This document shows positions 1-64,000 of a DNA stretch of 64,000 bases, piece by piece. The translations under genes and the position numbers were made by a program. The notes under the pieces are model-generated. The model was not told the origin of the DNA. It did no database searches and saw nothing but the letters and a program-made list of their open reading frames with translations. How positions within the stretch are numbered: position 1 is the stretch's first letter; each line of letters starts with the position of its first letter. Source of the DNA: Paludisphaera soli (GTDB taxonomy: Bacteria > Planctomycetota > Planctomycetia > Isosphaerales > Isosphaeraceae); NCBI RefSeq assembly GCF_011064595.1, contig NZ_JAALJI010000002.1, forward strand, positions 1-64,000, written 5' to 3'.

Positions 1-442
1 GACGTTGATCTGGAGCGCGGGGAGCGGCCAGCTTGCGGACGGTCGCCAGCGTCCGGAGCGTGGCGAGGTAGCGGCGGTGCGCGGCGTCGTGGCGGCGTAG
101 GGCCAGACTGGCTTGCGGGATCGTCCTCCCTTCGCCGGGTTTGAGGTCGGTGACCTCGTGCCAGCGCAGGCGGAACCAGCACAGGGCGGCCGTCTCGGCG
201 AGCGTCCTTTCGATCGGCGTGGGATTCGGCCCCGCCAGCTCGGCGGCGTGGCGGCGTAGGTTGGACTCGAAGACTTCGGCCCCCGTCTTTCCCTTGCCGA
301 CGGTCGCGGCGGCGTACTCTCTCAACGCCCATGCGTCGAGTTGAGTCAGGAATCTGTCGATGGGCAAAGAACGCCCCCCCGCCGAAGCGGGGACCGTCGT
401 CGAGTCGGGCGTCGGCTCGGTCGTCTCAGCTAGCGCCTGCAT
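1..442 (-). CDS. Hypothetical protein, 3' part beyond window edge
   Basis: Open reading frame that starts with ATG at 442 on the minus strand and stays open for 147 codons to the window edge, so the C-terminus is missing. It begins MQALAETTEPTPDSTT and contains a helix-rich, tryptophan-bearing stretch (WALREYAAATVGKGKTG near residues 38-55, CWFRLRWHEV near 90-100). The start overlaps the end of the upstream gene (stop at 426) by 17 bp, which implies translational coupling. I do not recognise the family. The pairing with an RRYYYRS-type small gene looks like a unit I associate with planctomycete genomes, possibly in several copies, but that is recollection and not shown here. Confidence 0.6.
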   Translation of the reverse strand, partial: MQALAETTEPTPDSTTVPASAGGRSLPIDRFLTQLDAWALREYAAATVGKGKTGAEVFESNLRRHAAELAGPNPTPIERTLAETAALCWFRLRWHEVTDLKPGEGRTIPQASLALRRHDAAHRRYLATLRTLATVRKLAAPRAPDQR

Positions 443-743
443 CGAGGTGTCTCCTTCGGCGACGGTGCCGCCATTGCCCCTTGTGGTGGTGGCAACCGGC
501 GGCGGTCAGGACCGACGTAGCTTCGGACTTCCCTTCCGCAACAAGGGTGGCGAGCAGGTCGTCGACCTTGTTCTCGCAACGCAAGCCTTCGCGCTCGGTT
601 TCTCGTTTGATTCGATCGAGATTGTCGAGACGGGCGATCAAATCGGCGACCTCGCCCGCCCCGTAATACTCGCTGACTACCCGCTCTCCCACCCGTCGAG
701 AACGGTAGTAGTAGCGCCGGCCGTTGATCGTCTTCCAGCCCAT
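426..743 (-). CDS. Small basic hypothetical protein (MGWKTINGRRYYYRS type)
   Basis: A 105-residue protein starting at ATG 743; the frame is open further upstream, but MGWKTINGRRYYYRSRRVG is a typical N-terminus for this planctomycete-type small protein, so I chose it. The N-terminal 45 residues are aromatic and basic (RRYYYRS, EYYGAGEVADLIARLD). A predicted helix with many charged residues follows, then a tail rich in His and Arg (CHHHKGQWRHRRRRR). There is no catalytic motif. The basic, tyrosine-rich head could bind nucleic acid, but that is a guess. It is the first gene of a two-gene minus-strand unit; its end overlaps the next gene by 17 bp. Confidence 0.65.
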   Translation of the reverse strand: MGWKTINGRRYYYRSRRVGERVVSEYYGAGEVADLIARLDNLDRIKRETEREGLRCENKVDDLLATLVAEGKSEATSVLTAAGCHHHKGQWRHRRRRRHLDAGAS

Positions 744-1034
744 GCCCCGAGTCTCCCTGCCTCGATGCCGGCGAGGTCGAGCGGTCGCATCAGGTTTAAC
801 CCACACGCTTGCGTTAGCCCCGCTCCAGTATACCACCCCTGGAAAATTTCGCGTGTACAGAACGCCAGAGTCGATCACCCGGCCAAGAGAGCCGCGATAG
901 CCACTGGCAATTCGCGGGTGTCGGATGCGAGAATGTCGTCGAGGACCGGCTCCGCTCGGGGGTGTGAGGCTGGTGTGGAAACCGACATGGTCGCGGTCGG
1001 GCCGGCCCTCGTCTACTCGATGATGCAGGCGTCG

Positions 1035-1406
1035 ATGTCTCTTGTCCTGGTGCGCTACTACTGCCCGGCATGCGGTTATCCCGGCCTCGCCTGGCCGGCG
1101 TACGCCCGGCTCGGCCGACCGCCCTGGTATCACCCCGGCCCGCCGCCTTACGATCGCTGGTACGGCGATCCTTCCTACCAGGTCTGTCCGTGCTGCGGGT
1201 TCGAACCCGGCAACGACGATGATGCGTGGTCAGGAGCCGTGCTCCCCTTGAGCTTCGAGCAATATCTACGCATGTGGGTCCGGTCGGGCGGGGCTTGGCT
1301 CGATGAGTCGCTCAAGCCGGGGGGATGGATCCTGGCGCAGCAACTCCGAGACGCAGGGATAATGCTCGACCCAAATGCATATAATCCCGGGAAGTGCAGA
1401 GACTAG
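1035..1406 (+). CDS. Small CPCC-type cysteine-rich zinc-binding protein
   Basis: About 123 residues from ATG 1035; ATGs at 1020, 1023 and 987 are in frame and also possible. It carries two CxxC pairs, CPAC near residue 10 (RYYCPACGYPGLAWPAY) and CPCC near 55 (YQVCPCCGFEPGND), which together make a probable zinc knuckle. The segment after the second pair (SFEQYLRMWVRSGGAWLDESLKPGGW) is helical. The arrangement matches small CPCC-family proteins of unknown function that are common as stand-alone genes. It is transcribed divergently from the 743/442 pair across a roughly 290-bp gap. No signal peptide is seen, so it is probably cytoplasmic. Confidence 0.7.
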   Translation: MSLVLVRYYCPACGYPGLAWPAYARLGRPPWYHPGPPPYDRWYGDPSYQVCPCCGFEPGNDDDAWSGAVLPLSFEQYLRMWVRSGGAWLDESLKPGGWILAQQLRDAGIMLDPNAYNPGKCRD

Positions 1407-1781
1407 GCAGGTAGTCGAAACGGCCGGACCCGCCGCATGATGGCGAGCCCGGCCGACGCTCGCAGCCGAGCCACCTCGCGGCCCGCCGGCCCGGCGAACG
1501 CCAGCCGCCGCCCCCGCTCGCACGACCGGTGGCGGACGACCGAGGGATCGTCTCGAAACTCGTCCGATGCGGCGAGGTTCCGGGACGTAGATTTCGAGAC
1601 GGGTAGCAGGACGGTTTCCGGCCCGCTGCCGCTGGTTCCGTCGCATCGCTCCCGAGCGTCCCATTAACGGGCGTTTTTGAGACAGGCGCCGGCGAACGTG
1701 TTCGTCCCTTTTTAGCGGGTTCAGGGTGAGGGGCTGGTCGAGTAGAATAGCGGCCCGTGCGATGGATTCGACCTTCAACCA
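1407..1781. other. Gene-free stretch upstream of the sialidase-like gene
   Basis: No reading frame here has a convincing protein. The only notable element is one arm of the CGTTTTTGAGACAGG repeat at 1672-1686. The last 100 bp before 1782 are AT-richer (TAGAATAG near 1744) and should hold the promoter of the next gene, but I cannot fix a -10/-35 pair. Confidence 0.4.
1672..1687 (+). repeat. Single copy of CGTTTTTGAGACAGGC repeat
   Basis: The 16-mer CGTTTTTGAGACAGGC lies about 110 bp upstream of the sialidase-like gene. The identical string is the right arm of the perfect inverted repeat at 3025-3056, downstream of that gene. Here the partner left arm is absent (the preceding bases are CCCATTAACGGG). 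Confidence 0.75.
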
Positions 1782-2891
1782 ATGAGACGTGAATCCATGA
1801 GACTGCGAGAAGCTGTGATTGCCTTCGCCGTCCTGGGCACGTTCCCCCTCGGCCTCACGGCGGCCGCCGACGACTCGGCCGCCAAGGTGACGACAGTCGC
1901 CGTCCCCGGCGGCGGCAAGCCCGTCGTGGCTCGCACCGATAAGGACGGTGCGGTTCACCTCCTGTTCGACTCGGGGGACGGGCCGAGGTACGCGAAGTCC
2001 ACCGACGGCGGCGTGTCCTTCTCCGCGGCCATTCCGGTGGTCCGCGGGGGTTCGCAGGCCGCGGGCCTGGAGTACGACGGCTGGGACATGGCCATCGGCA
2101 AGGGCGGCCGGGTCCACGTGGCGATGTCAACCAACGCCTGGAAGCTCAAGCTCCCCCACGAGGAGTGGGGCTTCTTCTATGCCAGCCTCGACCCGGACGC
2201 ATCTACCTTCTCGCCGGTGCGGAACATAAACAGGAAGCCGAGCGAGGGCTTCTCCCTCGCGGCCGACGAGAAGGGCAACGTCACCGCGTGCTGGCTCTCG
2301 GGCAAGCTCTACGCCACTGTCTCCCACGACAACGGCGAGACGTTCGGGCCGAACGTGGAGATTAATCCCCGGTTCAACCCGTGCGACTGTTGCACGACGA
2401 GTGCCGCCTACGGCGAGGACGGGCGGCTCGCCGTCCTCTATCGAGAGGAGACGAACAATGAGCGAGACATGTACCTCGTGCTCTGGGACCAGGCCCGCAA
2501 CGAGACGACGCGGACGCGGGTCGGCCGCACCCCGTGGAAGCTCGACGGCTGCCCCATGACGTACTACACGGTCCGGCCCGACCGGAGCGGATTCGCGGCG
2601 GCCTGGCCGACGAAGGGGACGATTTACTTCGCCCGCCTCGACGGCCGAGGCAAGTCGTCACGCCTGGCCGAGGTCGAGACGCCGGGGCGGTCGGGGATGC
2701 GGACGGGCCTCCTCGCCCTGAACGGCCCCGACGGGGGCACGCTCGTGGCGTGGAAGAAGGACGGCGTGGCGGGGTGGCAGCTCTATGATGCTGAGGGTCA
2801 ACCTTCCGGGCCGCCCGGCTCGGCGAAGAGCCCCGGCGACGGGGTCGCCGGCGTGGTCGGCAAGGACGGCGGGTTCGTCCTGTTCCGCTGA
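1782..2891 (+). CDS. Exported BNR/sialidase-like beta-propeller protein
   Basis: A 369-residue protein with an N-terminal signal peptide (LREAVIAFAVLGTFPLGLTAAADD, cleavage near residue 29). An ATG at 1797 could also be the start. The body contains Asp-box-like strands of the sialidase/BNR fold (AKSTDGGVSFS near 70, ATVSHDNGETFG near 185) and a Cys cluster (NPCDCCTT near 200), as in planctomycete exo-alpha-sialidase-like proteins. The arginine triad of true sialidases cannot be assigned, so enzymatic activity is uncertain; glycan binding or hydrolysis outside the cytoplasm is the likely role. It stands alone, bounded on both sides by copies of the 15-bp GAGACAGG repeat. Confidence 0.8.
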   Translation: MRRESMRLREAVIAFAVLGTFPLGLTAAADDSAAKVTTVAVPGGGKPVVARTDKDGAVHLLFDSGDGPRYAKSTDGGVSFSAAIPVVRGGSQAAGLEYDGWDMAIGKGGRVHVAMSTNAWKLKLPHEEWGFFYASLDPDASTFSPVRNINRKPSEGFSLAADEKGNVTACWLSGKLYATVSHDNGETFGPNVEINPRFNPCDCCTTSAAYGEDGRLAVLYREETNNERDMYLVLWDQARNETTRTRVGRTPWKLDGCPMTYYTVRPDRSGFAAAWPTKGTIYFARLDGRGKSSRLAEVETPGRSGMRTGLLALNGPDGGTLVAWKKDGVAGWQLYDAEGQPSGPPGSAKSPGDGVAGVVGKDGGFVLFR

Positions 2892-2915
2892 TGGCCTCGA
2901 CTCACGAGCGAGTGT

Positions 2916-2943
2916 CCCGAGCGAGGTCTTTATCTCGCTCGGG
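2916..2943 (+). terminator. Hairpin after the sialidase-like gene
   Basis: A perfect 10-bp stem, CCCGAGCGAG with CTCGCTCGGG, around an 8-nt loop, 25 bp after the stop codon at 2891. No T-tract follows, so it could end transcription or only protect the 3' end. Confidence 0.5.
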
Positions 2944-2985
2944 CCTCCCAGCTAGGAAAGCATAAAGGCGGCCTATCGGAAACGT

Positions 2986-3006
2986 CCCCGCTCGGTGAGA
3001 GCGGGG
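2986..3006 (+). terminator. Second hairpin with T-rich tail
   Basis: An 8-bp stem, CCCCGCTC with GAGCGGGG, around a 5-nt loop, followed by TCGTTTCGCTTT. This is the better terminator candidate for the gene ending at 2891. Confidence 0.5.
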
Positions 3007-3024
3007 TCGTTTCGCTTTGGGCGC

Positions 3025-3056
3025 CCTGTCTCAAAAACGAGCGTTTTTGAGACAGG
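3025..3056. repeat. Perfect 15-bp inverted repeat CCTGTCTCAAAAACG / CGTTTTTGAGACAGG
   Basis: Left arm 3025-3039 and right arm 3042-3056 are exact reverse complements separated by AG. The right arm recurs at 1672. The element has the look of fused mobile-element ends or a small palindromic repeat, but no transposase lies nearby. Confidence 0.8.
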
Positions 3057-3721
3057 CAGAGAACAGTATTAAGAGGGTTATCCTGCACGACCCGCCGATA
3101 GGTTCGCTTCGTCGCGTTGACCAGGATTCGTCGACGACATGATACCTCCCATGACAGCGGCATTGAAATGGTTGGAGAAGAATTAGACGCCCCAGCAGTC
3201 GAACCGAGGGTACCTCGGCATCCGCGGAACTGGTGCTACCCTGGCTACTACCGGCGTGATGGGACGCCGCAAGTCGTTCGTTGGACGGACGATGCTTGCG
3301 GCACTGAGTTGACTCTAGATCAGCTAGTCTAGGTTCGAATGCTAGACCCCAGCTTTCAGGAAACCCGGCATCAGACCGGGTTTTTTGTTGCGCCTCACTG
3401 CACCGACTGGTGCGTCGGTGCCTCGTGCCGCATACTCGCCGTCGAGGATTCGCGTCGGAGCCGATCGACCCCTCCCATCTCGGGGGTTCGAGCCCTCACC
3501 GACTCGCCCCCCGCATTCGCGGCGAAGCCTTTGTCGATGCCTCACGTAGTCGATCGCCCGGTCCCGCGACGCCGCGGTCGGGCGAGGAAGCCCGGGCGTT
3601 GGGGCGCTTGCAGCACGATTTCTTGCCTCGACTTCGTCGAAGACGGCGTAGGTTGGTCGGGTGGACGAAGACCGTCGCGAACCTTTCGCATGTCTCGCCA
3701 CCCTGCTCAGAGACTATCACC
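3057..3721. other. Gene-poor stretch before the sulfatase
   Basis: No convincing gene. A 54-codon plus-strand frame (about 3166-3332, containing NWCYPGYYRRDGTPQVV) reads somewhat like protein and may be a small gene or a remnant, but I cannot support it. A clean rho-independent terminator at 3361-3386 follows it, which suggests that something is transcribed from the left. Confidence 0.4.
3361..3386 (+). terminator. Rho-independent terminator
   Basis: An AAACCCGG / CCGGGTTT stem with a 7-nt loop runs straight into six T residues. It lies 29 bp after a small unassigned frame and 335 bp before the sulfatase start. Confidence 0.75.
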
Positions 3722-5380
<1,659 letters not shown>

Positions 5381-5454
5381 ACCGGTCGATCGGGCGGCCC
5401 GATCCTGAGACGGGTCGCCCTCCTCCCGGAACGTGAGCCGGTGGAGCCCATCCC

Positions 5455-6735
5455 ATGATGCGAAACCCCGGACGCCCTGCCCCGGACGTCCCGCCGAATC
5501 GTAGTCGTCGCGCCTTCCTCGCCCGAGCCGTGCTCTGGCCGGCGCTCGCCGGCCTGTCGGGCGATCCTTCGTCGCGGGCGGCGGATCGCGAGCCTTCCCG
5601 CTCCGGGAGGCTCTTCTTCACCTCGCGCGGCAGGACGGGACTCGTCGACGCCGACGGAGGCGGCCTGCGTTATCTCGACTTCGACAAGCCCGGTCAGGCC
5701 ACCTGGCAGGTCGGCGCGACGTTCCCCGACGGCCGCCGCGTGATCCTCCTCAGCATGGAGCCGCGACGCGACGGCCCCGGGCGTCCGTTCGACGAGTACT
5801 ACACGCAGACCCCGACGCACCTCTGGATCCACGACGTGGAGAGCGGGTCGCTGGAGGAGATCTGCACCCGGGATCGGCTGGCCCCTTTCACCACGCCCGC
5901 CCTGCTCTTGGGCGAGGATCGGCTGCTAGTGCAGGTGGTCCGCCAGAAGGTCGGCGAGGTCTTCAGCGTCCGGCTGGACGGGTCGGACCCTCGCGAGTTC
6001 ACCCGAGCCGGCGAGGGCCTCCCCTACGGGTTGAGCCTGAGCCCCGACGGCCGGAGGGTCGCGTTCCACCTCGCCGGGCCGGAGGGGTACCAGGTCTGGA
6101 CCAGCGACATCGACGGCAAGGATCGAGTCCGCCTGGCCGCCGCTCCGGGGCACCTGTACTTCGGCACGAACTGGTCGCCGGACGGGCGATGGGTCGTCTA
6201 CGTCGATTGTCGGCCCGCCGAGGACCCCGGCCACGACTGGGCCGAAGTCTGCGTCGGCCGCGCCGACGGCGGCGAGCACCGCGTGCTGACGAGCGGCGGG
6301 GCGATGTGGTTCGCCGCGACCTACGGGGACGCGAAGACGCGGGGAGGCGGTTCGAACGTGCCCTCGTGGACCCGCGACGGCTCGATCCTCTTCCCGCGTC
6401 GACTGCCGGATTCCAAGGTCCCCTGGGAGTATCAGGCGCAACGGCCCGACGTCGACCACTTCAATCGCGACTACAAGCCCGAGCTCGCCCGGGGAGGCAC
6501 GGAGATCTGTCGACTCGACCCGCGCGACGGGCGGATCTCCGTGCTGACCAACAGCCGCCCACCGGTTTGGGGCTTCCGCGCGAGCGAGTCGCCCGACGGC
6601 AAGTCCGTCGCCTTCTGCCGCGCCCCGACGGGGGGCCCGCCCGAGATCTGGACGATGGACGCCGACGGCGCCAACCCGCGATTCCTCACCCGGGGCCTCG
6701 ACGATCTCGGGGCCGATCATCCCCGCTGGTTCTGA
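5455..6735 (+). CDS. Exported TolB/PD40-type beta-propeller protein
   Basis: A 426-residue protein with a twin-arginine-like signal (SRRAFLARAVLWPALAGL). The rest consists of repeated beta-propeller strands with PD40-style turns (LSPDGRRVAFH near 195, NWSPDGRWVVYVD near 240, ESPDGKSVAFC near 385), as in TolB C-terminal propellers and oligogalacturonate-lyase-like proteins. No catalytic residues can be named. The segment WAEVCVGRADGGEHRVL and the closing DDLGADHPRW resemble the planctomycete WD40-like proteins placed beside sulfatases. It probably forms an operon with the sulfatase (74-bp gap). A role in handling the sulfated substrate is inferred from position only. Confidence 0.8.
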   Translation: MMRNPGRPAPDVPPNRSRRAFLARAVLWPALAGLSGDPSSRAADREPSRSGRLFFTSRGRTGLVDADGGGLRYLDFDKPGQATWQVGATFPDGRRVILLSMEPRRDGPGRPFDEYYTQTPTHLWIHDVESGSLEEICTRDRLAPFTTPALLLGEDRLLVQVVRQKVGEVFSVRLDGSDPREFTRAGEGLPYGLSLSPDGRRVAFHLAGPEGYQVWTSDIDGKDRVRLAAAPGHLYFGTNWSPDGRWVVYVDCRPAEDPGHDWAEVCVGRADGGEHRVLTSGGAMWFAATYGDAKTRGGGSNVPSWTRDGSILFPRRLPDSKVPWEYQAQRPDVDHFNRDYKPELARGGTEICRLDPRDGRISVLTNSRPPVWGFRASESPDGKSVAFCRAPTGGPPEIWTMDADGANPRFLTRGLDDLGADHPRWF

Positions 6736-6743
6736 CGATCGAC

Positions 6744-7940
6744 CTACGGCCTGGTCCCGACGCCGGCCGGCGTCTCGGATTCCGGGACGAGAAGCGTCGC
6801 GATCACCTGAGCGTAGACGCGATGGCCGAAGTCGTTCGGGTGGTTCACGCCGTTTCCGGTCTGGTCCCAGTCCTGCTTCAACGCCAGGAACCGCTCCCAG
6901 ACGGAGGTCAGGTCGGCGAGGGCGATTCCGGGGCCTAGAAGCTTCGCCAGGGCGTCGCGGTATTCCGGGAAGGCCTCGTGGCGGAGCCGGGTCCAGGCGG
7001 GATTGCCGAGCATCGTGGCGACCAGGACGAACTCGGCCTCGGGGAGTCGCTCGCGGACCTTCGCGACGAACGTCTCCACGTTCGCCTGATAGTCTTTCGC
7101 GGAACGTCCCGCCGCGTCGTTCATGCCGAACGCGACGACGACGAGGTCGGGTTGAGGCTCGACGACCTTCTCGACCATCGTGAGCGCCCAGGCGGTGTCC
7201 ATGCCGCCGACCGAGAGGTTCGCGAGCCGGACCTCGCCGTGGCAGGTCTCCTGCAAGTGGCGACGCACCAGCTCGGGATAGGCGGGCTGGAAAGGAGCCC
7301 CCTCGGCCCAGCCGGAAGCGTTGCATCCCGAGGAGATGCTGTCTCCCAGGACGACGATCGAGACGGGCTCGCGGCCTTTCAGCTTCCCCACAGTACGCGA
7401 GAGCGCCGCCGGGTCGAACACCGGGATGGGCGCGGTCCAGAGGTCCCGCTCGTGCTCGTACGTGATGCAGGTCTGGAGCGCGTGGTACTCCAGCTTCGCA
7501 CCGAAGAGGATCTCGCCGCCGCCGTCGCGGTGCGTCAGCTCGAACATCTGCGTCTTGGGGGGACGTCGCAGCTCGGCGGGGGCTGAAGAGACGATCCGCG
7601 AGCCCGGGGGCAGGACGATCTCGCGAGAGCCAGGCTTCCAGACGAAGTCGCGGCCATCCTCGTAGGCGACGTCGCCCGCCGAATTCCGAACGGCCAGCAC
7701 CTTCCGGATCGGGAACAAGACGGAGGCCCGCGCCTGGCCGGTCTCGGCGTCCTTGAGGAACAGCACGGACTCCCCCGCCATGACCTCACCCTTCCAGAAG
7801 GGACGCAGAAGGTCGGCCGAGTATTCCCAGGCCGGCTTCGCAGGATCGTCGGCGAAAGCCGGCGCGGGAGCGCCGAGGGTGAGGCCGATCGGCAGGCACG
7901 CGAACATCCGGAGGAGGCGGAGGCTTCGATTCGATGGCAT
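6744..7940 (-). CDS. SGNH/GDSL-family hydrolase, exported
   Basis: A 398-residue protein with signal peptide (RMFACLPIGLTLGAPAPAFA). The N-terminal 180 residues form an extra domain, probably beta-sandwich. The catalytic SGNH domain begins at VSIVVLGDSIS, with nucleophile Ser201. Block III is FGMND and block V is NHPNDFGH, giving the Asp and His of the triad. Such enzymes are lipases or carbohydrate esterases that remove acetyl groups. It is the last gene of the minus-strand run from 12162, 45 bp after the DUF1501 gene. It converges with the propeller gene ending at 6735, with only 8 bp between the stop codons. Confidence 0.88.
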   Translation of the reverse strand: MPSNRSLRLLRMFACLPIGLTLGAPAPAFADDPAKPAWEYSADLLRPFWKGEVMAGESVLFLKDAETGQARASVLFPIRKVLAVRNSAGDVAYEDGRDFVWKPGSREIVLPPGSRIVSSAPAELRRPPKTQMFELTHRDGGGEILFGAKLEYHALQTCITYEHERDLWTAPIPVFDPAALSRTVGKLKGREPVSIVVLGDSISSGCNASGWAEGAPFQPAYPELVRRHLQETCHGEVRLANLSVGGMDTAWALTMVEKVVEPQPDLVVVAFGMNDAAGRSAKDYQANVETFVAKVRERLPEAEFVLVATMLGNPAWTRLRHEAFPEYRDALAKLLGPGIALADLTSVWERFLALKQDWDQTGNGVNHPNDFGHRVYAQVIATLLVPESETPAGVGTRP

Positions 7941-7985
7941 GGCGATTCCGAATCCGACAAAGAGAGGGGCTTCGAGCCGCGGCCG

Positions 7986-9443
7986 TCAGCCGAACAGCTC
8001 GACGAGCGGCCGGCCGCCGTCCACCAGGGCGACGGGACGGCCGAGCGGGTCGAGGATGCGCGACTCGGGATCGATCCCGAGCGCGTGGAAGATCGTGGCG
8101 GAGAGCTCCTCGGGAGACACCGGGTCGTCCAGCGGATAGGCGGCGTCCTTGTCGGAGCGGCCGAAGGCCACGCCGCCGCGGACGCCCGCCCCGGCCAGGA
8201 CCGCCGGGAAGCAATGGGTCCAGTGGTCCCGGCCGAACTGGGCGTTGCTGAAACGAGGCGTCCGGCCCATCTCCCCCAGGCAGACGACGAGCGTCTCATC
8301 CAGGAGGCCGCGCGCGTTCATGTCTTCCAGGAGCGCAGAGAGAGTCTCGTCGAGGCCGGGGAGGAGGTGCCGTTCGAGGTCCTGGGCGCCCTGGTGGCTG
8401 TCCCAGCTGTAGCCGTCGGGCGCGTCCCAGACCACGGTGACGAACCGCGCGCCGGCCTCGATCATCCGACGGCCCATCAACGCCGACTGGCCGAACAGAT
8501 GTCGCCCGTATCGGTCGCGGACCCGATCGGGCTCCTGGCGGACGTCGAAGGCGTCGCGCATGGACGGCGAGGTCATCAGGCGGGCGGCGCGGGCCTGGAG
8601 CCGGCCGAACTCCTCGGCCGATTGCGACCGATCGAGCCGCTCCCGCGCGGCGTCGAACTGATCGAGCAGGCTCATCCGCCCCCGCGACCGGTCGAGAGTC
8701 ATGCCGGCGCCGCCGTCGAGCCCCTGGAGGCGGAAGTCCAGCTCCTCGTCGGTGCAGTCGCGGTAGTAGGGGTTGTCGTCCGGCCCGCGCTTGGGGATTC
8801 GGGTCGAGACGGCGTTGTACGTGTTGCCCAGCCAGCCGCCGTACCCGCCCGCGCGGTTAAAACCTTGAATGTGCCCCAGCGGGTTGGGCAGGTAGACGTA
8901 GCTTGGGAAGTCGCGACGTCGGGCCTCCGGGCTCGCCGACTCGTCCCGGCGATCCAGATACTCCACGATCGACCCCATGGCGGGCCAGTCCTGGGCGGCC
9001 GCGTCGACCATCGACGCCCCGCGCTGGGCCGGCGGGAGCGGACGCCCCGTCTGGATGTAATGGCAGGCGTTGTGGTCGTTGTAAGGGTGGGTCATCGTCC
9101 GGATGACCGCGAACCGATCGGAACACGCGGCGAGCCGGGGGAGGTGCTCGCTCATCAGCAGCCCCGGCGTCCGCGACGCGATCGGGCGGAAGGGCCCTCG
9201 GATTCCCGAAGCGGCGTCAGGCTTGAGGTCGAACGATTCGAGCTGGCTGGGCCCGCCGAACAGGAAGAGGAACAGCACGGACCGGGCCCGGGGGCTTCCG
9301 ACCACGCCCGCCTCCTCGGCGCCGAGCAGCGTCGTCAGGCTCGTTCCCAGCAGCCCCGCCCCGCCGGCCCGCAGGAGGTCCCGGCGAGTGAGCCCGCTGC
9401 AGACGCGGCGCGGGCGACCCTGGATCGTGAGCATGCTGTCCAC
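7986..9443 (-). CDS. DUF1501 domain protein, Tat-exported
   Basis: A 485-residue member of the DUF1501 family, which is greatly expanded in planctomycetes and related to the sulfatase/alkaline phosphatase fold; its biochemical role is unproven. A Tat signal is clear (LTRRDLLRAGGAGLLGTSL). Family landmarks are FLFLFGGPSQLESFDLKPDA near 62-80, MTHPYNDHNACHY near 115, GRHLFGQSALMGRRMIEAGARFV near 300, GEMGRTPRFSNAQFGRDHW near 400, and a C-terminal IFHALGIDPESRI. It lies 28 bp downstream of a second DUF1501 gene, so the two are co-transcribed paralogues. Confidence 0.9.
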   Translation of the reverse strand: MDSMLTIQGRPRRVCSGLTRRDLLRAGGAGLLGTSLTTLLGAEEAGVVGSPRARSVLFLFLFGGPSQLESFDLKPDAASGIRGPFRPIASRTPGLLMSEHLPRLAACSDRFAVIRTMTHPYNDHNACHYIQTGRPLPPAQRGASMVDAAAQDWPAMGSIVEYLDRRDESASPEARRRDFPSYVYLPNPLGHIQGFNRAGGYGGWLGNTYNAVSTRIPKRGPDDNPYYRDCTDEELDFRLQGLDGGAGMTLDRSRGRMSLLDQFDAARERLDRSQSAEEFGRLQARAARLMTSPSMRDAFDVRQEPDRVRDRYGRHLFGQSALMGRRMIEAGARFVTVVWDAPDGYSWDSHQGAQDLERHLLPGLDETLSALLEDMNARGLLDETLVVCLGEMGRTPRFSNAQFGRDHWTHCFPAVLAGAGVRGGVAFGRSDKDAAYPLDDPVSPEELSATIFHALGIDPESRILDPLGRPVALVDGGRPLVELFG

Positions 9444-9471
9444 TCCGTTCGGGGAGGGGTCGGAGGCGGGG

Positions 9472-10938
9472 TCACATCAGGCCGGGTATCGGCGACCCTT
9501 GATAGATCAGGTGGGGGCGGTCCAGTTCGTCGCTCCAGCTCGCGGTGTCGGGGATGCCGAGCGCCTTGTAGATCGTGGCGGCCATGTTCTCGGGCGACTG
9601 CGGCAGCGAGGCGGGGTAGGCGCCGATCTTGTCGGTCGAGCCGACGACCGTCCCACCCCGGACGCCGCCCCCCGCGAACCAGACGCTCTGGGCCGCCCCC
9701 CAGTGGTCGCGGCCGACGGTCTCGTACGACTCGGGGAGCGTGGACAGCTTGGGAGTCCGGCCGAACTCGCTCGCCATGACGATCATGGTGGAGTCGAGCA
9801 GCCCTCGCGACTCCAGGTCGTCCAGCAAGGCCCCGAGGGCCCTGTCGGTCGGCGGGAAGAGTTTGTCCTTGAGTCGCGGGAACATGTCGCCGTGCGTGTC
9901 CCAGGTCTCGTTGCTGCCGAGGTTCACCTGGACCAGCGAGACGCCGGCCTCGACCAGCCGGAGGGCCATCAGCATCGACCAGCCGAAGCTGTTCTTGCCG
10001 TAGCGTTCCTGGACCTTCTCGTCGGCCCGGGTCACGTCGAACGCGTCGCGGATCTCGGGCGAGGCTAAAAGCGAGATGGCCGACTGGCGGTGCCGATCGA
10101 AACGCTCGGCGGTCGCGGTCGCCTCCAGGGAGCCGCGTTGGCGGTCCAGCTCCCGCAAGAGGTCGGTCCGCTGGTTGAGGCGTCCCAGGGTCATGCCGGG
10201 GGAGAGGGTCAGGTTCGGCGCCTGGAAGACGCGGTCGTCGGGGCTCTGCGGCGGCTTTTTGGACTCGTTGGGGAAGACGTACCCCGGGAACGCCCCGCGC
10301 CAGAAGGGATTCCCATAGGTCGACGCCTCGACGTAGAAGGGGTCGCGATGCGAGCCCATCTGGCCGCCGAAGCCCCCCGGAATCACGCCGCCGGACCAGT
10401 GGATCAGCCGTTCGGGGAGCACGACGGCCGGCGGCAGGTTGTGGCCCCGCGCGGCCATGGCGTCGCCGACCACCGAGGCGATGCAGGGCCAGTCGGTCGA
10501 TCGCGGCTGGCGGTCGCCGCGGAAGCCGGGGTCGGGCTTGCTCCGCCCCGTGAGCATCAGGTAGTGGCCGAGCGTGTGGTCGTTCGTGCCGTGGGTCAGC
10601 GACCGGACGACGGCCCACTTGTCGCTGCGGGCGGCGAGGCCGGGGAGGTGCTCGCAGACCTCGACGCCAGGCGTCCGCGTGGCGATCGGCTTGAATTCGC
10701 CGCGGATCCCCTCGGGGGCGTCGGGCTTCATGTCGAAGCTCTCGTGCTGCGCCAGGCCCCCGGAGAGGAAGATGTAGATGCAGGACTTCGCCGTCCCGCC
10801 CGTCGCGCCACCCCGGGGCGTCGCCGCACGCAGGGCCTGCAGGTGGTTCATCCCCAGGCCGAGCAGCCCCACCGCCCCCGCCTGGACGGCCGTCCGACGG
10901 GTGACGTGCGGGTGCGAGCCCTGATGCGAAACCCTCAT
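9472..10938 (-). CDS. DUF1501 domain protein, Tat-exported
   Basis: 488 residues from ATG 10938; the frame is open upstream but lacks coding character, and the Tat signal (VTRRTAVQAGAVGLLGLGM) starts here. Typical blocks are IYIFLSGGLAQHESFDMKPD near 55-75, LTHGTNDHTLGHYLMLTGR near 120, YGKNSFGWSMLMALRLVEAGVSLV near 310, ASEFGRTPKLSTLPESY near 390 and TIYKALGIPDTAS near the end. Length is normal for the family. It is paired with the paralogue immediately downstream; a Gfo/Idh/MocA gene precedes it by 132 bp. Confidence 0.9.
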   Translation of the reverse strand: MRVSHQGSHPHVTRRTAVQAGAVGLLGLGMNHLQALRAATPRGGATGGTAKSCIYIFLSGGLAQHESFDMKPDAPEGIRGEFKPIATRTPGVEVCEHLPGLAARSDKWAVVRSLTHGTNDHTLGHYLMLTGRSKPDPGFRGDRQPRSTDWPCIASVVGDAMAARGHNLPPAVVLPERLIHWSGGVIPGGFGGQMGSHRDPFYVEASTYGNPFWRGAFPGYVFPNESKKPPQSPDDRVFQAPNLTLSPGMTLGRLNQRTDLLRELDRQRGSLEATATAERFDRHRQSAISLLASPEIRDAFDVTRADEKVQERYGKNSFGWSMLMALRLVEAGVSLVQVNLGSNETWDTHGDMFPRLKDKLFPPTDRALGALLDDLESRGLLDSTMIVMASEFGRTPKLSTLPESYETVGRDHWGAAQSVWFAGGGVRGGTVVGSTDKIGAYPASLPQSPENMAATIYKALGIPDTASWSDELDRPHLIYQGSPIPGLM

Positions 10939-11070
10939 CGTGTCGCCTCCAGGCCCGGTCCCCGAGGCGACCTCGCGACGGGCCGGGCGAGCCCTCGTCC
11001 GTCCAACGATTGTTGAACAGAGCGCGGTCTCAACGATAACGGCCCGGGGCCGCGTGGGCAACGGGTTCCT

Positions 11071-12162
11071 TCAGGAGTTGACGGCGAGGCCCGAAGCTTC
11101 GAAGACGGCCGTCTGCACCGCGATGTCGTGCTCCGGGGTGAAGTCGATCGGCTTCTCCCCGCGGATGACCCGGGCCATTTCTGCGGCGTCGTCGACGTAT
11201 CGCGTGTACCGGGGCATGGGGACGTCCTGGTAACCCTTCCGATAGGGATCGCGCGGCTCCGAGAAGGCGAGGCGGACAGAGGGTTCGTCCAGCGGCTGGA
11301 TGTGGAAGGTCCCCTCCGACCCGCAGACGGTCAGATGCCGCCGCGCAAAGCCCTCAACCTCCAGGGCGGTCGACCGCACCGTGGCCGTCGCGCGGGGATA
11401 CTCGAAGACGGCGAGCATGTTGTCGAGCAGCGAGTCGCCGGACTTCGAGGAATGCCGAGGATAGGGTGTGATCTTCCCCGGCGCCCCCAGGACCCCCACG
11501 ACCAGGTCGATGACGTGGCAGCCCAGCTCGAACATGGTCCCGCCGCGATATTCGGCGAATGCGGCGCGGCCGGCGGGCTCGACGACCTTGCTCATGACCG
11601 CGTGGACCTCGAAAACCTCGCCCAGCCAGCCGCGTTCCAGGATCTCGCGGAGTAGGACGACGGCGGGGTTATAACGGTACATGTAACCCATCTGCACCCA
11701 AAGTTTCTTCTTCGCGGCCGCGTCCAGGATGCGCCTGTACTGAGGCAGCGACTCGCCGGCGGGCTTGTCGAGATGGACGTGCATCCCAGCCGCCACGCAG
11801 GCCTCGGCCGCGTCGAGCAGGTCGCGGACCCGCGTCTCGACGAGGACCGCCTGGAGCCCCGGCGTGGCGAGCAGTTGCTCGCGCGTCATCCAGGGGAGAT
11901 CTCGGAAGGCCTCCTTCGATCGCGCCTGCTCCCGGAGGCGAGCGTCCATCTCGACGACGCCGACGACCTCGTAATCCTCGGATCGTCGATAAACGGCCAG
12001 CTTGTCCGCGTGGGCGTGCCCCACGCCGATCTGGCCGATCTTGATGCGAGGCGGCCGCGAGCCGGGGGTGTCCTGGCCTCCTCGCCCCGGATCCCCGAGC
12101 ATCGAGACGGCGAGCAGCCCACCGGTCGTCCGCAGCATGGAGCGTCGATCCCGTCCGTTCAT
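11071..12162 (-). CDS. Gfo/Idh/MocA family oxidoreductase
   Basis: A 363-residue NAD(P)-dependent sugar-type oxidoreductase. After a short Tat-like leader (DRRSMLRTTGGLLAVSML) the Rossmann domain starts at IKIGQIGVGHAHADKLAVY. The family's conserved lysine motif appears as HLDKPAGES near 145, with Asp where most members have Glu (EKP). The C-terminal beta-sheet domain includes GGTMFELGCHVIDL near 215, with the Asp/His pair usually placed at the active site. Exported members of this family are common in planctomycetes. It is the first gene of the minus-strand run and divergent from the nitrilase-type gene at 12413, with about 250 bp between. Confidence 0.88.
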   Translation of the reverse strand: MNGRDRRSMLRTTGGLLAVSMLGDPGRGGQDTPGSRPPRIKIGQIGVGHAHADKLAVYRRSEDYEVVGVVEMDARLREQARSKEAFRDLPWMTREQLLATPGLQAVLVETRVRDLLDAAEACVAAGMHVHLDKPAGESLPQYRRILDAAAKKKLWVQMGYMYRYNPAVVLLREILERGWLGEVFEVHAVMSKVVEPAGRAAFAEYRGGTMFELGCHVIDLVVGVLGAPGKITPYPRHSSKSGDSLLDNMLAVFEYPRATATVRSTALEVEGFARRHLTVCGSEGTFHIQPLDEPSVRLAFSEPRDPYRKGYQDVPMPRYTRYVDDAAEMARVIRGEKPIDFTPEHDIAVQTAVFEASGLAVNS

Positions 12163-12412
12163 CGGTCCCCCCCTCGATAGGCTTCGCCTCGTCCGACCGC
12201 GGGCCTCATCCCGCGATGATACACGAGCCCGACGGGTCGTGATGCGGTGTTCCGGCGCCCGGCGGCCTCGGGCCTCGCTTGCCTCTCGAAGGGGCTTTAA
12301 GCTGATCGTCGAGTCGCCGGAGCATCCGGCCCTCGACGAGGAAGGTCGGGCGGGCGAGGCGAGTCGCCCCCGGACGCCACCACGGCCGGACCGAGGCCAT
12401 CAGGAGATCGAC

Positions 12413-14236
12413 ATGAATCCGACGACGACCAAGGCCGCGGCGCGCTGCCACGGCCCGAATCGGCGGCAAGCCGCCAGCGCCTTGTTGGGCCTCCTCGCCG
12501 CCCTCTGCGCGACCTTCCAGCACGCCCGGGCGGCGGACGACGAGGTCGTCGTCTCTGTCTATCAGGGGGTCTGTCGCGAGGGGGATTTCTCGGCGAACCT
12601 CGCCACGGCGCGTTCGGTCGTCAAGGAGGCCCTCGACCGCGGCAGCCATTTCGTCGCCATCCCGGAGTGTTTCCTCTCCGGCTACGCGAGCGTCGAGGCG
12701 GTCCAGAGCGGCGCCCGGTCGCTCGACGACCCGGAACTCGCCGGGTTCATCGAGGAATCGGCGTCGCACGAGATGGTCGTGCTCGCGGGCCTGGCCCGAA
12801 AGGCGAAGGACGGCCTCTACAACAGCGTCCTGGTGATCCATCGCGGCCGCTTGCTCGGCATCTACGACAAGGTGATGCTCACCGGCGGCGACCGCGACGT
12901 CCTGGGCTTCAAGGCGGGGACCTCGGTCCCGGTCTTCGCGGCGCACGGCGTCCGCTTCGCCTCGATCATCTGCCACGACAGCTCGTTCCCGCACGTCGCG
13001 ATGGCGGCGCGACTCCAGGGCGCGCGGCTCCTCTTCTCGCCCCACAACAACGAGATCGCCTCGCGGGCGGCCGACGACCATCGGCGATCGGTCCGGAACA
13101 CCCACGTCGGCCTGGCCGGGCAACTCAAGATGGTGGTCGCCCGCGCCAACAACGTCAAATCTGATCGGGAGGGCCAGATCGGCTACGGCGACAGCTTCAT
13201 CCTCGGCCCTCAGGGTGAGCCCCTCGCCGAGGCCGGGCTCTTCAAGACCGGGCTGATCACCGCCCGCATCGACCGCAAATCGCTGAGCGTCGGGTCCGTC
13301 TGGGCCGACGACGGCGAGGTCCCGGCGTGGCTGCGGACGCAGATCGCGCGGGGGCTCACCGAGTTCCGAACGCCGACCGACGACGCCGACCTCAAGGGTT
13401 GGCTGCAAAACATGGTCGTCCATCATCGCTTCACCCCGCAGGAGGTGGGCGCGGCGACCGGCTTCACGCTCCAGGAAGTCCGCGACGCCCTGCGTCGACT
13501 CGGGCTGGAGGGCGCCGCCCCGCCCCCTCGAAAGCCCGGCGATCCCCTGCTCGTCTTGCCGTACCCCGGCGGTCGGCATCCTCGGATCGGCTTCCTGGAT
13601 GGGGCCGTCATGCCCCAGCGCGAGACGAAGCTGAGCGTGTTCACCCCCTGGGACGACGCGAGCTACGTCGTCGTCGACGTGCCCGAGGCGGTCTTCTCGA
13701 ACCTGGGTTTGACCTATCTCGCCCACACCCACATCCCCACGATCTGGGACGCCAGGGGGATCGCCCTGCCCCGCCTGGAGTGGCGTCGCGACGAGGATGG
13801 GTCGTACCACGGCGAGCGGGCGCTGCCCAACGGCGTCGCCTTCGGGGCCGACGCCGCCCCGTCGCCGGCGGGCGTCCGGATGAGCCTCTGGCTACGGAAC
13901 GGGACCGGCGAAAGGCTGACCGGCCTGCGGGTCCAGAATTGCGTGATGCTGGCGGGGGCCCGGGGCTTCGCCGACCAATCGAACGCCAACAAGGTCTTCC
14001 GCCCCCCCTACGCCGCCGCCCGCTCCGAAGACGGCCGCCGCTGGGTCGTCACCGCCTGGGAGCCCAACCAGCGATGCTGGGGCAACCCGGATTGCCCGTG
14101 CCTCCACTCCGACCCCCAGTTCCCCGACTGCGAGCCGGGAGCGACGGTCCGCCTCCGCGGCTGGCTCTCCTTCTACGAGGGCGACGACATCGACGGCGAG
14201 CTGAAGCGCCTCGACAAGGCCGGATGGCGGGACTGA
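12413..14236 (+). CDS. Exported nitrilase-superfamily amidase with extra C-terminal domain
   Basis: 607 residues from ATG 12413, where a signal peptide begins (AASALLGLLAALCATFQHARAAD). Residues 45-300 are a carbon-nitrogen hydrolase domain with the full catalytic triad: Glu85 in IPECFLSGY, Lys153 in YDKVMLTGGD and Cys187 in IICHDSSFPH. Such enzymes split amides or nitriles. Residues 320-607 form an additional domain that I do not recognise, including a beta-rich half (VRMSLWLRNGTGERLTGLRVQNCVML) and a Cys cluster (RCWGNPDCPCLHSDPQFPDC). Secreted nitrilases are less usual than cytosolic ones. It starts the plus-strand five-gene run; the next gene follows after 36 bp. Confidence 0.85.
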   Translation: MNPTTTKAAARCHGPNRRQAASALLGLLAALCATFQHARAADDEVVVSVYQGVCREGDFSANLATARSVVKEALDRGSHFVAIPECFLSGYASVEAVQSGARSLDDPELAGFIEESASHEMVVLAGLARKAKDGLYNSVLVIHRGRLLGIYDKVMLTGGDRDVLGFKAGTSVPVFAAHGVRFASIICHDSSFPHVAMAARLQGARLLFSPHNNEIASRAADDHRRSVRNTHVGLAGQLKMVVARANNVKSDREGQIGYGDSFILGPQGEPLAEAGLFKTGLITARIDRKSLSVGSVWADDGEVPAWLRTQIARGLTEFRTPTDDADLKGWLQNMVVHHRFTPQEVGAATGFTLQEVRDALRRLGLEGAAPPPRKPGDPLLVLPYPGGRHPRIGFLDGAVMPQRETKLSVFTPWDDASYVVVDVPEAVFSNLGLTYLAHTHIPTIWDARGIALPRLEWRRDEDGSYHGERALPNGVAFGADAAPSPAGVRMSLWLRNGTGERLTGLRVQNCVMLAGARGFADQSNANKVFRPPYAAARSEDGRRWVVTAWEPNQRCWGNPDCPCLHSDPQFPDCEPGATVRLRGWLSFYEGDDIDGELKRLDKAGWRD

Positions 14237-14272
14237 CGGGCCGAAGGATTCGCCGAGGCGAGGGGAGATGGC

Positions 14273-15934
14273 ATGACGAAACTTCGATTAGTCCGGGGGT
14301 GCGTGAAAGCGACGGCGGCGATCTTCCTCCTCGCGGGCGGGGCGGGCGCGACCGAATACCGAGGGCGGGTGGTGGACTCACGGACCGGCGCCCCGCTCGC
14401 GTCTCGCGTCTACCTGCAGGCCCCGGACGGCGACTGGCTGTTCGTCGACGCGGCCGACCGGGAGGGGCGAGCCACGCCGTATCGCGAGCAGTGGGTGCCG
14501 ATGCCGGGCTCGATCGACCGACATACGACCGTCACCGCCCACGAGTTCCGCATCGAGCTGCCGCCCGGCGATTATCGACTCGCGGTGGAGAGAGGCAAGG
14601 AGTACCTCCCGCTGGAGCGGGTCGTGCGGATGGGGACCGAACCGCTCGCCGAGATCCTGCCGCTGGAACGCTGGGCCGACATGGCCTCGCGAGGATGGTA
14701 CTCGGGCGAGACCCACGTCCACCGGAGGCTGGAGGAATTGCCCGACGTGATGCTCGCCGAGGATTTGAACGTGGCGTTCCCCGTCACCTACTGGACCACG
14801 ACGGCCGACGAGGCCCCGACGACCGCGCCCTCGACGCTCCGCCCCGAGCCGGATCCTCTGGGCCCGAGGCGTGATCCCGGCCCGGATCCGATCGCCGTGG
14901 ACGCCACGCATGTGATGGTCCCCCGGAACACGGAGTACGAGATCTTCTCCGTGGGCGGCCGTCGCCACGTGCTGGGTGCCCTGTTCCTGCTGAACCACAA
15001 GTCGGTGTTCACGGAGCACGCGCCGCCCGTGGCGGCGATCGCCGAGAAGGCCCATCGCGAGCGGGCCTTGCTGGACCTCGACAAGCACAACTGGCCCTGG
15101 TCGTTCATGCTCGTGCCGATCGCCGGGGTCGACCTGTTCGAGCTGGCGAACAACAGCGTCTGGCGGGCCCCGTTCGGATTCCGGACGGGCATGGTCCCGC
15201 CCCCTCCGTGGATGGAGGTCGAGCAGGACTCCGGCGGGATGACCGAGCGGGGCTGGCTCGACTTCGGCTTCCAGACGTACTACGCGCTGCTGAACTGCGG
15301 GTTCCCGTTGCGGCCGACGGCCGGAACGGCCTCGGGCGTCCATCCGGTGCCGCTGGGGCACGGTCGCGTTTACGTCCACCTGGGCGGGCCGTTCCGCGTC
15401 GTAGACTGGATCGCGGGCCTCGACGCCGGGCGGAGCTTCGTGACCACCGGGCCGATGCTGCCGACGACGATCGACGGCCGACTCCCCGGCCATCGCTTCC
15501 GCCACCCGGACAAGGCCGCGCGGACGTTCCGCGTCGCGGGCGAGGCCCTCAGCGCCCGGCCGATTGAGCGGATCGAGGTGGTCGTCGATGGCGAGGTCCT
15601 GCGTCGCGTGGGCCCGGCGAACAATCCCGGCGCGGGCGGGGGCTTCGCGTCGCCTTTCGCCGAGGACGTGACCGTCGAAGGCTCGGCGTGGATCGCGGTC
15701 CGCTGCTTCGAAAGCCAGCCCGACGGCCGGGTCCGGTTCGCCCACACCGGCCCGTTCCACGTCGAGATGGCCGGCGAGCCCGTCCGGCCGCGACGCCGAG
15801 AGGTCGACTGGTTCATCGCCCGGATGCGCGAGGAGATCGAACGCAACACGGGCGTCCTCGACGAAGCGTCGCTGGCGGAATACACGAGGGCGCTCCAGAT
15901 CTACGAGCGGATCGCTGAACGGGCGCGGGATTGA
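14273..15934 (+). CDS. CehA/McbA-type metallohydrolase, exported
   Basis: A 553-residue protein with signal peptide (CVKATAAIFLLAGGAGATEY). Residues 30-125 look like a carboxypeptidase-regulatory/Ig-like beta domain (RGRVVDSRTGAPLASRVYLQ). A PHP-like metal-dependent domain follows, marked by GWYSGETHVHRRLEE near 145-158, where His residues bind metal. LLDLDKHNWPW near 265 and a late GHRFRHPD also fit. CehA, the carbaryl hydrolase, is the characterised relative, but most members have unknown substrates. The GGRRHVLGALFLLNH stretch is typical of the planctomycete subgroup. It is co-directional with the nitrilase-type gene (36-bp gap) and the phosphatase pair downstream. Confidence 0.82.
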   Translation: MTKLRLVRGCVKATAAIFLLAGGAGATEYRGRVVDSRTGAPLASRVYLQAPDGDWLFVDAADREGRATPYREQWVPMPGSIDRHTTVTAHEFRIELPPGDYRLAVERGKEYLPLERVVRMGTEPLAEILPLERWADMASRGWYSGETHVHRRLEELPDVMLAEDLNVAFPVTYWTTTADEAPTTAPSTLRPEPDPLGPRRDPGPDPIAVDATHVMVPRNTEYEIFSVGGRRHVLGALFLLNHKSVFTEHAPPVAAIAEKAHRERALLDLDKHNWPWSFMLVPIAGVDLFELANNSVWRAPFGFRTGMVPPPPWMEVEQDSGGMTERGWLDFGFQTYYALLNCGFPLRPTAGTASGVHPVPLGHGRVYVHLGGPFRVVDWIAGLDAGRSFVTTGPMLPTTIDGRLPGHRFRHPDKAARTFRVAGEALSARPIERIEVVVDGEVLRRVGPANNPGAGGGFASPFAEDVTVEGSAWIAVRCFESQPDGRVRFAHTGPFHVEMAGEPVRPRRREVDWFIARMREEIERNTGVLDEASLAEYTRALQIYERIAERARD

Positions 15935-16066
15935 GCACCCTGCAGTCCGGAGGGACAACCGAGCTTGCCTCGCTTCCGGGCCCCTGATAGTTTGAGCCTC
16001 GGGGAGGGATCCCCGCGCGCCGACTTAGAAAGAACGTTTGCCGAGGCGGAGGGGTGGGACGGAGCC

Positions 16067-17932
16067 TTGAGCAGCCCAGCGATTCGGAAGGTCATCGTGA
16101 TCGGCCTGGACGGCCTGGAGCCCAGCCTCGTCGAGCCCATGCTGGCCCGGGGCGAGCTACCCCACCTGGCCCGGCTGGCCGAGGAGGCCGGGCTCGCCCG
16201 CGTGGCGACGACCGCCCCCGCCCAGACGCCCGTCGCCTGGTCGACGTTCGCCACCGGCGTCAATCCGGGCGGTCACGGCGTCTTCGACTTCCTCCGCCGC
16301 GACCCCAAGACCTACCGGATCGACAGCGGGCTCAACCACTACGAGCAGAAGAACCCCCTGCTCCCCCCGAAGGCCGTCAACCAGCGGCGGGGGACCACCG
16401 TGTGGGACCTCCTCTCGGCGGCCGGCGTCCCCTCCACGATCCTGCGCTGTCCTTGCTCGTATCCGCCCGACCGGCTCCGCGGCTCGCTGCTCGCCGGGAT
16501 GGGCGTGCCGGACCTCCGCGGCGGCTTCGGCACCTCCACCTATTACACGGCCGACCCCGACTCCCGGGCCGGCGAGAGCGAGCACGTCGTCACGCTGGTC
16601 GACGACGGTCGAGGCCCGATCGCCACCCGCCTGATCGGCCCGCGCAACCCCAAGACCCGCGCCGACCATCACGCCGAAATCCAGCTGGTCCGGGCCGCCG
16701 AGCCGGGCGTGCTGACGATCCGATCGGCGGGCGAGCCCCGCGAGCTGCTCGTCCGCGAGGGCGAATGGAGCGGCTGGCTGAAGGTGAAGTTCAAGCTCGG
16801 CCCGCTCCAGTCGGCCCACGGCGTCGTGCGATTCCTGCTGATCCGCCGCGACCCGACGATCGTCCTGTACGCCTCGCCGATCAACTTCGACCCCTCCGCC
16901 CCGCTGTTCCCGATCAGCTCCCCCCCCGAGTTCGCCCGCAAGTTGGCCGAGGGCGTAGGACGGTTCCACACCGCCGGGTTCGTCGAGGACCACAACGGCG
17001 TCATCAACGAGCGGATCTCCGAGGAGCAGTTCCTCGCCCAGTGCGACGACGCCTGGCGCGAGCGCCGGGCGATGATGGAGCACGAGCTGGGCCGGCTCGA
17101 TTCGGGGCTGTTCTACTGCCTGTTCGACACGCCCGATCGCGTGCAACACATGCTCTGGCGTTTCCGCGAGCCCGAACACCCGGCGAATCGAGGGCGGCCC
17201 GAAGCCCCCGCGCTCGCCGCGGCCATCGAGGACCACTACCGACGCGGCGACGCGGTCGTCGGCCAGACGCTCGACCACGTCGACGACCGCACGCTCCTGA
17301 TCGTCCTCAGCGACCACGGATTCAGCAGCTTCCAGCGCCAGTTCCACCTGAATTCCTGGCTGCTTCGCGAAGGTCTGCTCGCCCTCAAACCCGGCCTCGC
17401 GCCGGGCCAAGCGGCGGGCGAGTTCCTCCATGGGATCGACTGGGAGAACACGCAGGCTTACGCGATGGGCCTGAGCGGCCTGTTCCTCAACCTGCAAGGC
17501 CGTGAGGGCCGCGGGATCGTCCGCCCCGAGGACGCAGCCTCGCTCCGCCGCGCGATCGCCGAGAAGCTCGGCGGCGTCCGCGACGACGACCGAGGCCGCG
17601 TCGCGGTCCGCTCGGCCCGGCCGCGCGAGTCGGTCTACTCGGGCCCGCACGCCGACGAGGCTCCGGACGTCATCGTCGACTACGCGCCGGGGCATCGGGT
17701 CTCCTGGTCGTCGTCGATGGGGGGGGTGGCCGACGGCCCGCTGCACGAGGACAACGTCAAGAAGTGGTCCGGCGACCATTGCATCGACCCGGCCGCGACC
17801 CCGGGCGTCCTGCTCATGAATCGGCCCTTCCGTCGCGAGGGTGCGAGCCTGGTCGACCTGGCGCCCACGATCCTCGACGCCTTCGGGGTCGAGAAGGGCC
17901 CGCTGATGGAAGGGAGCACGCTGAAGCCATGA
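16067..17932 (+). CDS. AlkP-superfamily phosphohydrolase/phosphodiesterase
   Basis: About 621 residues if TTG 16067 is used (SSPAIRKVIVIGLDGLEPSL), which is preceded by a GGAG stretch; the frame is open to 15965, so a longer N-terminus is possible. Hallmarks of the type I phosphodiesterase/AlkP fold are the first metal Asp in IGLDGLEPS, the nucleophile region TPVAWSTFATGVNPGGHGVFDF, FDTPDRVQHMLW near 350 and LSDHGFSSFQRQFHLN near 410. No signal peptide or membrane segment is seen, so it is cytoplasmic. Relatives occur with glycan or lipid biosynthesis genes, but the substrate is unknown. It overlaps the next gene by four bases (ATGA), a strong sign of translational coupling. Confidence 0.85.
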   Translation: MSSPAIRKVIVIGLDGLEPSLVEPMLARGELPHLARLAEEAGLARVATTAPAQTPVAWSTFATGVNPGGHGVFDFLRRDPKTYRIDSGLNHYEQKNPLLPPKAVNQRRGTTVWDLLSAAGVPSTILRCPCSYPPDRLRGSLLAGMGVPDLRGGFGTSTYYTADPDSRAGESEHVVTLVDDGRGPIATRLIGPRNPKTRADHHAEIQLVRAAEPGVLTIRSAGEPRELLVREGEWSGWLKVKFKLGPLQSAHGVVRFLLIRRDPTIVLYASPINFDPSAPLFPISSPPEFARKLAEGVGRFHTAGFVEDHNGVINERISEEQFLAQCDDAWRERRAMMEHELGRLDSGLFYCLFDTPDRVQHMLWRFREPEHPANRGRPEAPALAAAIEDHYRRGDAVVGQTLDHVDDRTLLIVLSDHGFSSFQRQFHLNSWLLREGLLALKPGLAPGQAAGEFLHGIDWENTQAYAMGLSGLFLNLQGREGRGIVRPEDAASLRRAIAEKLGGVRDDDRGRVAVRSARPRESVYSGPHADEAPDVIVDYAPGHRVSWSSSMGGVADGPLHEDNVKKWSGDHCIDPAATPGVLLMNRPFRREGASLVDLAPTILDAFGVEKGPLMEGSTLKP

Positions 17933-19404
17933 AGATCCTGGTCCTCGGCCTCGACTGCGCCGCGCCCGAGATCCTGCTGGGCGACGACCGCCTGGCCACG
18001 ATCCGGAGCCTGATGGAGGTCGGCTGCCACGGCCGGCTGGAGAGCGTCGTGCCGCCGATCACGGTCCCGGCCTGGATGTGCCTGGCCACAGGTCAGGACC
18101 CGGGCTCGCTCGGCGTCTACGGCTTCCGCAACCGGGTGGATCACTCGTACAAAGGGCTGGGGATCGTCGACTCGCGGTCGATCCAGGCCCCGGCGATGTG
18201 GGACCAGGTGGCGAAGGAAGGGGGCCGCTCGATCCTCGTCGGCGTGCCCCCCGGCTACCCCCCCCGCCAGGTGGACGGCATCGCCGTCGGCTGCTTCCTC
18301 ACGCCCGACACGACCAAGGGGACCTACACGCATCCCCCCGAGATCGCGGCGACGATCGAGAAGCTCGTCGGGACGTACCCGGTCGACGCCAAGGGCTTCC
18401 GCACCAACGACAAGGAAGCCCTCCGCGACCAGATCCTCGACATGAGCCGGAAGCAATTCACGGTCGTCCGGCACCTGATCGAGAACGAGCCGTGGGACTA
18501 CTTCCACTTCGTCGAGATCGGGCTGGACCGCATCCACCACGCCTTCTGGCGGTATCACGACCCGGAGCACGTCCTCCACGAGCCCGACAGCCCATTCGCC
18601 GCGGTCGTGCGCGACTACTACTTCCACCTCGATGAGGAGATCGCCAAGGTCCTGGACCTCTTGACCGAGGACACGGTGGTCCTGGTCGTCTCGGACCACG
18701 GCGCCCGCCGGCTGGACGGCGGCTTCTGCGTCAACGAATGGCTCGTCCGCGAGGGACTGCTCGCCCTCAACGCCTACCCCGAACAGGTCACGCCGCTGTC
18801 GAAACAGGACGTCGACTGGTCCCGGACCAAGGTCTGGAGCGAGGGGGGCTACTACGCCCGCGTGTTCCTCAACGTGAAGGGCCGCGAGCCCGAAGGGACC
18901 ATCGACCCGTCCGACTACGAGGCCTTTCGCAACGAGTTGAAGGCCAAGCTGGAAGCCACGACCGGACCGGACGGCGCGTTGCTCGGCACACTGGTCTTCA
19001 AGCCCGAAGAGATCTACCGGAACGTCCGCAACGTGGCGCCCGACCTGATCGTCCACTTCGGCGGCCTGGCCTGGCGGTCGATCGGCGGGGTCGGCTATCC
19101 GACGCTCCACGTCCGCGAGAACGACACCGGGCCCGACGACTGCAACCACGCCCAGCACGGCGCGTTCATCCTGGCGAGCCCCCAGCTCCCGCCGTTCGGC
19201 GAGATCGAGGGCGCCCGGCTGCTCGACATCGCCCCGACCTTGCTCAACCTCGCCGGCTATCCCCCCCTGCCCGACGCCCACGGCCGCAACCTCCTGGAAG
19301 GCCGCACGCCCGCCGACTCGGGAGACGGAGCCGGCGACGGCGAGCCGATGGACGACGACGAGCTGGTCCGCGACCGCCTCCGCGGCCTGGGCTACATCGG
19401 CTGA
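17929..19404 (+). CDS. AlkP-superfamily phosphohydrolase, paralogue of the preceding gene
   Basis: 491 residues from ATG 17929, sharing ATGA with the previous stop. The order of motifs repeats that of the upstream protein: LVLGLDCAAPEI, the nucleophile region TVPAWMCLATGQDPGSLGVYGF, HFVEIGLDRIHHAFWRY near 195, VVSDHGARRLDGGFCVNEW near 250 and HAQHGAFILAS near 410. It is shorter than its neighbour mainly in the middle. The C-terminus ends RLRGLGYIG, a tail common in this group. It is predicted cytoplasmic. The tandem pair probably acts on related phosphate esters or as a heteromer; this is inference from the coupling. Confidence 0.85.
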   Translation: MKILVLGLDCAAPEILLGDDRLATIRSLMEVGCHGRLESVVPPITVPAWMCLATGQDPGSLGVYGFRNRVDHSYKGLGIVDSRSIQAPAMWDQVAKEGGRSILVGVPPGYPPRQVDGIAVGCFLTPDTTKGTYTHPPEIAATIEKLVGTYPVDAKGFRTNDKEALRDQILDMSRKQFTVVRHLIENEPWDYFHFVEIGLDRIHHAFWRYHDPEHVLHEPDSPFAAVVRDYYFHLDEEIAKVLDLLTEDTVVLVVSDHGARRLDGGFCVNEWLVREGLLALNAYPEQVTPLSKQDVDWSRTKVWSEGGYYARVFLNVKGREPEGTIDPSDYEAFRNELKAKLEATTGPDGALLGTLVFKPEEIYRNVRNVAPDLIVHFGGLAWRSIGGVGYPTLHVRENDTGPDDCNHAQHGAFILASPQLPPFGEIEGARLLDIAPTLLNLAGYPPLPDAHGRNLLEGRTPADSGDGAGDGEPMDDDELVRDRLRGLGYIG

Positions 19405-19455
19405 GGCCGCGGCCGGCCGACCTCCCGCCACACCCGACGATCCAGGAAGCCCGAG

Positions 19456-21147
19456 ATGCCCCGACATCCCCGCGTCGCGACCGTCCTCCTCCTCCTTGCC
19501 GGACTCGTCGGGGGCCGGCCCGCAATAGGCCAGGAATACGACGTGATCCTGCGCGGCGGGACGGTCTACGACGGTTCGGGCGGCCCCGCCGTAGCGGCCG
19601 ACGTGGCCGTCTCCGGCGACCGGATCGCGGCCGTCGGCGACCTGCACGGGGCGAGGGCCGGGCGCGAGATCGACGCCCGGGGCCTGGCCGTCGCGCCGGG
19701 GTTCATTAATATGTTGAGCTGGGCCCCCAGCTCGCTGCTCGTCGACGGCCGCTCCCAGGGGGACGTCCGCCAGGGGGTCACGCTGGAGGTCTTCGGCGAG
19801 GGGGAATCCTGCGGCCCCTACACGCCGGCCTTGAAGGCGGAGGCGGTCCGACAGCAGCGGGACCTGCGATTCGACATCACCTGGGACACGCTCGGCGGAT
19901 TCCTGGAGACGCTGGAGCGGCGCGGGGTCTCGTGCAACGTGGCCTCGTTCGTGGGGGCGGCCACCGTCCGCTCGTGCGTGGTCGGGCTCGACGACCGCGA
20001 CCCGACGGTCGAGGAACTGGAACGGATGCGGGTCCTGGTCGACCAGGCCATGTCCGAGGGGGCCCTGGGGGTCGGCTCGGCCCTGATCTACGCCCCGGGC
20101 TCGTACGCGAAGACCGACGAGCTGGTCGCGCTTTGCGAGGTCGCCGCCCGTCGCGGCGGGATGTACATCAGCCACATCCGGAGCGAGGGGGACCGGCTGC
20201 TCGAGGCGGTCGACGAGTTGATCGCCATCGCTCGCCGCGCGAACATCCCGGCGGAGATCTACCACCTCAAGGCGGCCGGCCGGGCCAACTGGCCGAAGCT
20301 CGACGAGGCGCTCGCGAAGGTCGAGGCGGCGCGGGCCGACGGACTCAAGATCACGGCCGACGTCTACCCTTACACCGCGGGGGCCACCGGGCTCGACGCC
20401 GCGATGCCGACCTGGGTCCAGGCCGGCGGGCTCGACGCCTGGATCGCCCGGCTCAAGGACCCGGCCACCCGGACCCGGGTCGTCCGCGAGATCGCCGAGC
20501 CCGGCGCCGATTGGGAGAGCCTCTACAAGGCCGCCGGCTCGGCCGACCGAGTCCTGCTCGCGGGCTTCAAAAGCGACCGGCTCAAGCCCCTGACCGGCAA
20601 AACGCTGGCCGAGGTCGCGGCGGTCCGGGGCGCGTCGCCCGAGGAGACTATCGTCGACCTGGTCGTCGAGGACGGCAGCCGCGTGGACGCCATCTACTTC
20701 TTCATCGACGAGGAGAACCTGCGGAAAGAGCTGAGGAAGCCCTGGGTGAGCGTCTGCTCCGACGAGGGCTCGTTCGCGCCCGAGGGGGTGTTCCTCAGGT
20801 CCAATCCTCACCCCCGGGCCTACGGCTCGTTCGCCCGCGTGCTGGGCCGGTACGTCCGCGACCAGCGGATCCTGCCGATGGAGGAGGCCGTCCGCCGCCT
20901 GACCTCGCTCCCCGCCGAGAACCTCAAGCTCGACCGTCGCGGACGGCTGGCGGAGGGATTCTTCGCCGACGTGGTCGCCTTCGACCCGACCGCGATCGCC
21001 GACCTCGCCACCTACGAGGCCCCCCACCAGTACGCCGTCGGCGTGCGGACCGTCCTCGTCAACGGGGCGATCGTCGTCGACGGCGGCGAGCACACCGGTG
21101 CGAAGCCCGGCCGCGCCCTCAGGGGCCCCGGATGGAAGCGCGACTGA
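19456..21147 (+). CDS. N-acyl-D-amino-acid deacylase-like amidohydrolase without the HxH pair
   Basis: A 563-residue exported amidohydrolase (signal RVATVLLLLAGLVGGRPAIGQ). The N-terminal sandwich is typical (YDVILRGGTVYDGSGGPAVAADVAV). At the place where D-aminoacylases read PGFIDVHTHDD, this protein reads PGFINMLSWAPSS, so both histidines of the first metal pair are missing. Later landmarks are kept: MYISHIRSEGDRL and AEIYHLKAAG (two His), SVCSDEGSFAPEG (Asp), and the closing ADVVAFDPTAIAD sheet. It may bind a single zinc or a different metal. It is the last gene of the five-gene run, 51 bp after the phosphatase pair. Confidence 0.82.
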   Translation: MPRHPRVATVLLLLAGLVGGRPAIGQEYDVILRGGTVYDGSGGPAVAADVAVSGDRIAAVGDLHGARAGREIDARGLAVAPGFINMLSWAPSSLLVDGRSQGDVRQGVTLEVFGEGESCGPYTPALKAEAVRQQRDLRFDITWDTLGGFLETLERRGVSCNVASFVGAATVRSCVVGLDDRDPTVEELERMRVLVDQAMSEGALGVGSALIYAPGSYAKTDELVALCEVAARRGGMYISHIRSEGDRLLEAVDELIAIARRANIPAEIYHLKAAGRANWPKLDEALAKVEAARADGLKITADVYPYTAGATGLDAAMPTWVQAGGLDAWIARLKDPATRTRVVREIAEPGADWESLYKAAGSADRVLLAGFKSDRLKPLTGKTLAEVAAVRGASPEETIVDLVVEDGSRVDAIYFFIDEENLRKELRKPWVSVCSDEGSFAPEGVFLRSNPHPRAYGSFARVLGRYVRDQRILPMEEAVRRLTSLPAENLKLDRRGRLAEGFFADVVAFDPTAIADLATYEAPHQYAVGVRTVLVNGAIVVDGGEHTGAKPGRALRGPGWKRD

Positions 21148-21749
21148 CCACGGATCCGGCCCCGTCACCGCCGAGAACAGGCCGACATGATCCCGAGAGA
21201 CGCCCCGGAGTTCCCGCTCGACGGCTCGATGATGTTGCCTGCGTCCCCCGCCCATAGGCCCGCCCGACCTGCTCGCGACCGACGCCCCGAATCGGCTTCG
21301 TTCGCCAAGGCCCGAAAACGAACCCATCGGCCGCAAATCGTTTTCCATTATATATTTAGACTCATGTTTCGGCTTCTGGAATTGGGTTCGTTCGGCGCGT
21401 TTCGCGTACGTTTTCAGAGCCGATGCGTCGGGCGGGATGCGGGCTCGTTCGAATTCGGCGCGATCCTCCAAGATCATCTTGGTCCGCGTTCGACGATCGC
21501 CGAGCCGACGGCGGCGCGGGGCCGATCCGCATGGCCAGGATCGGCCGCTTCGACTAGACTCGGCGTCGCGTCCGGCCCGAGGCTGGGCGGAGTCGACGAC
21601 GACATTCCGTGCCGGCGTTTCGGGCCGGGGCCCCGAGACGACCGTTCCGCGATCGCCCCGCCACCGCCGGGCGGCCTCCTCCCTCGATCCCTCGCGGTCG
21701 CGGGGCGTGCCGCGTCGCCGGGGGTTTTCCCAAGGATGGGGAGACGTCC
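21148..21749. other. Intergenic stretch with an AT-rich island
   Basis: About 600 bp with no supported gene, between the deacylase-like gene and a response regulator. The only compositional feature is a short AT-rich patch around 21340-21370 (CCATTATATATTTAGAC), which could supply a -10 element, though no good -35 is found at the right distance. Confidence 0.4.
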
Positions 21750-22235
21750 ATGAGCACGGGGCCGCTGGGGAGATTGTTGCTCGTCGAGGACGAGAACGTG
21801 CTGCGCCGGCTCGTCCACCAGTTCCTCTGCCTCGAGAACTACGAGGTGGAGCCGGTCGAGGACGGACAGGCGGCGGTCGACGCCTATGCGAGCCGGGGGC
21901 CGTTCGACGTGATCCTCATGGACCTCAACCTCCCGGTGCTGCCGGGCGTCGAGGCCTGCCGGCGGATCAAGTGGATGAACCCCGCCCAGCCCTTCCTCGT
22001 CTGCAGCGCGGCGATCCTGGACCACCACGTCGAGGCCCTGCACGCGATCGGCGTCCGCGAAACCCTCGGGAAGCCTTACCATCCCACGGAGCTGCTGACG
22101 CGGATCCGGTCCCTGATGGGGGCCTCGATCCCCTTGCGGGCGGACGCGGCCTCGTCGGTCCGACCGTGGCGGCCGGACGCGGCGGCTTCAGCTCGAGGGC
22201 CGTCCGCCTTGTCGGAAGCTCGCGTGTTGGAGTAA
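21750..22235 (+). CDS. Single-domain response regulator
   Basis: 161 residues from ATG 21750, with a purine-rich stretch (AAGGATGGGGAG) upstream. It is a receiver domain: acidic pocket Glu13-Asp14 (LLVEDEN), phosphoacceptor Asp58 in VILMDLNLP, a Ser in VCSAAI at the switch position and the conserved Lys in TLGKPY. After about residue 125 the tail is Ala/Arg/Ser-rich and probably disordered, and there is no output domain. It must signal through protein contact, like CheY-type regulators. No histidine kinase is next to it. Confidence 0.88.
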   Translation: MSTGPLGRLLLVEDENVLRRLVHQFLCLENYEVEPVEDGQAAVDAYASRGPFDVILMDLNLPVLPGVEACRRIKWMNPAQPFLVCSAAILDHHVEALHAIGVRETLGKPYHPTELLTRIRSLMGASIPLRADAASSVRPWRPDAAASARGPSALSEARVLE

Positions 22236-22346
22236 GCTGAGTGATCGTGCGCGGTGGGGCGGGACGGACCGTCGCCCATCGCGAGCCACATCGCAAGGCC
22301 TGGCCTTGCCGCCTGACACTTTTCGGAAGATGCGAGGGACGGTTTC

Positions 22347-22880
22347 ATGGCTGGGAAACCGCTGAATCGACTGGAACTGCGACGCCAAAGCGAGGCCGCC
22401 GAGCCTCTCGACCCGATGGAGGACGAGACCGACGCGGTCGTCGAGGACGCCGACGACGAAGAGGTCGTCGTACGCCCCAAGAAGAAGGCCAAGGCCCCGG
22501 CGAAGACCAAGGCCAAGAGCACCCGCGCCGCCAAGCCCGCCGCCCGCATGAAGATCGTCTGGGTGGTCATGAACGACGCCTACAAGGCCGTCGGCACCTT
22601 CGAGTACAACCAGCGCGAGGCCGCCGAAGCCCGCGCCGCCGAGCTGACCGCCAAGGGCAAGGGGACGCACTTCATCCAGCGGACCAAGGAAGAGATGCCG
22701 GCCGACGCGCCGGGCATCGGCGCCCTGATCCCCCGCCCCGAGGTCGCCCCCTCCCGCGCCAAGGCCGCCGCCAAGGTGGTCAAGGAGGTCGAGGCCGTCG
22801 TCGAGGAAGAGATCGAGGAGGATGACGACGACGACGAGGTCGAGGCTGACGTCGAAGACGACGCCGACGACGAAGAGTAA
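22347..22880 (+). CDS. Low-complexity basic/acidic protein, planctomycete type
   Basis: A 177-residue protein of unknown function in three parts. The N-terminal 60 residues mix an acidic run with a Lys/Ala-rich run (PKKKAKAPAKTKAKSTRAAK) resembling histone-H1-like tails. The middle (about 70-120) is a small folded-looking module (MKIVWVVMNDAYKAVGTFEY, HFIQRTKEEMPAD). The C-terminal 40 residues are almost all Glu/Asp/Val. The Lys/Ala run suggests nucleic-acid contact, and the acidic tail could regulate it; both are inference. It has no signal peptide or Cys, and no co-directional gene lies within 200 bp. Confidence 0.75.
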   Translation: MAGKPLNRLELRRQSEAAEPLDPMEDETDAVVEDADDEEVVVRPKKKAKAPAKTKAKSTRAAKPAARMKIVWVVMNDAYKAVGTFEYNQREAAEARAAELTAKGKGTHFIQRTKEEMPADAPGIGALIPRPEVAPSRAKAAAKVVKEVEAVVEEEIEEDDDDDEVEADVEDDADDEE

Positions 22881-23114
22881 TCCGCTCCCGTCCGGCCGTC
22901 CCGCCCCCTCCCTTCGCGCACCCGCCTCGACCACGGCCCTCGTGGTCGAGGCCGCACCTTCCGCACGCACGCCCTCCCCTCGCCGACTTCCGCGGGTTCC
23001 CGCTCGCATCGGCGGATCGTTCGGGATACGCTGGAGTTCCTCTCCCAGACCGCCCATCCGGCCTCGGCCCCGCGCGCGAGGCTTCGAACGATTCCAACCG
23101 AGGAACCCGCCGCG

Positions 23115-26100
23115 ATGCTCTTCTCGTCGGTCCTGATGCTCGGCCTCCTCCCCTCCCTCCCGGCGCAGGCCCCCACGTCCAGGCCGGTCGACGACCTGGC
23201 GACGGTCGCCGAGCGGAGCGATTTCAAGGCCACGGCCCGCCACGAGGACGTGGCCGCGCTCGTTCGCAAGCTCGCCGAGGCGTCGCCGAACGTCGTCGCG
23301 ACGGAGCTGGGCCGCTCGGTCGAGGGTCGCTCCCTCCCCATGCTCCTCATCGCCGATCCCCCCCTGAAGACGCCGGCCCAGGCCGCGGCCTCCGGCAAGC
23401 TGATCGTCCTGGCGATCGGCGACATCCACGGCGGCGAGGTCTGCGGCAAGGAAGGGCTCCTCATGCTCGTCCGCGAGCTGGCCGCCGAGCCCCACCCGGA
23501 GCTGCTGAAGGACCTGATCCTCGCCGTCGTCCCCCTCTATAACGCCGACGGCAACGAGCGGATCGCCCGGGACAACCGGCCGGGCCAGGTCGGGCCCGAG
23601 GAGGGCATGGGCGAGCGAGGCAACGCGCGGGGGCTGGACCTCAACCGCGACTTCATCAAGCTGGAGGCCCCCGAAACCCGCTCGCTTGTCAAGTTCCTCA
23701 ACGAGTGGAATCCGCACCTTTTCATCGACACCCACACGACCAACGGCTCGCACCACCGCTACACGATCACTTACGACGGCTCTCGGAACCCCGCGGGCGA
23801 GCCCTCGCTGATCCAGTACGCGCGGACGAAGCTCTTCCCTTCGCTCACGAAGGCGTTCGAAGAGTCGACGGGGCTGCAGACTTACTACTACGGCAGCTTC
23901 GGCGGCGACCACGACCGCTGGGAGAGCTTCCCCGCGTTCGGCCGGTTCGGCACCAACTACGTCGGCCTGCGGAATCGGATCGGCGTCCTGTCGGAAGCCT
24001 ACGCGTACGCCCCGTACAAGACTCGCGTGCTAGCGACCCGAGACTTCGTCCGCGAGTGCCTGAAGTACGCCTCCGCGAATAAAGATGAGATCAAGAAGCT
24101 CCTGGACGACGCTCGAAAGGCGGCGACCGACGACGCGCCGGCGAGTCCGCGTCGCGTCGCCCTCCGCACCAAGGCCCGGCCCCTGGCCGACGCCGAGCCG
24201 ATCCTGGGCTACGTCGAGAAGGAGGAGGACGGCCGCCGCATCGCCACCGAGGAGCCTCGCGACTATCCCGCGAAAGTCCTGGTCGACTTCGAGGCCGTCG
24301 AGTCCGTGGACCGTCCGTTCGCCTACCTCCTGGCCCCGGACCAGTCCGAGATCGCCGCCCTCCTCCAGCGGCACGGGATCGACGTGCAGGAGCTGCGCGA
24401 GGATCTCGACCTGGACGTGGAAGTCTACAAGGTGGACGCGGTCGGACGGCCCGAATCGTCGGGCTGGGATCGCCAGGACGTGCTCGAACTCAAGGTCACG
24501 CCGAGGTCCGAGGCCCGGCGGATCGCCGCCGGGACGCTCGTGGTGAAGGACGCGCAGCCGCTCGGAGCGCTCGCCGCTTACTTGCTGGAGCCGCGTTCCG
24601 AGGACGGGCTCGCCACCTGGAAGCTCTTCCCCGGCCTGAGGTCGGGCGAGGACTTCCCCGTCCTTCGCCTGGCCGGCAAGCCCGACCTGCTGACGGCCCG
24701 CGCCCGCGACTACGCGGAGCCCAAGTCGGGCCTGCCGATCCGCCTCGACGAATCGGGGAGGGTGGACGGCAACTTCTCCGGCTCGACCGTAAGCATCGAA
24801 TGGATCGACGACGAGCACTGGTTGCGGTCGAGCCGCGACGGCGCCTTGAAGGTCGAGGCCCTGACCGGCCGCACGTCGCCGTTCGCGTCGACGGACCAAC
24901 TCGTCCAGGGGCTCAAGCGCATACCCGGCCTCGATGAGAAGACCGTCGCGGATCTCGCCAAGCGACTGGCCGCGGGCGTCGGCCCAGCCGGACGGTTCGG
25001 TCGCGGCCGGATCCAGCTCGATCCGGCGCGGAAGGCGGTGCTGTTCGAGCACGAGCACGACCTGTACCACGTCGCGCTCGACGGCTCGTCGGGCGTACGG
25101 CTCACGAGCGCCCCCGGCGACGAGACCGACGCCCAGTTCAGCCCGGACGGCCGCCGCGTGAGCTTCGTCCGCGACTTCGACCTGCACGTCGTCGACGTTG
25201 AGGGGGCCGAGCGGGCGCTCACGACCGGCGGCAAGGACGACCTGCGGCGAGGACGGGCCGACTGGGTCTATTTCGAAGAGATCTTCAACCGATCGTGGGC
25301 GGCCCACTGGTGGAGCCCGGACTCCCGGCGGATCGCCTTCCTGGAGTTCGACGACGCCGAGGTTGGCTCCTTGACGATGCTCCACGACGAAAAGTCCCCC
25401 CGCGAGGTGGAGGTCAATCGCTACCCCCGATCCGGCGAGCCCAACCCTCGCGTGCGGCTCGGCATCGTCCCCGCGCAGGGCGGGCCCGTGCAATGGGCCG
25501 ACCTGTCGGGCTACTCGGCCGAGGCCTTCCTCATCAGCGGCGTGAGCTGGAAGCCCGACTCGAAGTCCGCGCTCGCCTGCGTCCAGGACCGCGTCCAGAC
25601 CTGGCTCGACCTGCTGGAAGTGCCCGTCGAGGGGGAGAAGCCACGGGTCCTCTTCCGCGACCGGACCAAGGGGTGGGTCGCCGACCCGACCGCCCCGAGC
25701 TTCCTGGACGACGGCTCGTTCCTCTGGTTGAGCGAGCGCGACGGCTGGAAGCACCTCTACCACTACGCGGCCGACGGCTCGCCGAAGGGACGGCTCACGG
25801 AGGGGGAGTGGGAGGTCCGCTCGCTCCAGCGGGTCGACGGCGCGACCGGCGAGGTGACGTTCCTCGGCACCAAGGACGCTTCCACGTCCAGCCAGCTCTA
25901 CAAGGTCCGGCCGGGGGCGCCCGTCGAGCGGATCACCTCGGGCCTGGGGAGCTACCAGACGACGCACAGCCCCGACGGCCGCCATTTCGTCGCGACCTGG
26001 TCCGACCTCTCGACCCCCTCGCGGGCGAAGCTCCACGCCGCCGACGGCTCGGTCGTGCGGACGGTGGACTCGAACCCGGTCCACAAGATCCGGGAGCACC

Positions 26101-26924
26101 GGTTCGGGCCTCGCGAGCGGTTCCAGATCCCGGCCCGCGACGGTTTCCCGCTGGAGGCCGAGCTGATCCTCCCGCCCGACCTGGACCCGAACGTCAAGCA
26201 TCCGGTCTGGTTCACGACCTACGGCGGTCCCCACACGCCGGTCGTCAACGACACCTGGGCGAACGGCCGCGTCTGGGACCAGGGGCTCGCCTCGGAGGGA
26301 TTCGTGGTCTTCCGCATCGACCCCCGTCCCGCCAGCGGCAAGGGGGCGGCCTCGGCCTGGACCGCCTACCGAAAGCTGGGGCTCCAGGAGTTGGAAGACA
26401 TCAAGGATGCGATCGCCTGGCTCAAGCAGAAGCCTTACGTCGACGGGACGCGGATCGGGATGACCGGCCACAGCTACGGCGGCTACATGACCGCCTTCGC
26501 GATGACCCACTCCGACCTGTTCGCCTGCGGGATCGCCGGGGCCCCGGTCACCGACTGGCACGACTACGACTCGATCTACACCGAACGCCTGATGGGCCTG
26601 CCGCAGGACAATCCCGAGGGCTACAAGAACTCGTCGGTGGTCGAGGCGGCGAAGAATCTCAGCGGAAGGCTGCTCATCGTCCATGGCGCGGTCGACGACA
26701 ACGTCTCGGTGCGGAACACCATGCGGCTCGTCGAGGCCCTTCAGGACGCCGGGAAGGATTTCGAGCTGATGATCTACCCCGGCTCGCGGCACGGGATCGC
26801 GAGCGGCCACTACGGCAAGCTGATGATCGACTTCATCCGCCGCAACCTGGCGACCGCCAGGCCCGCCCCGCCCTCCGCCCCGACGTCCGGGGCGGCGCCG
26901 GCCTCGATCTTCGCCCATCCTTGA
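23115..26924 (+). CDS. Double peptidase: M14 carboxypeptidase fused to S9 prolyl-oligopeptidase/DPP IV
   Basis: One uninterrupted 1269-residue frame with a signal peptide (VLMLGLLPSLPAQA). Residues 40-340 are an M14 zinc carboxypeptidase: zinc ligands His105 and Glu108 in GDIHGGEV, NRD at 177-179 and His207 in IDTHTTNG. Residues 340-600 look like the M14 C-terminal extension. From about 640 to 1000 there is a DPP IV-type beta-propeller (AQFSPDGRRVSFVRD, WWSPDSRRIAFLEFD). The C-terminal alpha/beta hydrolase has Ser1120 in GHSYGGYM, Asp1194 in GAVDDNV and His1226 in GSRHGIAS. Every catalytic residue of both enzymes is present, so both should be active on exported peptides. A strong hairpin at 26955 ends the unit. 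Confidence 0.9.
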   Translation: MLFSSVLMLGLLPSLPAQAPTSRPVDDLATVAERSDFKATARHEDVAALVRKLAEASPNVVATELGRSVEGRSLPMLLIADPPLKTPAQAAASGKLIVLAIGDIHGGEVCGKEGLLMLVRELAAEPHPELLKDLILAVVPLYNADGNERIARDNRPGQVGPEEGMGERGNARGLDLNRDFIKLEAPETRSLVKFLNEWNPHLFIDTHTTNGSHHRYTITYDGSRNPAGEPSLIQYARTKLFPSLTKAFEESTGLQTYYYGSFGGDHDRWESFPAFGRFGTNYVGLRNRIGVLSEAYAYAPYKTRVLATRDFVRECLKYASANKDEIKKLLDDARKAATDDAPASPRRVALRTKARPLADAEPILGYVEKEEDGRRIATEEPRDYPAKVLVDFEAVESVDRPFAYLLAPDQSEIAALLQRHGIDVQELREDLDLDVEVYKVDAVGRPESSGWDRQDVLELKVTPRSEARRIAAGTLVVKDAQPLGALAAYLLEPRSEDGLATWKLFPGLRSGEDFPVLRLAGKPDLLTARARDYAEPKSGLPIRLDESGRVDGNFSGSTVSIEWIDDEHWLRSSRDGALKVEALTGRTSPFASTDQLVQGLKRIPGLDEKTVADLAKRLAAGVGPAGRFGRGRIQLDPARKAVLFEHEHDLYHVALDGSSGVRLTSAPGDETDAQFSPDGRRVSFVRDFDLHVVDVEGAERALTTGGKDDLRRGRADWVYFEEIFNRSWAAHWWSPDSRRIAFLEFDDAEVGSLTMLHDEKSPREVEVNRYPRSGEPNPRVRLGIVPAQGGPVQWADLSGYSAEAFLISGVSWKPDSKSALACVQDRVQTWLDLLEVPVEGEKPRVLFRDRTKGWVADPTAPSFLDDGSFLWLSERDGWKHLYHYAADGSPKGRLTEGEWEVRSLQRVDGATGEVTFLGTKDASTSSQLYKVRPGAPVERITSGLGSYQTTHSPDGRHFVATWSDLSTPSRAKLHAADGSVVRTVDSNPVHKIREHRFGPRERFQIPARDGFPLEAELILPPDLDPNVKHPVWFTTYGGPHTPVVNDTWANGRVWDQGLASEGFVVFRIDPRPASGKGAASAWTAYRKLGLQELEDIKDAIAWLKQKPYVDGTRIGMTGHSYGGYMTAFAMTHSDLFACGIAGAPVTDWHDYDSIYTERLMGLPQDNPEGYKNSSVVEAAKNLSGRLLIVHGAVDDNVSVRNTMRLVEALQDAGKDFELMIYPGSRHGIASGHYGKLMIDFIRRNLATARPAPPSAPTSGAAPASIFAHP

Positions 26925-26954
26925 TCGAGCGGACGCGGCTCGCGGGAACGACGA

Positions 26955-26985
26955 ACGGCCGGCTGGGGCGAGCCCAGCCGGCCGT
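26955..26985. terminator. Strong bidirectional hairpin between convergent genes
   Basis: A 13-bp GC stem (ACGGCCGGCTGGG with its exact complement) and a 5-nt loop, lying between the peptidase gene and the BON gene, which end toward each other. T-tracts are poor on both sides, as is common for high-GC genomes. Confidence 0.65.
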
Positions 26986-27020
26986 GTCGATCTCGCATCC
27001 GGGTCGTCGTTCAGGCCGAC

Positions 27021-27776
27021 TCAGTAGGCGAAGATGCCGAACGGATACGGGGTGAAGAACGGCCGGGTGTAGTTCTTCTTGAAGTCCAGCCACCAGATGC
27101 CGTCGTCCCAGCGGAGAGTGACCGCCCGCCAGTCGAGGGGGACTTCCGGGTAGGGGTAGAAGGGGCCGATGTTCGGCCAGGCCTGCCAGGGGTAGGCCGT
27201 GGGGTAGCCGACGGCCGAGAAGTTCCCCGGAGGGGCGTAGCTGGGCCAGGCGTAGTTGGGCTGGTTCTGCACCACGCCGCCCGCGGCGCCGCCGGCGGGG
27301 CCTTCGGGCAGGGGGCTGCCGTCGTAGACGGGCCCGCCGGCGACGGGGCCGCCGACCATGCCGCCCATGCCTTCATTCACGCCGATCGGGGCGCCGCCGA
27401 CGGGGCCGCCGCCGACCATGCCGCCGTGCCCCATGTGGCCGCCCATGGCGACCTGCTGCGGCACGTACTGGGCCGGGCGGACCGACCGGTCGCCGACCTG
27501 GATCTTGTCGACCACCCCCGTCACCCCGGCGACCCGCTGGGCGCGAGAGAGGGCCTCGGACTTGATCTCGGGGCTGCCGGCGACGCCGGAGAGCGTCACC
27601 AGGCCGCCCTGGGCTTCGATCTCGATCCGGGTGGAGGCCAGCGTCCGGCTGGTCCGCAGCGCTCCGGCGACCGAGTCGGCGACGACCTGGTTCGGATTGG
27701 TCGCCTGGCCCATCGCCATCGGGGCCGTCGCGGCCAGGAGACCGAGCACGGCTGAAATCCGTTTCAGTCCAACCAT
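27021..27776 (-). CDS. Exported BON-domain protein with Gly/Met-rich middle
   Basis: 251 residues from ATG 27776, which has AGAAGGA upstream; an ATG at 27800 is also in frame. Signal peptide: GLKRISAVLGLLAATAPMAMG. Residues 30-95 form a BON domain (VADSVAGALRTSRTL, IEIEAQGGLVTLSGVAGSPEIKSEALSRA), which usually binds membranes or phospholipid. Residues 100-160 are Gly/Met/Pro-rich repeats (MGGHMGHGGMVGGG). The C-terminal 90 residues are rich in Trp, Tyr and Pro (YAWPSYAPPGNF, DGIWWLDFKKNY) and look like a planctomycete cell-envelope module. It is likely an envelope protein. It is transcribed alone and convergent with the double peptidase. Confidence 0.82.
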   Translation of the reverse strand: MVGLKRISAVLGLLAATAPMAMGQATNPNQVVADSVAGALRTSRTLASTRIEIEAQGGLVTLSGVAGSPEIKSEALSRAQRVAGVTGVVDKIQVGDRSVRPAQYVPQQVAMGGHMGHGGMVGGGPVGGAPIGVNEGMGGMVGGPVAGGPVYDGSPLPEGPAGGAAGGVVQNQPNYAWPSYAPPGNFSAVGYPTAYPWQAWPNIGPFYPYPEVPLDWRAVTLRWDDGIWWLDFKKNYTRPFFTPYPFGIFAY

Positions 27777-28159
27777 TGTGGGCAAGTCCTTCTCCCGCAT
27801 GGATCCGACTCGACCTAAAGAAGGCGAACGGCGAGCGGGGCGTCGTTCGGGTCGGTGATCAATCCTTCGTGACGGTCTGCCGACGGCTCGAGGGATGGCG
27901 CACGAGGACGGGGGACCCCCGTCGTCGCGGACCATACGCCGAGACGAGACGGATCGAAGGACCGGCGGAACAAGGTGGGAGTCGGTGAGGGGGAGTCAGG
28001 ATACGCCAGTCCGTCGATTCAGAACCTGATTCGCCGGAACTATGGCGCACGCTTTCGGGGTCGTCAAACGACCGCCAAAAAAAAAACGGGGCCGCGTGGC
28101 CCCGAGAGTTTCAAATTGTTGGCCTTTAAGCCTTTAGGGATGACCAAAAAACCAGAGGA
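27777..28159. other. Intergenic stretch with a palindrome and a terminator
   Basis: No gene supported. It holds the likely promoter region of the BON gene, a GC palindrome at 27907-27923 (GACGGGGG-A-CCCCCGTC), and the terminator of the membrane-protein gene at 28077-28104. Confidence 0.45.
28077..28104 (-). terminator. Rho-independent terminator of the small membrane protein gene
   Basis: Read on the minus strand, a CGGGGCC / GGCCCCG stem with a 4-nt loop is followed by ten T residues, 56 bp past the stop codon at 28160. This is the cleanest intrinsic terminator in the window. Confidence 0.85.
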
Positions 28160-28477
28160 TCACGCCGCCTCGGGTTCGACGAGGGGACGCATGGGGTAAA
28201 CGGCACCGGTATTGCTGTTTCCGATCGTCATGCCGATCAGGAGGAGCGTCATGGTCCCGCCGGCGAAGAGGGCGAACTCCGAGTCATGGCGACCGCAGAG
28301 GGCTCCCGAGATCCCGAGCCCGAACAGGGCTAGGATCAGACCGAACCGCCCCAGGCCGGACCAGCTCGATCCGTGCGGGGTCAGGCGGTGCAGGCAGAGG
28401 CACATGACCCCGCAGGTCTGGAAGAACATCACGAGCATCTCGAACACGCCGCAGAAGTTGAGATGAGAGATGGACAT
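28160..28477 (-). CDS. Small membrane protein with three helices
   Basis: A 105-residue protein of unknown function starting at ATG 28477, with a good ribosome site (AAGGAGCC). It has three hydrophobic segments: about 10-32 (VFEMLVMFFQTCGVMCLCL), 43-62 (FGLILALFGLGISGALCG) and 66-85 (FALFAGGTMTLLLIGMTIG). The first helix holds three of the four Cys residues that are closely spaced with another just before it, which could bind metal or form disulfides. It has no neighbours in the same direction. The strong terminator downstream argues that it is a real, separately expressed gene. Confidence 0.72.
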   Translation of the reverse strand: MSISHLNFCGVFEMLVMFFQTCGVMCLCLHRLTPHGSSWSGLGRFGLILALFGLGISGALCGRHDSEFALFAGGTMTLLLIGMTIGNSNTGAVYPMRPLVEPEAA

Positions 28478-28757
28478 GGCCTGACAGGCTCCTTCCTTGG
28501 TTCCTGTTTCGGGTCGTCGGAGATGTGGCGGACTTTGCCGGATGAGATGATTCGGCGAAGTTTGCGTCCTGCCCTAGAGCACGCCGCGTACCAAAAGCCT
28601 CCGACGGCCGATTCCGTGCGAGAACGCCGGGGTGCAAGTCGGAAACTTGAGGAAAAAACGGCCCGGCGTCGAGATTCTCGACGCGGGCCTTGGCGTTTTT
28701 ACAAGCGTTGCCGCTCGAAGCTTGCAGAAAGCTCCATATCAGGCTGCCGGGATCGTT

Positions 28758-29738
28758 TCAGCGTCGCTGGGTGGCACCGCGATTACTCGGGCTCTTGAAC
28801 TCGGTGGGGCTGGAGATGTCCAGGACTCCCCAGCCCTTCTTCTCCTTGCGGACGGTGACGGTCCGCTGCAGCCAGCCTCCGTCGTCGAGCGTCTTCCGGA
28901 TGGTCACGCCGAGGCGCCCGGTGCTCTTCACCTGATTGTCGCCGGCGTCGACGTAGCCGTCGAGCTTCGTGGCGAGGTCGTCCAGTTCCGTCTCGGAAAT
29001 GCTCTCGTCGATGATGCGGGCGAAGAGTTCGCGATACTTGCCCCCCTCCTGATCGCTGTTGGCCCGCAAGGCGGTCGCCTCGGAGAGTCGGCCGCGATCC
29101 TTGTTCTTGATGGCGTGGAGGAACGCCTTGACCGCACCGTGGGCGGAGTTGGTGTCGCCGGGGTCGTTCGAACCCGCCGCGCCGCCGAGGCCGAGTCCTC
29201 CGGGGATGCCCGACGAGCCGTCCTCGCCGCCCCGGAAGCCGGGGCCTCGCGCGCCCATCTCGCCGCCGGGGCCGCCGGGGCCTCCCGGGAACCCCGGAGG
29301 CGTCATCAGGTCGCCGGCGCCCGGTTCCGGCGCGATCTCGCCCGCGGGTGCGGGGGCGGTGGCCCCGGGCGCGGGGGCCGATTCGGCCGGGGCGGCCGCG
29401 CCGGTGGCCATCGCCAGGAGCTCGGCCGTATCGGACTTGACGGCTCCGGCCGCGGCGTCCGGCGTCGGCGGGGCGGCGGCCACGGGCGCGGGCGCTTCTC
29501 CCGGCGCCGACGCGGCGGGGCCGGCGGGGGGCGTCGGGGCGGGGGCGGGAGCGGCCGCGACGGCGGCCGCCGCATCCTCGGGCGGTGCCGGTTCGGCGGG
29601 CGCGGCCTCCGCCTCGTCGGCCGCGGCCAGGTCTTCCGCGGACGGCTCGGGGACGTCGCCCCCGCCGCAGCCCGCCAGCCCCAAGGCCAGCACCCCCGAG
29701 AGTCCGAGGCCGTACAGCCAGGCGTTCCAAGGTCTCAT
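28758..29738 (-). CDS. Lipoprotein with long Pro/Ala/Gly linker
   Basis: 326 residues from ATG 29738. The lipobox is canonical (SGVLALGLAGCGGG, Cys about 24). Residues 30-200 are a low-complexity linker rich in Ala, Pro, Glu and Gly (APAPAPTPPAGPAASAPGEA, then GFPGGPGGPGGEMGARG), probably extended through the envelope. The C-terminal 120 residues are a folded domain (AHGAVKAFLHAIKNKDRGRLSEATALRAN, GWLQRTVTVRKEKKGWGVLDIS) that resembles NTF2/DUF4878-like lumenal domains. The role is unknown: an anchored domain held away from the membrane. It is divergent from the response regulator at 30054. Confidence 0.8.
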   Translation of the reverse strand: MRPWNAWLYGLGLSGVLALGLAGCGGGDVPEPSAEDLAAADEAEAAPAEPAPPEDAAAAVAAAPAPAPTPPAGPAASAPGEAPAPVAAAPPTPDAAAGAVKSDTAELLAMATGAAAPAESAPAPGATAPAPAGEIAPEPGAGDLMTPPGFPGGPGGPGGEMGARGPGFRGGEDGSSGIPGGLGLGGAAGSNDPGDTNSAHGAVKAFLHAIKNKDRGRLSEATALRANSDQEGGKYRELFARIIDESISETELDDLATKLDGYVDAGDNQVKSTGRLGVTIRKTLDDGGWLQRTVTVRKEKKGWGVLDISSPTEFKSPSNRGATQRR

Positions 29739-30053
29739 GGCGTCCCGCCCTCCCCTTCGCGTCGATTTCCCGGCCGGGCGTCGAGTCGCGGCCCGGCCGC
29801 GATCCCCGCCCGTCCCCTGCCCCGAAATGCGGCCGAAGCCACGCTCGATTATGATCTCCCGCGGGGCCGCCGAAAAGGGGGCGACCCCCAATCTCCACGC
29901 CCGGCCCCGATCGTCCCGGATTTTCGACATGTCTTCATGCCGAGATCCTTTGACCCGTCCCCCCCGCCCCTTGCCTGTCCGACGGGCGCGGGCTAGACTG
30001 GAGTCGCGCCTCCTAGAGTCATCGTGCGCCGCCTCGACCCGAGAACCAACGCC
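29739..30053. other. Divergent promoter region
   Basis: 315 bp between the lipoprotein (minus) and the response regulator (plus). Both promoters must lie here. I see no convincing gene or repeat. Confidence 0.4.
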
Positions 30054-30464
30054 ATGAGCCCACAACAACGCACCATCCTTCTGGTCGACGACGACCACGA
30101 GATCGTCGAGTCGATGCGCACGATCCTGGAGAACCGGGGCTATCGCATCCTCGTCGCCCGAGACGGGAATTCCGGCCTGATGGTGGCCGAACGCGAGAAC
30201 CCCGACCTGCTCATCCTCGACATGATGATGCCCAAGAAGAGCGGCTTCCTCGTCCTGGAGAAGCTCCGCAGCCGCCCCGGCGGCCTGATCCCCACCATCA
30301 TGATCACCGGCAACGAGGGGAGCCGCCACCGCGCCTACGCCGAGATGCTGGGCGTGCGCGACTACATCCGCAAGCCGTTCGCGATGGAGAAGCTCGTGCG
30401 ATCCATCGACAAGGTCCTCGGCGTCGCCCCGCGCACCGCCGGCGGCTTCGACGACGAGGTCTGA
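30054..30464 (+). CDS. Single-domain response regulator
   Basis: A 136-residue receiver domain from ATG 30054. The acidic pocket is Asp12-Asp14 (LLVDDDHE), the phosphoacceptor is Asp56 in LLILDMMMPKKSGF, the switch Thr is in IMITGNEG, and the conserved Lys is in YIRKPF. The domain fills almost the whole protein, so there is no DNA-binding output. It differs from the regulator at 21750 in lacking the long tail. It is convergent with maf, with a gap of only 26 bp. No sensor kinase is adjacent. Confidence 0.9.
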   Translation: MSPQQRTILLVDDDHEIVESMRTILENRGYRILVARDGNSGLMVAERENPDLLILDMMMPKKSGFLVLEKLRSRPGGLIPTIMITGNEGSRHRAYAEMLGVRDYIRKPFAMEKLVRSIDKVLGVAPRTAGGFDDEV

Positions 30465-30490
30465 CCCGCCCGGCCGTCCTGGCCGACGGC

Positions 30491-31084
30491 TCAGGGGATC
30501 TCCCACCCCAACTCCGCGAGGATGCCGACCAGGGCCAGCAGCGGCATGCCGGTGATCGCGGAATGGTCGCCCGACTCGATCCGCTCGAACAGGGCGACGC
30601 CCCCCTGCTCCAGCTTGTAGCTCCCCGCGCAGTCGAGCGGGGCGTCCCGAGCCACGTAACGCTCGATCGCCTCGCGGTCGAGCCTCCGCATCGTCAGCCG
30701 CGTGACGTCGGTATGGGCGAACCGGCGACCGGGGGCGATCACGACCATCGCCGTGATCAGCTCGTGGACCCGGCCCGACATCGCGGCGAGCTGGTCCACC
30801 GCCCGGTCGGCGTCGCCCGGCTTCCCGAGGATCCGGCCGTCGAGCGAGACGAGCTGGTCGCAGCCGATGACGACGGCGGTCGGCTCCGCTTCCGCCACGC
30901 TCTCGGCCTTGCGGCGGGCGAGCGTCTCGGCCAGGGCTCGGGGCGCAAGCCCCGCCCCCGCCAGGCTGGACTCGTCGAACGGCGGGGCGACGGCGAGGAA
31001 GGCGACACCCAGCCGCTCCAGCAAGGTGCGGCGATAGGGCGACGTGCTCGCCAGGATCAGGTCGGGCGTTCGGCTTCCGGTCAT
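30491..31084 (-). CDS. maf: Maf-like nucleotide pyrophosphatase
   Basis: 197 residues from ATG 31084. The family signature at the N-terminus is intact (LILASTSPYRRTLLERLGV), followed by FDESSL near 40, the catalytic acidic segment VIGCDQLVSLDGRILGKPGD near 72-92 and the SYKLEQGGVALFERIESGDHSAITGMPL region near 155-182. Maf enzymes hydrolyse non-canonical or modified nucleoside triphosphates to keep the pool clean and influence septum formation. It follows hemQ by 20 bp, so they are probably co-transcribed. Confidence 0.92.
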   Translation of the reverse strand: MTGSRTPDLILASTSPYRRTLLERLGVAFLAVAPPFDESSLAGAGLAPRALAETLARRKAESVAEAEPTAVVIGCDQLVSLDGRILGKPGDADRAVDQLAAMSGRVHELITAMVVIAPGRRFAHTDVTRLTMRRLDREAIERYVARDAPLDCAGSYKLEQGGVALFERIESGDHSAITGMPLLALVGILAELGWEIP

Positions 31085-31104
31085 CTCGCGGCCCCCGCCC
31101 CGGT

Positions 31105-32007
31105 TCAGATCCGCAGGACTTCGACCAGTTCCCGGGGCGGGACGATGTAGCCGAAGTAGAAGTCGCCGAAGAGGGCGTATTTGGCGGAGCTTTCGTCGAA
31201 CCGCATCGTGTAGACGATGTCTTTCAGGAAGAGCGGGTTGCGCGCCCAGAGGGTGACGCCCCACTCCCAGTCGTCCAGGCCGGTCGACGCGGTGATCACC
31301 TGGCTGACCTTGCCGGCGTAGGCCATACCGGATCGGCCGTGCTGGGCCATCAGCTCGGACCGCTGCTCGAAAGGCAGCAGATACCAGTTCTGCTCGCCCT
31401 GGCGCATCTTGCTCATCGGGTAGAAGCAGAAGCAGGGCCAGTCGGGGAACTCGGGATAGAGCCGATGCTGGTTCATCGGGCCGAGGCGCTCGGAGTACGA
31501 GGCCACCTTGGCCTGGAACATCGGGGACTCGGGGTCGAGCTTCTCGCGGTCGCGGAGGATCGCGGCGTACTGCTCGGCGTCGGGGACGTATTCCGAGACC
31601 TCGGTGATCGAGTAGAACGAGTACGACGGGGTGAGCGCCGGTCCCAGGAGCGAGGCGGCGAGCGCCGTCTGCACGCCGTGGATCGCCTTCAGGTCGGTGC
31701 CGGCCAGCATGACCCCGAAGTCGGCCTTGTGCCCGGGGACGGCGAAGCACTGGAGCTGCTCGACGCCCTCGGGCTTCGTGCCGAGGATCGCGACGAACTC
31801 CTCGCGGGCGCGGTCGAGTTCGTCCGGCTCCACGTCGAGGATGGCGTCCCGGTCGACGTGGTAGAAGAGGTGGAGGAAGTGCCACCCGGTCTCCGGGACG
31901 AGCGAGGCCGGGACCTGCCGGGGCGACGGCCTACGCCCGGGGCGCCCGGCGTCGGGGCTGGGCTCGGCGGTCTCGGCGGGGCTGGTCTCGGGCGTCTCCT
32001 GGGTCAT
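31105..32007 (-). CDS. hemQ: HemQ / chlorite-dismutase-family coproheme decarboxylase
   Basis: 300 residues from ATG 32007, after an upstream open frame without coding character. The first 45 residues are Pro/Glu-rich. The body matches the HemQ (ChdC) branch: WHFLHLFYHVDRDAI near 42, FGVMLAGTDLKAI near 97, SITEVSEYV near 130, the FYPMSKMRQGEQNWYLLP block near 198 and a C-terminal WGVTLWARNPLFLKDIVYTMRF. HemQ completes haem by decarboxylating coproheme III in the coproporphyrin-dependent route. The other genes of that route are not in the window. It is transcribed before maf. Confidence 0.88.
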   Translation of the reverse strand: MTQETPETSPAETAEPSPDAGRPGRRPSPRQVPASLVPETGWHFLHLFYHVDRDAILDVEPDELDRAREEFVAILGTKPEGVEQLQCFAVPGHKADFGVMLAGTDLKAIHGVQTALAASLLGPALTPSYSFYSITEVSEYVPDAEQYAAILRDREKLDPESPMFQAKVASYSERLGPMNQHRLYPEFPDWPCFCFYPMSKMRQGEQNWYLLPFEQRSELMAQHGRSGMAYAGKVSQVITASTGLDDWEWGVTLWARNPLFLKDIVYTMRFDESSAKYALFGDFYFGYIVPPRELVEVLRI

Positions 32008-32099
32008 GGCCGGTCCCTTGCGGTTCGCGTCTCGTCGTCGGGTCCAGACGGCGATTGTAGGCCGCGTCGGCCCCGCCCGGCAAGGCGGCCCCGCGGCGC

Positions 32100-33596
<1,497 letters not shown>

Positions 33597-34097
33597 TTCC
33601 CGGACTCCTTGGAACTCGGCTCGGGATCGCTCGAAGAACCGCGCGAGGCGTCCCCGCCCGTCGAGGGCGCGAGCGGCGGCTCGGCCGCCAACTCTCCGGG
33701 ATAAAACCTAAGCGATCGCCCTGAGAAGGCGAACTGCTCGGGAGAAATGCCTGGCCGGGTTCATCCTCACGACGCCGAACGCGAATCGAGCTAAGGTGTT
33801 GGATCAAGGCCGGTCGGCGTCGCCGCCGTCCCCAAGGGAGGAGCGTTCGCCCGCGGGCTCGTCGTCGGTGGCCGCGGGGGCCGTCGCGAAAAGCCGACGG
33901 TCGGTGGTGGGCGGGCCACGCCATCGTTGCTCGCATGCCACGCATTCTAGATTCGTGGCACCCAGGCATCATGTGACGCCCTCATCCCAAAAAATGCGGA
34001 TTCGGCTCCTGAAGGCGCAATAGAAAGAGCCGTCGCCCCTCGCGTGCAGCGGGGGACGACGGCTCGTGGGGGTCGGACGCGGTCGCGTCGGCGTCGG
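33597..34097. other. Intergenic stretch
   Basis: 500 bp holding the promoter side of the kinase gene and the 3' hairpin of the next minus-strand gene at 34027-34065. No reading frame of coding quality was found. Confidence 0.4.
34027..34065 (-). terminator. Hairpin terminator of the 34098-34754 gene
   Basis: A 13-bp stem (GAGCCGTCGCCCC) pairs with its complement carrying one bulged base. Read on the minus strand it is followed by TTTCTATT, 33 bp past the stop codon. Confidence 0.65.
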
Positions 34098-34754
34098 TCA
34101 GGGGCTCATGGAGGCCCCGGTCGACGGATTGACGGGCAGCACGGCCGGCGGGGCGTCGATGGCCGGGGGCCCGGCGCACCGGCGGAGGTGGTCCTTGTCG
34201 ATGTAGACGACCTCGACCTTGTGGTCGACGTGGTTGAACGGGATCGGGTAGTCGGCCCAGTACAACTCGTCGTAGTACACCGTGCACTTGTAGTGGCAGT
34301 GGACGAGCTGGCAAGGTCCGGCGAGGGGATAGACCCGGCAGGGGTCGATCTTCTCGCCGATCTTCTCGATCAGGAACCGGACGTTGTTCCGCTGGGTCTC
34401 GTAGAAGACCGGCGAGCCGTTCTTGAACTTGGGCACCTTGTCCCAGACCTCCTCCTCGCTCGGGGGGTCGAGGCAGGCGGCGGGGGCGAAGTCGCCCGGG
34501 ATCGGGTCGAGGATCGGCACCCGGCCCTCGGTCTCCTCGCGGGCCATGTCGGCCTCGAGGCGCTGCGACTGCGACGCGAAGATCGGCCAGGCGAACGACC
34601 AACCGGTCGGGTGCAGCGGCGAGATGTTGCGGAAGACGTACGACAGGCCGCAGCCGACGTGCGTGGTGCAGAGTGCGGCCGTGATGGCACCCATGGCGAG
34701 GCCGCGAACCCAGCGCGGGGTCTTATGGCTCAGGTGCCGCGCGGATCGGAACAT
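34098..34754 (-). CDS. Conserved exported protein of unknown function, planctomycete type
   Basis: 218 residues with a hydrophobic leader ending in Cys (LAMGAITAALCTTHVGCG), so it is secreted or a lipoprotein with a non-canonical lipobox. The middle is charged (EDPIPGDFAP-like segments, then DKVPKFKNGSPVFYETQRNN). The most striking part is near 150-190, rich in His, Cys and Tyr: CQLVHCHYKCTVYYDELYWA followed by YPIPFNHVDHKVEVVYIDKD. I recall such sequences in planctomycetes but know no function; Cys/His content would suit a metal site or disulfides. It is a single gene. Confidence 0.72.
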   Translation of the reverse strand: MFRSARHLSHKTPRWVRGLAMGAITAALCTTHVGCGLSYVFRNISPLHPTGWSFAWPIFASQSQRLEADMAREETEGRVPILDPIPGDFAPAACLDPPSEEEVWDKVPKFKNGSPVFYETQRNNVRFLIEKIGEKIDPCRVYPLAGPCQLVHCHYKCTVYYDELYWADYPIPFNHVDHKVEVVYIDKDHLRRCAGPPAIDAPPAVLPVNPSTGASMSP

Positions 34755-35073
34755 GGTCTTATCCCCTCCTTGGGAACGTGCGCGAACACGCCGACGGGCG
34801 TTCCAGCCTCGCCGACCTACTGCGCCGGGATCGCTATCCTGTTCGAGCGGAGACGACCGATCGTTCCGGCGACTTCCTCATCGCGACCGGTCCATGTGGA
34901 CTAGTTATCGTTCGCGGGCCGCATGGTCTGTTAGGAATTTCCGGATTCGCCCGGCGGATTCCCTCGACCTCTCCAACCCGCAGTCGATCGACCGTCTCAC
35001 GTCACACAGTCCGGATCATCGGCCTTTTCGGCCCGGGAACTTAGGTCGTTCCGCCGGGGGCCGCGAAGGCCGC
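34755..35073. other. Intergenic stretch
   Basis: 319 bp upstream of the unknown exported protein and downstream of the dehydratase. I see no gene, repeat or clear promoter pair. A mildly AT-richer patch lies near 34890-34950. Confidence 0.35.
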
Positions 35074-37065
35074 TCAGGCCTTCCCAAGCCGGAGGGCCTC
35101 GACGATCGCGTCGGCGTCGTAGACGCAGCCGCCCCAGACTCCGCCCGAGACCTCCTGGAGGGCCGCCCAGAGCCGGACGTCGTCGGGCAGGTCCGGGTCG
35201 GGCGACAGCAGCGGGTGGGGCGTGCGATCGGCCAGGATCCGGGCCCCCTCCTCCGCCCCCACGTCCTCCCCCTCGGCTCCGACCAGGTCCACGGAGCCTT
35301 CGAGCCGGACGCGATCCACGACGATTCGGATCAGGTCGCCGTCGCGGACCTTGCCCAATGGGCCCCCGGCCAGGGCCTCGGGGCTGATGTGGCCGACGCA
35401 GGCCCCGGTCGAGACTCCCGAGAACCGGGCGTCGGTCAGGACGGCCACCTCCTTGCCGAACGGCAGGTGCTTCAGGGCGGAGGTGATCTGATAGATCTCC
35501 TCCATCCCGGCCCCCACCGGCCCCCGGCCGACGAGCACCACCACGTCGCCGGCGCGGACGGGGATCGAGGCCTGGCCCTTGATCGCCGCGACGGCGTCGT
35601 GCTCGCGGGTGAAGACCCTCGCGGGGCCGAGCTTGCGGTAGACGCCGTCCGGATCGACCACGGCCGGGTCGATGGCCGTGCTCTTGATCACCGACCCGTG
35701 CGGCGCCAGGTTGCCGCGCGGGAAGGTGACCGTACTGGTCAAGCCGCGCTCTTTCGCCTGAGAGGGGCTCATGATGACGTCGTCGGGGTCCACCCCGTCC
35801 TCCCGATGCAGCCGCTCGCGCGAGCGCTTCCGCCGATCGCAGGCCTCCCACCAGTCGAGCAGTCGGCCGAGGGTCGTCCCCGAGACGGTGAGGACCGACT
35901 CGTCGAGCAGGCCGAGGCCCCGAAGATGCAGCATGACCTCCGGGACGCCCCCCGCGAGGAAGGCCCGGACGGTCGGGTGGTGGCTCGGGCCGTTGGGCAG
36001 GACGCTGACGAGGCGAGGGACGCGGGTGTTGATCTCGTGCCAGTCGCCGACGTCCGGCCGCCGCAGGCCCGCCGCGTGGGCGATCGCCGGGACGTGCAGG
36101 AGCAGGTTGGTCGAGCCGCCGAACGCCGCGTGCACGATCATGGCGTTGCGGATCGAAGCGTCGGTGAGGACGTGGCGCGAGGTCGTCGCATGACGTGCCA
36201 ACTCAACGAGCGCGCGGGCCGAGCGTCGGGCCATGTCGCGCCAGACCGGCTGGCCTGAAGGCGCGAGGGCCGAATGCGGCAGCGACATCCCGAGCGCCTC
36301 GCCGACGACCTGGGCGGTGGCGGCGGTCCCCAAAAACTGGCAGCCGCCGCCGGGGCTGGCGCAGGCGCGACAACCCATGTCGGCGGCGGTTTGCAGGTCG
36401 ATCTCGCCGTGGGCGTAGCGGGCCCCGATCGTCTGGATCTTCCCCGCGTCCTCGCCCGATCGCGGCGGCAGCGTGACGCCCCCAGGGACGAGCACGGACG
36501 GCAGCCGCGGCATCCCGGCCAGCGCCAGCATCATCGCCGGCAGGCCCTTGTCGCAGGTGGCCACGCCGAGCACCCCCTTGCGCAGGGGGAGCGAGCGGAT
36601 CAGCCGGCGGAAGACCACGGCGGCGTCATTGCGGTACGGGAGGCTGTCCATCATCCCCGTGGTCCCCTGCGAGCGGCCGTCGCAGGGGTCCGAAACCATC
36701 GCCGCGAACGGCACCGCCCCCAGCCGCTTCAGCTCCTCGGCCGCCTCTTTGACCAGGAGGCCGATCTCCCAGTGGCCGGTGTGGTAGCCGAGCGCGATCG
36801 GCGAGCCGTCCTCGGCGCGGAGCCCGCCCTGGGTGCTGAGGATCAGATAGGGGTCGCGGGCGGTCTCGGACGGCGCCCAGCCCATCCCGGCGTTCTGCGA
36901 GAGGCCGAAGAGGTCGCCGGAGGGCCAGAGTCGGAGCATCTCGTCGGTCAGCGGGAGCGCACCCTGGGGCCCGTCGGAGGCCGTGGCGACCCCGTCCCAG
37001 TCGACGTCCGGCGACTCGACGACCTGTTTCCAGTCCGGGTTTTCCGACGACGTTTCGATCGACAT
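35074..37065 (-). CDS. YjhG/YagF-type sugar-acid dehydratase (IlvD/Edd family)
   Basis: A 663-residue dehydratase of the iron-sulfur IlvD/Edd family. The length and the opening ([21 protein letters not shown]) match the YjhG/YagF branch, where E. coli members dehydrate D-xylonate. Likely cluster cysteines are in [11 protein letters not shown] near 127, VATCDKGLP near 168 and [17 protein letters not shown] near 235. The C-terminal swivel domain includes [13 protein letters not shown] and [21 protein letters not shown]. It probably converts an aldonic acid to the 2-keto-3-deoxy form. No transporter, aldolase or other xylonate-pathway gene is adjacent, so the substrate is not fixed by context. 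Confidence 0.9.
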
Positions 37066-37196
37066 AACCGCGTCCTCTGACGGGGGAGGTTTTCCGCGCG
37101 GGGCGCGCCTCGTCCCATCATGGCCTGGCGACGCGAGCCGTCACAACCCTGGGATTTGGCCGGAACGGTCCCTTGTTTGCAGGTTTCAATCGACGT

Positions 37197-37210
37197 GGTT
37201 CAGCCGAACC
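37197..37210. promoter_or_regulatory. Short inverted repeat upstream of the copper-protein gene
   Basis: GGTTC-AGCC-GAACC, with 5-bp arms, lies 53 bp before the ATG of the cysteine-rich protein. It could be a regulator site, but short palindromes occur by chance, and no metal regulator gene is in the window. Confidence 0.3.
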
Positions 37211-37262
37211 GCCCCCGGCCCTACGGTCGGGCCCTTGATCCATCACCGGAGGAGGAGGAACC

Positions 37263-37736
37263 ATGGAGCGACGCGAAGTCCTGAGCCTGTTGGGCGTCGG
37301 CGCGGCCGGCGCGATGCTGAGCGGGACCGTCCGGGCGGGCGATGACGACAAGGACCACAAGGGCCATCATCACCCCGACCACGAGGACATGAAAGCGCAT
37401 CACGAGCACATGAAGACGATGGGCGAGTGCGCCATCATCTGCAACATGACCGCCGCCCACTGCCTGAAAGAGGCCGTGAAGGAGGACTGCAAGCAGCGCG
37501 AGATGCACGCCAAGGCCGCGGCGATGACGAACGATTGCCAGACCTTCTGCGTCCAGGCCGTCACCCTGATGGCCCGCCACAGCCCGCTCGCCCCGCATGC
37601 GCACAAGGCCTGCGCCGATGCCTGCCGCGATTGCGCCGAGGCCTGTTCCCAGGGCGATGACGAGATGATGAAGAAGTGCGCCGAGATCTGCCGCGAGTGC
37701 GAGAAGGCCTGCCGCGCCTGCTGCGAGGCCGCCTGA
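37263..37736 (+). CDS. Tat-exported cysteine-rich four-helix copper-storage-like protein
   Basis: 157 residues, with GGAGGAGGAGG just before the ATG and a twin-arginine leader (MERREVLSLLGVGAAGAML). A His-rich strip follows (DHKGHHHPDHEDMKAHHEHM), then a helical bundle with 16 Cys in CxxC/CxxxC spacing (GECAIICNMTAAHC, DCQTFCVQ, KACADACRDCAEAC, KCAEICRECEKACRACC). This matches the four-helix-bundle cysteine-rich copper proteins (DUF326; Csp1 type), in which the core thiols bind many Cu(I). Csp1 of methanotrophs is also exported by Tat. It stands alone and is divergent from the dehydratase. Confidence 0.9.
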   Translation: MERREVLSLLGVGAAGAMLSGTVRAGDDDKDHKGHHHPDHEDMKAHHEHMKTMGECAIICNMTAAHCLKEAVKEDCKQREMHAKAAAMTNDCQTFCVQAVTLMARHSPLAPHAHKACADACRDCAEACSQGDDEMMKKCAEICRECEKACRACCEAA

Positions 37737-37773
37737 TCCGCGTTCCGCCGCGTCGCCCGCCAGACCCGCTCGA

Positions 37774-39099
37774 TCAGAGCAGCTCCCGGGGCGGCGCGGC
37801 CCCGTCGACCAGCCGCAGCGGCCGCCCGTCGGGGGTCTCATACGTGTGCTTGGGATCGATCCCCAGCTTCGTATAAAGCACGTGCGCCAGGTCCGCCGGC
37901 GTGACAGGCTTCTCGATCGGCGAGTCCCCCTTGGCGTCGGTCCGTCCCAGGACCAGGCCGGCCGGGATCCCCGCGCCGGCGAGGAGCACGCTGTTGGCCC
38001 GACCGTGGTGGTCGCGGCCGGCGTTGGGGTTGATCTTCGGCGTCCGGCCGAATTCCCCCATCATGACGACGAGGGTGTCGTCCAGCAGCCCGCGTTCCGC
38101 CAGGTCGACGACCAGGGCGGCGAGCCCTTGATCGAGGGCCGGGGCCAGCGAGTCCCGGATCGTCGGGAAGTTCTGCGCGTGGGTGTCCCAGCCCAGCGGA
38201 CCGGGGCCCCGGTCGTTGACCGTGACGAATGCGACGCCGGCCTCCACGAGGCGACGCGCCAGGAGGCACGACTGGCCGAACGTGTTCCGTCCGTAGCGAT
38301 CGCGGACCTCGGGCTTCTCGTCCGCCATCCGGAAGGCGGCCTGAGCGGCGTCCGAGGTCATCAGGGTGTAGGCGCGATCCGAAAACTGGTCGCGACTCCG
38401 CGTGAGGGGCGTCGGCGGGACGTCGCGGGCGAAGTCGTCGAGGCTCTTGACCATCGAGCGACGCCGGAGCAGCCGTTCGAGCGTCAGCCGATCCGGCGGC
38501 GCGAGGTTGCTCACGCGGAACCCGTCCTGATTGGGATCGCCCGAGACGCCGAACGGGTCGTACGCCGGGGACAGGTAGCCGCTCATCGACGAGGAAGGCG
38601 GGTCGGGGATCGCGACGTAGCGGGGCAACAGACCCGCGCTCGCCTCTCGCCACTTCGCCACGACGCTGCCGTAGCTCGGGTAGACCTGCGCCGGCGCGGG
38701 CCGATACCCCGTCAAGAGGTGGTGCGAGGCCCGGTCGTGGTCGGCCTCGGGCGACGTCATGCTCCGGATCAGGGTGACGCGGTCGAGGACCTTCGCCAGG
38801 TTCGGCAGGACCTCGCTGACCTGGACGCCGGGGATCGTCGTGGCGATCGGGTTGAACTCGCCCCGGACGTCGGCGGGCGCGTCGGGCTTGGGGTCGAACG
38901 TGTCGATGTGCGACGCGCCCCCCGCCAGCCAGATCAGGATGCAGTTCTTCGCGCCGGCCGCGCCCGCTCCGGGAGCGGCGAGGGAGCGGAGGCGAAGCCC
39001 GTCCTCCAGGCCGAGGCCGAGGAAGCCGAGCGCGCCGGCCTTGAGGATCGCGCGCCGCGAAGGGCCCGAGCAGGTGATGGGTCGCGTCCTGGGCGTCAT
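37774..39099 (-). CDS. DUF1501 domain protein, Tat-exported
   Basis: A 441-residue DUF1501 protein with a Tat leader (SRRAILKAGALGFLGLGL). Landmarks: CILIWLAGGASHIDTFDPKPD near 52, SPEADHDRASHHLLTGY near 115, YGRNTFGQSCLLARRLVEAGVAFV near 270, GEFGRTPKINPNAGRDHHG near 350 and VLYTKLGIDPKHTYETPDGRPL near the end. It lies 31 bp downstream of a DUF1549/DUF1553 gene; this pairing is one of the commonest operons in planctomycetes. The function is unproven. It is more distant from the 7986 and 9472 paralogues than they are from each other, judged by the leader and by spacing between motifs. Confidence 0.9.
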   Translation of the reverse strand: MTPRTRPITCSGPSRRAILKAGALGFLGLGLEDGLRLRSLAAPGAGAAGAKNCILIWLAGGASHIDTFDPKPDAPADVRGEFNPIATTIPGVQVSEVLPNLAKVLDRVTLIRSMTSPEADHDRASHHLLTGYRPAPAQVYPSYGSVVAKWREASAGLLPRYVAIPDPPSSSMSGYLSPAYDPFGVSGDPNQDGFRVSNLAPPDRLTLERLLRRRSMVKSLDDFARDVPPTPLTRSRDQFSDRAYTLMTSDAAQAAFRMADEKPEVRDRYGRNTFGQSCLLARRLVEAGVAFVTVNDRGPGPLGWDTHAQNFPTIRDSLAPALDQGLAALVVDLAERGLLDDTLVVMMGEFGRTPKINPNAGRDHHGRANSVLLAGAGIPAGLVLGRTDAKGDSPIEKPVTPADLAHVLYTKLGIDPKHTYETPDGRPLRLVDGAAPPRELL

Positions 39100-39130
39100 G
39101 GCCGGCCTCCCCGCGGGGATGTTCGATGGA

Positions 39131-41650
39131 TCAGTGGTTGAACGCGAATTCTCGGGAGTTCAGCAGGGCCCAGAAGAGATCCTCGGCCGCTTCCCGGAGC
39201 GAGGCTGCCTGTTCCAGCTCGGTCGACCAGTGCGAGGACTCCTCGGCGGTCGGCGGTCGGCAGAGCGTGCGGTAGTAGAGGTTCTCCACCAGCTCCGCCG
39301 GCTCCAGATCCAACTCCAGCGCCGATGCCAGGTAGCCGTTGAGGCTCTCCACCTTGCTCTCGATCACGTCGCCGCCGATCAGGAGCAGCGATTGTTTGAG
39401 GCTGAGAGGGGGAGTCTGGACCGAGGCGCAGGTCGTCGTCCGGGGGCATCGGCCGAAGGCGTCGAGGATCGGGCTTTGCACGCCCGGGTCGGTCACGCGG
39501 ATGGCCCGACGCGTCGGCGAGGCTCCCGGGAATCGGTTCGGCACGTCGGTCGCCTGCGCCAGGGCGTCGGCCATCTGGTGCGCGGAGAGGGGCCGGGGCG
39601 TCTGGTGCGAGAACCATCGGCCGTCCTTCTCGTTTCCGGGGACGGGGGCCGAGGACAGGCCGTAGGCCTGCGAGGTCGCCACCGTGCGGATCAGGTCCCG
39701 GAGGTCGAACTTCGTCGCGACGAACCGCGCGGCCAGGGCGTCGAGCAACTCGGGATGGACCGGCGGATTCGATCGGCTCATGTCGTCGGGCGGGTCGACG
39801 ATCCCCCGGCCGAAGAGCTGCGCCCAGACCCAGTTGGCCGTGGCCCGAGCGAAGAACGGATTCTCCGGCGCGGTGATCCAGCCCGCGAGCGCGACGCGGG
39901 CGTCTTCGCCCTCGGCGATCGTCGTCGGCCGGCCGTCGAGCAGGCGGGGCGCGGCCGGTTCGCCGGTGCGGAGATGCTTCACCACGCCCTGGGGATCGAC
40001 CCGGACGTCGGCCCGGCCGGCCATCATCATGCCGCCCATCCCGGGCCCCGATCGCGTCACCCGGGCGAAGAAGCCGGCGAGGCCGTAGTAGTCGTCCTGC
40101 GTCCAGACGTCGAACGGATGGTCGTGGCACTGGGCGCAGCGCATCCGAAGGCCCAGGAATCTCTGGGCGGTCTGCTCGGCGGCGACGGTGGGCTCCAACG
40201 CGTCGACCGCGTAATTCACCGGCCCGCCCGTTTCCACGTCGTTCGGATCTCCCAGGGCGGTCAACAGGGTGCGAACGACCACGTCCCAGGGGGCGTTCTC
40301 GGCCAGCCGGGCGTCGAGCCACTCCTGGTAACGGTAAGCCCCGTTCCCCTGCCTCGCCGCGCTGATCTGGAGCAGGTCGCCGAACTTGATCCGCCAGAAT
40401 TGGACGAACTCGGGTCGGTCCAGGAGCCGATCCACGAGCGTCGCCCGCTTCTCCGGGTCGGGGTCGGCGAGGAACCGGCGGATCTCCTCGGGCGAGGGGG
40501 GCCCGCCAGTCAGGTCGAGGGTGATCCGCCGCAGGAACGCGGCGTCGCTCGCCGGCGGGCTGGGCGGGACCTTGAGGGCTTCCAACCTCCGGAGAAGCTG
40601 GTCGTCGATGAGATTCGACCTGGGCAGGGCCGCGAAATCGAACGCCAGTTGGGGATTGACCGGGGTCGAGAGCCGGACGGTCTCCACCCGGGTCCCGTAA
40701 CGGACGACGAGATCGGCCTCGCCCCGACGCAGCAGCTCGGCGCGGCCGAGATCGTCGACGACGGCGGTGGAGTCGTCGAGCGACTTGTAGACGGCCTGGC
40801 GGGTGGCGTCGCGGCGACGGCCGTCGGCGTACTCGGCGAGGACCCGGAGCTGGCGGACGCCCGGCCCCGGCATCATCGCCGAGCCCGGCTCGATCACCAG
40901 CCTTGCGAGCGCCGCGGGAGCCTCGCCGAGCGTCCGGGGGGCCCCGGCGCGGATCCAGGCGACGAGCGTCTCGTAGTCGGACGAGCCGACCGCCAGCCGC
41001 CGACCGCCGCCGTGGGGGGCCTCGCCGGTCGCCTTCAGGACGACGAGGCTGCGTTCGGCGTCGAACGGCGAGATCCGCCGCCCGGCGACGTCGCGTGCCA
41101 GCGCGATGTGATCGCCGTCGGGGTCGTAGCCGAACAGCGAGAGATGGAAGCCGTTCTGGCCGTCGGCCTTGCCATGGCAGGCGCCGGTGTTGCAGCCGGC
41201 CTTGGTCAAGATCGGCTCGACGTCGCGGGCGAAGTCCCAGAAGCGGCGGCCGTCGCGGGGCTCGACGACGACGTGCGCCCGCCCTTCCACCCCGCCGGCC
41301 GAGGCGACGACCTCGACCGTCCCGGCGGCGATGGGGCGGACGTATCCGGCGTCCACCGAGGCGATCCCCGCCGGTTCGACCCTCCAGGACGGTTCGCCGA
41401 CCGGTCCTTCGGGCCCGTTCCGGGTCGCCAGGAGTTGCACCCCCGGGGCGTCGGCCGCTATCGTGAAGGTCGTCGGGTCGATCGTGATCGTCCGCGGCGC
41501 GGGGGCGGATTCGGCCCCGACGGCTCGCGGAGCGACCGGAGGCGGCGACGGTGCGGCGGTCTCGACGACCGTCGGCGTCGATCGTCCGCAACCGGCGTGG
41601 GCGGCCAGCACGCAGGTCGCTATCATGGAACCGACCCGGCGGCGGGGCAT
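39131..41650 (-). CDS. DUF1549/DUF1553 protein with Ig-like and haem-like N-terminal parts
   Basis: 839 residues from ATG 41650 (the open frame extends to 41737). The leader is MPRRRVGSMIATCVLAAHAGCG. Residues 50-130 resemble a bacterial Ig-like (Big_2) domain. Near 150 is LTKAGCNTGACHGKADG, a CX4CH site typical of these proteins and probably a c-type haem or metal site, followed by FHLSLFGYDPDGDH. DUF1549 spans about 330-530 (AFLRRITLDLTGGPPSPEEI, RCAQCHDHPFDVWTQDDYYGLAGFFA). DUF1553 fills the C-terminus (ANWVWAQLFGRGIVDPPDDM, HQMADALAQATDVPNRF, LLNSREFAFNH). It is the upstream gene of the DUF1501 pair. Confidence 0.9.
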   Translation of the reverse strand: MPRRRVGSMIATCVLAAHAGCGRSTPTVVETAAPSPPPVAPRAVGAESAPAPRTITIDPTTFTIAADAPGVQLLATRNGPEGPVGEPSWRVEPAGIASVDAGYVRPIAAGTVEVVASAGGVEGRAHVVVEPRDGRRFWDFARDVEPILTKAGCNTGACHGKADGQNGFHLSLFGYDPDGDHIALARDVAGRRISPFDAERSLVVLKATGEAPHGGGRRLAVGSSDYETLVAWIRAGAPRTLGEAPAALARLVIEPGSAMMPGPGVRQLRVLAEYADGRRRDATRQAVYKSLDDSTAVVDDLGRAELLRRGEADLVVRYGTRVETVRLSTPVNPQLAFDFAALPRSNLIDDQLLRRLEALKVPPSPPASDAAFLRRITLDLTGGPPSPEEIRRFLADPDPEKRATLVDRLLDRPEFVQFWRIKFGDLLQISAARQGNGAYRYQEWLDARLAENAPWDVVVRTLLTALGDPNDVETGGPVNYAVDALEPTVAAEQTAQRFLGLRMRCAQCHDHPFDVWTQDDYYGLAGFFARVTRSGPGMGGMMMAGRADVRVDPQGVVKHLRTGEPAAPRLLDGRPTTIAEGEDARVALAGWITAPENPFFARATANWVWAQLFGRGIVDPPDDMSRSNPPVHPELLDALAARFVATKFDLRDLIRTVATSQAYGLSSAPVPGNEKDGRWFSHQTPRPLSAHQMADALAQATDVPNRFPGASPTRRAIRVTDPGVQSPILDAFGRCPRTTTCASVQTPPLSLKQSLLLIGGDVIESKVESLNGYLASALELDLEPAELVENLYYRTLCRPPTAEESSHWSTELEQAASLREAAEDLFWALLNSREFAFNH

Positions 41651-41802
41651 GGGGCTGGTCTCCTTCTCCCGTCGCGAACCGAGACTCGACGTCCATTTGA
41701 CAAACGTCGGATGGATTGTATCGTACGCGAGCTTCACGGCAAACGAAAAAATCCGAGGACGCGGCCCGGCGAGACCGGCGGGACGCGAGGGGAAAACGAA
41801 CC

Positions 41803-41952
41803 ATGGGCAAGGGCGACAGGCGCAGCAAGCGGGGCAAGACCTTCCGGGGCACGTTCGGCAAGAAGCGGCTCAAGGCCGAGACGGTGAAGAAGGCCAAGGC
41901 GGCGGCGGCCGCCGGCGCGGTCGCCGCCGAGCCGGCCACGGCGGAGGCCTGA
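41803..41952 (+). CDS. Ribosomal protein THX (bTHX), small-subunit peptide
   Basis: Only 49 residues, starting at ATG 41803 after GAGGGGAAAACGAACC. The opening MGKGDRRSKRGKTFRGTFG matches the Thermus 30S protein THX and related plastid peptides (MGKGDKKTRRGKI-type), whose basic peptide binds in the 16S rRNA head. The first 30 residues are almost all basic. The Ala-rich tail (KKAKAAAAAGAVAAEPATAE) is longer than the classic peptide. It is divergent from the DUF1549 gene and 166 bp before a two-gene unit. The small size makes it easy to miss in automatic calls. Confidence 0.82.
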   Translation: MGKGDRRSKRGKTFRGTFGKKRLKAETVKKAKAAAAAGAVAAEPATAEA

Positions 41953-42118
41953 GTCGGACCGATCGCGACGTCCGGACGCGGGGGCCCCCTCGCTTCCGGA
42001 CGCCTTTTTCCGACGCGCGTCCTCGCCGGCCCGGTTCGGGTTGCGTGCGGTCCGCGATTTTGTTCCAGTCGAAGGAGACAGGGACGGCAACCAGGACGAC
42101 GATCGAGGATCACGAGTC

Positions 42119-42346
42119 ATGGCCAAGTTGCGCTTGCTCAAGACCGGACACGGCGACCTGACCCTCGCCGAGTGGGACAAGCAGCGGCCGGAGACCATCG
42201 AGGCCGCCGCCGCCCAGTTCGCGGAACACGTCACCCCCGGCCGCATGGCCTTCCGGCTCGACGGGCCCGGCCAGACCCGCCTCATCAAGCAGTTCGACGC
42301 CGCGGCGCCCGAGATCCTCATCGTCCCCGCCGTCCAGGGCGGCTGA
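42119..42346 (+). CDS. Small planctomycete protein of unknown function
   Basis: 75 residues from ATG 42119, with AGGATCACG before it. The sequence is compact and has no signal peptide: MAKLRLLKTGHGDLTLAEWD, RMAFRLDGPGQTRLIKQFD and IVPAVQGG at the end. I recall similar short proteins with a closing IVPRVVGG-like end in Gemmata-type planctomycetes, but no function. It is followed after 13 bp by the next gene, so the two form one operon. Confidence 0.7.
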   Translation: MAKLRLLKTGHGDLTLAEWDKQRPETIEAAAAQFAEHVTPGRMAFRLDGPGQTRLIKQFDAAAPEILIVPAVQGG

Positions 42347-42359
42347 GGGCCCCGCCGCG

Positions 42360-43223
42360 ATGATCCGCACCGGCTATCTCCGCTGGGAGATCGACGTCGA
42401 CGACGTCCACTGCCCGACCGACCCCTACTCGCGCGAGGTCGTCTTCCTCGCCCGGCCCACCCACCGGGTCGTCCGCGTGCGGACCACCAACCACGCCGAC
42501 GCCGCCGCGCGCTTCGTCCGCGGCGAGGCCGCCTACGACAGCGTCCTCAAGACGCTCGACTCCAAGCGGGGGGAGGTCGACCTGACCATCCCCGACGTCG
42601 GCCCGCGACGCTTCCGCTACTCCGAGTCCGACCGGATGAAGATGCTCCGGTACTGGATGGAGAAGCTCCAGCGCGAGGCCGCGACCTTCGCCCATGAGGT
42701 CGTCGCAACGGCCTCCTCATTCACCCAGCTGGTGATCGCTAGCCAGGCCCTGCGCTCGGGCTACGCCAAGCTCGTCGAGAACGAGATCTTCCGCGTCATC
42801 GAGGGCAAGAGCCAGTCCCAGCCGACCTCGGAGGAGCCGATCCGCATCGACGCCGCCGATTATCAGCAGGGCGTCCCCGAGCTGGTGGCCGCCGAGCTGG
42901 TGCGCGACGTGGTCGAACCGAAGGAGTTCCACGAGTTCTGCCAGTTCGACTGCCTGACCGTTCGCAACGGCGACAAGTACTACCGCATCCCCCGCCGCCC
43001 CCACGGCCTGATCGAGGTGTGGGACGCCCAGACGAAGGCCGCGATCTGCCGACTCTGCGTCGTCTTTCAGGATCCGGGCATGCCCCCCTCGGATGAGGTG
43101 GTCATGAAGTACCTCCTCGCCAAACATCAGCCCGACCAGCTCTGGCAGACCGGAGTCCGCTTCGCCGCACCCAAGGGCCGGTTCGAGGTCACTCCCCCGA
43201 GGCGATGGTCCGTCGACTATTGA
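42360..43223 (+). CDS. Conserved protein of unknown function, second gene of the pair
   Basis: 287 residues from ATG 42360, 13 bp after the previous stop. It opens MIRTGYLRWEIDVDDVHCPTD. The middle is helical (SDRMKMLRYWMEKLQREAATFAHE-type heptads near 100-125). The C-terminal half is beta-rich with paired Cys (HEFCQFDCLTVRNGDKYYRIP near 197, AAICRLCVVFQDPGMPPSD near 230). There is no signal peptide, membrane segment or catalytic motif that I know. Because the gene is coupled to the 75-residue protein, the two may act together. Confidence 0.7.
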   Translation: MIRTGYLRWEIDVDDVHCPTDPYSREVVFLARPTHRVVRVRTTNHADAAARFVRGEAAYDSVLKTLDSKRGEVDLTIPDVGPRRFRYSESDRMKMLRYWMEKLQREAATFAHEVVATASSFTQLVIASQALRSGYAKLVENEIFRVIEGKSQSQPTSEEPIRIDAADYQQGVPELVAAELVRDVVEPKEFHEFCQFDCLTVRNGDKYYRIPRRPHGLIEVWDAQTKAAICRLCVVFQDPGMPPSDEVVMKYLLAKHQPDQLWQTGVRFAAPKGRFEVTPPRRWSVDY

Positions 43224-43250
43224 CCGACCGGACGCCTTCGAAACGAAAAC

Positions 43251-43272
43251 GCGTGGGGAAGCTTCCCCACGC
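43251..43272 (-). terminator. Perfect palindromic hairpin between convergent genes
   Basis: GCGTGGGGAA and its exact complement are separated by GC, giving a 22-nt perfect palindrome. On the minus strand it is followed by GTTTTCGTTTCG, so it mainly serves the YTV gene. It may also stop the plus-strand gene ending at 43223. Confidence 0.7.
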
Positions 43273-43307
43273 GCCGAGATATCGAAACGACCACCGGGCG
43301 TCGGAAC

Positions 43308-45284
43308 TCAACGCACGGTCTTCTCGGACTCCCGCGAGGCCTGCGGGGATGGGCTCGCGGCCGGCGCCGGAGCCGGCACCGGGACGGGAGCCGGGGCGGT
43401 CGTCGGGACGAGGACCTGACGGGTCACCGGAACCTGTCGGGCGACGTGCTGCTGCTGCATCGTGTAGGTCGTAACCGGGACCGTGTAGGGGACCGGGACG
43501 CAGACCTGGCGGGTGACGTTCTCGGTCACTTGCTTCTGCTGGGTCGTGTAGGTCGTCACGGGGACCGTGTAAGGGACCTGCGTCGCGACCTGGCGGGTGA
43601 CGTTCTCGGTCACCTGCTTCGACTGCTGCTGATACGTCGTCACCGGCACGGTGAACGGGACCTGAGTCGCGAACTGCCGGGTGACGTTCTCGGTGACCTG
43701 CTTCGTCTGCTGCTGATAGGTCGTCACTGGGACGGTGAACGGCACCTGCGTCGCGACCTGCCGGGTGACGTTCTCCGTCACTTGCTTCGACTGCTGCTGG
43801 TACACCGTCACGGGGACGGTGACCGGGACCCTGACGGCGTACTGCTGCGTCGTCTCCTCGGTGACCTGCTTGTAGCGGGTGGTGGGGACGGTCTGGGTGC
43901 GCTGCTCGGTCGTGTAGACGGTCGTCGTGACCGGCACCGTCTCGCTGACCTGGGAGGCCTGCATGGTGGTCACCGGGACCTGGGTCGTGCGGACTTCCTG
44001 CGTCGGCGCGTTCTCGGTGACGCTGACGGGGACCATTTCGGTCGCCGTGGTGGGGACCTGGACGACGTTCTGGACCGGGACGGACCTGGTGCGGGTCTGG
44101 GCGACGTAGGTCGTCTCCGGGATCAGCCGGACGACCGGCTTGGAAACGTAGACGTGCTCGGTGGTGTAGGCGACCCGGCAGTCGCCGGAGATCGCGACGG
44201 GCGAGGCGAGGGCGCCGGCGAACAGGCCCGCGGACCCTCGGCCGCCGCAGTGGCCGCAGCCCCCGCCGAGGCTCAGGCGATGGCCGCACTTGTGCCCGCA
44301 GCCGTGCCCCCCTCCGATCGCCGCCCCGACCGCGTTGCCGCAGGGGTCGACGGCCGGGGACGAGGTGTAGACCGGGACGGTCCGGCACTCATAGCCCCCC
44401 TGCTCCTCGACGACCTGGCGGTTGACCGTCACCGGGACGTTCTCGGTGTAGGTCTGGTCGACGTAGCTGGTCTCGACCCGCGACGTCATGACCGTTTTGG
44501 TCTGGGGCTGGAGGATCGTCTTCGTGACCGGCTTCATCACGGTCACGAATTCCTGCCGAGCCTGCATCGTCGTGACCGGGTTGTAGACGGTCTTGGTCAC
44601 GGTCTGGTTGACGGTCTGCTGCTTCGGGATGCTGACCGTATAGGTCTGCTGCACGTCCACGACCTCGGCCACCGTGCGCACGACCGGGACGGTCCGCGTG
44701 CGGTACTCGATCTTGTACTGAGTCTGATTGACCGTCACCGGGATGTTCTCGGTCACCGTGCGCGTGACCGGGACGGTCTCGGTGCGGTACTCCGTCTTGT
44801 ACTGTGTCTGGTTGGTCGTGACCGGGACGCTCTCCACCACCGTGCGGGTGACGGGCACCGTCTCGGTTCGATACTCGGTGCGATACTGGGTCTGGTTGGT
44901 CGTGACCGGGACGCTCTCCACCACCGTCCGGGTGACGGGGACGGTCTCGGTGCGGTACTCGGTCTTGTACCGGGTCTCATTCGTCGTGACCGGGACGGTC
45001 TCGCAGATGGTCCGCGTGACGGGGACCGTCTCGGTGCGGTACTCGGTCTTGTACCGGGTCTCATTGGTCGTGACCGGCACCTGGACGCACTGGACGTCGT
45101 AGACGGTCTCGTAGGTGACCTGGGACTGCGGGGTCAGGACCGTCGTGGTCGCGGTGGCGACCGGGGCGGGGCCCTGGGCCGAAGCGTTCGGCCCGTCGTC
45201 GGCCTTCGCCGCGTGGGCCGAGGCCAGCCCCAGGATCAGTCCCGCCGCGCACGCGCGTCGGAACAAGGCTCGATCGGTTCTCAT
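43308..45284 (-). CDS. Exported YTV-repeat protein
   Basis: 658 residues from ATG 45284 with a signal peptide (ALFRRACAAGLILGLASAHAAKA). Nearly all of the protein is Tyr/Thr/Val-rich repeat, the planctomycete YTV pattern reported from cell-surface proteins. Two blocks have an exact 28-residue period: an N-terminal one of about five units (VPVTTNETRYKTEYRTETVP) and a C-terminal one of about five units (QVTENVTRQVATQVPFTVPV). Between them is a Gly/His/Cys-rich knot (GGGHGCGHKCGHRLSLGGGC). The tail is Pro/Ala-rich. It is most likely a fibrous or structural envelope protein; the Cys-rich centre could cross-link. Confidence 0.88.
   Translation of the reverse strand: MRTDRALFRRACAAGLILGLASAHAAKADDGPNASAQGPAPVATATTTVLTPQSQVTYETVYDVQCVQVPVTTNETRYKTEYRTETVPVTRTICETVPVTTNETRYKTEYRTETVPVTRTVVESVPVTTNQTQYRTEYRTETVPVTRTVVESVPVTTNQTQYKTEYRTETVPVTRTVTENIPVTVNQTQYKIEYRTRTVPVVRTVAEVVDVQQTYTVSIPKQQTVNQTVTKTVYNPVTTMQARQEFVTVMKPVTKTILQPQTKTVMTSRVETSYVDQTYTENVPVTVNRQVVEEQGGYECRTVPVYTSSPAVDPCGNAVGAAIGGGHGCGHKCGHRLSLGGGCGHCGGRGSAGLFAGALASPVAISGDCRVAYTTEHVYVSKPVVRLIPETTYVAQTRTRSVPVQNVVQVPTTATEMVPVSVTENAPTQEVRTTQVPVTTMQASQVSETVPVTTTVYTTEQRTQTVPTTRYKQVTEETTQQYAVRVPVTVPVTVYQQQSKQVTENVTRQVATQVPFTVPVTTYQQQTKQVTENVTRQFATQVPFTVPVTTYQQQSKQVTENVTRQVATQVPYTVPVTTYTTQQKQVTENVTRQVCVPVPYTVPVTTYTMQQQHVARQVPVTRQVLVPTTAPAPVPVPAPAPAASPSPQASRESEKTVR
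43450..43870 (-). repeat. 84-bp tandem coding repeats, C-terminal block
   Basis: About five tandem copies of an 84-bp unit, each containing GGGTGACGTTCTCGGT (plus-strand reading), encode the 28-residue QVTENVTRQ unit. The copies are very similar at DNA level, so they may recombine. Confidence 0.75.
44690..45110 (-). repeat. 84-bp tandem coding repeats, N-terminal block
   Basis: About five tandem 84-bp units, each with GTGACCGGGAC and CGGTGCGGTACTC-type segments, encode the VPVTTNxTxYKTEYRTE unit. The period matches the other block, although the residue sequence differs. Confidence 0.75.
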
Positions 45285-45736
45285 GCTGTCGTCTCCCGAT
45301 GCGAAATGGAGGATGAGCGAGTCCCTTCGCCGCCGCGTAGGCCAGGGCACCCCTCCAGGTCCCCGATGACTCCCGAAATCTCGAACCTCGCAGGATCGTC
45401 AGATTTCCCAGAACTCGCAGACTTAGCAACATACGCGCCGAATGGTCGCTTGACCACAACCTAGTCCCTACGACCGACAGAGTCTCTTCTTATGCTGACG
45501 GAGCGAGGGCGTCCGGTCATGCCGATCGTGGCCACGGCGACCAGGAGGGGTCGATGCGGGCCGCGACGAGGACCCCCCGGTTTGCCGGCGTCGGGTTGAG
45601 GCGGAGGCAGATTTGCCGTAACATGAGCCGGTCTACGCGGGTGGGACGGTTCTCGAGCGGCCGGTGGGGCCGGAGGGGTCGCGTGAAGCCCGCCGGTTCC
45701 GATCCCCATCGTCGAAGCTCGCGAGCGTCGTCATCC
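45285..45736. other. Divergent promoter region between the YTV and NYN genes
   Basis: 450 bp without a supported gene. An AT-richer patch (about 45370-45480) is the likely site of the YTV promoter on the minus strand. I could not assign boxes. Confidence 0.4.
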
Positions 45737-46624
45737 ATGTCTAAAACCGAGCATGAACGAGAGCGCAACCTGGCCGTCTTCATCGACCTGGAAAACCTGG
45801 CGATGGGGTTCCAGAGCCAGCGCAAGGTCAAGTTCGACGTGCAGAAGGTGCTCGAACGGCTGGTCGAGAAGGGCAAGCTGATCGTCAAGAAGTCGTACGC
45901 CGATTGGAGCCGGTACCCCAACTACACGGCCCCGTTCCACGAGTCGGCGATCGAGCTGATCGAGATCCCCAAGCGTTCGCAGACGGGCAAGAACTCGGCC
46001 GACATCCGCCTGGTCGTCGACGCCATGGACCTGGCCTGGAGCAAGCCCCACGTCGACACATTCGTGATCGTCTCGGGCGACTCGGACTTCTCGCCGCTGG
46101 TCTCCAAGCTCAAGGAGAACGGCAAGCACGTCATCGGCCTGGGGATGAAGGGGTCGACCTCGGAGCTGCTCCGCGACAACTGCGACGAGTTCATCTACTA
46201 CGAGGACCTCGAGCGTCAGGAGCAGAACGAGCAGCAGCTCGCGATCGACCTGAACGCCTACCTCCCGGCCAACCTGAACGAGAAGCAGCGCGAGGTCTTC
46301 AGCCTGCTGGTCGAGGCCTGCTCGGCCCTCCGTCGCGAGAATCACGAGGTCCTCTACGCCTCGATGATCAAGGACACGATGAAGCGGAAGATGCCCTCGT
46401 TCGACGAGAGCTATTTCGGCTACCGCAGCTTCACCCACCTGCTGGAAGACGCCGACAACCTGGAGCTGGTGGACATCGAGCGCAACCCCAAAAGCGGCAC
46501 CTACATGGTGACCCGCGTCAGCGGCGAGGGCGCGGCCGACGCCGGGCGTTCCACCGAGGTCGGGACGGCCCGACCTTCGGGCCCCCACCGCGGCCGGGGC
46601 GGGCGACACGGCTCGAATCGCTGA
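45737..46624 (+). CDS. NYN-domain (LabA/DUF88) RNase-like protein with OST-HTH domain
   Basis: 295 residues from ATG 45737. The NYN domain, a PIN-like nuclease fold, begins NLAVFIDLENLAMGF near 12 and has SADIRLVVDAMDLAW near 98 and TFVIVSGDSDFSPLVSKLKENG near 115-135, giving the conserved acidic residues. After a linker, residues 180-262 match the OST-HTH/LOTUS pattern (LVEACSALRRENHEVLYASMIKDTMKRKMPSFDESYFGYRS-like order). The tail is Gly/Arg-rich (HRGRGGRHGSNR), suiting RNA contact. The combination is predicted to bind and cut RNA; the target is unknown. It stands alone, 173 bp before the serpin gene. Confidence 0.88.
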   Translation: MSKTEHERERNLAVFIDLENLAMGFQSQRKVKFDVQKVLERLVEKGKLIVKKSYADWSRYPNYTAPFHESAIELIEIPKRSQTGKNSADIRLVVDAMDLAWSKPHVDTFVIVSGDSDFSPLVSKLKENGKHVIGLGMKGSTSELLRDNCDEFIYYEDLERQEQNEQQLAIDLNAYLPANLNEKQREVFSLLVEACSALRRENHEVLYASMIKDTMKRKMPSFDESYFGYRSFTHLLEDADNLELVDIERNPKSGTYMVTRVSGEGAADAGRSTEVGTARPSGPHRGRGGRHGSNR

Positions 46625-46797
46625 TCGGCCCGGGAATTCCGCGGCCGACCCACGCGAGATCCTGGAAATCCTCGCCACTCGATCGTCATCCTGCATGAGA
46701 GGGAACGCAACGCCCCCCGGGCGACTCGTGTCGCCCGACGGCGGCCCTTCCCGATCTCCTGTTACGGTTCCGAGTCGAGTCGTCAGCGAGGATCAAC

Positions 46798-48048
46798 ATG
46801 TCGAGAATTCACCGAGGGCTGGCGGCCGCGGCCGCCGCCGTGATGGGCGTCGGGGGTACGGCCGCGGGGGTCGAGGCGAAGCCGGCGGCCCCCCCGTCTG
46901 AAGACGTCGTCGCGGCCGTCTCGCGGTTCACCGTCGACCTCTACAAGGCGGTCGCGATCGGCGGCGTAAACGTCTTCGCCTCGCCTCTGAACGTCGCCAC
47001 GGCCGTCGAGATGACCGCCGCCGGGGCGAAGGGCGAGACGGCCGAGCAGATCGCCCGGACGCTCCACCTCGACGGCCTCGGCGAGGCCGCGCACGACGGG
47101 CTCGGCACCCTGGTCGACTCGGTGCGAGGGGCGATCCAGCCCGCCCCCGGCGGCGAGGACGACGGCAAATCGCCCGGCCTCTGGACCGCCAACGCCGGCT
47201 GGTTCGACGAGCGGGAGGAGATCCTGCCCGGGTTCGTCGACCGCCTCGAACGGTCTTATCACGCCAAGCCCCACCGGGTCGACTTCGCCCGCTCGCCCGA
47301 CGCCGCCCGCGAGACGATCAACCAGTGGGTCGCCGATCAAACCCGCGACAAGATCCGCGACCTGCTCAAGCCCGAGCACGTCCGGCCCGGGACCTCGTTC
47401 ATCCTCACGAGCGCCATCTACTTCAAGGGCCTCTGGACCTTCCCGTTCCGAGCCGAGGCGACGACCGACGAGACCTTCCAGGCTTCGAGCGGCCCCGTCC
47501 CCGTGAAGATGATGAATCAGACCGCGCCCCGACTTCCCTACTATGAGGACGACGAGGTGCAGGCGGCGTCGCTCCCCTACAAGGACGGGTCGCTGGCGAT
47601 GCTGGTCGTGCTGCCGCGCAAGCCCGACGGCCTGGCCGAGCTGGAGGCGTCCCTCACCGCCGAAAAGATCGCGGCGTGGGGCGCGGGGGTGCGTCCCGGC
47701 CGCGTCAAGCTGAGTCTCCCTCGCTTCCGATCGACGGCCGAGTTCGATTTGAAGGAGGCGCTCTCGAAGCTCGGGATGCCGGCGGCCTTCGACCCGGCCC
47801 GGGCCGATTTCTCCGGGATCACCGGCGACCGGGGCGTCTACCTGTCGGCCGTCGTTCACAAGGCGTTCGTGGAGGTGGAGGAGACGGGGACCGAGGCCGC
47901 CGCCGCGACCGCGGTCGTCGGCGTCCGGAGCGCGGCAGTCGCGCCTTCGCGGGAGATCGTCTTCCGAGCCGACCGGCCGTTCCTCTACCTCATCCGCGAC
48001 ACGAACACGGGCGCGTGCCTGTTCATCGGCCGGATGAGCCGTCCCTGA
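46798..48048 (+). CDS. Serpin (serine protease inhibitor), exported
   Basis: A 416-residue serpin of full length with a signal peptide (LAAAAAAVMGVGGTAAGVEA). Typical landmarks are NVFASPLNVATAVEMTAAGAKGETAEQIARTL near 58-88, ILTSAIYFKGLWTFPF near 200, and a C-terminal PFLYLIRDTNTGACLFIGRMSRP. The reactive loop begins VEVEETGTEAAAATA, the small-residue hinge of inhibitory serpins; aligned on alpha-1-antitrypsin, the scissile bond falls at or next to Arg-Ser in GVRSAAV, so a trypsin-like target is plausible. Its 3' end overlaps the convergent hydrolase gene by 26 bp. Confidence 0.92.
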   Translation: MSRIHRGLAAAAAAVMGVGGTAAGVEAKPAAPPSEDVVAAVSRFTVDLYKAVAIGGVNVFASPLNVATAVEMTAAGAKGETAEQIARTLHLDGLGEAAHDGLGTLVDSVRGAIQPAPGGEDDGKSPGLWTANAGWFDEREEILPGFVDRLERSYHAKPHRVDFARSPDAARETINQWVADQTRDKIRDLLKPEHVRPGTSFILTSAIYFKGLWTFPFRAEATTDETFQASSGPVPVKMMNQTAPRLPYYEDDEVQAASLPYKDGSLAMLVVLPRKPDGLAELEASLTAEKIAAWGAGVRPGRVKLSLPRFRSTAEFDLKEALSKLGMPAAFDPARADFSGITGDRGVYLSAVVHKAFVEVEETGTEAAAATAVVGVRSAAVAPSREIVFRADRPFLYLIRDTNTGACLFIGRMSRP

Positions 48049-49003
48049 TCGACGTGGGGCCGGGGGCGCTGCGACCGGACATCGACGCAGCGATCCGGAC
48101 CGTCTCGGACTGGATCGCCACCGTGTCGTTGATGTCCCGGGCGTAGCCCCCGGCCATGGCCGTCGCCACCGGCAGGCCGGCCTCGCGGCAGGCCTCGAAG
48201 ACCAGGCGGTCGCGCGCGGCCAGGCCCTCGCGACTGAGCTTCATCCGGCCCAGGCGATCGCCGGCGTAAGGGTCGGAACCCGCCAGATAGATGGCCAGCT
48301 CGGCCTCGGATACCTCGATCGCCGTCTCCAGCGCCGGTTCGAGGGCGGCGAGATAGGCGTCGTCTCCGGTCCCGTCCTCAAGCTCGACGTCGAGCCGGCT
48401 CCTCTGCTTGCGGAGCGGATAGTTCCGCGCGCCGTGGATGGAGAACGTGTACACCTCCGGGTCGTCGGCGAAGATCGACGCGGTGCCGTCCCCCTGGTGG
48501 ACGTCGCAGTCGATCACGAGGACGCGACGGCACAGGCGCTCGGCCTGCATGGCTCGGGCGGCGACGGCCGCGTCGTTGAAGACGCAGTAGCCCGCCCCGT
48601 GGTCGCGGAAGGCGTGGTGGGTGCCCCCGGCCAGGTTGAAGGCGACGCAGAGGCCGTCTGGCCGGGCGTCCCATCGCGCGAGCTCCCCCAGCACGGAGCG
48701 GGCCGCCTCGACCGTCGCCCCGCACGAACGGAGCGAACGCTCGACCAACTCTTGCGACCAGGGTAGGCCCATCTCGCGGACCTCCGACTCCGACAGCCGG
48801 CCCTCCACGACCCGCTCGTAATAGGCGGGGTCGTGGACCCGCAGGATCTCTTCGCGTGAGCACGCGGCGGGGACGTGCATCCGCTCCGGCGACACGATCC
48901 CCTCGTCGAGGATCCGACGCCGCAGCAGGGCGTACTTCGCGGCCGGGAACGAGTGGGTCGCGGGGAGCGGGAGCGCGAACTGATCCGTGTAGAAGACGTC
49001 CAT
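48023..49003 (-). CDS. Histone deacetylase-family zinc hydrolase
   Basis: A 326-residue member of the HDAC/acetylpolyamine amidohydrolase superfamily. His129-His130 (GGTHHAF) act as general base. Zinc ligands are Asp167 and His169 in VIDCDVHQGDGT, with a third Asp in YLAGSDPYAGDRLG. The transition-state Tyr is in MAGGYARDIND. In bacteria such enzymes deacetylate acetyl-lysine, acetoin-pathway or polyamine substrates; which one applies here is open. It lies 31 bp downstream of transketolase on the same strand, so the two are probably co-transcribed. Confidence 0.9.
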   Translation of the reverse strand: MDVFYTDQFALPLPATHSFPAAKYALLRRRILDEGIVSPERMHVPAACSREEILRVHDPAYYERVVEGRLSESEVREMGLPWSQELVERSLRSCGATVEAARSVLGELARWDARPDGLCVAFNLAGGTHHAFRDHGAGYCVFNDAAVAARAMQAERLCRRVLVIDCDVHQGDGTASIFADDPEVYTFSIHGARNYPLRKQRSRLDVELEDGTGDDAYLAALEPALETAIEVSEAELAIYLAGSDPYAGDRLGRMKLSREGLAARDRLVFEACREAGLPVATAMAGGYARDINDTVAIQSETVRIAASMSGRSAPGPTSIRDGSSGR

Positions 49004-49034
49004 CTCGGCCCCCGCCGTCGCGCCGTCGCAGTCG

Positions 49035-51131
<2,097 letters not shown>

Positions 51132-51364
51132 GCCTCGGGAGACTCCTACATGCTCCGCGGCCGACGCGCGACGGAGACGCTTCTCGGATCGATTCGTACA
51201 GTCCCCCATAGACTAAAGTCCCCGGGCGGGTGGCACAATGGACGTTCGCGACGGCCGGCCGCCGGCCCGCAATACTCGCGAGGATCCGACGAACCCTCTC
51301 CTGACGTCGGGCCGCCCGCGACTCGCGGCCGAGATCCCCTGCCTCGAAACAGAGTGGAGACCTC

Positions 51365-52294
51365 ATGACAGCGGCGATTGCGATCCGAGGGGCCACCAAG
51401 CGATTCGGGAGCGTCACGGCGGTCGACCGCCTCGACCTGACCGTGCCGCGGGGCTCGCTCTACGGCTTCATCGGCCCCAACGGGTCGGGCAAGACCACCA
51501 CCCTGCGGATGATCATGCACATCATCCTCCCCGACGAGGGGGAGATCGAGGTCCTGGGCGTCCGCGACACCCGCGCGGCCCACGACCGAGTCAGCTACCT
51601 CCCCGAGGAGCGAGGCCTCTACAAGCGGATGACCGTCCGCCGACTGCTCCGCTACTTCGGCTCCCTGAAGGGCGCCCGCCAGCCCGACCTGGATCGCGAC
51701 ATCGTCCATTGGCTGGAAGTCATGCGTCTTCCCGAATGGATCGACAAGCGCGTCGACGCGCTGTCGAAGGGCATGGCGCAGAAGATCCAGTTCATCGCGT
51801 CGGTCCTGAACCGGCCCGAGTTGCTGATCCTCGACGAGCCGTTCTCCGGGCTCGACCCGGTCAACGCCGAGGTGCTGACCGACGCGGTGCTGGAGCTTCG
51901 CAAGGCGGGGACCACGGTGGTCTTCTCGACCCACGACATGGCCGTCGCCGAGCGGCTCTGCGACCGGATCTTCATGATCTACAAGGGGCAGAAGGTTCTC
52001 GACGGGACCCTCGACGAGATCCAGGCGCGCTACGGCTTCGACACGATCCGCGTCGCGTCCGACGCCGGCCTCGACGCCTTCGACGGCCTCGGCGGGATCC
52101 ACGAGGTCCACGACCGGGGCAACTTCCAGGAGGTCCGCTTCCAGGGCGATCCCCAGGACCTCCTGCGGACCTTGATCGACCGCACCCGGATCACCCGGTT
52201 CGAGATCACGCGGCCCTCGCTGCACGACGTCTTCGTCCGCATCGCCGACCCCCAAGAGGAATCCAGCCTGGAGGCGCCGATCCATGCCGCTTGA
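51365..52294 (+). CDS. ABC transporter ATP-binding protein (NatA-like)
   Basis: 309 residues. Walker A at 37-44 (GPNGSGKT), signature LSKGMAQK at 133-140 and Walker B LLILDEP with Glu158. The H-loop is in FSTHDMAV near 188. The C-terminal 80 residues (QARYGFDTIRVASDAG, FLRTLIDRTRITRFEI-like order) are the extra domain typical of sodium- or drug-efflux ABC-2 ATPases. It drives the permease encoded next, which starts 11 bp before this gene ends, so the products are made together. Confidence 0.95.
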   Translation: MTAAIAIRGATKRFGSVTAVDRLDLTVPRGSLYGFIGPNGSGKTTTLRMIMHIILPDEGEIEVLGVRDTRAAHDRVSYLPEERGLYKRMTVRRLLRYFGSLKGARQPDLDRDIVHWLEVMRLPEWIDKRVDALSKGMAQKIQFIASVLNRPELLILDEPFSGLDPVNAEVLTDAVLELRKAGTTVVFSTHDMAVAERLCDRIFMIYKGQKVLDGTLDEIQARYGFDTIRVASDAGLDAFDGLGGIHEVHDRGNFQEVRFQGDPQDLLRTLIDRTRITRFEITRPSLHDVFVRIADPQEESSLEAPIHAA

Positions 52295-53585
52295 CCTTCA
52301 CAAGATCGGGGTGGTCGCGGGCGCGGAGTTCTCCTCGTCGGTCCGCACCAAATCGTTCCTGATCAGCCTGCTGGCGCTCCCGCTCATCATGGGAGGGTCT
52401 GTCCTTCTCCAAGTTTTCATGGGGTCGCAGGTCGACACGAAGCCGCGACGGTTCGTCGTGATCGACGACGCCCAGGCGTTCGCCCCGACGATCGCGAAGG
52501 CCGTCGAGGGCTACAACTCCCAGCTCGACGCCGCCGGCGGCAAGGCCTCGCTGCCTCGGTTCCTGCTGGAGCCGGTGCCGACCGCCGAGGCAGACGCGGC
52601 CGCTCGGGCGCTCGCGCTCTCGGATCGGGTCCGCAAGGGGGAGCTGGACGCCTACGTCGAGATCGTCCCCGGCGGCGAAGGCCCCGAGGCCGCTCCGAAG
52701 ATCCAGTACCACTCCAACAACCCCAACGACGACCTCCTCCGGCGATGGGTGACGGAGACGGTCAACGCCGAGGTGCGGGCGCGTCGGTTCCGCACGGCGG
52801 GGATCGACCAGGCGGTGGCCGAGCGCCTGAGCCGGCCGGTCGCGACCGAGAACCTCCAGCTCGCCGAGCGCAACGACGCCGGCGCGGTGCGCAAGGTTGA
52901 CCCGGTCCGGACGATGGCGCTCCCGGCGGTCCTCCTGTTCACCGTGTTCCTGGTCGTGATGACGAGCGGGCCGCAGCTCCTGAACAGCGTGATCGAGGAG
53001 AAGATGAGCCGGATCAGCGAGGTCCTGCTCGGCTCGGTCTCCCCGTTCGACCTGATGATGGGCAAACTTCTGGGGAACGCGGGCGTGGCGATGCTCCTGG
53101 CCAGCCTCTACCTGGGCGCCGGCTACGGCGTGGCGGTCTACCACGGCTACGGCGACGTGATCTCGCCCGGCCTGCTGGCGGCTTTGGTCGGCTTCCTCTT
53201 CCTCGCCGTCTTGCTATACGGCTCGCTCTACATGGCCATCGGCGCGGCGTGCAACGACCTGAAGGACGCGCAGTCGCTGATGTGGCCGGTGATGGTGCTC
53301 TCGATGCTCCCCGTCTTCACCTGGACGGCGGTGCTCAAGAACCCCGCGAGCCCCATGTCCGTCGGCATGTCCCTCTTCCCGCCGGCGACGCCGTTCCTCA
53401 TGCTGATGCGGATGGCGATGCAGCCCGCCCCGCCCGCCTGGCAGGTGATCCTCGGCGTCGTCCTGGCGACCGCCACCGCCCTCTTCTGCGTCTGGGCCGG
53501 CGGCCGGATCTTCCGGACGGGCCTGTTGATGCAAGGCAAGACCCCGACCCTCACCGAGATGGCGAAGTGGGCGGTGAAAGGTTGA
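52284..53585 (+). CDS. ABC-2 type permease (NatB-like)
   Basis: 433 residues. One membrane helix lies at about 27-45 (SFLISLLALPLIMGGSVLL), then a 165-residue extracytoplasmic domain, then five or so helices from residue 210 (ALPAVLLFTVFLVVM, GVAMLLASLYLGAGYGVAV, LVGFLFLAVLLYGSLYMAIG, MWPVMVLSMLPVF, VILGVVLATATALFCVW). The MGKLLGNAGVAM and IGAACNDLKDAQSLMWP segments are typical of the NatB/ABC2_membrane_3 exporters. It overlaps the ATPase gene by 11 bp. The substrate is unknown. Confidence 0.93.
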   Translation: MPLDLHKIGVVAGAEFSSSVRTKSFLISLLALPLIMGGSVLLQVFMGSQVDTKPRRFVVIDDAQAFAPTIAKAVEGYNSQLDAAGGKASLPRFLLEPVPTAEADAAARALALSDRVRKGELDAYVEIVPGGEGPEAAPKIQYHSNNPNDDLLRRWVTETVNAEVRARRFRTAGIDQAVAERLSRPVATENLQLAERNDAGAVRKVDPVRTMALPAVLLFTVFLVVMTSGPQLLNSVIEEKMSRISEVLLGSVSPFDLMMGKLLGNAGVAMLLASLYLGAGYGVAVYHGYGDVISPGLLAALVGFLFLAVLLYGSLYMAIGAACNDLKDAQSLMWPVMVLSMLPVFTWTAVLKNPASPMSVGMSLFPPATPFLMLMRMAMQPAPPAWQVILGVVLATATALFCVWAGGRIFRTGLLMQGKTPTLTEMAKWAVKG

Positions 53586-53629
53586 GGCGGGGAGCCCGGT
53601 CGATGCCGACTCGTCGACCGGGCCCCGCC
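53586..53629 (+). terminator. Long hairpin after the ABC exporter
   Basis: GGCGGGG-A-GCCCGGTCGA pairs with TCGACCGGGCCCCGCC around a 10-nt loop, beginning at the stop codon. It is followed by GCTTTCG, a weak T-tract. Confidence 0.6.
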
Positions 53630-53669
53630 GCTTTCGCCCGAAGCTCGAACAGGACGACGGACGTTGCGA

Positions 53670-54167
53670 ATGAAGCTCCCCGACTTCACCGAGCATTTCC
53701 GGCGTGAGGAGGTGAAGCCGCTTCGCTTCCGCTCGCGTCCCGACGGGAACTACAAGCACGAGGTGCACTACCTGTCGGGCTATCTCCACGACGCGCGCTT
53801 CACCGCGGCGTCGGTCGTCCGTCGCGGCCAGACGCTCCGCGTCGATTTCGATCGCGACTGCTGGGAACTCGGCCTCGTCCGACGCCCCGCCAGCTCGGAA
53901 CTCTACATCGCGAAGAGTCGCTTCACGATCGCCCCGGTCGCCGACCTTCGCTGGGATATCGACGATCCTGCGACCCTGACGCGGGAACTCTGGGTCGAGA
54001 ACATCTACCTCGGACCGGACCACTGGGAGGTGCCGGGTGCCAGCGAACTCGTCCTCTCCGCGCCGCACGGCGGCTGGCGGATGCGGATCGAGATCGACGA
54101 CGATGTCGCCGACATCCGCCTTCGGGATTTGGAGAAGCCCTACCTCTACTCGTCCAGACAGGGTTGA
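53670..54167 (+). CDS. Hypothetical protein beside the ankyrin gene
   Basis: 165 residues from ATG 53670 (MKLPDFTEHFRREEVKPLRF). The sequence is beta-rich with many charged residues: HYLSGYLHDARFTAASVVRRG near 33, TLRVDFDRDCWELGL near 55 and MRIEIDDDVADIRLRDLEKPYLY near the end. It has no signal peptide or membrane helix. I do not recognise the family. The small cytoplasmic form and its place 94 bp before an ankyrin-repeat gene are reminiscent of immunity proteins, but no toxin is in the window, so I make no such call. Confidence 0.7.
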   Translation: MKLPDFTEHFRREEVKPLRFRSRPDGNYKHEVHYLSGYLHDARFTAASVVRRGQTLRVDFDRDCWELGLVRRPASSELYIAKSRFTIAPVADLRWDIDDPATLTRELWVENIYLGPDHWEVPGASELVLSAPHGGWRMRIEIDDDVADIRLRDLEKPYLYSSRQG

Positions 54168-54261
54168 AATCGCCTGTCGAGAGTTCGGACCAGGACCAGG
54201 GACCGGCGGCACCCATCGGATGATCCCTGCCGGTCGACGGGGCCCAATACGAGGATGAGTT

Positions 54262-55341
54262 ATGGAGTATGGCGAGTACCGGTATAACCAGTGGATCGAA
54301 GCCGCCCGTCTTGGCGACGTCGCCGCAGTCGCCGCATTCCTCGAGCAGGGGATCGACGTCAACTGGGAGGACGGAGCCGCCCACACGGCGTTGAGGAGAG
54401 CCGTACGATGGGGCCGAATCGACGTCGTCCGTCTCTTGCTGGACCGGGGCGCGGACCCGAATGTGGCGAACAGAGAAGGTTACTCGGCGACGACCGACGC
54501 GATAGTCGCCGCGTGGAGCGGACACGGCGAGATGCTGCCGCTCCTGATCGCGGCCGGGGGCCGACGCCAGACGCTCCCGGACGCGGTCTGGTCGGGCGAC
54601 GTCGAACTCGCCTGTACGTTGCTCGATGCGGGGGCCGACGTCGACACGGGAAAGGGGTGGACGTATCACGGGACGATGATCCAAGTCGCCTGCCTCCGTG
54701 GCGACCTCGCGATGGTCGACCTGTTCCTGGACCGGGGTGCCGACGCCGATGAGGAGAGTGACATCTGGGAACGTCCCCTGACGACGGCCGCGAAGCAGGG
54801 CCACCTGGAACTCGTCCGGCGGCTCCTGGATTACGGCGCGGACATCGACGTCGTCGACACATACGGCCTGAGCGCCCTGTCTCATGCGAGCGTCAGGGGC
54901 GATCGGCCCTTGTATGATCTGCTGACCGCGAGAGGAGCCAAGATCCGGATGTTCGACGCCCTGAATGAGGGCGACCTGATCTTGTTCGAGAGTCTGCTCG
55001 ACGAGAAATTGAAAGAGCTGGCAAAAGACGACGGACACGTCGATCATATCAAGCGTTGGTGTGGACCCCGCCTGGCGGCCTTCGCGGCGGAGGAAGGCAA
55101 CGTCGCGGTCCTCCGGATGGCGCTCGATCGCGGGGCCGCTTTCTCTCACGATCACGATGACGTCTCACCGCTCGCGCTGGCCGCGAAGGGTGGACATATC
55201 GACGCGATGGAGTTGCTCTTGTCGCGCGGCGACGATCCGAATCGCCCTGCCTCTGAGGGCCGCACTCCGCTGGCCCTGGCCTTGAAGGAAGGTCGGGACG
55301 AGGCCGTCGCCCTGCTGAGACGCGGGGGGGCGGTGGTCTGA
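54262..55341 (+). CDS. Ankyrin-repeat protein
   Basis: 359 residues from ATG 54262 without a signal peptide. At least eight ankyrin units are visible, among them AARLGDVAAVAAFLEQGIDVN, TALRRAVRWGRIDVVRLLLD-RGADPN, LTTAAKQGHLELVRRLLDYG and LALAAKGGHIDAMELLLSRG. It should be a protein-interaction scaffold. The region around 245-275 (LDEKLKELAKDDGHVDHIKRW) interrupts the repeats. It is co-directional with the hypothetical gene upstream, and the shared context suggests they work as a pair. Confidence 0.9.
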   Translation: MEYGEYRYNQWIEAARLGDVAAVAAFLEQGIDVNWEDGAAHTALRRAVRWGRIDVVRLLLDRGADPNVANREGYSATTDAIVAAWSGHGEMLPLLIAAGGRRQTLPDAVWSGDVELACTLLDAGADVDTGKGWTYHGTMIQVACLRGDLAMVDLFLDRGADADEESDIWERPLTTAAKQGHLELVRRLLDYGADIDVVDTYGLSALSHASVRGDRPLYDLLTARGAKIRMFDALNEGDLILFESLLDEKLKELAKDDGHVDHIKRWCGPRLAAFAAEEGNVAVLRMALDRGAAFSHDHDDVSPLALAAKGGHIDAMELLLSRGDDPNRPASEGRTPLALALKEGRDEAVALLRRGGAVV

Positions 55342-55359
55342 CGCAGAAGTTGAATCGAA

Positions 55360-55395
55360 ACCGGCCGCGCTTCCGGGAGGGGAAACGCGGCCGGT
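55360..55395. terminator. Hairpin between convergent ankyrin and phosphofructokinase genes
   Basis: A 10-bp stem, ACCGGCCGCG with CGCGGCCGGT, around a 16-nt loop, between the stop codons at 55341 and 55421. It can serve both strands. Confidence 0.65.
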
Positions 55396-55420
55396 GGGTT
55401 CGTCCTCGGGGCGTCCTCGC

Positions 55421-56743
<1,323 letters not shown>

Positions 56744-56930
56744 TCAGGACTCCGTCCAGTCTGGCTGGATCTTCAAATAAGCGTTCGGGATGGATGAATC
56801 GGACGGCCGCCGGGCGCGTCCCCGCGACGGCGGGTCGGGGCGCTCGCGGGCGGGCCCCTGGAGAGCGGGGGCCGTCCTCCCTCGGTGCGTTCACCGAAGC
56901 TCGGGGCGAGGTCTTTCTCGCCCGTCCACG

Positions 56931-57638
56931 TTAACTTCGGGGGGGGCCGCCGACAAGATTCTTATCCCCCCGCGCGGGCGTCGCGGCGGGCCCGGCGGCC
57001 GTCAGGTGGAACCGCGCGTCGGTCGCCGGGGCCAGGGCGCGAAGCCAGTCGTCGGCCATCTTCGCGAGGCGATCGACCGTCTCGCCGCCGGAGCCCCTCG
57101 CCAGCGCCGCGACGCGGCCGTGGGGGTCGATCAGGAAGTGCCAGGGGTCCCCCTTCGTCTCGATCCCGAACCTTTCCGGGGCGTCCGCCCCGGCCAGGTA
57201 GAGCGGGAGCTTCCCCTTGTAGGCCTCCAGCGCCGCCCGGGCGCGGACGGGTCCAGCCCGGTCGACGGCCGCGACCGCCATGCCGAACCGACGGTCGGGC
57301 CCGAGCCGCTTCCACACCGCCTCCAGGGCCGGCAGCACGGGAGACGCCTCGGCCGACTCGGTCGGCAGGAAGACCAGCCAGAGCACCTCCCCCTGCACGC
57401 CCAGCAGGAGCCGCGAGCCCGGCTCGTGCAGGTCGGCGAGCCGCGTCGGCGGCATCGGCTCGCCGACCCGGACGGGCGTCGGGAACAGCCCCGGGCCGAA
57501 CCGGAGCCAGGCCGTCGCCGCCACCAAGGCGACCGTCACGACGGCCAGGACGAGGCTCACCCGGTCGGGACTTCGGCCCTCGGGCTCGCCGCCGGTCCCG
57601 GCTTCGTCGTCGTCGGCCCACTCGGGAGCGTTCGCCAT
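56931..57638 (-). CDS. Membrane-anchored thioredoxin-fold-like protein lacking CxxC
   Basis: 235 residues with one N-terminal membrane helix (VSLVLAVVTVALVAATAWLRF) and no Cys at all. The outer part resembles TlpA/redoxin-type proteins: GEPMPPTRLADLHEPGSRLLL, EVLWLVFLPTESAEASPVLPALEAVWKR-type order, and DPWHFLIDPHGRVAALARG as in the cis-Pro region. The CxxC position holds PTESAEAS, so redox activity is not expected. It may be a structural or binding relative. The end is Gly/Pro-rich. It lies 37 bp downstream of the fucosidase on the same strand. Confidence 0.7.
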   Translation of the reverse strand: MANAPEWADDDEAGTGGEPEGRSPDRVSLVLAVVTVALVAATAWLRFGPGLFPTPVRVGEPMPPTRLADLHEPGSRLLLGVQGEVLWLVFLPTESAEASPVLPALEAVWKRLGPDRRFGMAVAAVDRAGPVRARAALEAYKGKLPLYLAGADAPERFGIETKGDPWHFLIDPHGRVAALARGSGGETVDRLAKMADDWLRALAPATDARFHLTAAGPAATPARGDKNLVGGPPRS

Positions 57639-57675
57639 GGTCGGACTCCTCGGGCGCGGTTCGGCCTCGTCGTCG

Positions 57676-59049
57676 TCACTCGACCGGCATCGGCATCGGC
57701 ACCGTCACCGTGAGGATCGTGTCGAACGGATCGCGGGCGTCTTCCGGGATCGTCAGCTTCACGCCGTCTTCCGCGGCGGTCGTCATCAGCGGGGTCATCC
57801 CTCCCAGCGGGAGGACGACGGAAGTCGCCAGGGCCTCGGGGAGCGTCAGGTCCTTCGCGTCGGATCGGAGGACGTGCAGGTAGATCGTCGGCACCTGGCC
57901 CTCCGACGCGTCCCGGGCCGTGGTCACGCCCCAGGGTTGCGGGGCGATCGGCCCCTTGCGGGTGCCGTAAATCGCCTTGCCGTGGCCTTCGAGCCAGCGC
58001 CCCACCTCCAGCAGCGGGCCGGCGAACTCCGGCCCGATGGTCCCGTCGGGCTTCGGCCCGACGTTGAGCAGCAGGTTCGCCCCCCGGCCGGCCGCCCCCG
58101 CGAGGGCCCGGACGACCTGTTCGGGCGTCTTGAAGTGGACGTCCCTGGAATTGTACCCCCACGAGTCGTTCATGGTCAGGCAGGTTTCCAGCGGCAGGGC
58201 CGTCGCGGCCTCGGCCTTGTTGAAGCCGGCCGAGTTCTCGCCGGGGAGGTCCTGCTCGAACATCTGGAAGTCCTCGCCCGGGAACGGCGCGACGTGGTGG
58301 TTGTTGCCCACCAGCGCGCCGGGCTGGAGTTCGTGGATGAGCTTATACGTCCCTTCCAGGTCCCAGGCGGCCTCGGGGGCGTCCCACCAGCCGTCGAACC
58401 AGAGGCCGCCGATCTCCCCGTAGTTGGTGCACAATTCGCGCACCTGCCCCTGGTAATAGGCGACGTACCTCGACCAGTCGCCCTTCTTCTCGCGGCCCGC
58501 GTCGTGGCCGGTCTTGCCCAGGGGGAAATAGTCGGGGTGATGCCAGTCGAGCAGCGAGTAGTAGAAAAACAGCTTGATCCGATTCTTGCGGCAGGCGTCG
58601 GCCAGCGCCTTGATCGGATCCCTGGCGTAGGGCGTGCCGTCCACCACGTCGTAGTCGGTCAGCTTGCTGTCGTACATGCAGAAGCCGTCGTGGTGCTTCG
58701 TGGTGACCGTGATGTAGCGAGCGCCGGCCGACTTGGCGAGCTTCACCCACTCCTCGGCGTCGAACTTGACCGGGTTGAACTGGGGGGGGAGCTTGCGGTA
58801 CTCGGCGAGGGGGATCTTGTCGTTGTTCATGACCCATTCGCCCTTGCCCAGGAGCGAATAGACGCCCCAGTGGACGAACAGCCCGAACTTGGCGTCCTCG
58901 AACCAGCGTCGGGCGCGGGCGTTGGGGGATTCCTCCGGCCTCGGGGCGGGCTCCTCGGCCCGGGCCCTCGGGGCCGCAAGCAGGCCCGCGAACGCCGCCC
59001 CGATCACGAACGCCCGCCGGAAGCCGCCGATCCCGGATCGATTCGTCAT
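57676..59049 (-). CDS. Alpha-L-fucosidase, GH29 family, exported
   Basis: 457 residues from ATG 59049, with a signal peptide (RRAFVIGAAFAGLLAAPRARA). The GH29 barrel begins WFEDAKFGLFVHWGVYSLLGKG; TTKHHDGFCMYDS near 116 and the nucleophile region GGLWFDGWWD (Asp219) follow. GRGANLLLNVGPKPDG near 330 is the typical end of the barrel, and a beta-sandwich follows. It removes terminal alpha-linked fucose and fits the sulfated-polysaccharide diet suggested by the sulfatase. It is the first gene of a pair with the thioredoxin-fold-like gene. Confidence 0.93.
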   Translation of the reverse strand: MTNRSGIGGFRRAFVIGAAFAGLLAAPRARAEEPAPRPEESPNARARRWFEDAKFGLFVHWGVYSLLGKGEWVMNNDKIPLAEYRKLPPQFNPVKFDAEEWVKLAKSAGARYITVTTKHHDGFCMYDSKLTDYDVVDGTPYARDPIKALADACRKNRIKLFFYYSLLDWHHPDYFPLGKTGHDAGREKKGDWSRYVAYYQGQVRELCTNYGEIGGLWFDGWWDAPEAAWDLEGTYKLIHELQPGALVGNNHHVAPFPGEDFQMFEQDLPGENSAGFNKAEAATALPLETCLTMNDSWGYNSRDVHFKTPEQVVRALAGAAGRGANLLLNVGPKPDGTIGPEFAGPLLEVGRWLEGHGKAIYGTRKGPIAPQPWGVTTARDASEGQVPTIYLHVLRSDAKDLTLPEALATSVVLPLGGMTPLMTTAAEDGVKLTIPEDARDPFDTILTVTVPMPMPVE

Positions 59050-59247
59050 GGCCGTTCCTCCTGACTCGAAGGCCCCCGCCGGTTCGGAAGGTCGAAGGCG
59101 GGAGGCCGCCGACGCTCGCCCATGATAACCCGCGCCGGGCGGCGAGTCGCGAGGCCGCCGACGGCCGCAGACTCGCCCCATCCGTCGCGACCCGCATCCC
59201 CGGGCGGCGGTCGCCCTCGTTTCGCGGCTTGTGGGGGGCTTTCCCGC

Positions 59248-59276
59248 TTGACCTGTTCAAACGTGCAAACTATGGT
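59248..59276 (+). promoter_or_regulatory. Promoter of the Y-family polymerase gene with internal CAAAC repeat
   Basis: TTGACC at 59248-59253 and TATGGT at 59271-59276 are separated by exactly 17 bp, close to a sigma-70 consensus. The spacer contains CAAAC-GTG-CAAAC (59258-59270), a direct repeat that could be a damage-response operator. The expected start of transcription falls within a few bases of the ATG at 59284, implying a leaderless or near-leaderless message. Confidence 0.65.
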
Positions 59277-59283
59277 TTTGTCC

Positions 59284-60525
59284 ATGAGCAAGGAAGGGCG
59301 AGAGACGGCGATCGGCCACCTCGACGCGGACTGTTTCTACGTGTCCGCGGAGCGGGTGCGGGACGCGTTCCTGAACGACAAGCCGGTGGGCGTGCTGGGG
59401 AACCAGGGGGCGTGCGTCATCGCCAAGAGCTACGAGATGAAGGGCCTGGGAGTGAAGACGGGCGAGCCGATCTGGGAGGCGATGGTGAAGTGCCCGGAGG
59501 GGATCTACATCAAGCGCGACTTCCGGTGGTACGAGGTCCTGAGCCGGATGATGCTCGACCTGATGCGCGACGCCTCGCGGAGGGTGGAGTACTACTCGAT
59601 CGACGAGTTCTTCTTCCGGGCCGAGGTGGGGCGGGGCGAGACGTTCGAGGGCCTGGCGAGGTCGCTCCGGGATCGCATCCAGGAATGCGTCGGCGTTCCG
59701 GTGACGGTGGGGATCGCGCGGTCGCGGACGCTGGCCAAGCTGATCTCGGACGCGTCCAAGCCGCACGGCGCCCGCGCCGTGCTCGACGCGGCCGGCGAGG
59801 AGCGGCTGCTGGCCGACCTGCCGGTGACCGAGATCACCGGGATCGCCGGCCGTCGGGCGGAGCGTCTGTCGGCCTGGGGTATCACCACCTGCCTCCACCT
59901 GGCGCGGGCCGACCGGGCGCTGGTGCGCCGCCTCTTGACGGCCTCGGGCGAGGCGCTCTGGTGGGAGATCAACGGCGACCCGGTGCAGGCGATCAACTGC
60001 CGGCGGCCGGCGCACAAGACCCTCTCGCGCGGGGGGAGCCTGGGCGAGGCGACCGACGACCCGACGCTCCTCTACGCCTGGCTGGTGCGGAACGTGGAGC
60101 GGCTGATCGAGGAGCTGCGGTACCACCGGGTCGCCGCGGGGCGGTTGAAGCTCGTCGTCCTGTACAAGACCGGCCACTCCGCGGTCGGGCAGCGGACGCT
60201 GGCCCTCCCCAGCGATCGGTTCGACGTCCTGCTGGACGCGGCCCGCCCCTGCCTCCGCCAGGCCTGGGCGCGGGGGGCGACGGCCACGCACATGCACCTG
60301 ATCGCCGAGGACCTCGCCCCCCCCGGCCAGGCCGCCCTGGCCTACTTCGACCCGCCCGACCGTCGCCTCCGCGCCGAGGCCGTCGCCCGGGTCAAGGAGC
60401 GGATCAACGGCAAGGTCGGCCGGTTCGCCGTCCGGAGCGCCGCCACCCTCTACCTGCCGGCGATCTACGCCGACGCGGCCAACGCCTACGACATCTGCGA
60501 CGTCCGCGACAAGATGTGTTTCTGA
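59284..60525 (+). CDS. Y-family DNA polymerase (DinB/UmuC-like)
   Basis: 413 residues from ATG 59284. An ATG at 59272 lies within the -10 box, so I prefer the later start. Palm residues are Asp14 and Asp16 (HLDADCFYVSAERVRD) and Asp107-Glu108 in YYSIDEFFF. VTVGIARSRTLAKLISDASKPHGA near 140, the helix-hairpin-helix ITGIAGRRAERLSAWGI near 185 and a little-finger domain (LYAWLVRNVERLIEELRYHR near 260) follow. It copies past damaged bases. The C-terminus (NAYDICDVRDKMCF) lacks a clamp motif I can name. It has its own promoter and is followed 43 bp later by an SRAP-like gene. Confidence 0.93.
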   Translation: MSKEGRETAIGHLDADCFYVSAERVRDAFLNDKPVGVLGNQGACVIAKSYEMKGLGVKTGEPIWEAMVKCPEGIYIKRDFRWYEVLSRMMLDLMRDASRRVEYYSIDEFFFRAEVGRGETFEGLARSLRDRIQECVGVPVTVGIARSRTLAKLISDASKPHGARAVLDAAGEERLLADLPVTEITGIAGRRAERLSAWGITTCLHLARADRALVRRLLTASGEALWWEINGDPVQAINCRRPAHKTLSRGGSLGEATDDPTLLYAWLVRNVERLIEELRYHRVAAGRLKLVVLYKTGHSAVGQRTLALPSDRFDVLLDAARPCLRQAWARGATATHMHLIAEDLAPPGQAALAYFDPPDRRLRAEAVARVKERINGKVGRFAVRSAATLYLPAIYADAANAYDICDVRDKMCF

Positions 60526-60568
60526 ACCCACCTTCCCGGAAGCCTTTCCCGATCGGTCGTACATCCCC

Positions 60569-61036
60569 GTGTGCGTCGGAATCTCCCTGGCATGGAGCGA
60601 GCTGCCCACGGAAATGATCGGGCGCCACGGACTGGAGCGCCGCCTCCACGAGCGCGGGGGCGAACGCGAGGTCCGCTTCCTGTACCGCGACCGCCGGCCC
60701 CGGATCCCGGTCTGGCGCGACGGCCGGCTCCAGGTCGTGCGCTGGGGGAACGGCCGTCGCCAGAGCCGCTTCCTGCCGGCGACCGGCTGGACCTGGCAGG
60801 CGACCGTCGAGCAGGGCTACTGGCGGAATATCGGCGCCGTCCGGGTCGAGATCCCCGCCACCCTCGGCTGCGACCGCGGGGTCTGGTTCCGCATCCGCCA
60901 GGGCATCCGCGGCATCCTGGTCCCGGACGAGCGCGGGATCGCGGTCGCCTACATGGTCTGCGTCCCGTCCACGCATTATTACCAGGTCATGACCCGCTCG
61001 CCGCGCATGCCTCTTTTGATCGACGAGCACATCTGA
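60569..61036 (+). CDS. Compact SRAP-like protein (candidate abasic-site protein) after the Y-polymerase
   Basis: 155 residues starting at GTG 60569, which makes Cys the second residue (MCVGISLAWSELP), as in SRAP/YedK/HMCES proteins, whose exposed Cys2 traps abasic sites. Further similarity in order: RFLYRDRRPRIPVWRDGRL and VVRWGNGRRQSR resemble the SRAP core (VPV-R...WGL), and the end THYYQVMTRSPRMPLLI resembles the SRAP ILT-N...H-RMPVIL block, although the His of that block is Ser here. At 155 residues it is shorter than usual SRAP proteins (about 220). The match is by eye and moderate; position behind a Y-polymerase agrees with the known SOS association of SRAP genes. Confidence 0.65.
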   Translation: MCVGISLAWSELPTEMIGRHGLERRLHERGGEREVRFLYRDRRPRIPVWRDGRLQVVRWGNGRRQSRFLPATGWTWQATVEQGYWRNIGAVRVEIPATLGCDRGVWFRIRQGIRGILVPDERGIAVAYMVCVPSTHYYQVMTRSPRMPLLIDEHI

Positions 61037-61129
61037 GCCGCCGGGCGTATCGAGCGCGGTCGTCGCCGGATAGGATGATGGGCGAACCGCGGCCGGGCCG
61101 GCCGGGGACACTTCATCGAGGGGCCGGAC

Positions 61130-61771
61130 ATGGCGGAATCAGCGGCGGATCAGGGCGGGGGCCGACCGGGCCCGACGAAGAGCGCACCCGTCGGCATGGC
61201 GGTCTCGGCGACGCCCGGCCCAGGGGGCCTCGTCACGGCGCGCCGGGCCGGCGAACTGCGCGACATGGGCCTGGACGTCGACCCCCGCAAGGTCGGCGTC
61301 CGCGGGGCGCTCCAGCACCTGGCCAAGGCGGTGAACATCGCCTTCCAGACCGACTACGGCGAGAACTACCTGGAGGCGGTCTACCAGGCGGCCGTCGTCA
61401 AGCGCGGCGAACTCCACATCATCCACCGCGAGTACTTCGGCTTCGGCGACACTTGGTTCGGCCAGTTCGGCCGCCTGCTCCGCTCGATGGGCCTGACCCT
61501 GGAAGGCCCCGACCCCGCCTCGCCCGAGGGCCGGGCGGCGATCATCGAGAAAGGCCCGTCGACGATCCGGGGGATCTTCAACCTCATCAACCGCAAGCTC
61601 GACCTCACCGCCGAATACGAGGACCGCGTCCCCGCCTACGTCGAGCAGATGTTCGACCGCCTGGAAGGCTCCGGCATCATCGTCGGCTGGAACCGAGATG
61701 ACTGGGAGATCTGGACGACCCGCGTCGGCCTCGACATCCGCATCGCCCCTCGCGAGGCCGAGGCAGGCTGA
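61130..61771 (+). CDS. Hypothetical protein
   Basis: 213 residues from ATG 61130 with GAGGGGCCGG upstream. The first 40 residues are low complexity; the folded part begins near LRDMGLDVDPRKVGVRGALQ and contains ENYLEAVYQAAVVKRGELHI, EYFGFGDTWFGQFGRLLRSM and a C-terminal FDRLEGSGIIVGWNRDDWEI. It has no signal peptide, membrane helix or known catalytic motif. It follows the SRAP-like gene by 93 bp on the same strand and might belong to that unit; I assign no function. Confidence 0.7.
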   Translation: MAESAADQGGGRPGPTKSAPVGMAVSATPGPGGLVTARRAGELRDMGLDVDPRKVGVRGALQHLAKAVNIAFQTDYGENYLEAVYQAAVVKRGELHIIHREYFGFGDTWFGQFGRLLRSMGLTLEGPDPASPEGRAAIIEKGPSTIRGIFNLINRKLDLTAEYEDRVPAYVEQMFDRLEGSGIIVGWNRDDWEIWTTRVGLDIRIAPREAEAG

Positions 61772-61794
61772 CCCGACCGCGCCATGGGGGAGGC

Positions 61795-62637
61795 TCAGGG
61801 CTTCGCCTTCGGCTCCTCCACGTCGCCGGCGAAAGCGTCGTCGTCGCCTCGAGGCCGCCGGGCGGGGGGGCTCGGCTTCTTATTCGCGTTCGCGTCCGGC
61901 GCGGGGGCGGCGGCCAGCTTCTTGAGGTACTTGTCGGGAGCGTCCAGGAACTCGTCGCGGCAGCCCGAGCAGCAGATGGGGAAGGTCCGCCCCTCGTACG
62001 AGACGGTCTGGGTCGCCGCGCCGCCGGTCACGACGCACTTCGGGGCCTCCGTCGCCGCCGAGCCCGCGGCGAACGTCTCCCCCTCCTTCGTCAGGCCGAC
62101 CTCCATGGAGCGTGCGAAGGTGCCGCCCCGGGACGCCCGCCGCTCGAAGCCGAGGGTGTAGCGGACGTAATTGCTGTTGGCGCGGAGCGTCAGGCGCTCG
62201 GCCGGGCGTCCGGCCGGGACGCCGGTCCGATCCAGCGTCAGGAGCTTGCCCGAGCCGTCGAGCGTCCCCTCGAAAGCGATCGTCCCGCCCCCCGACGCGA
62301 CGGGGTCCGCCTTGAGGACGTACTTCTTGCGGGCTTCGTCATACCCGAGCGACGCGGACTTGATCTGCTTGTTCTTCTCAAGCTTGACGGTCATCCCGGC
62401 CGGCTTGCCGTCGACGAAGCTCCAGGCCCAGGCGTGGGTCTCGGTCCACCCCCGGACGCGCTGCGTGGGATCGTCGAGCGACACCCCCTGCCCCTTCCAA
62501 CTCCCTACGAGATACTCCAGTGGGGCGTAGGCCGGCGGGATCTCCCGGCCCTCGCCCCCGCGCGACGGCGACGCGAGGGCGACCAGGACGGAGAGGCCGG
62601 CGAGGACGAGGGGGGGGAGGGGGCGTCGCATCGTCAT
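61795..62637 (-). CDS. Exported DUF1579-like protein with C-terminal YHS-type metal domain
   Basis: 280 residues from ATG 62637, with GAGGAG just upstream. Signal: LPPLVLAGLSVLVALASPSRG. Residues 35-165 form a beta-barrel-like domain (YAPLEYLVGSWKGQGVSLDD, MTVKLEKNKQIKSASLGYDEARKKYVLK-type order) close to DUF1579 proteins. Residues 205-250 read CVVTGGAATQTVSYEGRTFPICCSGC, the YHS/TRASH pattern, in which the Cys residues bind a heavy metal. The tail is disordered. It starts 8 bp after the stop of the redoxin-cytochrome-monooxygenase gene upstream, so it belongs to the same operon. Confidence 0.82.
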   Translation of the reverse strand: MTMRRPLPPLVLAGLSVLVALASPSRGGEGREIPPAYAPLEYLVGSWKGQGVSLDDPTQRVRGWTETHAWAWSFVDGKPAGMTVKLEKNKQIKSASLGYDEARKKYVLKADPVASGGGTIAFEGTLDGSGKLLTLDRTGVPAGRPAERLTLRANSNYVRYTLGFERRASRGGTFARSMEVGLTKEGETFAAGSAATEAPKCVVTGGAATQTVSYEGRTFPICCSGCRDEFLDAPDKYLKKLAAAPAPDANANKKPSPPARRPRGDDDAFAGDVEEPKAKP

Positions 62638-62645
62638 CGGTCTCC

Positions 62646-64000
62646 TCACGGGGTGGGCTTCGCCTCCGGGGTCTTCGCCCGAGGGCCTCGACCCAGGAGG
62701 GCCTGCAGGAGGCCGCCGCCGGGACGCGGCTCTTCGCGGAAGGTGCGGCGGTCGAGCGAGTCGCCGACGGGGACGTCGACGTCAATGTAGCCGATCATCA
62801 TCTCCTCGAACGTCTGGTCGCCCCAGCGCACGGCCTTGGTCGGGTCGGGGTTGCTGGGGTTGTCGGCCGAGTTGTCGAAGTGGGCCAGGCAGTCGATCTT
62901 GGTCCCCTTCGGCAGGATCGTCGGCTCCTTCAGGGTGTAGTAGCTCTGCCACCCGAAATCATAGGCCGGGACCGAGAGCGCGACCTCGGGCTCGCCCCCC
63001 GGCTTGGTGATCGTGTACGAGAAGTCCTTGCCACGGACGTGCATGTGGGGCATGAAGCTGAGGAGCCGCACCTCCTTCGGCAGGGTCATCGAGGAGGAGA
63101 CCGGCACGGCGGGCTCGCCGGGAGGGATCACGAAGCGAGGGTTGACGATCGGCAGGGTGAACGCCTCGCGGACGACGGGCTCCTTGGCGAACGAGAGGCC
63201 GAGCTTCGAACGATCCTGCCGCACCCGGCCGTTGGGCGTGTAGTGCAGCTCGAAGATCAGGTCGGAGCCGGCGGGGATCTTCTTGGCGGTCCCCGGCGGG
63301 AAGACCGACGGCATGTCCCCCGGCGCGTAGCCGCAGAGGTGCGAGCCGCCCAACCCCAGCCGACGCTCCTTCTTATGGTCGTCGACGTACATGAGGATGT
63401 GGTGGACGACCGACCGGTCGCCCGGCATGGCTTCGCCGCCACGGATCCAGACGTCCTCGGTGAAGTTGGTGGGGACGCGAAAGCGGACGTATTCGAGCAC
63501 GCCCTGGGCCGGCACGGTGTAGGTCTCGGGGATCTCGAAGACGACGTCGGGCTCGCCGATCGACCAACCCTCGGGGAAAGTCTTCGGGGCCGGCACGTCC
63601 TTCGGGTCGCCCAGCGGGGCCCCCTGGTCGATCCAGGCCAGGAGCGTGGCCCGCTCCTTGGCGGAGAGGCTGCGGTCGTTGGAGAACGAGCCGTGGCGGG
63701 GGTCGGCGTGCCAGGGGGGCATGCGGCGGACGTCGACGACTTCGCGGATCATCGCCGAATGCTTGCGGGCGTCGTCGTAGCCGAGGAGCGAGAACGGCGC
63801 CACCTGCTTGGGGCGATGGCAGGACTGGCACTTCTCCTGGATGATGACGGCGGCCGAGGCGTAGGTCACCTGGCCGACCTCTTCCACCTTCCCCTCAATC
63901 GCCTCGCGCGCCGAGCGGATCTCGGCCGACGGGGCCCGGACGCGGGAGACGTTGGCCTTCTGCGCGGCCTTGGGCTCCGCCTTCTGGATCAGGCAGCCGG
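62646..64000 (-). CDS. Redoxin-cytochrome c-monooxygenase-like fusion, 5' end beyond window
   Basis: The frame stays open to the right edge, so the N-terminus is missing; at least 450 residues are visible. The first visible residues, GCLIQKAEPKAAQ, resemble the closing VGCTI of planctomycete redoxin domains, so a redoxin domain probably precedes them. Then comes a c-type haem site (IIQEKCQSCHRPKQVAPFSL) with MPPWHADPRHGSFSND, and a copper type II ascorbate-dependent monooxygenase-like region (DRSVVHHILMYVDDH, FELHYTPNG, LLSFMPHMHVRGKDFSY). His pairs and the Met/His segment suit copper binding. It is co-transcribed with the YHS protein 8 bp downstream. Confidence 0.85.
   Translation of the reverse strand, partial: GCLIQKAEPKAAQKANVSRVRAPSAEIRSAREAIEGKVEEVGQVTYASAAVIIQEKCQSCHRPKQVAPFSLLGYDDARKHSAMIREVVDVRRMPPWHADPRHGSFSNDRSLSAKERATLLAWIDQGAPLGDPKDVPAPKTFPEGWSIGEPDVVFEIPETYTVPAQGVLEYVRFRVPTNFTEDVWIRGGEAMPGDRSVVHHILMYVDDHKKERRLGLGGSHLCGYAPGDMPSVFPPGTAKKIPAGSDLIFELHYTPNGRVRQDRSKLGLSFAKEPVVREAFTLPIVNPRFVIPPGEPAVPVSSSMTLPKEVRLLSFMPHMHVRGKDFSYTITKPGGEPEVALSVPAYDFGWQSYYTLKEPTILPKGTKIDCLAHFDNSADNPSNPDPTKAVRWGDQTFEEMMIGYIDVDVPVGDSLDRRTFREEPRPGGGLLQALLGRGPRAKTPEAKPTP

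Follow-up and report, generated by a model that had tools for sequence, protein, structure and literature searches.

An M14 carboxypeptidase and a DPP4-type S9 peptidase encoded in a single reading frame in Paludisphaera soli and other planctomycetes

Bacterial dipeptidyl peptidases IV, such as those of Pseudoxanthomonas mexicana (5yp1) and Stenotrophomonas maltophilia (2ecf), are free enzymes with a Ser-Asp-His triad and a double Glu. Among solved M14 carboxypeptidases, those nearest by sequence to the protein described here are carboxypeptidase N (2nsm), domain II of carboxypeptidase D (1h8l) and carboxypeptidase M (1uwy), with E values of 1e-8 to 4e-6, all of which we take to be enzymes of the N/E type. 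Carboxypeptidase D and ACE each carry more than one peptidase unit per chain, with one family repeated. Here we describe a protein encoded in a stretch of 64,000 nucleotides from Paludisphaera soli (contig NZ_JAALJI010000002.1, positions 1 to 64,000; hereafter the window), in which a whole M14 enzyme precedes a DPP4 fold of the same full length (5yp1_C), triad and double Glu as the free enzymes. In contrast to carboxypeptidase D and ACE, the fusion unites two families that are unrelated and prefer opposite peptide ends. The initial annotation knew of no characterised example, and our literature search likewise found no description of an M14-DPP4 fusion; passages of PMC10206079 and PMC6000758 do not deal with it. 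Both families are known, and it is their combination that is new.

The gene begins with ATG and continues for 1269 codons without an internal stop, and its GC content at codon positions 1/2/3 (0.68/0.47/0.93) is that of coding sequence. A signal peptide is followed by the M14 domain and an M14-family C-terminal domain, and a variable joint then leads into a complete S9 enzyme of the DPP4 type (Table 1). Three Pfam domains exceed their gathering cut-offs, namely Peptidase_M14 (residues 48-222, E 4.4e-19), DPPIV_N (residues 649-968, E 6.9e-76) and Peptidase_S9 (residues 1058-1234, E 6.1e-48). The claim from which we started, that one uninterrupted polypeptide carries both peptidases with complete catalytic sets (His105/Glu108/His207 and Ser1120/Asp1194/His1226), is thus borne out, with all six residues at the positions named. 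In five congeners both halves lie in the same frame, at 69-81% identity to the window protein, and dN/dS against them was 0.18-0.31 for M14, 0.21-0.38 for DPPIV_N and 0.14-0.24 for S9. An AF2 model of residues 45-1240 was confident over most of the chain (pLDDT 88.3, pTM 0.85). A 12-residue hydropathy peak of at least 1.8 precedes M14 in 86/86 fused frames, compared with 3.1% of 1961 control windows, and the protein is likely exported. The calculated mass of residues 20-1269 is about 138 kDa.

Table 1. Features of the M14-DPP4 gene in the window. Fractions refer to 77 aligned distinct full-length fusion rows, the window protein among them.
Feature	Residues	Position	Strand	Basis or conservation
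M14-DPP4 fusion, whole gene	1269 aa	23115..26924	+	ORF list, translation, Pfam; single frame in relatives
Signal peptide, probable cleavage after AQA	1-19	23115..23171	+	by eye
M14 zinc carboxypeptidase domain	~45-325	23247..24089	+	Pfam PF00246, AF2 model, fold comparison
Zinc ligands (HxxE)	H105, E108	23427..23438	+	H 75/77, E 75/77
Third zinc ligand	H207	23733..23735	+	74/77
Presumed general base, motif LSEAYAY	E294	23994..23996	+	75/77; role from M14 enzymology
M14-family C-terminal domain	~330-520	24102..24674	+	occurs in stand-alone M14 relatives
Variable joint between enzymes	~515-540	24657..24734	+	dN/dS, stand-alone boundaries
DPPIV beta-propeller half	~539-985	24729..26069	+	Pfam PF00930, DPP4 fold alignment
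Double-Glu motif of DPP4	E721-E722	25275..25280	+	77/77
S9 alpha/beta-hydrolase domain	~986-1245	26070..26849	+	Pfam PF00326, model
Catalytic Ser	Ser1120	26472..26474	+	77/77
Catalytic Asp	Asp1194	26694..26696	+	76/77; remaining row (L021) ends at contig end
Catalytic His	His1226	26790..26792	+	76/77; remaining row (L021) ends at contig end

The M14 half shares with known M14 carboxypeptidases the HxxE...H zinc site, the NR pair, the catalytic Glu and the fold. Modelled separately (residues 45-520, pLDDT 89.6), it superimposes on 2boa_A with a Z score of 24.4 (rmsd 3.0, 246 aligned residues), and Z was approximately 22-24 among the 50 matches listed. It differs from the solved enzymes in its own C-terminal domain, its fusion to S9 and a structural-row identity of only ~12-22%, and its sequence similarity to them is weak (best E 1.2e-8). 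From M14 enzymology, we take E294 to be the catalytic Glu, N177-R178 (conserved in 74/77 and 75/77 fusions, respectively) the carboxylate-binding NR pair, and R155 (75/77) the equivalent of M14 Arg127. The three zinc ligands and the base are retained together in 74/77 fusions. The C-terminal domain is beta-rich in the model, where the fold-comparison rows cover model residues 1-283 only; in the N/E (regulatory) subfamily of M14 the C-terminal domain is transthyretin-like.

The second half combines a DPPIV_N propeller with an S9 hydrolase bearing Ser-Asp-His and the double Glu, as in DPP IV (MEROPS S9B type). Model residues 495-1196 (protein 539-1240) align with 5yp1_C over 667 residues at 35% identity (Z 39.6, rmsd 2.5). 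Presumably E721-E722 hold the free N-terminus of the substrate, as in DPP4. Y1036 is a further putative functional residue of this half, and Y1151 and Y1155, each present in 76/77 fusions with a gap in the other row, would be the S1-pocket tyrosines of DPP IV. None of the 77 rows shows a replacement in the S9 active site.

The search that the initial annotation had proposed, for other proteins of M14+PF00930+PF00326 architecture, returned such fusions in one frame in 72/397 genomes of the class, including some assembled into few contigs (G067 with 1 contig, G001 with 3, G031 with 5 and G040 with 6). Aquisphaera insulae, a cultured relative, also has it (L087). At the phylum level 98 further genomes matched, 36 of which were classified, and in these and the class genomes together the fusion occurs in 12 family codes. 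Distances in the M14 part and the S9 part correlate (r = 0.83 over 76 rows, with 0/999 permutations as high). As judged by these comparisons, the fusion is real, evolutionarily old and widely kept among planctomycetes, with halves that diverge in step and are under purifying selection. One scan of genome contigs with six short peptide patterns, a weak probe, showed no fusion outside planctomycete-titled records; 61 plasmid records matched, none over more than 80% of the query length, with S9 alone in the 10 matches listed.

Both halves also exist on their own. Stand-alone M14 relatives from planctomycetes, Ignavibacteriota and Bacteroidota (L106, L109, L112, L123-L142) consist of M14 and the same C-terminal domain without an S9 half, at 35-57% identity and in stop-to-stop frames of 525-636 codons (479 in L109, which is cut by a contig end). 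Stand-alone S9 orthologues from Acidobacteriota and planctomycetes (L092, L096, L097, L201-L206) cover nearly the whole DPP4 half at 40-44% identity, and have their own signal-like start and neither M14 nor the C-terminal domain. Since the former stop and the latter start at the joint, two whole mature enzymes appear to have been joined. The stretch 498-547, which contains the joint, measures 47-58 residues across the 77 rows. The possibility that relatives always encode two proteins, which would have spoken against the fusion, is rejected. Stand-alone forms exist, but at none of the 20 loci of the L123-L142 set was an S9 match (E 1e-12) present in the surrounding ~5 kb, as far as the contig extended. 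Outside this set, G574 (L256) is a counter-example, with an S9 frame that belongs to a different subgroup and begins about 50 bases past the M14 frame.

We consider it probable that the gene product is a genuine and ancient fusion in which two exported exopeptidases are tethered as one chain, with specificities read from family residues. Both centres are probably active in the window protein, and N177-R178 together with E721-E722 speak for exopeptidases proper. Once exported, the two halves would shorten peptides in the periplasm or extracellularly, DPP4 removing Xaa-Pro/Ala dipeptides from the N-terminus and M14 removing amino acids from the C-terminus. Being physically linked, they would be co-located and equimolar, with the two centres working as separable modules, as suggested by the free-standing relatives, the apparent repeated loss of M14 and the replaced M14 residues described below. 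If so, two exopeptidase families that are unrelated and act from opposite ends have long been united, and widely kept, in one exported chain, which may interest work on planctomycete protein scavenging and on compact enzymes for hydrolysing proline-rich peptides.

An unlikely alternative is that the catalytic work falls to DPP4 while the M14 part is turning into an accessory, its carboxypeptidase optional and decaying and the end of its C-terminal domain kept for folding, docking or anchoring. Such a course would fit nine rows (L089, L100, L196, L197, L200, L327-L330) that lack M14 and retain the end of the C-terminal domain (CTDb, approximately residues 396-520) in frame with DPP4. On the S9 tree this state requires six changes, all six forced by starred branches; the change count itself is blind to gain or loss, and the direction follows from the nesting of M14-less rows among fused ones. 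The M14 catalytic domain thus seems to have disappeared within the fused clade on at least six occasions, leaving the end of the C-terminal domain attached to DPP4. Moreover, M14 catalytic residues are replaced in three fusions (L184, L185, L270), whereas S9 residues are replaced in none. Against decay, however, the M14 sites are intact in all but three of the full-length fusions and the domain is constrained near the window. Furthermore, 28/106 matching class genomes keep a stand-alone M14 without an M14 fusion; 20 of these are the L123-L142 set, and the other eight carry more distant M14s. Some stand-alone M14 rows (L123-L128, L033, L034) nest among fused rows on the M14 tree, which requires 12 changes between fused and alone, so that in those lineages it is S9 that goes missing.

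We judge it quite unlikely that the protein is a two-ended trimming machine, in which the shared C-terminal domain fixes the centres so that one captured proline-rich peptide is eaten from both ends while still bound. Nothing in our results shows substrate hand-over between the M14 and DPP4 centres, and the apparent losses and the replacements of M14 argue that two-ended action is not essential. Were the machine real, M14-less lineages would specialise in head trimming or gain another peptidase; the frame of L196, S9-CTDb-DPP4, hints at the latter. Of the 20 draft genomes of the L123-L142 set, 7 had a close S9 orthologue on another contig and 13 gave none. Together with the apparent M14 losses and the replacements, these 13 genomes indicate loose coupling. 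The initial view of a secreted, self-contained peptide degrader is supported in part, for the single polypeptide, its likely export and its complete catalytic sets; action of both centres on the same peptide is an inference.

Also unlikely is a pro-form that is exported as a single chain and then cut at the joint into two independent exopeptidases. In its favour, the joint is hypervariable, with dN/dS of 0.3-2.5 for residues 521-560 over the five congener comparisons, and the stand-alone halves end or start there. Yet no conserved cleavage site was visible in the 20 of 77 joint rows inspected, CTDb and DPP4 share one frame in the M14-less forms, and AF2 models most of the chain with confidence (pTM 0.85). 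Finally, a sequencing or assembly error joining two genes, on which the first reading might have foundered, has no finding in its favour and is practically excluded by the recurrence of the same frame in the class, few-contig assemblies included.

Intact fusions, M14-replaced fusions, M14-less forms and separate halves are natural controls that make the importance of the linkage directly testable. The gene-neighbour order is common in part to congener L072, and is otherwise not consistent in L072-L101. On the S9 trees the fused rows form two lineages, f5/f6/f22/f30 and all the rest, and weakly supported branches place the stand-alone orthologues of Acidobacteriota between the two or tied with them, so that the fusion may have arisen once or twice. 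Family f2 has a stand-alone M14 that lies near the first of these fused lineages and a stand-alone S9 that falls within the second.

The gene consists of a single open frame, 1269 codons long and without an internal stop, as the initial annotation had proposed in placing both enzymes in a single polypeptide with no frameshift, and its three Pfam domains score above cut-off. On checking the sequence, all six catalytic residues assigned in that annotation (His105, Glu108 and His207; Ser1120, Asp1194 and His1226) were found at the correct positions, and E294, N177-R178, E721-E722 and Y1036 fill out the usual sets.

Features of the window and of the L196 frame
Feature	Position (nt)	Strand	Residues	Remarks
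Upstream gene	19456-21147	+		amidohydrolase, PF07969; signal-like start by eye
Fusion gene	23115-26924	+	1-1269	M14-DPP4
Peptidase_M14			48-222	Pfam
CTDb	24300-24680		396-522	well-conserved; consensus RPxAYL...LQRHGIxVEELRED...LLEPxSEDGLxTWNFFD
DPPIV_N			649-968	Pfam
Peptidase_S9			1058-1234	Pfam
Antisense frame	24030-26918	-	962 aa	overlaps fusion gene
Antisense frame	22188-23912	-	574 aa	overlaps fusion gene
L196	G267:C220:1-3678			a single open frame fills the entire 3,678-base contig
L196, different S9 peptidase			21-588	
L196, CTDb			623-744	
L196, usual DPP4 half			781-1226	cut by contig end

Fold comparison of an AF2 model of residues 45-1240 (mean pLDDT 88.3, pTM 0.85) matched residues 539-1240 to complete DPP4 (5yp1_C; Z 39.6, rmsd 2.5, 667 aligned). 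When residues 45-520 were modelled alone (pLDDT 89.6, pTM 0.90), the first part adopted a carboxypeptidase fold (2boa_A, tied with many other structures; Z 24.4, rmsd 3.0, 246 aligned), and by sequence carboxypeptidases D, N and M are closest to it (E 1e-8 to 4e-6). The C-terminal domain that follows (residues 330-520) is common to stand-alone M14 relatives, including those of Ignavibacteriota and Bacteroidota; its end, CTDb, has no Pfam match within the window protein, and the CTDb profile found matches in 110 of the 397 class genomes. In most of the ten stand-alone S9 orthologues compared, a signal-like start leads almost straight into sequence that matches residue ~545, with an extra linker in one of them (L202); the fusion thus seems to have brought together two complete mature enzymes. 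All 86 fused frames carry a hydrophobic signal-like N-terminus, compared with 3.1% of 1961 control windows.

A sequencing error joining two genes is ruled out, since the same single frame recurs in 72 of the 397 class genomes. The M14 half was matched in 106 of these 397, and the classification, which leaves out one genome (G252), comprises the 72 genomes with the fusion, 28 with stand-alone M14, three with M14 pieces at contig edges and two (G243 and G267) in which the DPP4 half is accompanied by no more than the final part of the M14 C-terminal domain. At phylum level it was matched in 102 of 392 genomes, 98 of them additional to the class set, and ten of the 36 classified among these 98 are fused; fused genes span 12 family codes. 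In the window's own family, all 45 genomes match the whole protein somewhere (mostly through S9 paralogues where the fusion is absent), and only 28 match the M14 half: 24 that carry M14 and S9 as a single frame (truncated by contig ends in some), three with stand-alone M14 and one with a piece at a contig edge. Three fused matches carry a stop codon, which must sit at the very end since their open frames reach residue 1245. Relatives of the window's genome indicate a planctomycete. The closest named record found, Planctomycetales bacterium 71-10 (75% in the best segment), carries the fusion, as does Aquisphaera insulae (60%), placed in Isosphaeraceae by tree.

Among 77 distinct full-length rows, the S9 serine and double glutamate are invariant and the aspartate and histidine are present in 76, the remaining row being cut. 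Of the M14 residues, H105, E108 and E294 are kept in 75/77 and H207 in 74/77, the exceptions being three loci (L184, L185 and L270) each altered at several positions. In these full-length fusions the zinc ligands are replaced, as is the base in two of them (L184 and L185); L270 retains E294 and R178. Judged by sequence, all three are pseudo-M14 proteins. Against five congeners, dN/dS was 0.18-0.31 for M14, 0.20-0.41 for the C-terminal domain, 0.21-0.38 for the propeller and 0.14-0.24 for S9; the joint (521-560) ranged from 0.3 to 2.5 and is the only one of the five stretches near or above 1 in some comparisons. Pairwise M14 and S9 distances correlate (r 0.83 over 76 rows; 0 of 999 permutations as high), which shows shared history, not contact.

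The halves also occur apart. When 20 genomes with stand-alone M14 were searched for the S9 half, seven proved to hold a close orthologue (42-46%), located on a different contig; in the other 13, the matches listed were S9 paralogues (32-37%) over part of the half. In the M14 tree, fused rows surround several of the stand-alone M14 genes, which means that loss of the S9 half can occur. At L256 (G574), a stand-alone M14 frame and, ~50 bases after it, an S9 frame from another subgroup form the adjacent-gene equivalent of the fusion. Conversely, searches by tblastn or blastp found no M14 catalytic domain in nine frames (L089, L100, L196, L197, L200 and L327-L330). Eight of these have their own signal-like start (by eye), then CTDb (a weak match in L200; 26%, E 5e-4) and DPP4. 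In a 56-row S9 tree the nine frames lie among fused rows and require six changes, each of them forced by starred branches; this reads as at least six losses of the M14 catalytic domain. Its repeated disappearance with retention of CTDb suggests that the end of the C-terminal domain has become useful to DPP4. In the ninth frame, L196, M14's place is occupied by a different S9 peptidase with Ser/Asp/His motifs (by eye), and M14 looks to have been replaced by a second serine peptidase; the architecture, known from a single draft contig, may instead be an assembly error.

Once exported, the DPP4 half would remove N-terminal Xaa-Pro/Ala dipeptides from peptides and the M14 half C-terminal amino acids, complementary steps towards complete digestion of proline-containing peptides, and the tether would give both enzymes the same dosage and location. 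Direct coupling, with a single peptide attacked at both ends, is possible but unsupported, since in the course of evolution either half can part from the other. The two enzyme families are already known; of their combination we found no description in the open-access literature (most subscription journals lay outside this scope), and the architecture may be catalogued in domain databases already.

The long antisense frames over the fusion gene are probably a side effect of high GC content at third positions. No relative of the upstream amidohydrolase was found among loci L072-L101. At five loci of family f3, another S9 gene lies directly upstream, on the same strand, of the fusion (L071, L145, L156) or the M14-less form (L329, L330).
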